IMG/VR virus record: IMGVR_UViG_3300044800_000053
Coordinates: 1-29,829 of that record
DNA: 29,829 nucleotides
Source of the DNA: a virus
Reading direction: 5' to 3' (one strand)
A program made the translations under genes and the position numbers. Under the pieces are notes generated by a model. The model ran no database searches. It was not told where the DNA came from and saw only the letters and a program-made list of their open reading frames with translations. Numbering within the stretch: the first letter of the stretch is position 1; each line of letters begins with the position of its first letter. Of this stretch, positions 1 to 29,829 are shown piece after piece.

Positions 1-183
1 GACCGTGGCGGCCGCGGCGCCTACGCCAGCGAACACCAAACCCCTCATGCACAGGTCGCCGAACTTCCCGAACAGATCAGTCGTGAGCACCTGACCGTAC
101 TTTCCTGCGGACTGAAAGTTGATCGATCCCGGCTGGACGGGGCTGATCCCCTCTTCGTTTGTCTGAACCTGATCTATAGGCAT
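1..183 (-). CDS. Phage structural-region protein, 3' end outside window
   Basis: This is an open frame of 61 codons from an ATG at 183 that runs off the left edge, so only the N-terminus is visible (begins MPIDQVQTNEEG). An AGGAG ribosome binding site lies 8 bases upstream of the ATG and overlaps the end of the preceding gene. The last visible residues are small and hydrophobic (Gly/Ala). I do not recognise the family. Its place after terminase, portal and a 201-residue protein suggests a virion component, possibly a head protein, but this is inference from gene order only. Confidence 0.7.
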   Translation of the reverse strand, partial: MPIDQVQTNEEGISPVQPGSINFQSAGKYGQVLTTDLFGKFGDLCMRGLVFAGVGAAAATV

Positions 184-195
184 CTCATTTTCTCC

Positions 196-801
196 TTACG
201 CCACGCCCACGCCGACTTCTGACCACTCGACATCGACAACGAGCCTGAACACGCCAGAGGCTCCCATGAGTATGTCGTTGACGAGCTCAAGCTGTTCGCC
301 TGACCGGAGGGTGATCGGGTTGGTCCCCATCGAATCCCCATACCGTGCATCGAAGCCCGGCCACTGGTTCCCGATGATCAACGCAGCCCCGATCCATGAG
401 GTGCGGGACATGATCGGCTGTGAGTCGCGGGTCGTGGTCCCTTCCGTGAGGGCCGCCGTAGTGCACATGCGCATGTCCGTCATCAGGGAGGTCTGCGTTC
501 CGAGGGAATCGAGAAGCTGGTTTGATCCGGTAAGAGTAGCCGCGGTGCCGCCCGAGTTGGCAACCGTGGTGCTGCGTGCGATGTACAGCGACATCCTTAT
601 TTCCTGATTTGTACCGAGGGCAACCAGAGTGCTGTAGTGCCAGTTCACGCGCCAGACAAGGCAGCGCTTTGTGGTGTTCGCCCACAGCATCGAGAACACC
701 GAACCGCTCGCCGCTGCCGTGGTTAGGGCACCGCTGATCATGGAAATACGGAAGGCCGGTCCTTCAGGGGCGATGAGGCTTCGAGGTGAACGTGTAGCCA
801 T
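196..801 (-). CDS. Conserved-type phage structural protein, 201 aa
   Basis: The ORF starts at ATG 801 behind a good AAAAGGAG site. The protein begins MATRSPRSLIAPEG, has Thr/Ala/Gly/Ser-rich stretches and no evident transmembrane segment or enzyme motif. It follows the portal gene and precedes the left-edge gene, so a head, decoration or head-tail-joining role is likely by position. The C-terminal half (around residues 140-200) contains hydrophobic beta-type segments. I cannot assign a family. Confidence 0.75.
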   Translation of the reverse strand: MATRSPRSLIAPEGPAFRISMISGALTTAAASGSVFSMLWANTTKRCLVWRVNWHYSTLVALGTNQEIRMSLYIARSTTVANSGGTAATLTGSNQLLDSLGTQTSLMTDMRMCTTAALTEGTTTRDSQPIMSRTSWIGAALIIGNQWPGFDARYGDSMGTNPITLRSGEQLELVNDILMGASGVFRLVVDVEWSEVGVGVA

Positions 802-875
802 CTAAACTCCTTTTACCGCCGCGCCGCGCGCGGTTCGGCTTTCGCCCTATATAGGCGGCAGGAGTCAGATTTTTT
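802..875. other. Intergenic spacer after portal gene
   Basis: This 74-base gap is one of the few non-overlapping junctions in the leftward operon. It contains a GC palindrome (CCGCGCGCGG) and a near-palindrome around CTATATAG. The A/T-rich run next to the portal stop codon is not preceded by a hairpin, so I do not call a terminator. A promoter cannot be supported because no -35-like hexamer is correctly spaced from the TATATA. Confidence 0.3.
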
Positions 876-2645
876 TCAGGCGGGAGCGCCGGGATTGATC
901 GGGAGCGGTCCGGTCGGCCCCGGCGCCGTGGGCGGCTTCATCTGCGGGGGAGGCGCTGCGGGACCGGGAACGGGGGGAGGGGCGGGAGGCATCGCGGCAA
1001 GGCTCATGGCGTCCATCTTGCCCTTGACGATTCCCAGAAGCGTCACGAGGCGATCAAGTATCTCGGGCTTCTCCTGGTTCGCGTCAAGGCGCATGAGGGT
1101 GTTGGCAATCTCTCCGAAGAGCTGCTTGATGTTGACGATCTCGTAGAAATCATAGTTCTCATCCTCGACCGCGCGCTCTATGATCCGCTGGCAGTAGTCA
1201 TAGCTTGCCGTGGTGATCGAGTACGCGCCCTCAAGGTCGGGGAACTCAAGGATACTCGCGGCCAGCGCGGGATTGAGGATGTTCATGGAGATCAGCTTTT
1301 CCACCTGTTCCATCTTCACCTTCGGGTCTTTCGACAGGGAGGAGCTCGCCGAGAACTGGATAGAGAAGGCGTCCTTTTCCGCCTTGATCTCGCCCCACTT
1401 GATGTTGGCGCGCCCGCTCTTCCGCGGCAGGATCTCCTGCGTCTTCGGGAACACCTCGATACAGATTTTCGCTATCTGCATGAGGAATCGGACATAGCTT
1501 TGCAGGATCGGGTTGTGCCGGTCGCTCTCCACGTCCTCTACGGTCTGCAACGCCACGCCGCTATTGAGACCGCTCGGCTTCTTCGCCATGGCGGACAACT
1601 GCGATATGCCAAGAATCTCGTATGCCTGCTGAATCCAGAACTTCAGGTGATCCATGTAGCTCGGGTCAATCGGCGCCGGCGTGGAGACGATGACACCAGT
1701 CCCGCCGGAGGATGACGGACGGTAGCCGTAGACCTTGCCCACCTCATTCGACAGGAGCTTCTTCGCCTCTGATCCTTCGGGTATCCATATGCTGTTCGCG
1801 GGTGAAAGCTCGATGGCGGCATGGATTCTCATGCACAATGCGTCTATCTGCTGCTGGATTGTGTATTGATCGTCCGCCATCGAGACCGAGAAGGCACCCT
1901 TGAGGGGATCTTCCCGGTAGAGCATGGCAACGGGGGGAATGTGGGGTCCGTCAACCGTCTCGATCAGATCGCTGTTGACGTACAGATGTTTCTTGCCGGC
2001 CTTCAGGTCGTAGTACACCGTGCGCCTGATCTTCTGGTCGGGCTTGTCCGCCAGGGCCGTTGCCCACTGTGCGCCCTTCTCACCCTTCAGCTTGTCCTTG
2101 AGGTAGATCAGCGGGTATTGCAACTGCTGGACGAAGCACCGCGTCAGCTCCCCGAAGTAGTATTCGGCAACGTCGAAGAACCACTCCCACGGGGCAATCT
2201 TCAGGATTTTCCGCGTCTCGTCGTCAACCCACATGCACCCGACATCGAAGATGCCCGCATATCGCAGGCACTGGATTCCCTTCAGGTAGACGTTCTGATC
2301 CTCGAAAAACTCATCGAAGTAAACCTGCGCGTTGCGGCAGATTTTGCGTGTCTTGAAGGTACCGACAAGCGGGTTGAAGAAGGGGCGCACCTTCACGTCT
2401 GACATCTTCGAGACAAGCGTGTCGATGCTGCTCTTGATCACGTTAAGCGACGGTGCGGTTCCGATGTCCTCGCCCATGTTGAAGTTGTAGTAGCTCAACG
2501 GGTTGCCGTACTGCTCGCGGATGTCCTCAGAGCGTCGGCCGTTGTTCGAGTACCGGTTGAAGTTGCGCCGGTACTTGGTCATCTTCTTTTCGTGCTGCCC
2601 CTTGATCTGCTGTATGTCGCGGATGATGAAATCTTGATCGAGCAT
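876..2645 (-). CDS. Phage portal protein
   Basis: 589 residues, a usual size for podovirus-type portals. The portal forms the dodecameric ring at the capsid vertex through which DNA is packaged and ejected. Supporting features are the N-terminal charged helical region, the central PWEWFFD and tyrosine-rich segment, a region with PSGLNSGVALQ resembling portal wing/stem sequences, and C-terminal helices followed by a Pro/Gly-rich tail (last about 40 residues). It begins at ATG 2645, overlapping the TGA of the preceding gene (TGATG), and follows terminase in the standard packaging order. Assignment rests on motif feel, size and context rather than an alignment. Confidence 0.8.
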   Translation of the reverse strand: MLDQDFIIRDIQQIKGQHEKKMTKYRRNFNRYSNNGRRSEDIREQYGNPLSYYNFNMGEDIGTAPSLNVIKSSIDTLVSKMSDVKVRPFFNPLVGTFKTRKICRNAQVYFDEFFEDQNVYLKGIQCLRYAGIFDVGCMWVDDETRKILKIAPWEWFFDVAEYYFGELTRCFVQQLQYPLIYLKDKLKGEKGAQWATALADKPDQKIRRTVYYDLKAGKKHLYVNSDLIETVDGPHIPPVAMLYREDPLKGAFSVSMADDQYTIQQQIDALCMRIHAAIELSPANSIWIPEGSEAKKLLSNEVGKVYGYRPSSSGGTGVIVSTPAPIDPSYMDHLKFWIQQAYEILGISQLSAMAKKPSGLNSGVALQTVEDVESDRHNPILQSYVRFLMQIAKICIEVFPKTQEILPRKSGRANIKWGEIKAEKDAFSIQFSASSSLSKDPKVKMEQVEKLISMNILNPALAASILEFPDLEGAYSITTASYDYCQRIIERAVEDENYDFYEIVNIKQLFGEIANTLMRLDANQEKPEILDRLVTLLGIVKGKMDAMSLAAMPPAPPPVPGPAAPPPQMKPPTAPGPTGPLPINPGAPA

Positions 2646-2896
2646 CAGTAGTCCTCTGACTTCGGCGGCCGCTCCACGTCAAGCGGCTTCGACGGACGGA
2701 TGTGCAGGCGGGAGCCGTCGCGCAGCTCTATGTCTATCACGACATCGTTACGCGCCGCGGTCACTAAGTCCTTGATGATTGCATAGTTAAGCTCAGTGCC
2801 GACGAGCACCTTGTACATGGCGTCCTTCAGACGCTTCTCTTTCTGGATGCGTGCCATCTCGCGCCACGCGATAACGTAGTCGATCATGCTTGCCAT
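2645..2896 (-). CDS. Small hypothetical protein upstream of portal
   Basis: 83 residues if translation starts at ATG 2896 (MASMIDYVIAWREMARIQ). Nearby in-frame ATGs at 2902 and 2887 are alternatives because none has a clear Shine-Dalgarno. The longer open frame to 2953 is not credible: it would begin inside the tRNA gene and cross the terminator. The protein is helical at the N-terminus and ends with a proline-rich charged tail. Its TGA overlaps the portal ATG, implying translational coupling. Function unknown. Confidence 0.6.
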   Translation of the reverse strand: MASMIDYVIAWREMARIQKEKRLKDAMYKVLVGTELNYAIIKDLVTAARNDVVIDIELRDGSRLHIRPSKPLDVERPPKSEDY

Positions 2897-2921
2897 ACGC
2901 ATACATAGGCGGCATTGGCAA

Positions 2922-2945
2922 TAAAAAAGCCCCCGCTGTGGGGGC
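2922..2945 (-). terminator. Rho-independent terminator after tRNA-Thr
   Basis: On the minus strand a GCCCCC/GGGGGC stem of 6 bp (2929-2934 with 2940-2945) and a 5-base loop are followed by TTTTTTAT. It lies directly downstream of the tRNA 3' end. It would end or attenuate transcription coming from the terminase block before the portal block. Confidence 0.85.
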
Positions 2946-2947
2946 CA

Positions 2948-3019
2948 AGCCACCGATAGGATTTGAACCTATGACCTACCGCTTACAAGGCGATGGCTCT
3001 ACCGCTGAGCTACAGTGGC
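2948..3019 (-). tRNA. tRNA-Thr (anticodon TGT)
   Basis: A full cloverleaf is present on the minus strand. The acceptor is GCCACTG/CGGTGGC with one G-T pair, U8-A9 is followed by D-stem GCTC/GAGC, the anticodon arm is ATCGC-CTTGTAA-GCGGT, the variable loop is AGGTC, and the T-arm is ATAGG-TTCAAAT-CCTAT. The anticodon is TGT, reading ACA/ACN threonine codons. No CCA is encoded. It sits in the leftward operon right after the stop of the small zinc-finger gene and is followed by a terminator. Confidence 0.95.
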
Positions 3020-3020
3020 A

Positions 3021-3176
3021 TCAGAACCCCCGCCGCAGCCTCCGCTCACACTCCCGGCATCGGTAGACAAACTTCGGGCCCGGCAGCGTACCGACGACGA
3101 TCAGGTCAAACGCTGTCCCGCAGACGCAGCACGCCTTCTGCTCCTTCCCCTTCACGGCCTCCGCGTCTACGTGCAT
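3021..3176 (-). CDS. Small zinc-ribbon protein, 51 aa
   Basis: The ORF starts at ATG 3176, overlapping the preceding TGA (TGATG). The protein has CxxC pairs at ACCVCG (about residues 16-20) and CREC (about 40-43), a four-cysteine zinc-ribbon layout, and an Arg-rich C-terminus. The stop abuts the tRNA-Thr 5' end. A nucleic-acid-binding role is plausible but not shown. Confidence 0.7.
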   Translation of the reverse strand: MHVDAEAVKGKEQKACCVCGTAFDLIVVGTLPGPKFVYRCRECERRLRRGF

Positions 3177-3475
3177 CAGTTCTTTCCCGGCATGATGATT
3201 CCCGCCAACGCGGCGCGCAGCTTCGCAAGCATTGCCTCGTCTCCGCAGTCACATATCATCGTGATTGCAGACATAGGAACGATGACATTCGACGGCTTCA
3301 TTGTCCCCTCGCTGAGCTTGCTCATGTTCAGGCCTATCCTGTTACCTTCCCGCACGGGCTGGATGACGATGGTCCGCTTGGCGTCGAATCTCCAGAACTC
3401 TCCCCTCCCCTCGTTTTCTGGTACTCTTTCCGCTTCTTCGCTGAAGAGTATCGTGTCGTTTGCCAGATAGTACAT
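3176..3475 (-). CDS. Hypothetical protein, 99 aa, after terminase
   Basis: The chosen ATG at 3475 has an AAGGGTGA ribosome binding site that overlaps the terminase stop codon. The open frame extends upstream inside the terminase gene, but that part is antisense-like shadow. The protein begins MYYLANDTILF and has a KRTIVIQP beta segment, then a C-terminal helix with CDCGDEAMLAKL. I do not recognise the family. Its stop overlaps the next start, so it is part of the same translationally coupled string. Confidence 0.65.
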   Translation of the reverse strand: MYYLANDTILFSEEAERVPENEGRGEFWRFDAKRTIVIQPVREGNRIGLNMSKLSEGTMKPSNVIVPMSAITMICDCGDEAMLAKLRAALAGIIMPGKN

Positions 3476-3483
3476 GCACTGGA

Positions 3484-5124
3484 TCACCCTTGGCCTCCTT
3501 GTCTCCCGAACATCCACACCGGCCGCATCCCGTACGTCACTGCGGGGATCATGTCGGGGTGGTATGTGTCGTCGTCGATCATGCGCGTCAGACGGTCCTG
3601 CTCGTCGCGTGCGTACACCGTGCGCAGGCACTCCTCCCACAGAGGGCCGTCGCGTCGCACCTTGAAATGCCCCGTGCGCGCCTCGCCTTGCAACAACTCG
3701 AAGCCCATTTCCTTCTCTGCCTTGTACGCGGGGAGGATGGGCAGCTTGTAGGTTACGGCGAGGTCGTTCGGGGTGATCTTGTTCCCCCCAGTGTCGGCGT
3801 AGATGAGCAGGCTCTTGTTTTCTACGCGAGCGAACAGGGGAGACGTATTGATGTAATCTATGCCGGCCCGCGTGGCTTGCGCGATCTCCTCTGTGCTTTG
3901 CCGGCGGGCTTTCCACTCGTAGACGAGGAAGCGCTCGGGCCTGGTGATGCTGTAGGCGATGATTCCCAGTGCGTCGGCGTCCTCGAAGCCAAAGTCCATT
4001 CCGGCAGTGAACCGTATATCCGCGACCGACTGAGAGGCAACCCATGCGGAGAGCTCGTCATCCGTGAAGGCATTCGCGTCACCCAATCGAAGAACAAGCG
4101 CGTCGTCATCGTAGGCTATCCTCCCCAGGTATTCCCGCTGGTAGAGCGGGTCGGTCTCGCTGAGATTCTTCTCCGCGCGTATATTGGCAAGCACGTTCTC
4201 GTAGTCGGGTATGAATGGATTCTGCGATATGTTCCAGTTCAGCCGCATTGCGTTCGGATACAGCGGCTTTCCGTCAGACCACTGCCCGAGGTATAGCGCC
4301 TCCCAGTACGTTCCGCGCGTCCTCGGCCCCGTACCCCCGACAAGCAACTGGCCGTTGGTGTCGATAAGGGTCTGCGACAGGATGGACTCGATGAGGTAGA
4401 GCAGCTCCTTCTGCGACTGCGCCTCGTCGATGGCGATCCCGTCCCAGTACGGGCCGCGGTTTTTCTCCCTGTCGTCCTTGCTGCTATTTCCCCCGAACTG
4501 CATGAGCCCGCCGCCGTCCGTGACTATGCGCCCGTCTACCCGGCTGTGCTCTTTGATCTTGATGCCCAGCTCACCGAAGAGGTCGATCATCGGCTGCCAC
4601 ATGAGCCCCATGGCCTTCGTGATCGTCAGCCCAACGTACAGGCAGCGTGCGTTCGGCTTGCGGATGAACTTGTCAGCGAACCAGAGCAGGAACGCCTCCG
4701 TCTTCCCCGAGCGCCTGCCCGCCATGAGATACCCGTGCTTCGCCATGGAGAAGAGGATCTGCCGCTGTACGTCATGTGCACGCTTGTGCAATCGGTAGGA
4801 CAGGAATGCGGTCTCCCGCATCTCCCCACGGGTAAGCATCTCGTCGATCTCGTCGAGCACGTTTTCCTTGAACAGCCGTTCTGCGAGGAATCGCGCTTGC
4901 CACGTATCGGGCTTCTTCGCGTTCGTCTTGAAGTTGTTCAGGTAGCTGCGGAGGAACTCCTCCCCGTCCTTTCCTGCCATAAGCCCCTGGAATGCTTGCA
5001 GCGCGCGCTGCTTGTAGCCGGTCCCCGGCTTGCGTCCGACAGGATTACCGCTCTTGCCGGGCTGGAACATCTTCAAGTTCTTCTTTGCGGCTTCCTCTGT
5101 CTCGGGACTCTTGAAACGTGACAC
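3484..5124 (-). CDS. terL: Terminase large subunit (packaging ATPase/nuclease)
   Basis: I place the start at GTG 5124, which has GGAG seven bases upstream and lies just after the preceding stop; the open frame continues further but overlaps that gene. This gives 546 residues. The motor domain shows Walker A AGRRSGKT (about 135-142) and Walker B IAIDEA (230-235). The nuclease domain has acidic positions at D377 (AGMDFG), D444 (YADTGG) and D524 (YHPDMIP). It cuts and translocates phage DNA into the procapsid. The N-terminus (about 22-36) carries a PGKSGNPVGRKPG motif like DUF5681, usually found in separate small proteins next to terminases; no separate small subunit is seen. Confidence 0.92.
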   Translation of the reverse strand: MSRFKSPETEEAAKKNLKMFQPGKSGNPVGRKPGTGYKQRALQAFQGLMAGKDGEEFLRSYLNNFKTNAKKPDTWQARFLAERLFKENVLDEIDEMLTRGEMRETAFLSYRLHKRAHDVQRQILFSMAKHGYLMAGRRSGKTEAFLLWFADKFIRKPNARCLYVGLTITKAMGLMWQPMIDLFGELGIKIKEHSRVDGRIVTDGGGLMQFGGNSSKDDREKNRGPYWDGIAIDEAQSQKELLYLIESILSQTLIDTNGQLLVGGTGPRTRGTYWEALYLGQWSDGKPLYPNAMRLNWNISQNPFIPDYENVLANIRAEKNLSETDPLYQREYLGRIAYDDDALVLRLGDANAFTDDELSAWVASQSVADIRFTAGMDFGFEDADALGIIAYSITRPERFLVYEWKARRQSTEEIAQATRAGIDYINTSPLFARVENKSLLIYADTGGNKITPNDLAVTYKLPILPAYKAEKEMGFELLQGEARTGHFKVRRDGPLWEECLRTVYARDEQDRLTRMIDDDTYHPDMIPAVTYGMRPVWMFGRQGGQG

Positions 5125-5125
5125 G

Positions 5126-5467
5126 CTATCGCTCCAATAGTTCCGGGTTCTCGTAGATGTTGCCGATGACTTCGCATTCGTCCATTGGGCAGGAATACAT
5201 TTTTGGGTGACACCAGTGGAAAGCGGGACCAATGTCAAAGTCATCCCATTCAACGGGGCCTATGTCCTTAACCTTTGGATTTTGAAGAATATCCCCCTCG
5301 TAAATCTCCTTCCCGTTCTTGTCCTTCAGGCCAGTGTACTGCATGGGCTCCATATCGTTGGCAGAGCACATAGCAAGTACCCATGATGCGTTGACCTCAT
5401 CACCACGAGCACCGAAGACCATGCGTTTCTGTTGGGGATTCCACGCCCTGAACTTGATCTCTCTCAT
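5126..5467 (-). CDS. YopX-domain protein
   Basis: 113 residues from ATG 5467 (MREIKFRAWNPQQKRMV). The opening REIKFRAW motif, the central MQYTGLKDKNGKEIYEGDI block and the C-terminal EVIGNIYENPELL are hallmarks of the phage YopX family, widespread in phage early regions and of unknown biochemical role. The start overlaps the upstream stop (ATGA) and its TAG is one base before the terminase GTG. Confidence 0.93.
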   Translation of the reverse strand: MREIKFRAWNPQQKRMVFGARGDEVNASWVLAMCSANDMEPMQYTGLKDKNGKEIYEGDILQNPKVKDIGPVEWDDFDIGPAFHWCHPKMYSCPMDECEVIGNIYENPELLER

Positions 5468-5832
5468 GCCCTTCTCGCTTTCAGCCCAAGCCCGCGGCGC
5501 ACTTCGCGTATCAGGCTGTCTACCCAAGATAGGCGGCAATACGCCTCGATGCAAGCGAACTCTATGCGGTACTGGTGCCCGCGCTGGTCCGTGTTCCGCT
5601 TGGCGAGCAGGCCTCGCTGGAGGAGCCCGCCGAGGAGCTGCCAGTACACGGGCTGCTTCACCTTCATCGTCTTCTGGATGTAGGCGTGATCGGGAGCGAA
5701 CCACCCTTCGAGGTCGTGCTCACGGTAGGGCAGGCTGTCGATGAAGCCCACGAGCAGCATAGTGCGCATGGGCCCGATGCGGCGCGCGAGCGTATTGATG
5801 CGCTTCTTTCGGAATCTCTCACGTCTTGTCAT
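5464..5832 (-). CDS. Basic hypothetical protein, possible winged-helix
   Basis: 122 residues from ATG 5832, overlapping the preceding TGA (ATGA). It is rich in Arg/Lys at both ends. The middle (PVYWQLLGGLLQRGLLAKRNTD) reads like a helix-turn-wing segment of a winged-helix DNA-binding protein. This is only a pattern impression. Its position between a ribbon-helix-helix protein and a YopX protein fits a regulatory or replication accessory role. Confidence 0.6.
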   Translation of the reverse strand: MTRRERFRKKRINTLARRIGPMRTMLLVGFIDSLPYREHDLEGWFAPDHAYIQKTMKVKQPVYWQLLGGLLQRGLLAKRNTDQRGHQYRIEFACIEAYCRLSWVDSLIREVRRGLGLKARRA

Positions 5833-5990
5833 TCATCCCCCTGTATCGCTATGAACAGCTTGAGCATCTCCTCGACCACGTGAGACAGCGACAGCCCGCA
5901 CCTCTTCGCCTCAGCCTGTGCGGCTTCCTTCACCGCAGAGTCAAGCGTGAAGGGGTATGTCTTGCGCTTCTCAGCTACCCGCTTCGGCAT
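5829..5990 (-). CDS. Ribbon-helix-helix type small DNA-binding protein
   Basis: 53 residues from ATG 5990. The sequence RKTYPFTLDSAVKEAAQAEA followed by CGLSLSHVVEEMLKLF has the ribbon-helix-helix pattern: a short beta strand of alternating residues, then two helices with a Leu-Ser turn. Such proteins dimerise and bind operator DNA. It overlaps the 3' end of the upstream gene by 20 bases and its own stop overlaps the next ATG. It is a candidate phage regulator. Confidence 0.7.
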   Translation of the reverse strand: MPKRVAEKRKTYPFTLDSAVKEAAQAEAKRCGLSLSHVVEEMLKLFIAIQGDE

Positions 5991-6330
5991 CCTCTGCCCT
6001 CTGGCTGCCCGTGACTATCCCGTCCTGAACGTCAGCCTCGTCCGCGCCCCACGGGATTTGAGAAAGGCTGTTAAACAGCTCGATGGCTTCCTCGTCGCCA
6101 GTCTTGCACCGGCTCACGAGCTCCTCCAGGTTGACATCACCTTTCGGCTTCGTCTTGAACTGGCCGAGCAGTTCCTCCCTGCACTTGGCGCAGGCATCGA
6201 AGGCACCGCCGGGGAATCCCTGCTTGTCCGCGGCTATCGTGACGGTGCCGTTGGTCCCCGCGGGGATCTCCATGCCGCATCGGTCGCATGTATCGACTCT
6301 CAAGTGTGCCTCTCTTTCTATGTCTCTCAT
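5971..6330 (-). CDS. CxxC zinc-binding hypothetical protein
   Basis: 119 residues from ATG 6330. A TTG at 6303 with a better ribosome binding site (AGAGG, 5 bases) is an alternative start, giving a protein that begins at RVDTCDRCG. Two CxxC pairs (CDRC and CAKC) about 35 residues apart suggest one zinc site. The C-terminal half is acidic and helical. Function unknown. Confidence 0.65.
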   Translation of the reverse strand: MRDIEREAHLRVDTCDRCGMEIPAGTNGTVTIAADKQGFPGGAFDACAKCREELLGQFKTKPKGDVNLEELVSRCKTGDEEAIELFNSLSQIPWGADEADVQDGIVTGSQRAEDAEAGS

Positions 6331-6347
6331 GTAGCCATAGCTACGAA

Positions 6348-6554
6348 TCACTTCGTTGCCGCTACGATAACGCCGACAAGGATGATGATTGCAAATACGA
6401 CCAGCACAATTGCCAGTCCACCCCAAAAAGGAGCGAGTACCCACAGCCACGACCAGTGGATCACGCCCACCAGTTTGAGGACTACAAAGGCAACGCCGAG
6501 CAGTCCTATTGCACCGATTCCTGATGAGCTCGAAGAGCTTGAAGACTTGCTCAT
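6348..6554 (-). CDS. Small two-helix membrane protein
   Basis: 68 residues from ATG 6554, overlapping the preceding TGA. A serine-run N-terminus (eight Ser in a row) is followed by two hydrophobic segments, about GIGAIGLLGVAFVVLKLVGV and LAIVLVVFAIIILVGVIVA, separated by a Trp-rich turn. It is an inner-membrane protein by composition. It lies outside the main lysis block, so a holin role is not assumed. Confidence 0.65.
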   Translation of the reverse strand: MSKSSSSSSSSGIGAIGLLGVAFVVLKLVGVIHWSWLWVLAPFWGGLAIVLVVFAIIILVGVIVAATK

Positions 6555-6790
6555 CACTCGACCTCAGTGAACGTATAAGTCACCTTCGCCGTGAGCTTTC
6601 CCGCCACCTTCACGAGTACGAACTCGCTGCCCGGCTCCTTCGCGGCCCCGTTCGCCATAGCCTCGATGGCCTTGTCCTTGTCGTCGTACATCGGAGCTTT
6701 GACTTCAAAGACTGAAATCTTCTCGCCCGTTCTTCGGCCAGTCGGAATTTCCATCTGTTCTCGATCCTCGATCTTCCCCCATGTCCACAT
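6554..6790 (-). CDS. Hypothetical protein, 78 aa
   Basis: The start at ATG 6790 (MWTWGKIEDREQ) is supported by an AGGAGGAAGTG site and a TGATG overlap with the upstream gene. A longer frame to 6850 would lie wholly within that gene and is not used. The C-terminal half alternates hydrophobic residues (EFVLVKVAGKLTAKVTYTF), suggesting a small beta structure. No family recognised. Confidence 0.65.
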   Translation of the reverse strand: MWTWGKIEDREQMEIPTGRRTGEKISVFEVKAPMYDDKDKAIEAMANGAAKEPGSEFVLVKVAGKLTAKVTYTFTEVE

Positions 6791-7332
6791 CACTTCCTCC
6801 TCGTCATCCGGTAGACTGTCCGCAGCTTCACCGAATGATCGTACAGCCATCTCCGGTCAACGTATTCCGACAGCGCCAGGATGGCCGCGCGGAAGGTAGT
6901 CGCCCGGTAGATATCACGTAGTATGCGCCCCCCTTGTGGATGCTCGCTCTCTATGTCCTCGGCGTAGTATTGCACATCGTCCCGCGGTTGTCGCTCAGCG
7001 CAGTGCACGTCCTCTATGGGCAGCATGGTGCGCTCCGCTATCGCCTTCGGACGGTTAGCGTGGCCGCCGCCCGTCACCACGTGACGCACCTCTATGCGCA
7101 GCATGTTGGTGAAGCCTTTGACGCGGTAGTCGGGGTTGCGAAGGTAGCGCTCGATGAGCCGTGCCGATGCTTCGTGCGCGATCTCCGCGCGCCTTTCTCT
7201 GCTGAAGCGTTGAAACTTTTTTGTTATCTGGTAGGCGATGTTGTTGCACTCGATGGCAAGCGGCTCAAGGGCCTCGCGTCGTCCCGCTGCGAATATTTCC
7301 TGAAGCCCGCGCGCCTTCGTGTTGTCTATCAT
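6790..7332 (-). CDS. Hypothetical protein with sigma-region-2-like N-terminus
   Basis: 180 residues from ATG 7332 (ATGA overlap). The helical segment around residues 30-80, with FSRERRAEIAHEASARLIERYL followed by FTNMLRIEVRHVV, resembles the spacing in sigma-70 region 2 or related phage helical proteins. No region 4 helix-turn-helix is evident. A role in transcription is a guess. It is clearly coding: long, overlapping correctly on both sides, with consistent composition. Confidence 0.55.
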   Translation of the reverse strand: MIDNTKARGLQEIFAAGRREALEPLAIECNNIAYQITKKFQRFSRERRAEIAHEASARLIERYLRNPDYRVKGFTNMLRIEVRHVVTGGGHANRPKAIAERTMLPIEDVHCAERQPRDDVQYYAEDIESEHPQGGRILRDIYRATTFRAAILALSEYVDRRWLYDHSVKLRTVYRMTRRK

Positions 7333-7592
7333 GAGAACCGATATGCCTTACGCTTGGCAACCATGATTCGACGCTCCATGAGAAGATATTGTGTCGCACG
7401 TTCGCGAATAGCAAGCGGTGATGTTGCCCAAGCATTCACGTCACGATCAAGGCTTCGTAATCTGTCCCGCCACGCCTTGCGCATGTAGGAACGGCTAAAC
7501 AGTTTCTCTTCCTTGCGAGGGATAACCTTCCCCTCCCACAAGCACCTCCACCACCAATGAAAAATGCGCCATAGTTTCCTGATAGTTTTCAT
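7329..7592 (-). CDS. Small basic hypothetical protein
   Basis: 87 residues from ATG 7592 (MKTIRKLWRIFHWWWRCLWEG). Two in-frame GTGs precede it, but the GGGAGG site spaced seven bases from the ATG favours 7592. The N-terminus is Trp-rich and basic and the rest is Arg/Lys-rich and helical. Function unknown. Confidence 0.6.
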   Translation of the reverse strand: MKTIRKLWRIFHWWWRCLWEGKVIPRKEEKLFSRSYMRKAWRDRLRSLDRDVNAWATSPLAIRERATQYLLMERRIMVAKRKAYRFS

Positions 7593-7735
7593 CACCACGC
7601 CTCCCTAAAATGCGCAGTGATGGGCCTGCGCTGGTCATCTCTCGTCTCATCCAAAACAACAGAGTCGTGAAAGAACGGGCGGCTTGGCGCTCCCATCAGA
7701 GCCTGCCTATGTGAACGCGCAACGCGCGGTGTCAC
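7592..7735 (-). CDS. Very small hypothetical protein, 47 aa
   Basis: Proposed from GTG 7735, which overlaps the VRR-NUC stop (GTGA) and has GGAG eight bases upstream. Its TGA overlaps the next start (TGATG). Both junctions match the coupling pattern of the operon, the main reason to believe it. The peptide is basic with a central SRPFFHDSVVLDETRDDQ. No family recognised. Confidence 0.5.
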   Translation of the reverse strand: MTPRVARSHRQALMGAPSRPFFHDSVVLDETRDDQRRPITAHFREAW

Positions 7736-8046
7736 CGTTGTATCTCCTCCTGTAGCTCCTCCAGCGAGCGCACGACAAGGATCATGACGCCCTGATCCCG
7801 TGCCTTGGTGAGCCACGCCTCCTGGTCAGCGCGCAGCTTGTCGCGTCCTGCCTTGATCTCGACGGCGAGTATGTCGGGACGAATGTTGCCAATCTCATGC
7901 CACATCTTTGCTTTGCGAATCGCCAGCAGGTCAGCAATCCCGTTCTCCGCGGGGGGGTTGCGGCTGCTGTGCGTGAGGATCACGAGGAAGCCTATGAGCT
8001 CAAGGTAGCGCGCGCAGGCCGCCTCGATGCGGGAGTGTTCAGTCAC
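7732..8046 (-). CDS. VRR-NUC domain nuclease
   Basis: 104 residues from GTG 8046, with AGGAAG seven bases upstream. The motif series NGIADLLAIRK, AVEIKAGRDKLRADQ and the following helix, with GVMILVV, is the VRR-NUC fold of the PD-(D/E)xK nuclease superfamily. The Asp of IADLL and the Glu-x-Lys of VEIK form the metal-binding catalytic centre. Stand-alone phage VRR-NUC proteins are thought to cut branched or flapped DNA during replication or recombination. It sits just downstream of the replication-initiation gene. Confidence 0.9.
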   Translation of the reverse strand: MTEHSRIEAACARYLELIGFLVILTHSSRNPPAENGIADLLAIRKAKMWHEIGNIRPDILAVEIKAGRDKLRADQEAWLTKARDQGVMILVVRSLEELQEEIQR

Positions 8047-8437
8047 TGAATGACTTCCTGCGATACTCTGCGCGGGCCGGCTTTGATGCGCTTCGATGTC
8101 CCATGCTGTCTACTGGGTGCGGAAGAAAGTCACGGCATGACTTGCAGTATTCGTCGTATACCTCGCGTCCACACCCTTCGACGGTTCCCGCCAAAGTGTA
8201 ATAGGAATCCTTGTCACCGAATGAGTGCTTGTAGAGTTGGCCTTTCGCTGGAGATTCCTGAGTGACCAGTTTGAAGATTGGCACATGCTCACAAAACTTC
8301 ATGAATTCAGGGTTTCCGTGAAGACGACATCCGTCGACTCCTGTCGACTGGCACTCGATGTAGTCGGCCTTCACCGTCTTCAGCTTGCCGTGACAGTTGG
8401 GGCACATGCCCTTGCCTATCATTTCCTTTACGTTCAC
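8039..8437 (-). CDS. Cys-rich zinc-finger hypothetical protein
   Basis: 132 residues from GTG 8437, overlapping the replication-gene stop (GTGA) with an AGGAAG site. An N-terminal CPNCHGKL motif pairs with later cysteines (IECQSTGVDGC), and further Cys pairs (GCGREVYDEYCKSC) suggest two zinc sites. Position between the replisome organizer and the VRR-NUC nuclease hints at DNA metabolism. No specific family recognised. Confidence 0.65.
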   Translation of the reverse strand: MNVKEMIGKGMCPNCHGKLKTVKADYIECQSTGVDGCRLHGNPEFMKFCEHVPIFKLVTQESPAKGQLYKHSFGDKDSYYTLAGTVEGCGREVYDEYCKSCRDFLPHPVDSMGHRSASKPARAEYRRKSFSD

Positions 8438-9195
8438 CGCTTCCTGCCTTTCTGAATACTACCGCCTCTATCCTGGGCACGCTTGAGCCAATTGACTATG
8501 AAACGAGAGTAATTGCTCTTGTGCCCACGGGCCCCGTTTGTCTTGCACCACTCACCCATCTGCCGCAGTTCCATGTCAACGTCAACAGCAGGGTAAGCCT
8601 CAGCCCATAGTGCTACCTGTTCGTCTGCTATACCGTACCACATGGATTCAGAGAAGTTGTAGGTGACAGGCGCGGCCTTTGTACGCAAAGCCGTGCCAGA
8701 AGATGTACTCATCTTCTGCTCTTTCTTTTCTTCTGAGTCTGAGTCTGAGTCTGAGTCTGAGTCTGAGTCTATTGCGTCACGTGACGCCACAGTAACGTCA
8801 CATGGTAGAGATTTTAGCCTTTCTCTATATTTTTGGGTGCGTTCTCGGTTCAATTGACGTACATGTTCCATGCCATTTACGTTCTGATGCTTTTCCCAGT
8901 TGGTTAACGTAATGATTTCTTCATGCATGTATATCATCCCGAGACGCTGTAACGCTTGTAACGTCACACGAACTATCTCCACAGGCTGGTCAAAAACCTT
9001 AGCCAGCATGTCCGCGGTGAAGGCAATTTCGGGTGTCAGGTAGACGTTTCCGTTGTCGTTGACCTTGCCTGCCAGTACGATCAACTGAATCCACATCAAG
9101 CATATTTCCGAGCCCGACGGCATCGAACGAATGACCTTTATTTTCTCATCGTCGAACATGGCAGTCGAGAGCTTGACCCAGTGGATTTCAGACAC
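8434..9195 (-). CDS. Phage replisome organizer-type replication protein
   Basis: 253 residues from GTG 9195 behind AAGGAG. The N-terminal 110 residues (IHWVKLSTAMFDDEKIKVIRS, then MWIQLIVLAGKVNDNGNVYLT, ending TLTNWEKHQNV) match the phage replisome-organizer N-terminal domain, a winged-helix origin-binding module. A six-fold Asp-Ser linker (143-154) joins it to a C-terminal helical domain (about 175-245, WAEAYPAVDVDMELRQMGEWC) of the type that loads host helicase. It likely initiates phage replication with host DnaB-type helicase. Confidence 0.85.
   Translation of the reverse strand: MSEIHWVKLSTAMFDDEKIKVIRSMPSGSEICLMWIQLIVLAGKVNDNGNVYLTPEIAFTADMLAKVFDQPVEIVRVTLQALQRLGMIYMHEEIITLTNWEKHQNVNGMEHVRQLNRERTQKYRERLKSLPCDVTVASRDAIDSDSDSDSDSDSEEKKEQKMSTSSGTALRTKAAPVTYNFSESMWYGIADEQVALWAEAYPAVDVDMELRQMGEWCKTNGARGHKSNYSRFIVNWLKRAQDRGGSIQKGRKR
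8735..8770 (-). repeat. Hexanucleotide repeat, six units, in replication gene
   Basis: Six perfect copies of GAGTCT (plus strand) encode the Asp-Ser linker of the replication protein. The repeat keeps the reading frame whatever the copy number. It separates the DNA-binding and C-terminal domains. Confidence 0.95.
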
Positions 9196-9217
9196 GTGTG
9201 CTCCTTGCCAAAGAAAA

Positions 9218-9320
9218 GCGGCCCTGCGTGCTGCTGGTTGTCACCCCAGCGGAGCCACGGGGTAGCTCCTGCACGCAAGACCGCCTTGCATCCCGTGAAA
9301 ACCGCCGGTGACAAGCCGGC
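9218..9320 (-). other. Structured intergenic element: three-way junction with kissing loops
   Basis: The integrase-replication gap folds, with every pair Watson-Crick, into an outer stem (9225-9231 with 9271-9277, continued by 9218-9221 with 9281-9284 across a 3x3 internal loop). The stem closes hairpin 9233-9250 (GCTGG/CCAGC) and hairpin 9251-9269 (GGAGC/GCTCC), which abut with one unpaired base on each outer side. A third hairpin is at 9304-9320 (GCCGG/CCGGC). Loop 9238-9243 is complementary to loop 9309-9314, and loop 9256-9261 is complementary to linker 9292-9297. The replication ribosome binding site lies 10 bases beyond the stem. RNA leader, origin or attachment site are all possible. 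Confidence 0.6.
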
Positions 9321-9333
9321 ACCCATGAGCGTA

Positions 9334-10137
9334 TCACTTCCGCCTCCCCTTTGCAAGCACGTCCTCCGGGGCGAGCTCGTTGTGAACGTACGTACTGCTT
9401 GTGATTTCCACTGAGCTATGTCCCATGTACTTCGATACCGCGGTGAGATCCTTCCCCTCGGCCAGCATCCGCGTTGCCCAGGTATGGCGACAGCAGTGCG
9501 CTGACACCGTGCGCCCGATTGCCTTCAAACTGGCCCGGCGGATGCGGTTGGTGATCGTGGTGCGGTTGCCCGTGAAAGATGGCGCCTTGCCCCGCCAGTA
9601 CACCCTACGCTCCTTATTTCCCTTGCCTTGCAGCCTCACCTCACAGTGGTCTCCTGCCGTTTTCACGTCTTTCGCCATAATGCCCAGCGCCTCGGAGATA
9701 CGGCACCCCGTCCCGAGCATGAAACGCACGATAGCTGCCGTCCCGGGGTCCAGCGCTGCCAGGACGGCCCGCTCCTCCCCCCGCGTGAGTACCTTCTCCC
9801 TCCCCACGGCACGCGCCTGAACCTTCGGCGGCTTCAGCGCCTTCAACGCCTCTTCGATGCGGAATCGCGTGGCGGTGTCCATATTTGGGCTATGCATAAT
9901 TATGCGCCTAATGCATGACTTCGCGGCACTGATCTTGTGCGCACAGGTACCCGCCGTCCATCCCTTGCCCCCGCGGTCATGCACCACGTGCGCATGGTAC
10001 TGCTTCAGCGCGTCCTCCGTCAGCCCGCCGTGCTTGTCCAGGAACGCCACGAGGTTCACGGCGTCTCGGTAGTACACGCTGTCCCGCGGCGGGATCATGG
10101 CCGAAAGCGGGGATCCGCGGAGGGAGAGACTACTCAT
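9334..10137 (-). CDS. int: Tyrosine recombinase / integrase
   Basis: 267 residues from ATG 10137. An N-terminal SAM-like core-binding domain (about 20-105, SVYYRDAVNLVAFLDKHGG) precedes the catalytic domain. All catalytic residues are seen: R146 (GTGCRISEAL), Lys in GKGNKERRV (about 172-175), H214 and R217 (SAHCCRHTW), H240 (YMGHSS) and nucleophile Y250 (SSTYVH). It is shorter than lambda-type integrases and lacks an N-terminal arm-binding domain, more like XerC/D-type enzymes. It could integrate the phage or resolve genome multimers. No repressor gene is evident to prove lysogeny. Confidence 0.93.
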   Translation of the reverse strand: MSSLSLRGSPLSAMIPPRDSVYYRDAVNLVAFLDKHGGLTEDALKQYHAHVVHDRGGKGWTAGTCAHKISAAKSCIRRIIMHSPNMDTATRFRIEEALKALKPPKVQARAVGREKVLTRGEERAVLAALDPGTAAIVRFMLGTGCRISEALGIMAKDVKTAGDHCEVRLQGKGNKERRVYWRGKAPSFTGNRTTITNRIRRASLKAIGRTVSAHCCRHTWATRMLAEGKDLTAVSKYMGHSSVEITSSTYVHNELAPEDVLAKGRRK

Positions 10138-10365
10138 GCTTCCCCGACAGCCACCGACCGCGCCACGTCGTTGCTGCCTTGATCAGCGCGTCCACGTGCT
10201 CGTAGATCACGGCGAGTGACGTGTCCCGCATCTTCGCCTGCCCTGTGCGCAGCCTGGCCCGCCACGCTACTGCCTGCTGGTACGGGTAGTCTATGGCGTC
10301 ATCCCTGAGCTCCTGGAGGCTCTGCCTGTCCTTGCGGGATAGGTACTCTCCGCTCTGTCCGCTCA

Positions 10366-10366
<1 letters not shown>
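10130..10366 (-). CDS. Small hypothetical protein upstream of integrase
   Basis: 78 residues from ATG 10366, overlapping the TAA of the repeat-protein gene (TAATG), and its own end overlaps the integrase start by 8 bases. It is helical and charged, with YPYQQAVAWRARLRT in the middle. Function unknown. Confidence 0.65.
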
Positions 10367-10607
<241 letters not shown>

Positions 10608-10611
<4 letters not shown>

Positions 10612-10868
10612 TTTACTTTTCCGAAACTCTCAATAGCCGACAGTTGTACGTACCATTCCCCGCCCGGTAGTTTCTGCGCGTCCTTCCAACCCTTCTCGTT
10701 GAAAGCTCCCGTCTCGTACACAATAGCCGCATCGGTGAGGAGCACGCACGTATCGTTCACCCCTGACAGCTTTCCCGTGTAGATGTAGTTGGCGCAGAAA
10801 AGCGTGATTGGTTCCCCAAGAAACTTCTCAAGGCCCTCACCCTCAACCTGTTCAACAATCTTCTTCAT
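10608..10868 (-). CDS. Phage small conserved-type protein, possible Sm-like fold
   Basis: 86 residues from ATG 10868 with a GGGGGAAG ribosome binding site. The block ITLFCANYIYTGKLSGVNDTC followed by VLLTDAAIVYETG resembles a recurrent phage protein. Its alternating strands (short strand, tight turn, GVND-VLL-DA-IV) look like the Sm/Hfq core pattern. The Sm-like reading is inference. A bipartite regulatory motif lies 44 bases upstream. Confidence 0.65.
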
Positions 10869-10911
10869 CTCTTCCCCCTTGAAAATCTATAGCCATACGC
10901 CAACGGCGTAC

Positions 10912-10937
10912 TTTGAAACATTCCTGTTGTTTTGTTT
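10912..10937 (-). promoter_or_regulatory. Bipartite motif, copy A
   Basis: Plus-strand TTTGAAACAT, an 8-base spacer (10922-10929) and TTTTGTTT; on the coding strand AAACAAAA-N8-ATGTTTCAAA. It is upstream of the 86-residue gene starting at 10868 and overlaps the RNA ligase stop codon. The two boxes contain inverted AAACA/TGTTT half-sites, so it may be an operator, promoter element or RNA hairpin. Confidence 0.6.
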
Positions 10938-11487
10938 AGGCGTCGTGTCCCTTTCCCGAGTCGTCTTTCTCTATTGTCTTCTTGAAGTAGAGGCGACCCT
11001 GAATGTGGAAGATCACCACACCCTCGGGCTTCATGAATCCGGGGGCGGCGGAACTTCCCACTCTTTCCAGTGTGTTAAGGACGCTTGCTATTTGATAGGT
11101 GTCGAACGGCCCTTCGTAGAGGATGGGGACGCAATCGCAGCACCTTGGGCGCGCTACCTCGGCAGACCATTTCGACGTGTTGAACAGGGAGAATCGCTTG
11201 CGGTCCTGACCATACCTGCGCTGTATTCCCTGTCCCCACCATTCCCCGTAGTGACGGCCAACGCCGAGCCCCTCCCGCAATTCCTCCGCATGTTCGGCAA
11301 CCCATCGCGCGAAACCGAAATTGTCATCCTCCGGTGTGATCCATCGTGTTCTGCTTCCCGCAATAACGCGCCCGTCTTCCATGACAAGGATGCAACCGTT
11401 TGTCCCGTCGATTTTCTCCGTCACCACGCATTCACGCGATAGGCGAGGTATCTTCGTGAACTCCTCAAATAAAGGTGTGTCAATCAT
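10936..11487 (-). CDS. ATP-dependent RNA ligase (Rnl2-like)
   Basis: 183 residues from ATG 11487 behind a strong AAGGAGGAG site. Nucleotidyltransferase motifs are in order: motif I EKIDGTNG with adenylated K25, a GSRTRW segment (44-49), motif IIIa GEWWGQG (81-87), motif IV PEGVVIF (154-160) and motif V FKKTI (168-172). This is a minimal RNA-ligase-type adenylyltransferase core without the C-terminal domain of T4 Rnl2. Phage RNA ligases repair tRNAs cut by host defence nucleases. Here it shares the genome with a tRNA and a Ro60/Y RNA island. Confidence 0.87.
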   Translation of the reverse strand: MIDTPLFEEFTKIPRLSRECVVTEKIDGTNGCILVMEDGRVIAGSRTRWITPEDDNFGFARWVAEHAEELREGLGVGRHYGEWWGQGIQRRYGQDRKRFSLFNTSKWSAEVARPRCCDCVPILYEGPFDTYQIASVLNTLERVGSSAAPGFMKPEGVVIFHIQGRLYFKKTIEKDDSGKGHDA

Positions 11488-11499
11488 GTTTCTCCTCCT

Positions 11500-11525
11500 T
11501 TTGAAACATAAGGAAAGTTTTGTTT
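11500..11525 (-). promoter_or_regulatory. Bipartite motif, copy B
   Basis: Same two boxes as copy A (TTTGAAACAT and TTTTGTTT on the plus strand) with an unrelated 8-base spacer (11510-11517). It lies 12 bases before the RNA ligase ATG, next to the AAGGAGGAG ribosome binding site, and overlaps the stop of the upstream gene. Here the half-sites extend to GAAACA/TGTTTC. Confidence 0.65.
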
Positions 11526-11785
11526 CATTTCATATCTTCGGTAGGCTCTTCAAAGGTAAGATCAAAAACAGGGAGAACGCTTCCTACATAGTGACGATCT
11601 CCGAACTCCGACAAAATCCAGTGCACTTGACTTTTGTACCAATCTCCACGCCACGGGTCCGGGGCATACTTAAAATCGAATTGAGGGTTTGCACTGTGAA
11701 AAGACGTAGCTTTTTCTCCGAGTATTCTCTTCCCACTTTCGGAAAGTTTGAAATAGATCGTGTCATTCAATGAATGTGTTATCAT
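11525..11785 (-). CDS. Hypothetical protein, 86 aa
   Basis: Starts at ATG 11785 with GGGAGGAG upstream. The sequence is mixed alpha/beta, with FDFKYAPDPWRGDWYKSQVHW in the middle and an acidic C-terminus. No family recognised. With the RNA ligase gene it lies between inverted copies of TTTTGTTTAGG (10930 and 11809). Confidence 0.6.
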   Translation of the reverse strand: MITHSLNDTIYFKLSESGKRILGEKATSFHSANPQFDFKYAPDPWRGDWYKSQVHWILSEFGDRHYVGSVLPVFDLTFEEPTEDMK

Positions 11786-11823
11786 ATCTCTACTCCTCCC
11801 TAAACAAAACCGACAGAATGTGC

Positions 11824-12165
11824 TCAGCCACGCGCGTTCTCACGGTCGATAAGTTCGTTGATCTTAGCTATAATAGGCTCAGCCACGGAATAGGCGTAGT
11901 CAATTGGCTGTTCCATCCGCGCAATCTTCCCGGGCTTCTTGGCAAGCACGCACTCTCCACCATGGGGGTGATGATAGCCACATCCAGAGCACGGCTTCCC
12001 ATCGCCACGGGAACGGATCATATTTAGGGCATCATCGAAAGCTCCAATAGAATCATACCCGTAGAAAATAGCCCTCAACTTTTCTACTATCCTCTCCCGC
12101 TCCCGCTGGACGGCCTTGACTATCTCAGATGTAACCAAGGTAGGCAAGAGAGAACAGCGGCCCAT
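11824..12165 (-). CDS. Hypothetical protein with CxxC-His motif
   Basis: 113 residues if read from ATG 12165. The ribosome binding site there is weak and an in-frame TTG at 12144 is an alternative. A helical N-terminus (IVKAVQRERERIVEKLR) is followed by CSGCGYHHPHGGEC, a probable zinc-binding knuckle, then a C-terminal helix. Function unknown. Confidence 0.6.
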   Translation of the reverse strand: MGRCSLLPTLVTSEIVKAVQRERERIVEKLRAIFYGYDSIGAFDDALNMIRSRGDGKPCSGCGYHHPHGGECVLAKKPGKIARMEQPIDYAYSVAEPIIAKINELIDRENARG

Positions 12166-12242
12166 GCTTCGTCTATTTCAAGACGACCACACATCTGCGC
12201 CCTTGCTATTGCCTCCAGCTTAGAGGCATCCACTACTCTCAT
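12120..12242 (-). CDS. Small hypothetical protein, 40 aa
   Basis: ATG 12242 overlaps the upstream TGA (ATGA) and has GGGGGTGA upstream. The peptide MRVVDASKLEAIARAQ continues into a Trp- and Leu-rich C-terminus and overlaps the next gene by 46 bases. Coding status rests on the coupling and the lack of any other use for this stretch. Confidence 0.45.
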   Translation of the reverse strand: MRVVDASKLEAIARAQMCGRLEIDEAWAAVLSCLPWLHLR

Positions 12243-12517
12243 GACTCACCCCCGAAGACCTTAGCTATCATCTCGTCCAGTTTTGCGTTGTATTTATCCG
12301 CCCCGCAATCGCATTCGTCTCCTTTGCTATCATTACAACTTCCATCCTCTGCCTTTGGGCATGAATACCAACTGTCCTCACAATAGTCATGAGCGCGGCG
12401 TGATTTCTTTAGAAAAGCAAGTATCTCTTCGCGCAGGGCGTCTACTTCTGAAGCAAGGTAGACGGCAGTCGGCCCCAAGTGTTCAGTATCCAACCAATCC
12501 GCAACGTACTTCTTCAC
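12239..12517 (-). CDS. Cys-rich acidic hypothetical protein
   Basis: 92 residues from GTG 12517 behind AGGAGGAG. After a helical first half comes a cluster of cysteines (YCEDSWYSCPKAEDGSC, then CDCG), similar in style to small phage proteins with a metal-binding loop. The C-terminus is helical. Function unknown. Confidence 0.65.
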   Translation of the reverse strand: MKKYVADWLDTEHLGPTAVYLASEVDALREEILAFLKKSRRAHDYCEDSWYSCPKAEDGSCNDSKGDECDCGADKYNAKLDEMIAKVFGGES

Positions 12518-12518
12518 C

Positions 12519-12710
12519 TCACTCCTCCTGACTCGCTACCATCGCGTCCCAGATCATGTCTGAGGCGATGTCCCAAAACACGCGTCCCAGTATCGCCGCC
12601 ACCTTAGACCGAACATCGGGGTCGGGTATCAGCGTGGCGAGTTCATCGCGGCGCCCTATGAAGATGTCAGAAGGATATGGATTCACCGGCCACCAATCGG
12701 GACGTTTCAT
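12519..12710 (-). CDS. Hypothetical protein, 63 aa
   Basis: ATG 12710 overlaps the preceding TGA and has GGGGGAGGAGAA upstream. The protein begins MKRPDWWPVNPYPSD and continues with a helical, aromatic C-terminal half (GRVFWDIASDMIWDAMV). No family recognised. Confidence 0.6.
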   Translation of the reverse strand: MKRPDWWPVNPYPSDIFIGRRDELATLIPDPDVRSKVAAILGRVFWDIASDMIWDAMVASQEE

Positions 12711-13051
12711 TTCTCCTCCCCCTGTTGCGGCGGCTGCACGGCGAGGGCGGCGTCCCTGAACTCGTTCACGATGGTATCTCTGATTCCCCGTGCATCCGTC
12801 TCGCCTGTTTCCCGTGCCTCGTTGATGATCTTCACGGCAAGGTCGCTTGCCTGCTTCCACACCTCCCGCAGCCCATCCCCGCGCGGCTCCTCCCGATGCT
12901 CACTCTGCCACCTCTCTGCCATGGCGCGGAGGCTTGCACCGCACGAATATAATACAGCTTCCCGTGGGTTCGCCGTTCCGTCGTCAACGGGGTCACCACG
13001 CTCCATCCAATCGTCCGCCAGCGCCAGGATGTCTTTTGCGTGGTCACTCAC
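12707..13051 (-). CDS. Helical hypothetical protein, 114 aa
   Basis: I choose GTG 13051 because AAGGAGG lies six bases upstream; the longer frame to 13108 sits inside the previous gene. The protein is mostly helix with many charged residues (VSDHAKDILALADDWMERGD). A C-terminal AALAVQPPQQGEEK overlaps the next start. Function unknown. Confidence 0.6.
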   Translation of the reverse strand: MSDHAKDILALADDWMERGDPVDDGTANPREAVLYSCGASLRAMAERWQSEHREEPRGDGLREVWKQASDLAVKIINEARETGETDARGIRDTIVNEFRDAALAVQPPQQGEEK

Positions 13052-13490
13052 GGGGTACCTCCTTACCACCGAAGGGGAGAAGGGCATCACATAAATAGCC
13101 CATGTCAACGCTATCTACTTCGGAGTCAAGGCCGGGTGTAATGCAGAGATGTCTAACCACACACCGCGCCGCCTTAACAAGCGCCTGTATCCGTGGCTCA
13201 TTCTCCTTCACCGCCGCTGTCAGTTCGGATACGTCCTCCTCAGCATCACGCAAGCACCGTTGAAGGGATTCGCAATCAAGTTTGCAGTTCTCAAGTTTCC
13301 CCTCCGCTTTCTCGGCGCGGCCAAACTCAAACTTGCAGTCCTTCTCACGGTCTGCAAGAGAAGCTTCCGCGGCGGAGAGGTCTGCTATGATTCTCTTTAT
13401 TGCTTCTCGCGTGTCATCATCACTGACATCAGCGAAAGAAGCTGGAGAATCTCCAAAATACAACCAGTGCGTCCACTCCTCAGCTTTCAT
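13044..13490 (-). CDS. Coiled-coil hypothetical protein
   Basis: 148 residues from ATG 13490 behind AAGGAGGAG and bipartite motif copy C. The N-terminus (MKAEEWTHWLYFGDS) is followed by a long charged heptad-rich region (about 35-110, with ADREKDCKFEFGRAEKAEGKL), strongly coiled-coil in style. The C-terminus carries hydrophobic and Cys residues. No family recognised. Confidence 0.65.
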   Translation of the reverse strand: MKAEEWTHWLYFGDSPASFADVSDDDTREAIKRIIADLSAAEASLADREKDCKFEFGRAEKAEGKLENCKLDCESLQRCLRDAEEDVSELTAAVKENEPRIQALVKAARCVVRHLCITPGLDSEVDSVDMGYLCDALLPFGGKEVPRE

Positions 13491-13740
13491 GCTCTCCTCC
13501 TTTTGAAACATTCTCCCTCTTTTGTTTAAGCCTTGCTGATGGGCATTTCCTAACGCTCCACCATCTATGCCAGAGCGTGACAATCCTAACCCGGCGATAC
13601 GTGCAGAAATCAAGCGTGTCAACGCACACAACAAGTCCCGCCGACTTGGCGCCGGTCCAGTGCCAGCACTTCCAGCATTGCGGTTTTTTCTTCCCGGGCC
13701 ACGATAGATGCTTGATCGCGTTGACTGGTTTACAACTCAT
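13480..13740 (-). CDS. Cys/Trp-rich small hypothetical protein
   Basis: 86 residues from ATG 13740, preceded by a GGGGGGG-rich site. CWKCWHW and CVDTLDFC make a plausible metal-binding pair. The last 20 codons run through bipartite motif C and the next gene's ribosome binding site, which is odd: either the motif is embedded in coding sequence or the gene is slightly shifted. The gene lies between inverted TTTTGTTTAAG/CCTAAACAATA boxes. Confidence 0.5.
   Translation of the reverse strand: MSCKPVNAIKHLSWPGKKKPQCWKCWHWTGAKSAGLVVCVDTLDFCTYRRVRIVTLWHRWWSVRKCPSARLKQKRENVSKGGEHES
13502..13527 (-). promoter_or_regulatory. Bipartite motif, copy C
   Basis: TTTGAAACAT, 8 bases of unrelated sequence (13512-13519), then TTTTGTTT on the plus strand. 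It lies 11 bases before the start of the coiled-coil gene. The identity with copy B extends through the ribosome binding site for 19 bases in total. Confidence 0.65.
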
Positions 13741-13780
13741 TCACAATTCCCCCCCTAAACAATAGAACCGTTATGTTCGC

Positions 13781-14566
13781 TCACGGCTTCCGGTAGACGT
13801 AGAACACGCCTTCGACATCGCACAGCAGCCCGTAGCCTTTCTGCCACACGGCCCACCGGGCTCTGGCGTGGTCCATGTGCTTCTTGTCGAGCTTGTCAGC
13901 TACGACTATGCATCGAGCAAGTAGAGCGGCGTCCCGTGCGGCGGCCCATGCGGCGTCCCGTGCGGCGGCCCGTGCGGCGTCCCGTGCGGCGTCCCCTGCG
14001 GCGGCCCATGCGGCGGCCCCTGCGGCGGCCCCTGCGGCGGCCCCTGCGGCGTCCCGTGCGGCGGCCCATGCGGCGGCCCCTGCGGCGGCCCCTGCGGCGG
14101 CCCCTGCGGCGGCCCATGCGGCGGCCCCTGCGGCGGCCCATGCGGCGGGATCTGCGGCGTCCCCTGCGGCGGCCCCTGCGGCGGCCCATGTCGTGAATAC
14201 CTTCCACGCCTTGAGTGTCTTGCCCTTGCCAGAGAAAAACGGAACGTCCTTTATCGTCGCGACAAACTCCATAGCGTCGTAGAAGAATTGCCGTTTCTTC
14301 CGCCACTTCGGCAATTCTGCGCGCACCATCTCCTCTTCCGTTTTCTTGGAGAACCATTCAGGCTTCGTTGGCTGGTCAATGCAAAACTCCCACTCAGTGA
14401 ATGGCTTGAAGTAGTCTCCATTCGGCGGGACCATCTCCACTCTGACAAAGTCAGACTTCCGCTTGTCGTCCAAGTGGTGATGGGCTATGATCTTCTCATG
14501 GCTATCGTCTGATGGATGCCATAGAACCTTCTCCCTCGTGACTACAAAGCTCGCCAGTCTGCACAT
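13781..14566 (-). CDS. Phage protein with Ala-rich tetrapeptide repeats
   Basis: 261 residues from ATG 14566 behind AGGAGGAGGAAGG. The N-terminal 120 residues (MCRLASFVVTREKVLW) look like a normal globular phage domain ending at KAWKVFTTW. A run of about 88 residues follows in four-residue units AAxA with Trp, Gly or Arg at one position and Ala or Asp at the next, then a normal C-terminal segment (ARWAVWQKGYGLL). Such Ala-rich inserts occur in phage proteins of similar start, as far as I recall. Predicted to be a long helix. Function unknown. Confidence 0.75.
   Translation of the reverse strand: MCRLASFVVTREKVLWHPSDDSHEKIIAHHHLDDKRKSDFVRVEMVPPNGDYFKPFTEWEFCIDQPTKPEWFSKKTEEEMVRAELPKWRKKRQFFYDAMEFVATIKDVPFFSGKGKTLKAWKVFTTWAAAGAAAGDAADPAAWAAAGAAAWAAAGAAAGAAAGAAAWAAARDAAGAAAGAAAGAAAWAAAGDAARDAARAAARDAAWAAARDAALLARCIVVADKLDKKHMDHARARWAVWQKGYGLLCDVEGVFYVYRKP
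13926..14189 (-). repeat. 12-base tandem array, 22 units
   Basis: 22 head-to-tail units of plus-strand form GCGGCKKCCCNT. Variation is almost confined to two places: G/T at one base (Ala versus Asp) and A/C/G at another (Trp, Gly or Arg in an NGG codon). One unit differs further (GCGGCGGGATCT). All units preserve the frame of the 261-residue protein. Confidence 0.95.
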
Positions 14567-14578
14567 TCCTTCCTCCTC

Positions 14579-15127
14579 CTATCTCAATCTTCGCCAAAGG
14601 TACAGCGCCAGCGATTCGTAGCGCCGTGCCAAAGCACGCCCCTTCTCTATGCTCCGCGTCGGGGAACCGCTGTTGTAAAAGCTATAAGCAACGGCAATAG
14701 AAGGGGCGGAGACTTGCTGAGCTCGTGTCATAGTCGCGTGGCCGTCACGTTTCTCTACCTCCGCCCCCAAGGGCAGAGCGCCGAATCGAACGGCCCCTCC
14801 GGCTACCTGGCGTCCGCGCTGCCTGCCGGTGCGTCCACCTTGAACGCTAACTCTGCACGACTTCTCTAAACACGCCTTCCAGAACTCCGCACCGTAGACT
14901 ATGTGCGCCAAAAGCTCGTCGCGATACTGCGGATGGCACACGCTCCAGAGCTGCCACAAGCCCCACGATGTCCCGCCCTTCTCCTCCCGCTTGCACGCAG
15001 TGACAGAGAAATTGCTCTCAAACTCAACCACGCACACGCCCGATAGCCCTGCCATGTCATAGACGGTACTGACCAACCCAAAGGGCCGGTGAAGTAGCAA
15101 GGCTATGAGCAGGGCGCATTCAGGCAT
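14579..15127 (-). CDS. Lysozyme / lytic transglycosylase-like protein (endolysin candidate)
   Basis: 182 residues from ATG 15127 (TAATG overlap). A hydrophobic N-terminus (ALLIALLLHRPFGLV) could act as a signal or signal-arrest segment. Next come VVEFESNFS with candidate catalytic E37, then GGTSWGLWQLWS (51-62), the pattern of soluble-lytic-transglycosylase folds, and a late YNSGSPTR motif (151-158) like the AYNxG block of that family. It would cleave the glycan strands of peptidoglycan. It sits apart from the main lysis block. Family assignment is by motif order only. Confidence 0.75.
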   Translation of the reverse strand: MPECALLIALLLHRPFGLVSTVYDMAGLSGVCVVEFESNFSVTACKREEKGGTSWGLWQLWSVCHPQYRDELLAHIVYGAEFWKACLEKSCRVSVQGGRTGRQRGRQVAGGAVRFGALPLGAEVEKRDGHATMTRAQQVSAPSIAVAYSFYNSGSPTRSIEKGRALARRYESLALYLWRRLR

Positions 15128-15723
15128 TACTTCACAACCTCAAATGATATCGCCCACACCCACGGATTGCTTTCCCACGAGTAGCTGCGCTTAGCGTTGA
15201 TGGAGTCCCAGAGACTTCCGAAGGCGTGAACGAACTTTCCTTGAGATAGTTCGTTCACCTCGGGCCTTCCCGCTACCTGTACGCCTTCTGCTATAGCTTC
15301 CTCATCCGTAATCTCCCGCACCCTCTGCACGCGCACACCCGTTATGCGTAGTGTGATGCGCGAAAACTTGCGTGGCATGTGTATGGACGGCTTCCATCTC
15401 CACGCGAAGTCTCCCGGTTGCATTCCGTCATACATGGGGTCTTCGCGATAAAGAACATCCGTACTTCCAAGTCCATCATATGCAGGCGTTGTCACAAAGC
15501 TCTCCCGTACCCAAAGCAGATCGCCGGGATCTCCGTAGGGACACAGCCCATCGGGGTGTTCGCGATGTACAGGGTTGATATCCATAAATGTCTGTGCGTC
15601 ATATGGGGGCTTCTTGTAATTCCAGACAACATGCTTAACAACTCGCCGCGTCTGAGTCTTTCGGCCTTCGATGATCGCGCGCACCATCGGGCCGCTAAAA
15701 AGGATCGGGTGTTCACCCATCAC
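15127..15723 (-). CDS. ASCH-like phage protein
   Basis: 198 residues from ATG 15723, with a second ATG immediately after. The opening ILFSGPMVRAIIEGRKTQTRR is the signature of a common phage family with an ASCH/PUA-like beta-barrel, a fold that binds RNA or modified nucleotides. Later blocks PGDLLWVRESF and SRITLRITGVRVQRVREIT, then EEAIAEGV, fit the family. The precise function is unknown. It is notable here next to other RNA-linked genes. Confidence 0.8.
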   Translation of the reverse strand: MMGEHPILFSGPMVRAIIEGRKTQTRRVVKHVVWNYKKPPYDAQTFMDINPVHREHPDGLCPYGDPGDLLWVRESFVTTPAYDGLGSTDVLYREDPMYDGMQPGDFAWRWKPSIHMPRKFSRITLRITGVRVQRVREITDEEAIAEGVQVAGRPEVNELSQGKFVHAFGSLWDSINAKRSYSWESNPWVWAISFEVVK

Positions 15724-15794
15724 TCGCGCTTACGGCAGGAGAAGTAGAGGATAGCCGCCAGCGGGATAGACACTACAAGCAAGGCCAGGATCAT
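15720..15794 (-). CDS. Membrane microprotein, 24 aa
   Basis: ATG 15794 overlaps the upstream TGA (ATGA) and the stop overlaps the next start. The peptide is one transmembrane helix (ILALLVVSIPLAAILYF) followed by a basic tail. Coding status depends on this perfect coupling at both ends, since the ribosome binding site is weak. Confidence 0.5.
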   Translation of the reverse strand: MILALLVVSIPLAAILYFSCRKRE

Positions 15795-15973
15795 GCCGGC
15801 TTCCCCGTCTTGATGAGATCCACCAGGTTGACGATCTCCATCCCGGTAGCCGTCTCCACAAATGCGCGCGGCCCCGCGATCTTGGCTATCTGCCCGCGGC
15901 ACACGGTAGCCTTCCCGCCCTTCATGCGCGCCCAGCGCACCCAGTCCCAGTTCTCCAGTTTCGCGGGCTTCAT
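15791..15973 (-). CDS. Small hypothetical protein, 60 aa
   Basis: ATG 15973 overlaps the stop of the recombination-type gene (ATGA). The sequence is mixed (WDWVRWARMKGGKATVCRG, then ETATGMEIVNLVDL) and looks like a small beta-barrel such as a KOW/SH3 fold, but this is only an impression. An alternative frame covering the same bases is rejected because of its composition. Confidence 0.6.
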   Translation of the reverse strand: MKPAKLENWDWVRWARMKGGKATVCRGQIAKIAGPRAFVETATGMEIVNLVDLIKTGKPA

Positions 15974-16860
15974 GCCTGCGCCTCAAGGTCGTCAGCAAGT
16001 CCGCGCAGTTTCTCGGCGTACTGGTCGATGGTTATCTTTCCCCCGCGTCCTTCCTCAGCCCATCCGTGGACAAGAGCGTCCTGTTTCTTTTTCTTCTCTG
16101 GCTCCATTCCGACAGAGAAGTTGGCTATACGGTCAAGTTGCTCCTGTGCCTTCGTTGCTCCGTCCATACGGGGTGACTCAGTATGTTCTACGGGGATCGG
16201 GTCTCCCCCTTGCTGTAAATCCTCCACATCCTGCGTGAATATGTCAGAAGCGGCGCAGGCTGTGATTGTAGCATCCACGAGCGCGCGCTTCTTTGCCATC
16301 TTCAGAACCGTGTTGTATACATCGGCTATGTCGGCGTTTACTACCTTTCCCACGGGCTGTGAAACGATCTCTGGTGCATTCTCAGGGAACTTTGCACCGC
16401 ACCCGCCCTTTTTTGCGAAGCACAGCCATCCCCCGCCGTACTCCTCTTTGCCCTTGATGATGGTTTCCTTGCCACAGGTTGGGCACTTCTTGGCGGCGTT
16501 GCGATAGCGGTACTTGCTCTCCATGGTGGAACACGACCCCACCCCCTCCCCTGCGAACACACCCGATTCGTGCCAGAGCTCGCACACCAGCTCATACTCA
16601 CGATGTAGGTTGGGGAGGTCTGTTTTCGTCACACGGAACTTCGGTAGCAAGCGGAATGCGAAGGAGAGTTTCTCCGCCCCTGGCTTCAACAGGGTAGGCT
16701 TGTTGGTGCCGGGAATAACGCCGTAGTGCTCGTCCTTCTTCAACAGCTTGTCCATGATCTCCTGTACCTTGGCAACGTGCGCAAGTACGGAGGTTGGCGA
16801 CATGGTCCCCCGCTCCATGACACTTGTTTCGTGCTCTCTCAGTTCAATTGCGTTGCTCAT
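15970..16860 (-). CDS. Phage recombination-associated zinc-finger protein
   Basis: 296 residues from ATG 16860 (TAATG overlap). Recognisable blocks are LLKPGAEKLSFAFRLLPKF, YELVCELWHESG, KCPTCGKETIIKGKEEYGGG, and a second Cys cluster, GGWLCFAKKGGCGAKF. The helix VYNTVLKMAKKRALVDA then leads into ASDIFTQDVEDL. The KMAKKRALVDA and SDIFTQD segments recur in phage proteins placed with single-strand annealing or DNA-metabolism genes. I infer a ssDNA-binding or annealing role without certainty. The C-terminus is helical and charged. It is an early-region gene. Confidence 0.65.
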   Translation of the reverse strand: MSNAIELREHETSVMERGTMSPTSVLAHVAKVQEIMDKLLKKDEHYGVIPGTNKPTLLKPGAEKLSFAFRLLPKFRVTKTDLPNLHREYELVCELWHESGVFAGEGVGSCSTMESKYRYRNAAKKCPTCGKETIIKGKEEYGGGWLCFAKKGGCGAKFPENAPEIVSQPVGKVVNADIADVYNTVLKMAKKRALVDATITACAASDIFTQDVEDLQQGGDPIPVEHTESPRMDGATKAQEQLDRIANFSVGMEPEKKKKQDALVHGWAEEGRGGKITIDQYAEKLRGLADDLEAQA

Positions 16861-17105
16861 TAGAAATCTCCTCTTCTCATGGAAATTGGTTTCGGCTCCA
16901 CGTATATGATCCTGTCGCAGTCCTCGCAGATCACCTCGGCGGTAGGTTCCGTGTAGGATATTGCCAGCGGCTTTCGGCAGAACTTGCACGCGATAGGCCA
17001 CTTCTTCTGCGCGTTCTCCCACATCTCGTCACTGGTGGGGAAGTCGCCACGGTCATACTCGATCTCGGCGTGACGATGTCCTCCCTCTGGTCTATAGTGC
17101 GCCAT
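16860..17105 (-). CDS. Zinc-ribbon protein, 81 aa
   Basis: ATG 17105, three bases after the preceding stop. CKFC (about residue 40) and CEDC (about 61) form a four-cysteine ribbon of the rubredoxin-like kind. The N-terminus is acidic and His-containing. It is one of three consecutive small zinc or early proteins near the promoter region. Likely nucleic-acid or protein binding; no family recognised. Confidence 0.65.
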   Translation of the reverse strand: MAHYRPEGGHRHAEIEYDRGDFPTSDEMWENAQKKWPIACKFCRKPLAISYTEPTAEVICEDCDRIIYVEPKPISMRRGDF

Positions 17106-17107
17106 AG

Positions 17108-17434
17108 CTACTTCATCCGCTTTGATTGCTCTTGTCGAAATGCTCTTTCATGGGGGCCGTCATAATTGTAGTCAACTTCCCCCGCTCCCGGCGGCTCTTC
17201 CATATCCTTCTGATCTTCTATTGCTACACAGTGATCACACCATACCTGCTCGGGGGGTGCGTCGAAGGCTACCTTCTCTCCGCAGTTTTTGCACCAGCGT
17301 CGGATGTCGGGCTTATCCATCTTTCTCTCCTCCTTCTGCAAGCATGGGATACATATGCCGTGCGTCACCGCCCCGTCCGGGCCCATCTTCTCCCCCATAT
17401 CGCGGCCACAGTATGCGCATACGGCTCGCATCAT
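17108..17434 (-). CDS. Tandem zinc-ribbon protein, 108 aa
   Basis: ATG 17434 overlaps the upstream TGA. There are two four-cysteine modules: CAYCG with CIPC (7-31) and CKNCG with CDHC (48-70). Between them the codons AAG GAG GAG form a strong ribosome binding site before an internal ATG at 17320, so the second module may also be made alone as a 70-residue protein. The C-terminus is charged and disordered-looking. Confidence 0.7.
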   Translation of the reverse strand: MMRAVCAYCGRDMGEKMGPDGAVTHGICIPCLQKEERKMDKPDIRRWCKNCGEKVAFDAPPEQVWCDHCVAIEDQKDMEEPPGAGEVDYNYDGPHERAFRQEQSKRMK

Positions 17435-17712
17435 GCCATCACCCTCTTTCTCTGTAGGGAGCGCTCCAAGTCGAAGCGCCAGATAATCTGCGCCTCTACC
17501 TGCGCCTGATCATGCTTGCTGAGGCTGTCGAAGCGAATCGGGAAGCCTTCGTCGTCCATCAGCCTCACGTTGTGTACCGCCGTCCTGCGCGCAGTCTCCC
17601 CGAAATGCGGGGAGTCAGCCGAAACGTGCGGAGCCTGCCGCCCCGGCACCACGCAACACGCAGCCATCGCCAGCCTGCCGTGCAACTCAAGGGACGTGTT
17701 GTAGGAGATCAC
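17431..17712 (-). CDS. Hypothetical early protein, 93 aa
   Basis: GTG 17712 overlaps the stop of the first leftward gene (GTGA). The protein begins ISYNTSLELHGRLAMAACC; the second half is helical and charged (LSKHDQAQVEAQIIWRFDLE). It is the second gene of the leftward early operon. No family recognised. Confidence 0.6.
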   Translation of the reverse strand: MISYNTSLELHGRLAMAACCVVPGRQAPHVSADSPHFGETARRTAVHNVRLMDDEGFPIRFDSLSKHDQAQVEAQIIWRFDLERSLQRKRVMA

Positions 17713-17831
17713 TTCTTCCCCCTCGGCCGCCCGCCCTTTTTCCCGTTCTCGCGGGAAGCGGTAGCCTTCTTCTCTGACTTGATTTTAGATATGCGCTTCA
17801 GGTGCGCCAGCAATTCCCTTTGCGTCATCAT
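17709..17831 (-). CDS. Leaderless small basic protein with GRP motif (copy 1)
   Basis: 40 residues from ATG 17831 (39 from the adjacent ATG at 17828). The protein is very basic, with a helix (ELLAHLKRISKIKSEKK) followed by ASRENGKKGGRPRGKK, an AT-hook-like GRP end, suggesting DNA or RNA binding. The -10 hexamer ends seven bases upstream of the ATG, so the transcript should start at or within a base or two of the start codon, as in leaderless repressor mRNAs such as lambda cI. A similar protein is encoded on the other strand at 19566-19688. Confidence 0.7.
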   Translation of the reverse strand: MMTQRELLAHLKRISKIKSEKKATASRENGKKGGRPRGKK

Positions 17832-17838
17832 GGGGCAG

Positions 17839-17867
17839 ATATTATCCTATCGACGGTAGGTTGTCAA
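17839..17867 (-). promoter_or_regulatory. Leftward sigma-70-type promoter
   Basis: On the minus strand TTGACA (17862-17867), a 17-base spacer and TAATAT (17839-17844). It fires into the leftward early genes. The spacer contains a 15-base dyad that could be an operator. Confidence 0.8.
17846..17860. promoter_or_regulatory. Dyad operator candidate in promoter spacer
   Basis: CCTATCGACGGTAGG is a 15-base inverted repeat with one non-complementary pair, centred on 17853 between the -10 and -35 of the leftward promoter. A protein bound here would block RNA polymerase. No matching copy was noticed at the rightward promoter. Confidence 0.5.
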
Positions 17868-17870
17868 TAG

Positions 17871-17903
17871 AGAATATTTATTTATTATTTGGATATATAT
17901 TCT
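17871..17903. promoter_or_regulatory. A/T-rich dyad between divergent promoters
   Basis: AGAATAT (17871-17877) and ATATTCT (17897-17903) are exact inverted repeats separated by 19 A/T-rich bases. They lie 3 and 2 bases outside the two -35 hexamers. They could act as UP elements for both promoters or as a binding site that controls both. Confidence 0.5.
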
Positions 17904-17905
17904 TG

Positions 17906-17934
17906 TTGACATTCCTGACGTGTCGGGTTAATAT
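17906..17934 (+). promoter_or_regulatory. Rightward promoter of the Y RNA / Ro60 island
   Basis: TTGACA (17906-17911), a 17-base spacer and TAATAT (17929-17934): the same hexamers and spacing as the opposite promoter. The expected start near 17941 coincides with the first base of the first Y RNA-like hairpin, as expected for an RNA that needs no leader. Confidence 0.85.
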
Positions 17935-17940
17935 CGTGTC

Positions 17941-18007
17941 ATTAGGGTGGTGAAGGGTACGGCTACTTCATGCAGGAAACACGCCGTATCCGTTCGTTCC
18001 CCCTATT
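17941..18007 (+). ncRNA. Y RNA-like RNA 1 (short)
   Basis: The hairpin begins at the predicted transcription start. Lower stem TAGGG/CCCTA (17943-17947 with 18001-18005), bulged T17948, GG/CC, internal loop TGAA against GTTCGTT, then a 9-bp helix 17955-17963 with 17983-17991 (one G-T pair) and a terminal region with a TTC/GAA mini-stem. The lower half has the same bulge and 4-by-7 internal loop as RNAs 2 and 3. No strong U-tract follows, so it may be processed from a longer transcript. Confidence 0.65.
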
Positions 18008-18019
18008 CTTTGAAATATG

Positions 18020-18166
18020 AAGCCGTGGCGAAAGAAGTGGGATACTTCACTGTTAATGAAGAGGTCGTTGGTTCGAGTCCAACCGTGTAGGCGCAAGCCT
18101 GCATGTAGCTCAGTTGGCAGAGCGCTGGCGAAAGCCGCTCCCAGTTCGACTGATCCCGGCTTTTTT
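18020..18166 (+). ncRNA. yrlA: Y RNA 2 with circularly permuted tRNA-Asn-like module (YrlA-type)
   Basis: Ro60-binding stem: AAGCCG/CGGCTT (18020-18025 with 18157-18162), bulged T18026, GG/CC, loop CGAAA against GACTGAT, GAA/TTC, a G-G mismatch, and TGGGA/TCCCA. The 5' strand resembles the conserved CGAAGG-type element of animal and bacterial Y RNAs. Inside lies a tRNA-like module: anticodon arm with loop CTGTTAA (18045-18061), variable AGGTC, T-arm with TTCGAGT (18067-18083), acceptor strands 18084-18092 and 18097-18105 joined by GCAA, U8-A9, and D-arm 18108-18123. A GGC-GAAA-GCC hairpin completes the loop. In characterised systems the tRNA-like end binds PNPase-type effectors. Confidence 0.85.
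18155..18166 (+). terminator. Intrinsic terminator at 3' end of Y RNA 2
   Basis: The 3' strand of the Y RNA basal stem (CGGCTT) runs into six T residues (18161-18166). The basal helix of the RNA therefore doubles as the terminator hairpin, a common layout for small RNAs. Confidence 0.75.
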
Positions 18167-18176
18167 GTAGACAATA

Positions 18177-18251
18177 GGGCTTGGCGAAGGTTGACGGTTC
18201 CTTCAACTGTGGATTGAAATAGACCCGTCTCCGTTTATTCCAGCCCTTTTT
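18177..18251 (+). ncRNA. Y RNA 3 (short, without tRNA module)
   Basis: Basal stem GGGCT/AGCCC (18177-18181 with 18242-18246), bulged T18182, GG/CC, loop CGAA against GTTTATT, GG/CC, a TT/T mismatch, and GACGG/CCGTC (18193-18197 with 18225-18229). It ends in a TTCAA-CTGTGGA-TTGAA hairpin. The Ro-binding half matches RNA 2 element by element but the tRNA-like module is replaced by a simple hairpin. It is followed by five T residues and then the Ro60 ribosome binding site. Confidence 0.8.
18240..18251 (+). terminator. Terminator / attenuator before Ro60
   Basis: The basal stem of Y RNA 3 ends CCAGCCC followed by TTTTT (18247-18251). Because no other promoter was found before the Ro60 ATG at 18269, Ro60 mRNA probably arises by read-through. 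Binding of Ro60 to the nascent RNA could alter termination. Confidence 0.65.
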
Positions 18252-18268
18252 ATTTGAAGGAGGAAGGT

Positions 18269-19618
18269 ATGGCGAGGGTGAATCTAAGTCCTACGGTCTC
18301 CATCAGAACGCACGAAGGCGCACCGGCACGGCGCATCAATCCCGAGCAGAAACTACGCCGATCCGTCATGGCGTGCCTACTATGGGAAAACACCTTCTAT
18401 GAGGAAGGCGCAGACATCGCAACACGGATAGCGGAGACAGTCCGTCTCCTCCCCGCGGAGAAGGTTTCCGCTATCGCTATCGAGGCTCGGTCGAAGATGA
18501 ACCTTCGGCACGCCCCCCTGCTGCTGGCCCGCGAGATGGCACGTACGTTCCACGGCAAGATCGTTGCCGACACCATCGAAGCCGTAGTCCAGCGCGCGGA
18601 TGAGCTGGCAGAGTTCCTTGCCCTGTACTGGAAGGACGGACGGCAGCCACTGTCCGCGCAGGTCAAGAAAGGTCTCGCGCGAGCATTCGTAAAGTTCAAC
18701 GAGTACCAGCTCGCCAAGTACAACCGCGACAACGGCGTGAAACTCCGCGACGTTCTCTTTCTCTGCCACGCAAGGCCGAGGGACGCCGAGCAGGAAGCAC
18801 TCTGGAAGCGGCTGATCGATGGCACCATTGCTATCCCCGACACCTGGGAGACGGAACTGTCCGCCGGCAAGGACAAGCGGGAGACGTTTTCTCGCCTTAT
18901 GGTGGAGGGAAAGCTCGGCGGGCTTGCGCTTCTCCGCAATCTGCGCAATATGGGCGAGGCTGGCGTACCCACCGGAGAGATAAAGGCCGCAATCATCAGG
19001 ATGCGCACAGACAGGATTCTCCCGTTCCGTTTCGTTGCCGCTTCCCGGTACGCCCCCGCCCTTGAGCCTCAGCTTGAGGAGGCGATGTTCAGGAACGTGA
19101 AGGATCTCGGGGAACTGAGCGGAGAAGTCACCGTCCTTGTTGACGTATCTGGATCGATGAATTCCAAGCTGTCCGAGAAAGGCGATCTGACACGAATAGA
19201 TGCCGCCGCCTCGCTTGCCATGATACTCCGCGAGGTATGCCAGAACGTCAACGTGTACGCCTTCTCTGACCAGTTGGCTATCATCCCCCCGCGCCGCGGA
19301 TTCGCTCTCCGTGATGCCATCGAGAAGTCACTCCCGCATGGCGGTACCTATCTCGGAGCGGCAGTCCAGAAGGTGGGGCAACTGCATCCGAACGCCATGC
19401 TTGTCACCATCACCGACGAGCAGAGCCACGATGCCGTACCGAACCCGGTAGGACGTGGATTCCTGATCAATGTGGCAAGCAATCAGAACGGCGTCGGGTA
19501 TGGGAAGTGGACGCACATTGACGGGTTCTCGGAGAACGTCGTACGCTACATCATGGAGTCGAGCATTGAGAGACACGCTTCGGGAACACCTGAAACGCAT
19601 AGCGAAAATAAAGAGTGA
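18269..19618 (+). CDS. rsr: Ro60 / Rsr orthologue (TROVE and vWA domains)
   Basis: 449 residues from ATG 18269, directly behind AAGGAGGAAGG; a TTG five codons earlier is inside that site and not used. The N-terminal two thirds are the TROVE HEAT-repeat ring that binds Y RNA on its outer face and RNA 3' ends in its hole. The C-terminal vWA domain has a complete MIDAS: DVSGS (D292, S294, S296), T360 in HGGT and D383 in TITDE. It is shorter than typical Ro60 (about 530). Known bacterial Ro60 proteins work with Y RNA and PNPase in RNA decay. It lies downstream of three Y RNA-like genes on the only plus-strand island in the window. Confidence 0.92.
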   Translation: MARVNLSPTVSIRTHEGAPARRINPEQKLRRSVMACLLWENTFYEEGADIATRIAETVRLLPAEKVSAIAIEARSKMNLRHAPLLLAREMARTFHGKIVADTIEAVVQRADELAEFLALYWKDGRQPLSAQVKKGLARAFVKFNEYQLAKYNRDNGVKLRDVLFLCHARPRDAEQEALWKRLIDGTIAIPDTWETELSAGKDKRETFSRLMVEGKLGGLALLRNLRNMGEAGVPTGEIKAAIIRMRTDRILPFRFVAASRYAPALEPQLEEAMFRNVKDLGELSGEVTVLVDVSGSMNSKLSEKGDLTRIDAAASLAMILREVCQNVNVYAFSDQLAIIPPRRGFALRDAIEKSLPHGGTYLGAAVQKVGQLHPNAMLVTITDEQSHDAVPNPVGRGFLINVASNQNGVGYGKWTHIDGFSENVVRYIMESSIERHASGTPETHSENKE

Positions 19619-19688
19619 GAAGAAGGCGAAAGCCTCACGTGAGAACGGGAAGAAGGGAGGCCGCCCTAAGAAGCGGCCTACTTCTTGA
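19566..19688 (+). CDS. Small basic protein with GRP motif (copy 2)
   Basis: 40 residues from TTG 19566, with GGAG seven bases upstream, overlapping the end of the Ro60 gene in another frame. The core HLKRIAKIKSEKKAKASR with ENGKKGGRP is nearly the same as the leaderless protein at 17709-17831 on the opposite strand. The DNA copies differ at many third codon positions, so the similarity is kept at the protein level. It is probably co-translated with Ro60. A DNA- or RNA-binding role is likely from composition. Confidence 0.65.
   Translation: MRDTLREHLKRIAKIKSEKKAKASRENGKKGGRPKKRPTS
19659..19678. terminator. Possible hairpin between convergent genes
   Basis: GGCCGC and GCGGCC flank an 8-base loop where the rightward and leftward genes converge and overlap. 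The following sequence is pyrimidine-rich rather than a clean U-tract, so termination is uncertain. Confidence 0.35.
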
Positions 19689-20145
19689 CAGCCTGAAAGA
19701 TGATGATCAGCGTCTCCACGACAACCACAGGAACGGCTATGTACAGCCCTATCTTCAAGATCGAGTTTTGGAATAGCACTGCCTTAGCTTCACCCTGAGC
19801 CTTCGTGATAGATGTTATAGAGTCTTCTAAAGCCTTCTCTAATTGCATCTGCGCTGCTTGCGAGATCGCCAAGTCCGCTTTGGAGGCTATCAGCGAGCTC
19901 TCCAAGCCCTCGTTTGAGATCTCCAATAATTCTATTTGACTTTGCAAGGCTTGCGTTTGCAGCGTCGAGGTGCTTTTGAAGGTCTGTATTTGCTCCGGCA
20001 AGTTGTCTGTTAGCGTCAAGAGCGTCTGCCAAAGAGGCTCTGGCAGAGGCGAGGTCGTCGGTGAGTTTTGCACCTGAGCCATGAGTGACCCACAAAACAA
20101 TGCCGCCGCACAAAACAGCGCCAGCGACAAACCCGATGAGCGCAT
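19678..20145 (-). CDS. Spanin-like protein with signal sequence and C-terminal anchor
   Basis: 155 residues from ATG 20145, behind a GGGGGG site. The N-terminus is a signal sequence (LSLALFCAAALFCGSLMAQ) with cysteines but no standard lipobox. The middle is Gln/Leu/Ser-rich coiled coil, and the C-terminus is a transmembrane helix (IGLYIAVPVVVVETLIIIF). A membrane-exit signal plus C-terminal anchor is the layout of unimolecular spanins, which join the two membranes in the last step of lysis. It overlaps the next gene over 356 bases in a different frame. Confidence 0.7.
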   Translation of the reverse strand: MRSSGLSLALFCAAALFCGSLMAQVQNSPTTSPLPEPLWQTLLTLTDNLPEQIQTFKSTSTLQTQALQSQIELLEISNEGLESSLIASKADLAISQAAQMQLEKALEDSITSITKAQGEAKAVLFQNSILKIGLYIAVPVVVVETLIIIFQAVKK

Positions 20146-20161
20146 ACCATCCCCCCTTCAT
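19790..20161 (-). CDS. Inner-membrane spanin-like (Rz-type) protein
   Basis: 123 residues from ATG 20161, overlapping the holin-like gene stop (ATGA). One N-terminal transmembrane helix (YALIGFVAGAVLCGGIVLWV) is followed by a long Ala/Leu/Asp coiled coil to the end (ASLADALDANRQLAGANTDL). This is the arrangement of i-spanins such as lambda Rz. The gene lies almost wholly within the overlapping reading frame, as Rz1 genes lie in Rz. Confidence 0.7.
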   Translation of the reverse strand: MKGGWYALIGFVAGAVLCGGIVLWVTHGSGAKLTDDLASARASLADALDANRQLAGANTDLQKHLDAANASLAKSNRIIGDLKRGLGELADSLQSGLGDLASSADAIREGFRRLYNIYHEGSG

Positions 20162-20409
20162 TGACCTTTCCCCGCGGCTTCAAGTCCTGCCGCCACATCC
20201 GCGCCCTGCGTCGATGTTTTCGTAGCCTGTCCGCTGGCGACAACATTCCCGATGATGAACTGGCCTGCCACCGCTACTACCGCGCCGATCCAGATACCGA
20301 ACAAGCCAGCCTCGAACTTATCAGTGAAGGCAATGACCATTATCAGGACGATGAATAGCATTGCCTCCACACTTGCAGAGAGCCAAAACTTCGAGCCCGC
20401 TGCGTTCAT
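20158..20409 (-). CDS. Holin-like membrane protein
   Basis: 83 residues from ATG 20409 (ATGA overlap). Two hydrophobic helices (VEAMLFIVLIMVIAFTD and LFGIWIGAVVAVAGQFIIG) are separated by a short charged loop, followed by a polar tail. Size, topology and position just upstream of spanin-like genes fit a class II holin, which permeabilises the inner membrane. Proof would need function. Confidence 0.65.
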   Translation of the reverse strand: MNAAGSKFWLSASVEAMLFIVLIMVIAFTDKFEAGLFGIWIGAVVAVAGQFIIGNVVASGQATKTSTQGADVAAGLEAAGKGQ

Positions 20410-20573
20410 TTTTTGAATAGGCTTACGATGAAGATCACCACGCCGACGCCGATCATCACCAGGCCCCCGAACCAGTCACCGATGATGAACTGGCGAACCG
20501 CGATTGCCACGGATGCGATCTCCCCGATGTACTTCGTGATGAAGTACCACAGAGATTCAAAGAATTCTTTCAT
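20406..20573 (-). CDS. Small membrane protein, 55 aa
   Basis: ATG 20573 with GGGAG six bases upstream; the stop overlaps the holin-like start. The peptide has an amphipathic N-terminal helix (MKEFFESLWYFITKYIG) and a C-terminal transmembrane helix (LVMIGVGVVIFIVSLF). It could be a holin partner or antiholin. Confidence 0.65.
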   Translation of the reverse strand: MKEFFESLWYFITKYIGEIASVAIAVRQFIIGDWFGGLVMIGVGVVIFIVSLFKK

Positions 20574-20587
20574 CTTCTACTCCCTTC

Positions 20588-20770
20588 TTAAAACCACACC
20601 CCATAGTGGCCCACTCCTGCCAAGCGAAGGATGATCAGAACGACGCATCCAAAAAGAAACAGGAAGCAGACAATCCTTCCTACAATCGCCAGCTCACCGA
20701 TTCCGCCGAGACCACCAATGATCCAAGCTACCAGACCTATAAGAAAGAAAATGAAGAACCATGTGAACAT
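20588..20770 (-). CDS. DUF1328-like small membrane protein
   Basis: 60 residues from ATG 20770 with AGGAGG upstream. Two transmembrane helices with a GGLGGIGELA turn resemble the DUF1328/YtjA family of short bacterial membrane proteins. In this block it may assist lysis, but the family itself has no established role. Confidence 0.65.
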   Translation of the reverse strand: MFTWFFIFFLIGLVAWIIGGLGGIGELAIVGRIVCFLFLFGCVVLIILRLAGVGHYGVWF

Positions 20771-20778
20771 GTAGCCTC

Positions 20779-21210
20779 CTAAACGATTCGATAGATTCTT
20801 TTCCCAACCAAAGACCCGTTTAGAACGCTATCGGAACCCGAAGCGCTCCATGGATCGTAAAGCACAATGCCCTTTCCATTTCCCGAGCAGAAATGATTGA
20901 AAGATGCGCCATTCTTGTGATAGACGACAATCTCCAACTCATCATCTGTCGGGATATATTCTGCTGCGAACTTCCCCTCAAACCGTACCTTGTCACGTCC
21001 CACTGCGAAGTCACAGAGCATCTGCGGGTCGAGGATCGTTACCTCTTTGTCTATGAACATGTTAGACTGTCCGTAGTCAAGAATAGAGATCACCGCATCA
21101 TGCGTGAATGGTAGATCAAAGTGAGTTGTCAGCCGTTCGATTAAAGAGAGCAAATAGCATCCGTTGTGACGGACAGGCGAGGGGAAGTCGGAGTCCGTTT
21201 GATAGATCAT
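20779..21210 (-). CDS. C39-like cysteine peptidase (second endolysin candidate)
   Basis: 143 residues from ATG 21210 behind GGGAGG. The HNGCYLLSLIERL block with C18, SFNH with H106, and GIVLYDPW with D119 give the Cys-His-Asp order and local motifs of papain-like C39/C39_2 peptidases. Such enzymes cut peptide bonds and some phage members cleave peptidoglycan cross-links. The opening YQTDSDFPSPVRHNGC also recalls DUF261. It lies beside holin- and spanin-like genes, so an endolysin role is likely. Confidence 0.65.
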   Translation of the reverse strand: MIYQTDSDFPSPVRHNGCYLLSLIERLTTHFDLPFTHDAVISILDYGQSNMFIDKEVTILDPQMLCDFAVGRDKVRFEGKFAAEYIPTDDELEIVVYHKNGASFNHFCSGNGKGIVLYDPWSASGSDSVLNGSLVGKRIYRIV

Positions 21211-21211
21211 C

Positions 21212-21799
21212 TCATCCTCCCAGGAGCTTCGTGACTACGTACATGATCAGCGCTCCAATAGCGGCAGAACCCGCTATCCATAGAATCCGTTCAGCAATCT
21301 TCCCCCCGCGGCGAACGAGGGTCTTTATCTCAGGCTCTATCTTCTCCTCGTGGTGCTTTATGTGCTCGCGCTTCCAGTCATGCATAGCCTGCACGGAGGT
21401 CTTCATCTTCTTGAGATCAACCTCCTTGAGCATGTCGCGGATGTCCCTGAAGTAGACCACGAGGTATCGCTGTGCGTCGTCGCTCTTCTCTTTCTTGCGC
21501 GCGAGATACTCAACGCGCCCCGTTAACTCACGCATCTTACTCAATAGGACTCCATCCAGTTCGGCCTTCCTATCGATTCCACCGCGCAGCTCATCGACCT
21601 TTTGTAGGAAGCGTTCCTCGAACTCCCTACTCCTCTTCTCCTGACTCTCATAGAACCTACCCCAGTTCTCGTACATGTCGTCTACGCGCTTGTTCGAGGT
21701 GTCCTGCACCGTCTTGAGATCCTCACATGCGCGGGAAAGGTCAGAGCGGAGGGAGGCGTGCTGCTCGTCGTTGAGTTTTTTTTCGGTGTCACCGATCAC
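21212..21799 (-). CDS. Coiled-coil protein with C-terminal membrane anchor
   Basis: 195 residues from GTG 21799 with GGGGAAG upstream. Residues 1-160 are highly charged coiled coil (QEKRSREFEERFLQKVDEL). A single hydrophobic helix near the end (ILWIAGSAAIGALIMYVVT) anchors it. Similar tail-anchored coiled coils occur beside phage lysis genes. Function not assigned. Confidence 0.65.
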   Translation of the reverse strand: MIGDTEKKLNDEQHASLRSDLSRACEDLKTVQDTSNKRVDDMYENWGRFYESQEKRSREFEERFLQKVDELRGGIDRKAELDGVLLSKMRELTGRVEYLARKKEKSDDAQRYLVVYFRDIRDMLKEVDLKKMKTSVQAMHDWKREHIKHHEEKIEPEIKTLVRRGGKIAERILWIAGSAAIGALIMYVVTKLLGG

Positions 21800-22091
21800 T
21801 TAACTTCCCCGCCTTCAGGTCAGTCAACCTGTCTTTCCACCGCTGCGTGGCTTTCTGAGTGTCGATGTAATCGGCAATGATCTCGGATGTGAGTTGCATT
21901 TCAGGGTCAACGGGCTTCGCTTCGGGAGGCCTGTACTCCTCAGCCTTGTTGCCCGCTGCAAGCCAGTCCTGAATGCTCCCCCACATGGGGTCGGAGGGAA
22001 GTACATTGTACGGGTATGCCGGACCCAGCGTGGTGACGACATAGCTTCCGTCTGGCATCAGGAGAATAGGCTGAGTGAAATTAACGACCAT
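21789..22091 (-). CDS. Tail-region hypothetical protein, 100 aa
   Basis: ATG 22091, overlapping the upstream small membrane gene. The N-terminus (VVNFTQPILLMPDGSYVVTTLG) is beta-rich; the C-terminal half is helical with charged residues (QKATQRWKDRLTDLKAGK). The style resembles tail-fibre assembly accessory proteins. This is context-based inference. Confidence 0.6.
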   Translation of the reverse strand: MVVNFTQPILLMPDGSYVVTTLGPAYPYNVLPSDPMWGSIQDWLAAGNKAEEYRPPEAKPVDPEMQLTSEIIADYIDTQKATQRWKDRLTDLKAGKLSDR

Positions 22092-22194
22092 GGCGTATCC
22101 TCTTGATCTCCCAGTCCATCACCTTGATGGAAAGTACAATCGTGCCAGAAATGAGAACGAATGCTCCAGCGATAACAATCAAGTCTATGATCAT
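22081..22194 (-). CDS. Membrane microprotein, 37 aa
   Basis: ATG 22194 overlaps the upstream stop (ATGA). One transmembrane helix (IVIAGAFVLISGTIVLSI) is followed by a basic tail (WEIKRIRHGR), a topology with N-terminus out. The longer upstream frame to 22305 is inside the neighbouring gene and not used. Confidence 0.55.
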   Translation of the reverse strand: MIIDLIVIAGAFVLISGTIVLSIKVMDWEIKRIRHGR

Positions 22195-22598
22195 GTTATC
22201 CTTTCTGCCATTCCGTAGGTATAGAAACCACCGATTCCTGCTATCACAGTTGTGCCTCCAGCTGAAATACCTCCATACCAACTTAACGTATTGGTTGTAT
22301 TCCAATTAAACCCCCACCACCACCATGTACCTCCAGCAGGTAACACGAATGCCCCTCCCGCTCCGCTCATCCATGGATATACCAGCCCAACCCCCGCCGC
22401 TGTCTGCGGAAGGGGAGACTTTACAGCCAGACCAGAGGTCAGTTGTGCCGTAGTAGCGAATCCCGCTGTCGAAGGCAATAGCGCCCAGACCTGATTGATC
22501 TTGTCCAGCAGGTCGAGGATCGCCTTCTGCACCTCCTGCGCTGTCAGCTTGCCATCCTTGTCTTCCTGCGGTAGAAGCGTCGAGGGAAAGTTAGCCAT
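22191..22598 (-). CDS. Gly/Trp-rich tail-associated protein, 135 aa
   Basis: ATG 22598 (MANFPSTLLPQ) with AAGGGGA upstream, chosen over 22622, which lies deeper in the previous gene. A helical N-terminus (VQKAILDLLDKINQVWALL) is followed by a Gly/Trp/Thr-rich beta region (LPAGGTWWWWGFNW) typical of tail-fibre tips. Likely a small receptor-binding or fibre-end protein, by composition. Confidence 0.65.
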   Translation of the reverse strand: MANFPSTLLPQEDKDGKLTAQEVQKAILDLLDKINQVWALLPSTAGFATTAQLTSGLAVKSPLPQTAAGVGLVYPWMSGAGGAFVLPAGGTWWWWGFNWNTTNTLSWYGGISAGGTTVIAGIGGFYTYGMAERIT

Positions 22599-22881
22599 TC
22601 CCCTTGTCCCACTTCGACGCAACTTCCATGTTTGCTACGGTCCCGTTTTGCTCAATCTTCGCCTTAGCCGATGGAGGCGCACCCGGCAGGTTCGGGTCAT
22701 AGATGGACTGAGCCTGAAGGGCAATCGTGACATCCCCTACGCTCTTCGGGGGGTCAACCTTGATCGGTTCGGAGGGCTTGCTATCGGGAATGATCTCCGC
22801 TGCCTTCGCCTGCGCGCGCTCCTTCTCTGGCATCTTGGCGAATGACTTGTAGAGCATTTCCCTCAGTGTCTTGTCAGCCAT
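22591..22881 (-). CDS. Hypothetical virion-region protein, 96 aa
   Basis: ATG 22881 overlaps the TGA of the ejection-protein gene (TGATG). It is helical at the N-terminus (LREMLYKSFAKMPEKERAQ), then Pro/Lys-rich and probably disordered. No family recognised. Confidence 0.6.
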   Translation of the reverse strand: MADKTLREMLYKSFAKMPEKERAQAKAAEIIPDSKPSEPIKVDPPKSVGDVTIALQAQSIYDPNLPGAPPSAKAKIEQNGTVANMEVASKWDKGNG

Positions 22882-25298
22882 CAGATTAACCCCATCTTGA
22901 CAAATGTATCCCAGTCTATAGAGCCCTCGCGCGTTATCATGTCAACGATGGCCTGCTTTTTCTGCTGTCCACCGAGCCCGCGGTCAAGAGAAATGGTGCG
23001 CAGTCGTTCGTCTATCGTCTTCGCGGGCTGCTTGGTAATATCAGACAACGCCTGCACAAGCTGCGTGTTCGCTTCCCTCTCCCTGTTCTGCGATCCCATG
23101 GCGAGCCGGGGCCCGAGCTTGACCAACCCGTGATAGTGGTTCAAGGCATCCCCGAGGAAAGTCTTGCTGTCGAGCGGGATCTTCTGCAAAGCCATGTAGT
23201 CCTTGAAATACTTCTCGGCCGTGGCGGGGTCGTCGTACATACCTTTCCACGTCCCGGGATTCATGGGATTCATGTTGTCCGTCGCCTGAAGAGCTCCCGC
23301 CTTGTAGTCATCCTCGGATATGCTCGCTCCGTACTTGCGGACGTATCGAGCGTACTTCTCATGGATGCGCTCATTGACCGTGTTGGCGTTCCATTTACCT
23401 ATTTTCTGCGGCGCTTCCTGCTGTACCTGTGCGAATGCCTGCTGACCCTGCTCGATAGGGCTCGGAGCGGGAGGTGGAGGAGGAACAGGGGGCAGCCCTC
23501 CGGCGTTAACCGCGGGGATAGGCTGATCCGGGCTGGCGTTCGGTATTGGGATAGGCTGGATCTTTGCGGGAGCCTCTGCGACAGGAAGCTGGCCCTGATC
23601 GGAGAGGGCGCCTATGTCATTCTCGCTTGGAGGAGTCATCCCGCTCGCCAGACCGCTCCCTCCAATCCTTGCCCCCAGCGGGGCCGCTGAGGATGCAAGA
23701 CGTGCAATACCTTCTCCCGTCATTGCTCCGAGTTTCGGATACAACTGCGTGGCGAGTTTCCCGATCCCTTTATTGATTCCCTCGCCCAAAAGATCGTTGG
23801 CAATTCCGCCTATCCCTACCGCAGCGGCTCCCGGGATAATAGACCCAGCCCCCGCCATTGCCGCATGAGCCAAGAGCCTTGCCGCGGTCTGAGAGCCAGA
23901 GCGTGCAACCTTCGGTATCTTCAACTCCTCGGCAATCAATATCTTCTTCAACAGGAGGTCGCGCGCATAGGTGTTTTTCAATTCCTGCGGTACAAAGTTG
24001 GCGTCCATCACATCGTGGACTACCTGCCCGAGCTCCGATGAAAGGTAGGCGTCGTCAGACGCCCCTACCCTGCGCCCGGCATCGATCACCCTATCCCTCA
24101 CGAAACGGCGGGCAGAACCTATGCCCTGCACATCGGCCCTGCGTGATGCGGTGTCGATTATCTGGTCCAGTTTGTCGATCATGTTGGGATTCTGGTCAAC
24201 GATGTCCTTGACGCGCGGGTCTGAGTAGATAGCATCACGGAAATCGGAAAGGCTGCCTCCGTTTTTCTTGAAGTCCTGGAACTTCTTGTCAACGAGTGTG
24301 TCCCAGTCGCTTTCCATCTTGCGTACTGTCTTCAGCTTGCCAGCCTCGGTGCTGATGTCCTCCGGCGTCCCCCTCGACTTGCGCGCCAGTGCGCTGATTT
24401 CCTCTTTCAGCCTCTCCGCGCGTGCTATCTGATCTCCTTCTGCTCCCTGGACTACGTTCCGCAGGGGCCGCGTCTGCACGCCAACGTCACTGCCTACGGA
24501 AGCGTTCAGGACTCCCTTTTTGATCTTCGGGATTATCCTGCTGAGTCCCTTCAAGGCAAGATTGGCGCCCGCTCCGAGGGCCGTACCAGTCCCCTCTGCG
24601 AGGGCCGCTGCCTTCAGGCCCTCTATGGCGCTTCCCGTCTCGGCCCCTACGTCAAGCCCTGTTCCTGCCGCAAAAGGGGCCGCATTTATCGCCGTGTTGG
24701 CAACCATAGGCAAGAATCCAGCACCCTTGACAAGAGTCATACCCGGGGCAGCCATCAGAGACGCCGACCCTGCCCCCGTCCCGAGAGCGGAGGCGACAGG
24801 ATTCGCTGCTTTGACTGCCTTGATCTTGTCGAGGATCTCCTGCGGGAGAAGCTTCTTCTCAAGGAATCGGCTCGCGGGTACAGCCTCCCCTATTCCCGTG
24901 AGATACGCACTCCCCGCCGACTCCGCCTTCTTCGCTGCCTTCGGGAGATTCTTGGCGAGGAAGTCCTTGATCTGCTGTACCTTTTCGTCGGTCCATTTCG
25001 GGGCAAGCAGCTTCCCCGCACCGTAGGCGATGGCCGCCGGCACCGCTGCCGCACCGAGGAGAGCCCCGCCTGCCCCAGCCAACGGAGCCGCGGCCCCCAC
25101 GCCGGGGAGCGTGGACATCATTCCTGCCCCCGTGAGCCCTGGCACCGTACCGTAGGACGGGTCATCCTCCCCAACAGGGGCCGTTCCCTTGACCTTCAAA
25201 AGTGCATCCGGGAGACCGTTCAGGCGAGTATTGAGGTCGTTGTAGTCGCTGGAGCCCGTCCCCAGCCATCCCGGCTTCGGATACAGCGTGCTTGCCAT
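22881..25298 (-). CDS. Large putative ejection / internal virion protein
   Basis: 805 residues from ATG 25298, directly after the previous stop. Multiple Gly/Ala-rich hydrophobic segments (about 60-100 and 165-250) resemble membrane-inserting parts of podovirus internal core proteins. The middle is charged helical, a Pro-rich linker (PPVPPPPPAPSP) follows near 610, and the C-terminus is helical. Such proteins leave the capsid with the DNA and help it cross the cell envelope. No transglycosylase motif was found. Function is inferred from size, composition and position before tail genes. Confidence 0.65.
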   Translation of the reverse strand: MASTLYPKPGWLGTGSSDYNDLNTRLNGLPDALLKVKGTAPVGEDDPSYGTVPGLTGAGMMSTLPGVGAAAPLAGAGGALLGAAAVPAAIAYGAGKLLAPKWTDEKVQQIKDFLAKNLPKAAKKAESAGSAYLTGIGEAVPASRFLEKKLLPQEILDKIKAVKAANPVASALGTGAGSASLMAAPGMTLVKGAGFLPMVANTAINAAPFAAGTGLDVGAETGSAIEGLKAAALAEGTGTALGAGANLALKGLSRIIPKIKKGVLNASVGSDVGVQTRPLRNVVQGAEGDQIARAERLKEEISALARKSRGTPEDISTEAGKLKTVRKMESDWDTLVDKKFQDFKKNGGSLSDFRDAIYSDPRVKDIVDQNPNMIDKLDQIIDTASRRADVQGIGSARRFVRDRVIDAGRRVGASDDAYLSSELGQVVHDVMDANFVPQELKNTYARDLLLKKILIAEELKIPKVARSGSQTAARLLAHAAMAGAGSIIPGAAAVGIGGIANDLLGEGINKGIGKLATQLYPKLGAMTGEGIARLASSAAPLGARIGGSGLASGMTPPSENDIGALSDQGQLPVAEAPAKIQPIPIPNASPDQPIPAVNAGGLPPVPPPPPAPSPIEQGQQAFAQVQQEAPQKIGKWNANTVNERIHEKYARYVRKYGASISEDDYKAGALQATDNMNPMNPGTWKGMYDDPATAEKYFKDYMALQKIPLDSKTFLGDALNHYHGLVKLGPRLAMGSQNREREANTQLVQALSDITKQPAKTIDERLRTISLDRGLGGQQKKQAIVDMITREGSIDWDTFVKMGLI

Positions 25299-26153
25299 TT
25301 ACTGCCCCGTAAAGTCGCTGCCAGGGTTGGCCTTCGGATTCATCCCCGCGTAGAGCATGCGCTGCTGCGCCTCCGGTCCAAACTCCGCAAGCCTTGCCTG
25401 ATGCTGTGCCTCGATGGCAGCGAGAGTGTTAGCGAGCTCCGCCTTCTTCTCAACGGGAAGGTTCGCCACGTTCATCTGGTTTTGCACGTTCATGCGATCA
25501 AGCATATACTGCTGATCGATAGCCTGCTGTTTCGCCTGTATCTCTGCCGCCGCTTTCTGCTTGGCGAGGTCTGCCTGCTGTGCGCGTTCGATGTCACCAC
25601 GTGTCTGAGCATCTCCCTTGCCTTGCAGCCCGAGACCCCACCTCTGGAGAAAGTCCCCGGCGCCCTTTCCGAGATTGGCGAGCATAGCACCATAGTCGGT
25701 ATCGCTTTTCGGAGCCACGGGTACTACTACATCACCTTCGGGACCGGTGTGAAGGACTCGCGTCAGCATGTCCTTTAGCGTAGGCGCCGCCTTCGCCATC
25801 ATGGGGACCGTTGCAATCTGAGCAGGAGCCGGGGCTACTTTCGGGATGTCGGGAGGAGGTGGGGGAGACGCCGTAGAGGGTACCACGTGGCCCGATTTCT
25901 CCAGGATACCGGGTGCTGCGGCAACGTCTCCCGCGGAGAGTCCGAGAGCTCCGGCGTCCTGCGCCGACATGATATTCGCAGGTTCGGAAGCCTTCCCAAC
26001 ACCAGGGTTGGAGGTGACATTCGCTAATGCTTGTCGGGTAGGATCAATGGGGAGTGGACTCCCGGCAAGGCCGAGGATTTTCTCCTCATCGGGAGTCATC
26101 TCAGGTGAAGGCTTGGCGGTCTTGCGTGCAGGGGTAGCGCCAAAATCAGGCAT
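25299..26153 (-). CDS. Virion-associated hypothetical protein, 284 aa
   Basis: ATG 26153 (MPDFGATPARKT) with CGGAGG upstream; a further upstream ATG is inside the previous gene. The first half is Pro/Ala-rich and low-complexity. The second half is a Gln/Ala/Lys coiled coil (ADLAKQKAAAEIQAKQQAI). Like its neighbour, it may be a capsid-internal protein. No enzyme motif. Confidence 0.6.
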   Translation of the reverse strand: MPDFGATPARKTAKPSPEMTPDEEKILGLAGSPLPIDPTRQALANVTSNPGVGKASEPANIMSAQDAGALGLSAGDVAAAPGILEKSGHVVPSTASPPPPPDIPKVAPAPAQIATVPMMAKAAPTLKDMLTRVLHTGPEGDVVVPVAPKSDTDYGAMLANLGKGAGDFLQRWGLGLQGKGDAQTRGDIERAQQADLAKQKAAAEIQAKQQAIDQQYMLDRMNVQNQMNVANLPVEKKAELANTLAAIEAQHQARLAEFGPEAQQRMLYAGMNPKANPGSDFTGQ

Positions 26154-26946
26154 TCTGTCCTCCGATTTGCGCCTCAAGGTCTCGAATGCGCCCAGCGAGT
26201 TGCACGATGAGATTCAAGTTGCTCCCCTCCTGCTTGGCGCCGTCGATTGCCTTCCCCGCGGGAGTATCGACAACGTTCTCCTTCATGGGTGTTTTTTCCA
26301 AGTCCTGCGCGATGACCCCGACATGCTCGCCCTCGCCCTTCCCTGCCTCCGGTTTGTACTTGTAGGACACGGGGCGAACGCGTGCAAGGATCTCATCGAT
26401 GTCGGGAGACGCCTTCACGTCCTCTTTCAGGTTTTCGTCAGAGAATAGTAACCCTCCGATACCGGAGAGGAGGCTTCCGCTCTGCTGCTGGGCCTGATTG
26501 GAGCTCGCCTGCCCGGCGTTTGCTTGATTGCTCCCTATGTTCCCGAGATTCGAGGCAGCGTTGACCTGGTTGCCAGCTCCTGTGTTGTAGGCTCCCATGC
26601 CCATAGACTGCCCCGTCTGCTTGCCCTGCGTGAATAGGTTTCCCGCCTGCTGGCTACCGAGTAGCGCGGCCTGCCCCTTGTTCATTCCTGCGGTTCTGGC
26701 CGCCTGAGTTGAAGCCTGCGTACCAAGGGCAGCATTCTCCTGCCCGAACTGGTTGCCAAGAGCCTGCCCCGCTTGCCCTGATTCTTGAGCGAACTGTGTA
26801 CCCGTCTTATTGGCAGAACCGGTTAGAGAATTGGCCGCCGTTGCCTGATTCTGTTTTGCAAGGCTTTGCTGATCGCGTGCGGCGTTCCCAGCATTTGCTC
26901 CCGTTATGTCTCCGAACCAGTTCCAAACATCATCTCCCCACGCCAT
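26146..26946 (-). CDS. Peptidase S74 / intramolecular chaperone-domain protein
   Basis: 266 residues from ATG 26946. The N-terminal 160 residues are a Gln/Asn/Ala/Gly-rich, low-complexity arm. The C-terminal 100 residues carry FSDENLKEDVK (S169-D170, the self-cleavage dyad), RVRPVSYKYKPEAG and GEHVGVIAQDLE, the S74 chaperone that trimerises phage tail spikes and cleaves itself off. A final coiled coil follows. Unusually, it is attached to a low-complexity arm rather than a beta-helix. Confidence 0.85.
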   Translation of the reverse strand: MAWGDDVWNWFGDITGANAGNAARDQQSLAKQNQATAANSLTGSANKTGTQFAQESGQAGQALGNQFGQENAALGTQASTQAARTAGMNKGQAALLGSQQAGNLFTQGKQTGQSMGMGAYNTGAGNQVNAASNLGNIGSNQANAGQASSNQAQQQSGSLLSGIGGLLFSDENLKEDVKASPDIDEILARVRPVSYKYKPEAGKGEGEHVGVIAQDLEKTPMKENVVDTPAGKAIDGAKQEGSNLNLIVQLAGRIRDLEAQIGGQNA

Positions 26947-26947
26947 G

Positions 26948-29829
26948 CTATTTGCTCCTGCTCGACCGCGGTATGGACGGGACGGACTCTCCGTACTCCA
27001 TCGTGATCCCTGATATGACTATTTTCTGCGCACAGTAAACGCCTACGCTTGCCCCGACCGCGGTCTCCGTTTTCGGCTGGATGCGACAGCGGTATAGGTT
27101 CAGTCCGTTCCAGTCCCCCGGCGCTATGCGGATCGGCTCCGTCTGTGTCGAGTAGCCGTCCGCATCGAAGGAGAAGCACGAGAGGATGATATCGACCTGC
27201 GCCTTTGTCGGGGACCACAGCGTCACGTCGAATGCGGTCTGCTTTGTAGCCATTTCCTGGAGGGCGCCGAAGTATGCAGACTGGAAGGTCAACGGGACAA
27301 CCGTAGTCCCTCCGATATCGGTATAGGAATAGCGCCACTTCTGCGTAGTGTTGGCGATCTGGATTCCCGCCGTGGTGTCGTAGAGCGTGATTGAGGTCTG
27401 CCCCGCCTTCTTCGCGTTCTGCGTTACGATGCTGTCGCGCACCCATACGAAAGTAGACGCCGTCTGAAGGAGAAGCGTGTTGTCTATCACGCTGTAGACG
27501 CCGTTGATGATCGTCTCCAGAGCGTCCGAGCTGTTCCTGACATCGTTCATGCGCTTGAACTTGATCAGCGCGCGGCCGCCGTCGAAGGAATAGAGCGAGT
27601 TGTCGAAGGACGACAGGAAGTATGCCTGCTGAGGGGATACCGCTATCAGTTGCATCCCCGTGGCTGGAGCTACTGGCACCCCGCCTTTGCCCGTGAAGAG
27701 AGAGCCGCTAAACGTGGAAAGCCATATGTTGTACCCGTCGAACAGGTACGTCTGCCCGTAGAGATAGAAGGACTGGTACTGCCCCGGCGTCTCATTCCCA
27801 ATCTCGTAGTTCAGGTAATCGTAATTGATGTCCGCCGATCCCGTTGACCCCACGCCGACGAATATCGTCTCGATCTCCGTCCGCATGACGTGGAAGCTGA
27901 ACGTGTAGCCTATTGCAAGGGGAATGCGTGTGTCAGCGACGTAGAGCACGCCACTCTGGAAGCTGTTCGTGTAGGTGACGTTGTAGCTCTGGTATGTCGT
28001 GACGTAGAGAGGTGTTGCTCCGTTGTAGATGTTCACGCCGTACTGCGGGACGGCTCGGTCAACGAATGACGGCAGCTCTATCCCCGGCGCCTGATCGGTG
28101 ACGGTAGAGAATGTCTGCGTGATCAGCCGATCCCCCGCATCAACGGAATTGGCGTAGGGCCCCTGCATGATGGCTGCGAAGTGCACCGCGGTGCCGAGGA
28201 TCGCCGCCGTGCTGCGGAACAGGAATCGCCCGTTGTAGTCGTTCGTCCCGAGGTTCAGCGTCTTGTTGGCAACGTCTATGGCGTTTATCGGGGAAAGCGT
28301 GTTGACCATGTAGACGTTATCGCTAACCGCCTGGAACGTGTTCGTGGATGCGCTCTGGATGACGAAGAAGAAAAGCACCCCGTTGTAGCGGTAGATGCAA
28401 TTCAGCCGCGTGGAGCCGTTGTCCACGACATGCGGGATGAATGTCTCATCGTACTCACCTACGTTCGTGATCGGGACGCCGAGATTGTCGGTTGCGTCAG
28501 CGCCTATGATAGCCGCCGAGATAAAGGACGGGATCGCGCTCGTGGTACCGCTCGGACCCATGACGCTGCGGAGCGAACAGGTAGAGCCGAGCGAATTGCC
28601 GAAGAAGTCATTGAAACGACCGTAGCCGATGGCAGGGTTTTGCGTCTGAGACTGCCGGTAGTCGTACCACGCCCCGGTATTGTGCTGCATGATGGGGGCT
28701 ATGTAGGCGTAGATTTTCGGCGCATCGTCGCTGCGGGTAAATGTAGCCTCTGCGTATCCCGGTCCCTCCGCATGTGTTCCTATCGTCACCGTGACGGCAG
28801 CAAGGGCTACCCCGTAGTAGACGGGAGTAGCAGAGTACGTCCCTGCTTGGTTGTATCCTACCTCCCCGATGCCCGTGAGGAGGTTCGCCGCGTTCTTCTT
28901 CACGGGGAACGTGAGGATGGCGCGTGAGTATGCCGTGCCCGGGAATATGTCGATCACGCACCACGTCGCGTCAGTAATCGCGGTCATGGTACCTGCGAAG
29001 TCACCGATGGCGAAGTTTCCCGTTCCTTGTGTCCCTCCGATAAATCTTGTAGCTGTAAACTTCCACGCGAGAGTTGCACTCTTCATAATCTGAGAGCTGA
29101 TCATTATTTGCTGTGCTACAAGTCCATCAGTTGCAACGGCAGCGAATATACCGAGAGTGGGAGACCAGCAAACTGAAAACCATGTTCGTGCACTCGTACT
29201 CGTAGCCGCTATCCATGTGGTGCCATTAGTCGAGGTCATTATCTGAACACCAACTGCTCCATTTTGAGCTACGGCAACGAACATACCAAGATCGGGAGAC
29301 CAACAGACGGAAGTCCATGCTTGCGCGTTGGCACTTGTCGCCGCTGACCAACTTGTTCCATTAGTGGAATACATCACTTGTACTCCAACGGCTCCGTTCG
29401 CAGCAACAGCGACAAACTTTCCAAGAGATGGAGACCATGTTACGCTCTCCCATGCCTGAGCATTGGGGCTTGTTTGCGCTGACCATGTAGTCCCGTTCGT
29501 AGAAGTCATTATTTGCACACCCACAGCACCGTCATTTGCAACGGCCACGAACATTCCGAGTTCCTGGGACCAACAGACGGACTGCCATGCCTGAGCATTG
29601 GGGCTTGTAGCTGCCAACCATGTAGTCCCGTTAGTCGAATACATTATCTGTTGCGCAACAACACCATCAGAAGCAACAGCAACAAACATGCCCAAAGCAG
29701 GAGACCAACAGACGGAGTTCCAAATGCGAGCGTTAGGGCTGGTCTGAGATGCCCATGTAGTACCGTTGACTGAAGTCATTATCTGTGTAGCTACAAGACC
29801 ATCAGCGGCAACGGCCACGAACATTCCCA
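26948..29829 (-). CDS. Large tail protein with Asp-box repeats, 5' end outside window
   Basis: The frame is open through the right edge, with 958 residues from the first in-window ATG. The codons before it match the end of another repeat, so the N-terminus is missing. About five and a half copies of a 45-residue repeat contain STNGTTW, an Asp-box-like turn as in sialidase-type beta-propellers, and CWSPxLGMFVAVA. The remaining 700 residues are Ser/Thr/Asn/Tyr-rich beta sequence typical of phage tail tubes or spikes. It probably binds the host surface or forms the tail shaft. Confidence 0.8.
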   Translation of the reverse strand, partial: GMFVAVAADGLVATQIMTSVNGTTWASQTSPNARIWNSVCWSPALGMFVAVASDGVVAQQIMYSTNGTTWLAATSPNAQAWQSVCWSQELGMFVAVANDGAVGVQIMTSTNGTTWSAQTSPNAQAWESVTWSPSLGKFVAVAANGAVGVQVMYSTNGTSWSAATSANAQAWTSVCWSPDLGMFVAVAQNGAVGVQIMTSTNGTTWIAATSTSARTWFSVCWSPTLGIFAAVATDGLVAQQIMISSQIMKSATLAWKFTATRFIGGTQGTGNFAIGDFAGTMTAITDATWCVIDIFPGTAYSRAILTFPVKKNAANLLTGIGEVGYNQAGTYSATPVYYGVALAAVTVTIGTHAEGPGYAEATFTRSDDAPKIYAYIAPIMQHNTGAWYDYRQSQTQNPAIGYGRFNDFFGNSLGSTCSLRSVMGPSGTTSAIPSFISAAIIGADATDNLGVPITNVGEYDETFIPHVVDNGSTRLNCIYRYNGVLFFFVIQSASTNTFQAVSDNVYMVNTLSPINAIDVANKTLNLGTNDYNGRFLFRSTAAILGTAVHFAAIMQGPYANSVDAGDRLITQTFSTVTDQAPGIELPSFVDRAVPQYGVNIYNGATPLYVTTYQSYNVTYTNSFQSGVLYVADTRIPLAIGYTFSFHVMRTEIETIFVGVGSTGSADINYDYLNYEIGNETPGQYQSFYLYGQTYLFDGYNIWLSTFSGSLFTGKGGVPVAPATGMQLIAVSPQQAYFLSSFDNSLYSFDGGRALIKFKRMNDVRNSSDALETIINGVYSVIDNTLLLQTASTFVWVRDSIVTQNAKKAGQTSITLYDTTAGIQIANTTQKWRYSYTDIGGTTVVPLTFQSAYFGALQEMATKQTAFDVTLWSPTKAQVDIILSCFSFDADGYSTQTEPIRIAPGDWNGLNLYRCRIQPKTETAVGASVGVYCAQKIVISGITMEYGESVPSIPRSSRSK
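29102..29829 (-). repeat. 135-base coding repeats of the tail protein
   Basis: Direct repeats of 135 bases encode the 45-residue Asp-box units. They are similar but not identical, with the Asn-Gly-Thr-Thr-Trp core most conserved. The array is cut by the window edge, so total copy number is unknown. Confidence 0.9.

Follow-up and report, generated by a model that had tools for sequence, protein, structure and literature searches.

The attenuator of plasmid pIP501 makes use of competing folds, and the repC gene of pT181 is governed by a comparable antisense-controlled attenuator. In the P1-P7 c4 RNA system, short complementary segments lie in an untranslated transcript upstream of the replication genes, with termination as the output. 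For pIP501 repR/RNAIII, premature termination in the leader of the replication-initiation gene is under antisense control (PMC4981023). In P4, the leader-derived CI RNA silences the replication genes by premature termination, pairing upstream and downstream of itself (PMC4825925). Here we analysed a virus record of 29,829 bases, the whole of which is referred to as the window, in which a folded element had been predicted at 9218-9320, in the gap that separates integrase and replication genes. We propose that the element is a transcription attenuator in the untranslated int-rep leader that controls rep, a reading to which we give an even chance.

Genetic context of the int-rep gap

Nearly all main genes of the record are on the minus strand. 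The following genes and signals frame the element:

3484-5253, in a gene block that is nearly all minus strand: terminase
8434..9195, minus strand: replisome organiser gene rep (Phage_rep_org_N; Pfam PF09681, E 7e-41)
9206..9201, minus strand: rep ribosome binding site AAGGAG, seen in the sequence, 5 nt before the GTG start (9195-9193)
9334..10137, minus strand: tyrosine integrase gene int (Pfam PF00589, E 1.6e-20; catalytic motifs R, HxxR, H and Y in the translation)
10936-11487, in a gene block that is nearly all minus strand: RNA ligase

The gene at 876-2645 probably encodes the portal protein, as judged from its adjacency to the terminase gene, which is conserved in relatives. On the basis of portal and terminase, this is a tailed phage with double-stranded DNA. 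Since the genes on both flanks are read from the minus strand, the 138 bases that separate int from rep are made as minus-strand RNA. Within 7500-11600 there is no sigma-70-like promoter scoring at least 9/12; the same threshold and range gave no counter-transcript promoter, the best plus-strand match being 8/12 at 9053. A leftward promoter (10/12) is located at 17867, about 8.5 kb upstream of the element. It is one of two overlapping divergent promoter-like sites (17850-17935; TTGACA-17-TAATAT at 17867, minus, and 17906, plus) that lie between the leftward gene block and a Y RNA/Ro60 unit and probably constitute the main control region. This unit consists of a Ro60/TROVE gene on the plus strand (18254-19618; Pfam TROVE, E 3e-15), preceded by a tRNA-like RNA (18020-18180, plus) ending in GGCUUUUUU, which gave Rfam matches below threshold, to YrlA at 28.9 bits and to tRNA at 27.9 bits. 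The two are likely a phage Ro60 and Y RNA pair; the RNA ligase listed above is encoded by the same phage.

Three repetitive regions were seen in the window as well. The middle of the replisome organiser carries an Asp-Ser repeat (8732-8773) that derives from a 6-base DNA repeat, TCTGAG, and may be a slippage site. In a low-complexity minus-strand frame near int (10366-10611), Ser/Arg/Gly/Trp repeats follow one another, and a region of Ala-rich repeats (13781-14566, minus) has long frames in several readings.

The branched stem and its U tract

All pairings and coordinates named in the original prediction are present in the sequence. Read as RNA, the element comprises these parts:

9215..9287, minus strand: three-way-junction RNA, an outer stem that encloses hairpins B and C, with unpaired junction bases 9270 and 9232
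9269-9262/9258-9251, minus strand: hairpin B, 8 bp, loop CCC (9261-9259)
9250-9246/9237-9233, minus strand: hairpin C, 5 bp, loop GGUGACAA (9245-9238)
9320-9316/9308-9304, minus strand: hairpin A, 5-bp stem, loop CUUGUCA (9315-9309), seen in the sequence
9217..9210, minus strand: U tract UUUUCUUU, immediately following the outer stem's GC-rich portion

In the minus-strand RNA the outer stem is followed by an unpaired A, hairpin B, the abutting hairpin C and another unpaired A. The outer stem (9287-9271/9231-9215) has 17 bp, three of which are G-U. The pairing had been described as perfect, which holds over the full length of the minus-strand RNA but not for the plus strand, where the G-U pairs become C/A mismatches. 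All G-U pairs of the junction are thus specific to the minus strand, from which int and rep are read. The fold is extremely stable: the minus-strand RNA of 9214-9287 reaches -51.4 kcal/mol compared with -29.2 +/- 3.15 kcal/mol for dinucleotide shuffles (RNAfold; z -7.1), none of the 500 shuffles was as stable, and no 74-nt window elsewhere in the record, whichever the strand, has a lower energy. The plus-strand RNA attains merely z -2.4, owing to the mismatches, and the single-stranded DNA folds are also weaker (z -3.8 minus, -2.6 plus). Hairpin A by itself is unexceptional on the minus strand (9302-9330, z -0.03). An Rfam covariance-model search at the element, up to E 5, returned no known leader, riboswitch or phage RNA.

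These results bear on the suggestion that the element could be a single-strand replication origin or a folded recombination site for the integrase next to it. Such a DNA-level role, for example as an attachment site or a site of inversion, received little positive support in our analysis. It would agree with the location beside int and rep. Arms A and C, both 5-7/8-5 palindromes, have TTGTCA in common in opposite orientation, with TTGTCACC inverted, and TTGTCACC occurs four times in the record where 0.8 would be expected. However, the wobble pairs and the U tract indicate an RNA made from one strand, and the DNA folds are the weaker ones. Furthermore, there is no dif-like site, the extended arm has no further copies in the record, iteron-like direct repeats are missing near rep, and the phage is of the tailed, double-stranded DNA type. 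We therefore regard a DNA-level function as quite improbable. A tRNA-derived attP for arms A and C was also considered and dropped, as there was no tRNA match at the arms. Chance or a coding constraint is more improbable still. If the region were translated, the 62-codon minus-strand frame from the ATG at 9326 would be a candidate, since it is open through 9138 and spans the element. A PHROGs search gave no match for this frame or for the plus-strand frame, and the z-score of -7.1 as well as the T tract and ribosome binding site in place speak against this explanation.

The element had been said to end just before the rep ribosome binding site. The site is indeed 3 nt on, but the element itself continues into a T tract (9217-9210) that had been overlooked. 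The GC-rich stem stops at 9218 and is succeeded by UUUUCUUU, GGC, AAGGAG and the GTG at 9195. Eight-base stretches with 7 or more T start at just 8 of the roughly 29,800 minus-strand positions and form six tracts. None of the other tracts has a stem before it nearly as strong as that at 9217, which makes this the top-ranked stem-plus-T-tract site of the record. As in intrinsic terminators, a GC-rich stem adjoins a U tract on the transcribed strand; a single short-loop hairpin, another feature of such terminators, is absent, because the junction stem is branched. For the same reason a terminator scanner requiring a loop of 3-8 missed the element, and scanners of this kind miss branched elements in general. 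From its sequence, the junction together with the U tract looks like an intrinsic terminator with a branched stem. Intrinsic terminators do appear in this phage, since the T tract at 2928 follows a tRNA-Thr gene with an ordinary GC hairpin. This tRNA-Thr(TGT) gene (window 2927-3019, minus) lies inside the late gene block, with the canonical terminator directly after it and before the next gene.

As GGC alone separates UUUUCUUU from AAGGAG, there is no room for a promoter between terminator and rep ribosome binding site. The first base of the junction stem lies 46 nt from the int stop codon (9336-9334). Ribosomes failed to repress terminators at distances above about 27-30 nt from a stop codon in an E. 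coli system (PMC4824070). By this spacing limit translation of int should not disarm the terminator, bearing in mind that the host here may differ from Escherichia coli.

The 5' arm of the junction (9268-9285) has an 18-base exact inverted match at 26115-26132, some 20-40 nt into the gene at 25299-26153; by a rough estimate, about 0.03 such pairs are expected in the record. Because both sites are transcribed leftward, the respective RNAs are perfectly complementary. Targeting of this gene by the junction arm through RNA-RNA pairing was considered as an explanation, but the duplex energies are unexceptional.

A predicted competing hairpin and models of rep control

Two loop matches had been noted, and we first read them as tertiary contacts. 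The first, between 9238-9243 and 9309-9314, is present within an 8-base inverted repeat, TTGTCACC (9238-9245)/GGTGACAA (9307-9314). The second, CACGGG (9256-9261)/CCCGTG (9292-9297), is likewise real as a match, but in the best fold just 9259-9261 belong to the loop, whereas 9256-9258 are part of the stem. Together with ATGCAAG/CTTGCGT, these inverted repeats nest in one long hairpin:

9233..9320, minus strand: competing nested hairpin, 9314-9307/9245-9238, 9297-9292/9261-9256 and 9291-9285/9279-9273 plus flanking pairs

Since all three repeats fit into a single hairpin, we replaced the tertiary-contact reading by one in which the matches are helices of a competing fold; a kissing contact between loops A and C is possible.

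According to the calculated folds, the nested hairpin and the three-way junction are mutually exclusive. There are hence two alternative folds, one of them terminator-like, as expected for an attenuator. The nested hairpin has a probability of about 0.8-0.99 in transcripts ending at 9234-9228 and is lost once 9225 is reached. In the full-length leader the terminator fold is favoured by about 17-19 kcal/mol, and the direct refolding path between the two folds has a barrier of about 22 kcal/mol. We compared the pairing with 1000 randomisations in which every stem of the junction and of hairpin A was kept. None of these matched the 22 long-range pairs of the nested hairpin, a loop A to loop C match of six bases was found in three, and an 8-base run, the longest, in 16; these rates are optimistic, because the regions counted were picked after the fold had been seen. 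The energy of the alternative fold is unexceptional and was equalled in 316-437 of the 1000 randomisations. In 14 of 15 settings of a crude stepwise co-transcriptional simulation, the terminator had yet to form at the U tract. Of the randomised controls, half were trapped likewise, so that the simulation is uninformative on regulation and a default read-through deduced from it was dropped.

In the attenuator model, RNA polymerase passing through int would make the leader. If the three-way junction forms, outer stem and UUUUCUUU would act as an intrinsic terminator, and the transcript would stop several bases short of the rep ribosome binding site. Should the leader zip into the nested hairpin instead (the 5' part, 9320-9285, with hairpins B and C), the terminator stem would have its 5' arm trapped and the polymerase would read through into rep and the genes beyond. 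We infer that termination takes place, that the leader makes use of the second fold, and that the balance is set by some signal, be it a protein, a small molecule or another RNA. The element thereby probably controls the timing of phage DNA copying. That it is a regulatory RNA leader, as the original prediction had offered among other options, is backed by the transcribed strand, the strand-specific wobble pairs, the U tract, the rep ribosome binding site and the exclusive second fold.

It is conceivable, if somewhat unlikely, that the element is a plain branched terminator or a stem for RNA processing or stability. It would then lower rep expression by a fixed amount, or the rep mRNA would be protected or cut (e.g. 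by RNase III), and the second fold would be a by-product of composition. This would be in line with the stem and U tract being the statistically significant part, with the ordinary energy of the alternative fold and with the trapping of half of the controls. On the other hand, given the stems, both the 22 long-range pairs and the loop-loop match of 6 bases are rare, and a site 3 nt ahead of the rep ribosome binding site suggests control of rep, not merely the end of int.

A different model resembles the immunity RNA of P4. Here the terminated leader would survive, and its loop GGUGACAA would pair in trans with UUGUCACC of new leaders, block the read-through fold and shut off the replication genes. 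Complementary 8-mers do sit in the leader and in the loop of the terminator product, and P4 CI RNA blocks replication-gene expression via premature termination (PMC4825925). Yet the element gave no Rfam match and offers one complementary 8-base site, while CI RNA pairs with two (PMC4825925). We thus consider this model improbable. The chances are slimmer still for the idea that the branched terminator yields its own trans-acting inhibitor, in which loop GGUGACAA acts on the antiterminator arm UUGUCACC of later transcripts and past termination enforces future termination. If true, such a self-inhibiting leader would amount to an RNA immunity that reinforces itself and keeps the replication genes off, in a tailed phage without relation to P4.

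Relatives and comparison with known systems

In the phages, plasmids, viral contigs and genomes searched, no homologue of the element was detected, whether by DNA, by pattern or with a covariance model. With blastn, phages and plasmids gave short chance matches only, and two exact pattern scans of viral contigs were without match. One pattern match (L116) was discarded as chance, because one arm lies within the apparent anticodon arm of a tRNA gene, and at two viral-contig matches of the 18-mer the fold is absent. The search with a covariance model (R1) covered 28 viral records and about 790 genomes as well as related loci. Its sole match (L113) was rejected, since many pairs are broken and about one such match is expected per 400 genomes. 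Relatives of the integrase were not confirmed in viral contigs, with weak matches only in genomes. The rep gene has many distant relatives in Firmicutes phages; the upstream regions of 32 of them contain no similar three-way junction. In an unrelated AT-rich phage (L049/L050), a simple terminator of great strength (22 bp followed by U7, z -7 to -8) precedes the replisome organiser by about 100 nt.

The nearest phage (L087; portal 65%, terminase 54%) has a 99-nt branched fold (z -3.8) just before a Lin1244_N-type gene, without a recognised int there. Its closing stem, GUUGCCG/CGGCAAC, runs into UUUUC (end CUUUUC) and is followed by an AAGAGG ribosome binding site. Compared with the present element, the U tract is shorter, the junctions are looser and the sequence is non-homologous. 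The likeness is one of parallel architecture, not of homology. This comparable layout before a different replication-type gene suggests that branched terminators may also occur upstream of replication genes in further environmental phages. If the element works as proposed, a branched-terminator attenuator would add to the means of timing replication in temperate phages, beside repressors and antitermination proteins.

With intrinsic terminators the element shares a GC-rich sense-strand stem followed by a U tract (7 in 8). It differs in that the stem closes over two hairpins instead of a small loop and sits within an operon, just before a ribosome binding site. Leader attenuators and the expression platforms of riboswitches have, like the calculated folds here, mutually exclusive terminator and antiterminator structures upstream of a ribosome binding site; in contrast to both, there is no known aptamer and no sequence conserved outside the record. 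Altogether, the element is probably a variant of the transcription attenuator with a branched terminator. By analogy, the functionally closest systems appear to be replication-gene leader attenuators, as in pIP501, and P4 CI RNA immunity. As in P4 CI and c4, complementary segments lie in one untranslated transcript before a replication gene, with termination as the presumed output, but there is no sequence or Rfam relation and any action in trans is hypothetical. As in pIP501 and pT181, termination would occur in the leader ahead of a replication gene, with competing folds, which are predicted here; the gene in question, however, encodes a phage replisome organiser instead of a plasmid Rep, and the terminator is branched.

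Follow-up and report, generated by a model that had tools for sequence, protein, structure and literature searches.

How phages gather single accessory genes (morons) at exact gene boundaries is an open question, and it is raised here by a repeated bipartite site that accompanies a block of accessory genes in a viral genome. The window, which is the whole stretch analysed, comprises 29,829 nucleotides (positions 1 to 29,829 of the IMG/VR record IMGVR_UViG_3300044800_000053). Our preferred reading, to which we give a probability of roughly 0.45, is that the sites are core-type sites for a recombinase of the Xer/Int class and that they bound exchangeable gene modules, like the dif modules of Acinetobacter. 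Recombination at the sites would give this phage family a site-specific way of acquiring morons, and its modules and their borders can be tested. Operators would amount to a multi-site regulon, possibly controlled by an integrase-fold protein, in a group of phages in which no repressor has been recognised. Both readings offer a concrete handle, namely the 28-mers described below and one candidate protein.

The first-pass annotation had reported the motif TTTGAAACAT-N8-TTTTGTTT at positions 10912, 11500 and 13502, each time upstream of a leftward gene. Exactly these three matches were recovered in the window (10912-10937, 11500-11525 and 13502-13527), and none of 100 dinucleotide shuffles contained the exact motif. 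A leftward ORF follows each copy (starts at 10868, 11487 and 13490, respectively), but the copy at 13502 also overlaps the called 3' end of ORF 13480-13740. The three copies are real, but two others in the opposite orientation had been overlooked: ACAT-N8-TTTTGTTT at 11802-11821(-) and ACAT-N8-TATTGTTT at 13757-13776(-). Allowing at most one mismatch, the window thus contains five copies, against 0.03 expected. Chance or an AT-rich coincidence is refuted by this count together with the shuffles, is not supported and has a negligible probability. The exact string does occur in 22 stretches of other viral contigs, once in each, which is the one point in favour of chance; these stretches have a G+C content of 20-39%, the string is inside an ORF in all 19 that were examined, and they were rejected as chance matches.

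All five sites follow one 28-bp plan: 11 bp of conserved arm, then 6 bases that vary, then another arm of 11 bp. The spacers are identical in length, as the annotation had it, but they are not wholly unrelated in sequence: next to ACAT, every one of the five sites has either TC or AA, which makes 6 the better value for the constant gap. No two of these 6-base spacers are alike, and the best agreement is of 4 bases. The inverted half-sites AAACA and TGTTT hold true for the three exact copies, which contain the near-dyad AAACA-N12-TGTTT, but the two opposite-orientation copies, which retain the TTTTGTTT-side arm and ACAT, hold less of it. The spacing is exact, the arms are conserved and the centre is free in six of six sites (the five of the window and one from the kin record G001, see below), which fits well with the proposed protein gripping two half-sites over a fixed gap. 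The same pattern bears on a reuse of intergenic linkers, in which copies spread by homologous recombination would mark old gene junctions and have no dedicated binding protein. Copying would preserve the spacer, yet in all six sites it is the arms that are kept, and the 6 bases between them vary freely without any change in number. This origin is very unlikely, even though the similarity of S2 and S4 extends beyond arm L into the ribosome-binding-site stretch, and the arms abut or overlap stop codons and ribosome-binding sites.

The site S1 (10913..10940, minus strand) reads CCTAAACAAAA-CAACAG-GAATGTTTCAA (arm R, spacer, arm L) and overlaps the stop codon of ORF 10936-11487. S2 (11501..11528, minus strand; ATGAAACAAAA-CTTTCC-TTATGTTTCAA) overlaps the stop of ORF 11525-11785, and the start of ORF 10936-11487 is 13 bp downstream. 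S3, in the opposite orientation (11799..11826, plus strand; CCTAAACAAAA-CCGACA-GAATGTGCTCA), is localized between ORF 11824-12165 and ORF 11525-11785. S4 (13503..13530, minus strand; CTTAAACAAAA-GAGGGA-GAATGTTTCAA) falls within ORF 13480-13740 at its 3' end, and ORF 13044-13490 starts 12 bp further on. Finally, S5, again in the opposite orientation (13754..13781, plus strand; CCTAAACAATA-GAACCG-TTATGTTCGCT), is found between ORF 13781-14566 and ORF 13480-13740. The accessory block has four intergenic gaps above 30 bp and every one of them holds a site, whereas the fifth site overlaps an ORF end; four of the five sites are located just before ribosome-binding sites. Along the coding strand the orientations are L-R, R-L, L-R, R-L and R-L, so that three of the four neighbouring pairs alternate and one is like-oriented, an order expected at random in 5 of 16 cases.

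The first-pass annotation had also suggested a special promoter; the two arms would then be its boxes, recognised by an alternative sigma factor or by one from a phage. The fixed gap, the position upstream of genes and the AT-rich island (G+C of 0.31 in the region of S1, 57% for the genome) would suit such a function. However, no sigma-70-like match (-35/-10 hexamers spaced by 16-18 bp) covers any site, the count of promoter-like matches in the region (4) is not far above that of shuffles (mean 1.8, sd 1.3), and the scanned ORFs yielded no gene for an RNA polymerase or a sigma factor. Moreover, the sites point both ways and the genes only one, two of the five copies being turned against the co-directional genes. 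Sigma-70 promoters are therefore not supported, and special promoters in general are unlikely.

The sites delimit units that are all encoded on the minus strand. Module A (10366..10868) contains an 86-aa ORF, with S1 44 bp upstream of it, and a 6-nt-repeat ORF, and is mobile between phages. Module B (10936..11487) is an RNA ligase (PF09414, 7.1e-17) between S1 and S2, which have the same orientation. Two single-gene units are bracketed by inverted site pairs: module C (11525..11785; an 86-aa ORF with a G+C of 0.425 and a match to phrog_11677 at 8e-4) by S2/S3, and module H (13480..13740; an 86-aa ORF that has no match in Pfam, PHROG or phages) by S4/S5. Between S3 and S4, the module D-G (11824..13490) is made of tightly packed ORFs without gaps or kin homologues. 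It follows from the order of orientations that arm R is inside at both ends of units H and C, arm L is inside in D-G, and B is flanked by direct repeats.

Kin records (G001 to G004, of which G002 to G004 may be fragments) were obtained through an alignment of the portal protein; searches with the window integrase alone and with gene C gave nothing useful. Terminase and portal are 42-66% identical to those of the kin. Among the ORFs of 10608-14566, only two have kin matches: the 86-aa ORF of module A, at 80% in G003, and the RNA ligase, at 81% in G001, where the terminase displays only 59% identity. This marks the flanked genes as accessory. In G003 the copy of the 86-aa ORF has another place and another strand and is devoid of a site; the mobile homology stops at 10879, 33 bp short of S1. 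Both points count against the recombination reading. A structural model of this ORF (pLDDT 43.5) was set aside.

Next to the block, the window encodes a tyrosine recombinase of 267 aa without arm-binding domain (9334..10137, minus strand; PF00589 at 1.6e-20, PHROG integrase at 2.3e-27), which is a candidate binder of the sites. The full set of catalytic residues is present (R146, E149, K172/K175, H214, R217, H240 and Y250), and the enzyme has the R, K, HxxR, H/W, Y set and the fold of tyrosine recombinases. Its closest solved relatives are IntI4, XerD and XerA by sequence and XerH-difH by fold. Since the model (mean pLDDT 72.5, pTM 0.58) is good in the catalytic domain only and the rmsd over the full length is high, this fold ranking weighs little.

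G001 contains one homologous site, with a score of 24.1 bits from a matrix built on the window sites alone, the best of 200 G001 shuffles reaching 20.8. Across 162 loci (2.0 Mb) this site ranks top, with 25.8 bits against 19.8 for the next locus that had not been fetched by the motif. It directly abuts the start (5' edge) of an ORF for a tyrosine recombinase cut down to the catalytic domain, and the homology of this ORF to the window recombinase begins at most 11 codons from the site. The conservation expected by the first-pass annotation is thus found in one of four kin records, the sole recombinase carrier among them. Counting the window, site and PF00589 are both present in two of five records and both absent from three; G001 being a single record, this co-occurrence is thin. 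A weak second half-site in G001, upstream of its RNA ligase (7.3 bits), was not counted, and a site-like match in G003 (18160) was discarded, as it is within an ORF and not among the best matrix matches of that record.

Under the recombination reading, two recombinase protomers would sit on the two 11-bp arms, with crossover taking place in the 6 free bases. The enzyme that binds and crosses over would most likely be the phage's own 267-aa protein, perhaps a host Xer. Each accessory unit, with its arm, ribosome-binding site and ORF and with a stop codon that falls in the next arm or close to it, would then be a module, which could be gained, lost or inverted via recombination with a site of matching spacer elsewhere. 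We infer binding, cleavage and module movement by this route from the features described above.

The nearest known counterparts are the pdif sites and dif modules of Acinetobacter plasmids, served by XerC/XerD. According to PMC13141974, they have the same 28 bp, the 11-6-11 plan with a variable 6-bp spacer, both orientations, like arms inside modules and small accessory genes; modules occur as C, D and fused CD, and rearrangements have been seen between sites with identical or nearly identical spacers. The 11-6-11 plan is found in the five window sites and in that of G001, and the alternating and fused orientations are also found. By analogy with pdif, the window sites should not recombine with each other, since their five spacers all differ. 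They differ from pdif in this respect, in being carried by a phage and in their arms: arm L shares ATGT(T) and 4-8 of 11 positions with the XerD arm, whereas arm R fits the XerC arm poorly (3-5 of 11), and the XerD consensus is absent at up to 2 mismatches. A more specific version is rather doubtful: a minimal, phage-encoded tyrosine recombinase would use its own family of 11-6-11 sites, whose spacers change, to build up an array of promoterless accessory genes within an early operon, as the viral equivalent of dif modules and distinct from both integrons and host dif.

Integrons are characterized by attC sites that are long imperfect palindromes with R boxes GTTRRRY/RYYYAAC, and by an IntI-specific insert. 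The block resembles the cassette arrays of phage integrons by its small co-directional ORFs, its site-like boundaries and a nearby tyrosine recombinase for which IntI4 is the best solved match by sequence, but its sites are of about 28 bp, occur in both orientations and lack these boxes, the 28-mers having been read by eye. Integrons have been reported in phages (PMC9892861). The SAS/ESAS of cluster K mycobacteriophages are, according to PMC3203893, likewise inverted repeats near start codons, just upstream of them, with a variable spacer; there, however, the repeats are of 17 bp, the spacer varies from 4 to 13 bp and they are tied to a 13-bp SAS, whereas the window gap is constant in length. 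The 13-bp SAS GGGATAGGAGCCC, which is located beside starts, has no match here at up to 2 mismatches.

The main rival is a set of operators, through which a dimeric regulator or one with a tyrosine-recombinase fold would control or block transcription of the accessory genes, and we regard it as a real possibility. Stoperators are reportedly one precedent, along with SPBRE/MrpR and ESAS, and variable centres are normal for operators. Also in its favour are the near-dyad, the placement of four of the five sites in the block's only gaps above 30 bp, directly followed by ribosome-binding sites, and the G001 case, since an autoregulatory operator would likewise be located where the recombinase gene starts. 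According to PMC10516654, MrpR is a repressor with the tyrosine-recombinase fold that binds short intergenic elements repeated across the Bacillus phage SPbeta; SPBRE is a 15-bp motif, and MrpR has lost catalytic residues, of which the window enzyme retains the full set. The operator explanation is further opposed by the mixed orientation relative to the genes, by the weak symmetry of the S3 arms (3 of 11 positions), by the divergent junction 17712-18254, the expected place of a master operator, which has no site, and by the Pfam scan of 30 window ORFs, in which no helix-turn-helix repressor was found and only the replisome-organiser domain turned up in this respect.

To look for host dif, the motif was counted in 198 + 198 genomes of two possible host phyla, those to which two bins with distant kin portal genes belong. 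No clear enrichment emerged: one phylum gave 29 matches, spread over 25 of 198 genomes, where the controls gave about 28, and the other gave 9 of 198 against 4 (the controls of both being counted by eye); the motif is absent from the two portal-bearing bin genomes themselves. The prophage search gave two bin contigs only, which do not fix the host, plasmids gave no DNA match, and the analysis found neither a rearranged form nor an empty site nor an attB. The open-access literature on such phage sites yielded nothing apart from a genome announcement. A search for any repeated 8+8-mer with a gap of 4-12 bases detected no second family of fixed arms and variable spacer in the window outside low-complexity repeats, save isolated two-copy matches, and bipartite de novo searches found no comparable multi-copy family in G001-G004 or in 51 loci (L112-L133 and L031-L059). 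One of these loci, L042, contains an operator-like perfect repeat with two different N6.

The window, a complete IMG/VR record of 29,829 bases, belongs to a tailed phage in which almost all genes run leftward, including those of the portal (876-2645), the terminase (3484-5253), the replisome organiser (8434-9195) and a tyrosine recombinase (9334-10137). The portal region has a tRNA gene (2948-3019, minus strand) at its right edge. The product of one large rightward gene (18254-19618, plus strand) is TROVE/Ro60-like (PF05731, 3.2e-15) and contains a vWA domain; no Y RNA was detected within the window at the Rfam gathering score.

The bipartite motif placed by the first-pass annotation at 10912, 11500 and 13502 is exact at all three positions. 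When one mismatch is permitted in ACAT-N8-TTTTGTTT, two further copies appear, both oppositely oriented (11802-11821 and 13757-13776), against a chance expectation of 0.03 copies; none of 100 shuffles contained five. Written from the TAAACAAAA side (arm R, centre, arm L), the five sites are CCTAAACAAAA-CAACAG-GAATGTTTCAA (S1), ATGAAACAAAA-CTTTCC-TTATGTTTCAA (S2), CCTAAACAAAA-CCGACA-GAATGTGCTCA (S3), CTTAAACAAAA-GAGGGA-GAATGTTTCAA (S4) and CCTAAACAATA-GAACCG-TTATGTTCGCT (S5). At its two inner positions, arm L carries GA or TT in every site; the free centre therefore comprises 6 bases and the site has an 11-6-11 plan of 28 bp. The spacer, initially described as 8 unrelated bases, is indeed constant in length, with 6 bases free and the other two restricted to GA or TT. 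Between centres, the best pairwise agreement is 4 of 6 bases. Arm R is better conserved than arm L, whose outer half is free in S3 and S5. That the sites are copied linkers is scarcely credible, as this would leave the free centres of constant length unexplained.

Four gaps longer than 30 bp are observed among the 14 ORF junctions from 10130 to 15723, and each contains a site. The remaining site, S4, overlaps ORF 13480-13740 at its called 3' end. Arm R includes the stop codon of the RNA ligase ORF (10936-11487) in S1 and that of ORF 11525-11785 in S2, and ribosome-binding sites, read from the sequence, adjoin the arms in S2 to S5. On the coding strand, the order of sites and accessory gene units (A to H) is L-R (S5), H, R-L (S4), G to D, L-R (S3), C, R-L (S2), RNA ligase, R-L (S1), A; arm R is therefore found at both inner ends of units H and C. 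The same arm pattern is displayed by C, D and fused dif modules (PMC13141974). The array resembles a dif module in anatomy and shares the features of its plan, but not the arm sequence, and was for this reason not filed as one. Alternation alone is no proof, since five random sites give at least three alternations out of four with a chance of 5 in 16. The sites do not show the defining features of ESAS and, on reading, are not attC-like; integrons in phages are already published (PMC9892861). No description of such sites in phages was found in the open-access literature, the sole literature covered.

The candidate binder is the 267-aa tyrosine recombinase (9334-10137, minus strand), which retains R146, E149, K172/K175, H214, R217, H240 and Y250. 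Its structure prediction is good for the catalytic domain and poor for the N-terminal domain. Among solved structures, IntI4, XerD and XerA are closest to it in sequence and XerH-difH in fold, the latter with a weak overall superposition. From its length and alignment, the enzyme probably has no arm-binding domain of the lambda integrase type. Xer, Cre and IntI also have no such domain and act on core sites alone.

Portal and RNA-ligase searches recovered four kin records, G001 (18,178 bp), G002 (35,208), G003 (34,843) and G004 (20,106), whose terminase and portal proteins are 42-66% identical to those of the window. A PF00589 recombinase is present only in the window and G001 (2 of the 5 kin records, window included; 2 of the 18 records searched). 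With a matrix built from the five window sites, G001 contains one site, TTGTAACAAAA-GATAAA-TAATGTTTCAT, scoring 24.1 bits against a best of 20.8 among 200 G001 shuffles. Conservation in relatives, proposed initially as a check, extends to G001 and not to G002, G003 and G004, whose top scores are 6.7, 12.7 and 15.5 bits. Over 162 loci (2.0 Mb), G001 ranks first (25.8) and the next independent locus reaches 19.8, the loci retrieved by the motif itself, also included, reaching 25.4. The G001 site is flush with the first codon of a 166-aa tyrosine recombinase ORF (L030 2791-3291), reduced to the catalytic domain with its catalytic residues aligned and present, and without a clear ribosome-binding site. 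Similarity to the window enzyme begins at most 11 codons from the site, whose position may reflect either a recombination scar or an operator at the gene start.

We tentatively consider the sites as recombination sites (probability about 0.45), since this accounts for the 11-6-11 plan, both orientations, the bracketing of single genes, the nearby enzyme and the G001 position. Under an Xer-like rule, the five differing spacers would argue against present-day shuffling inside this genome; exchange with other molecules bearing a matching spacer is possible. Operators, a somewhat doubtful reading, would also explain the G001 position, together with the near-dyad and the location ahead of ribosome-binding sites, and MrpR/SPBRE provides a precedent for an integrase-fold repressor (PMC10516654); however, no repressor was recognised among the window ORFs scanned with Pfam, the divergent junction 17712-18254 has no site and the window enzyme, judged by its residues, is not catalytically dead. 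The special promoter suggested by the first-pass annotation found no support, and promoters are very unlikely.

Concerning the genes beside the sites, the RNA ligase and the 86-aa ORF (10608-10868) with its repeat ORF look mobile from sequence comparison. The RNA ligase is 81% identical in G001, DNA similarity being limited to the gene itself. The 86-aa ORF and repeat ORF are found at 80% in G003, on the other strand and at a different location, and the 86-aa ORF also occurs in phage record MW202825.1 (77%). The edges of this second block do not match the position of S1 and the G003 copy has no site, which counts against its site-driven movement. Between 11525 and 14566, every ORF compared lacked a homologue in the four kin records. 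ORF 13781-14566 (minus strand) contains a long Ala/Trp-rich repeat (AAWAAAGAA...) and matched no Pfam family.

The 86-aa ORF/repeat pair (window 10366-10868; G003 14479-15001; MW202825.1 5395-5649, locus L148) moves between otherwise different phages. A short-period repeat tract follows the 86-aa ORF, itself 77-80% identical, each time, with SGSWSRS-like repeats in the window (by reading); the ORF is not annotated in the GenBank record MW202825.1. In G003, the pair occupies the opposite strand within the structural region and is preceded by a promoter-like TTGCAA-N18-TATAAT (by eye). Finally, a perfect inverted repeat, GTGAGCGC-N6-GCGCTCAC, occurs twice in one compared locus (L042, 924 and 1016), with differing N6 and an operator-like appearance.
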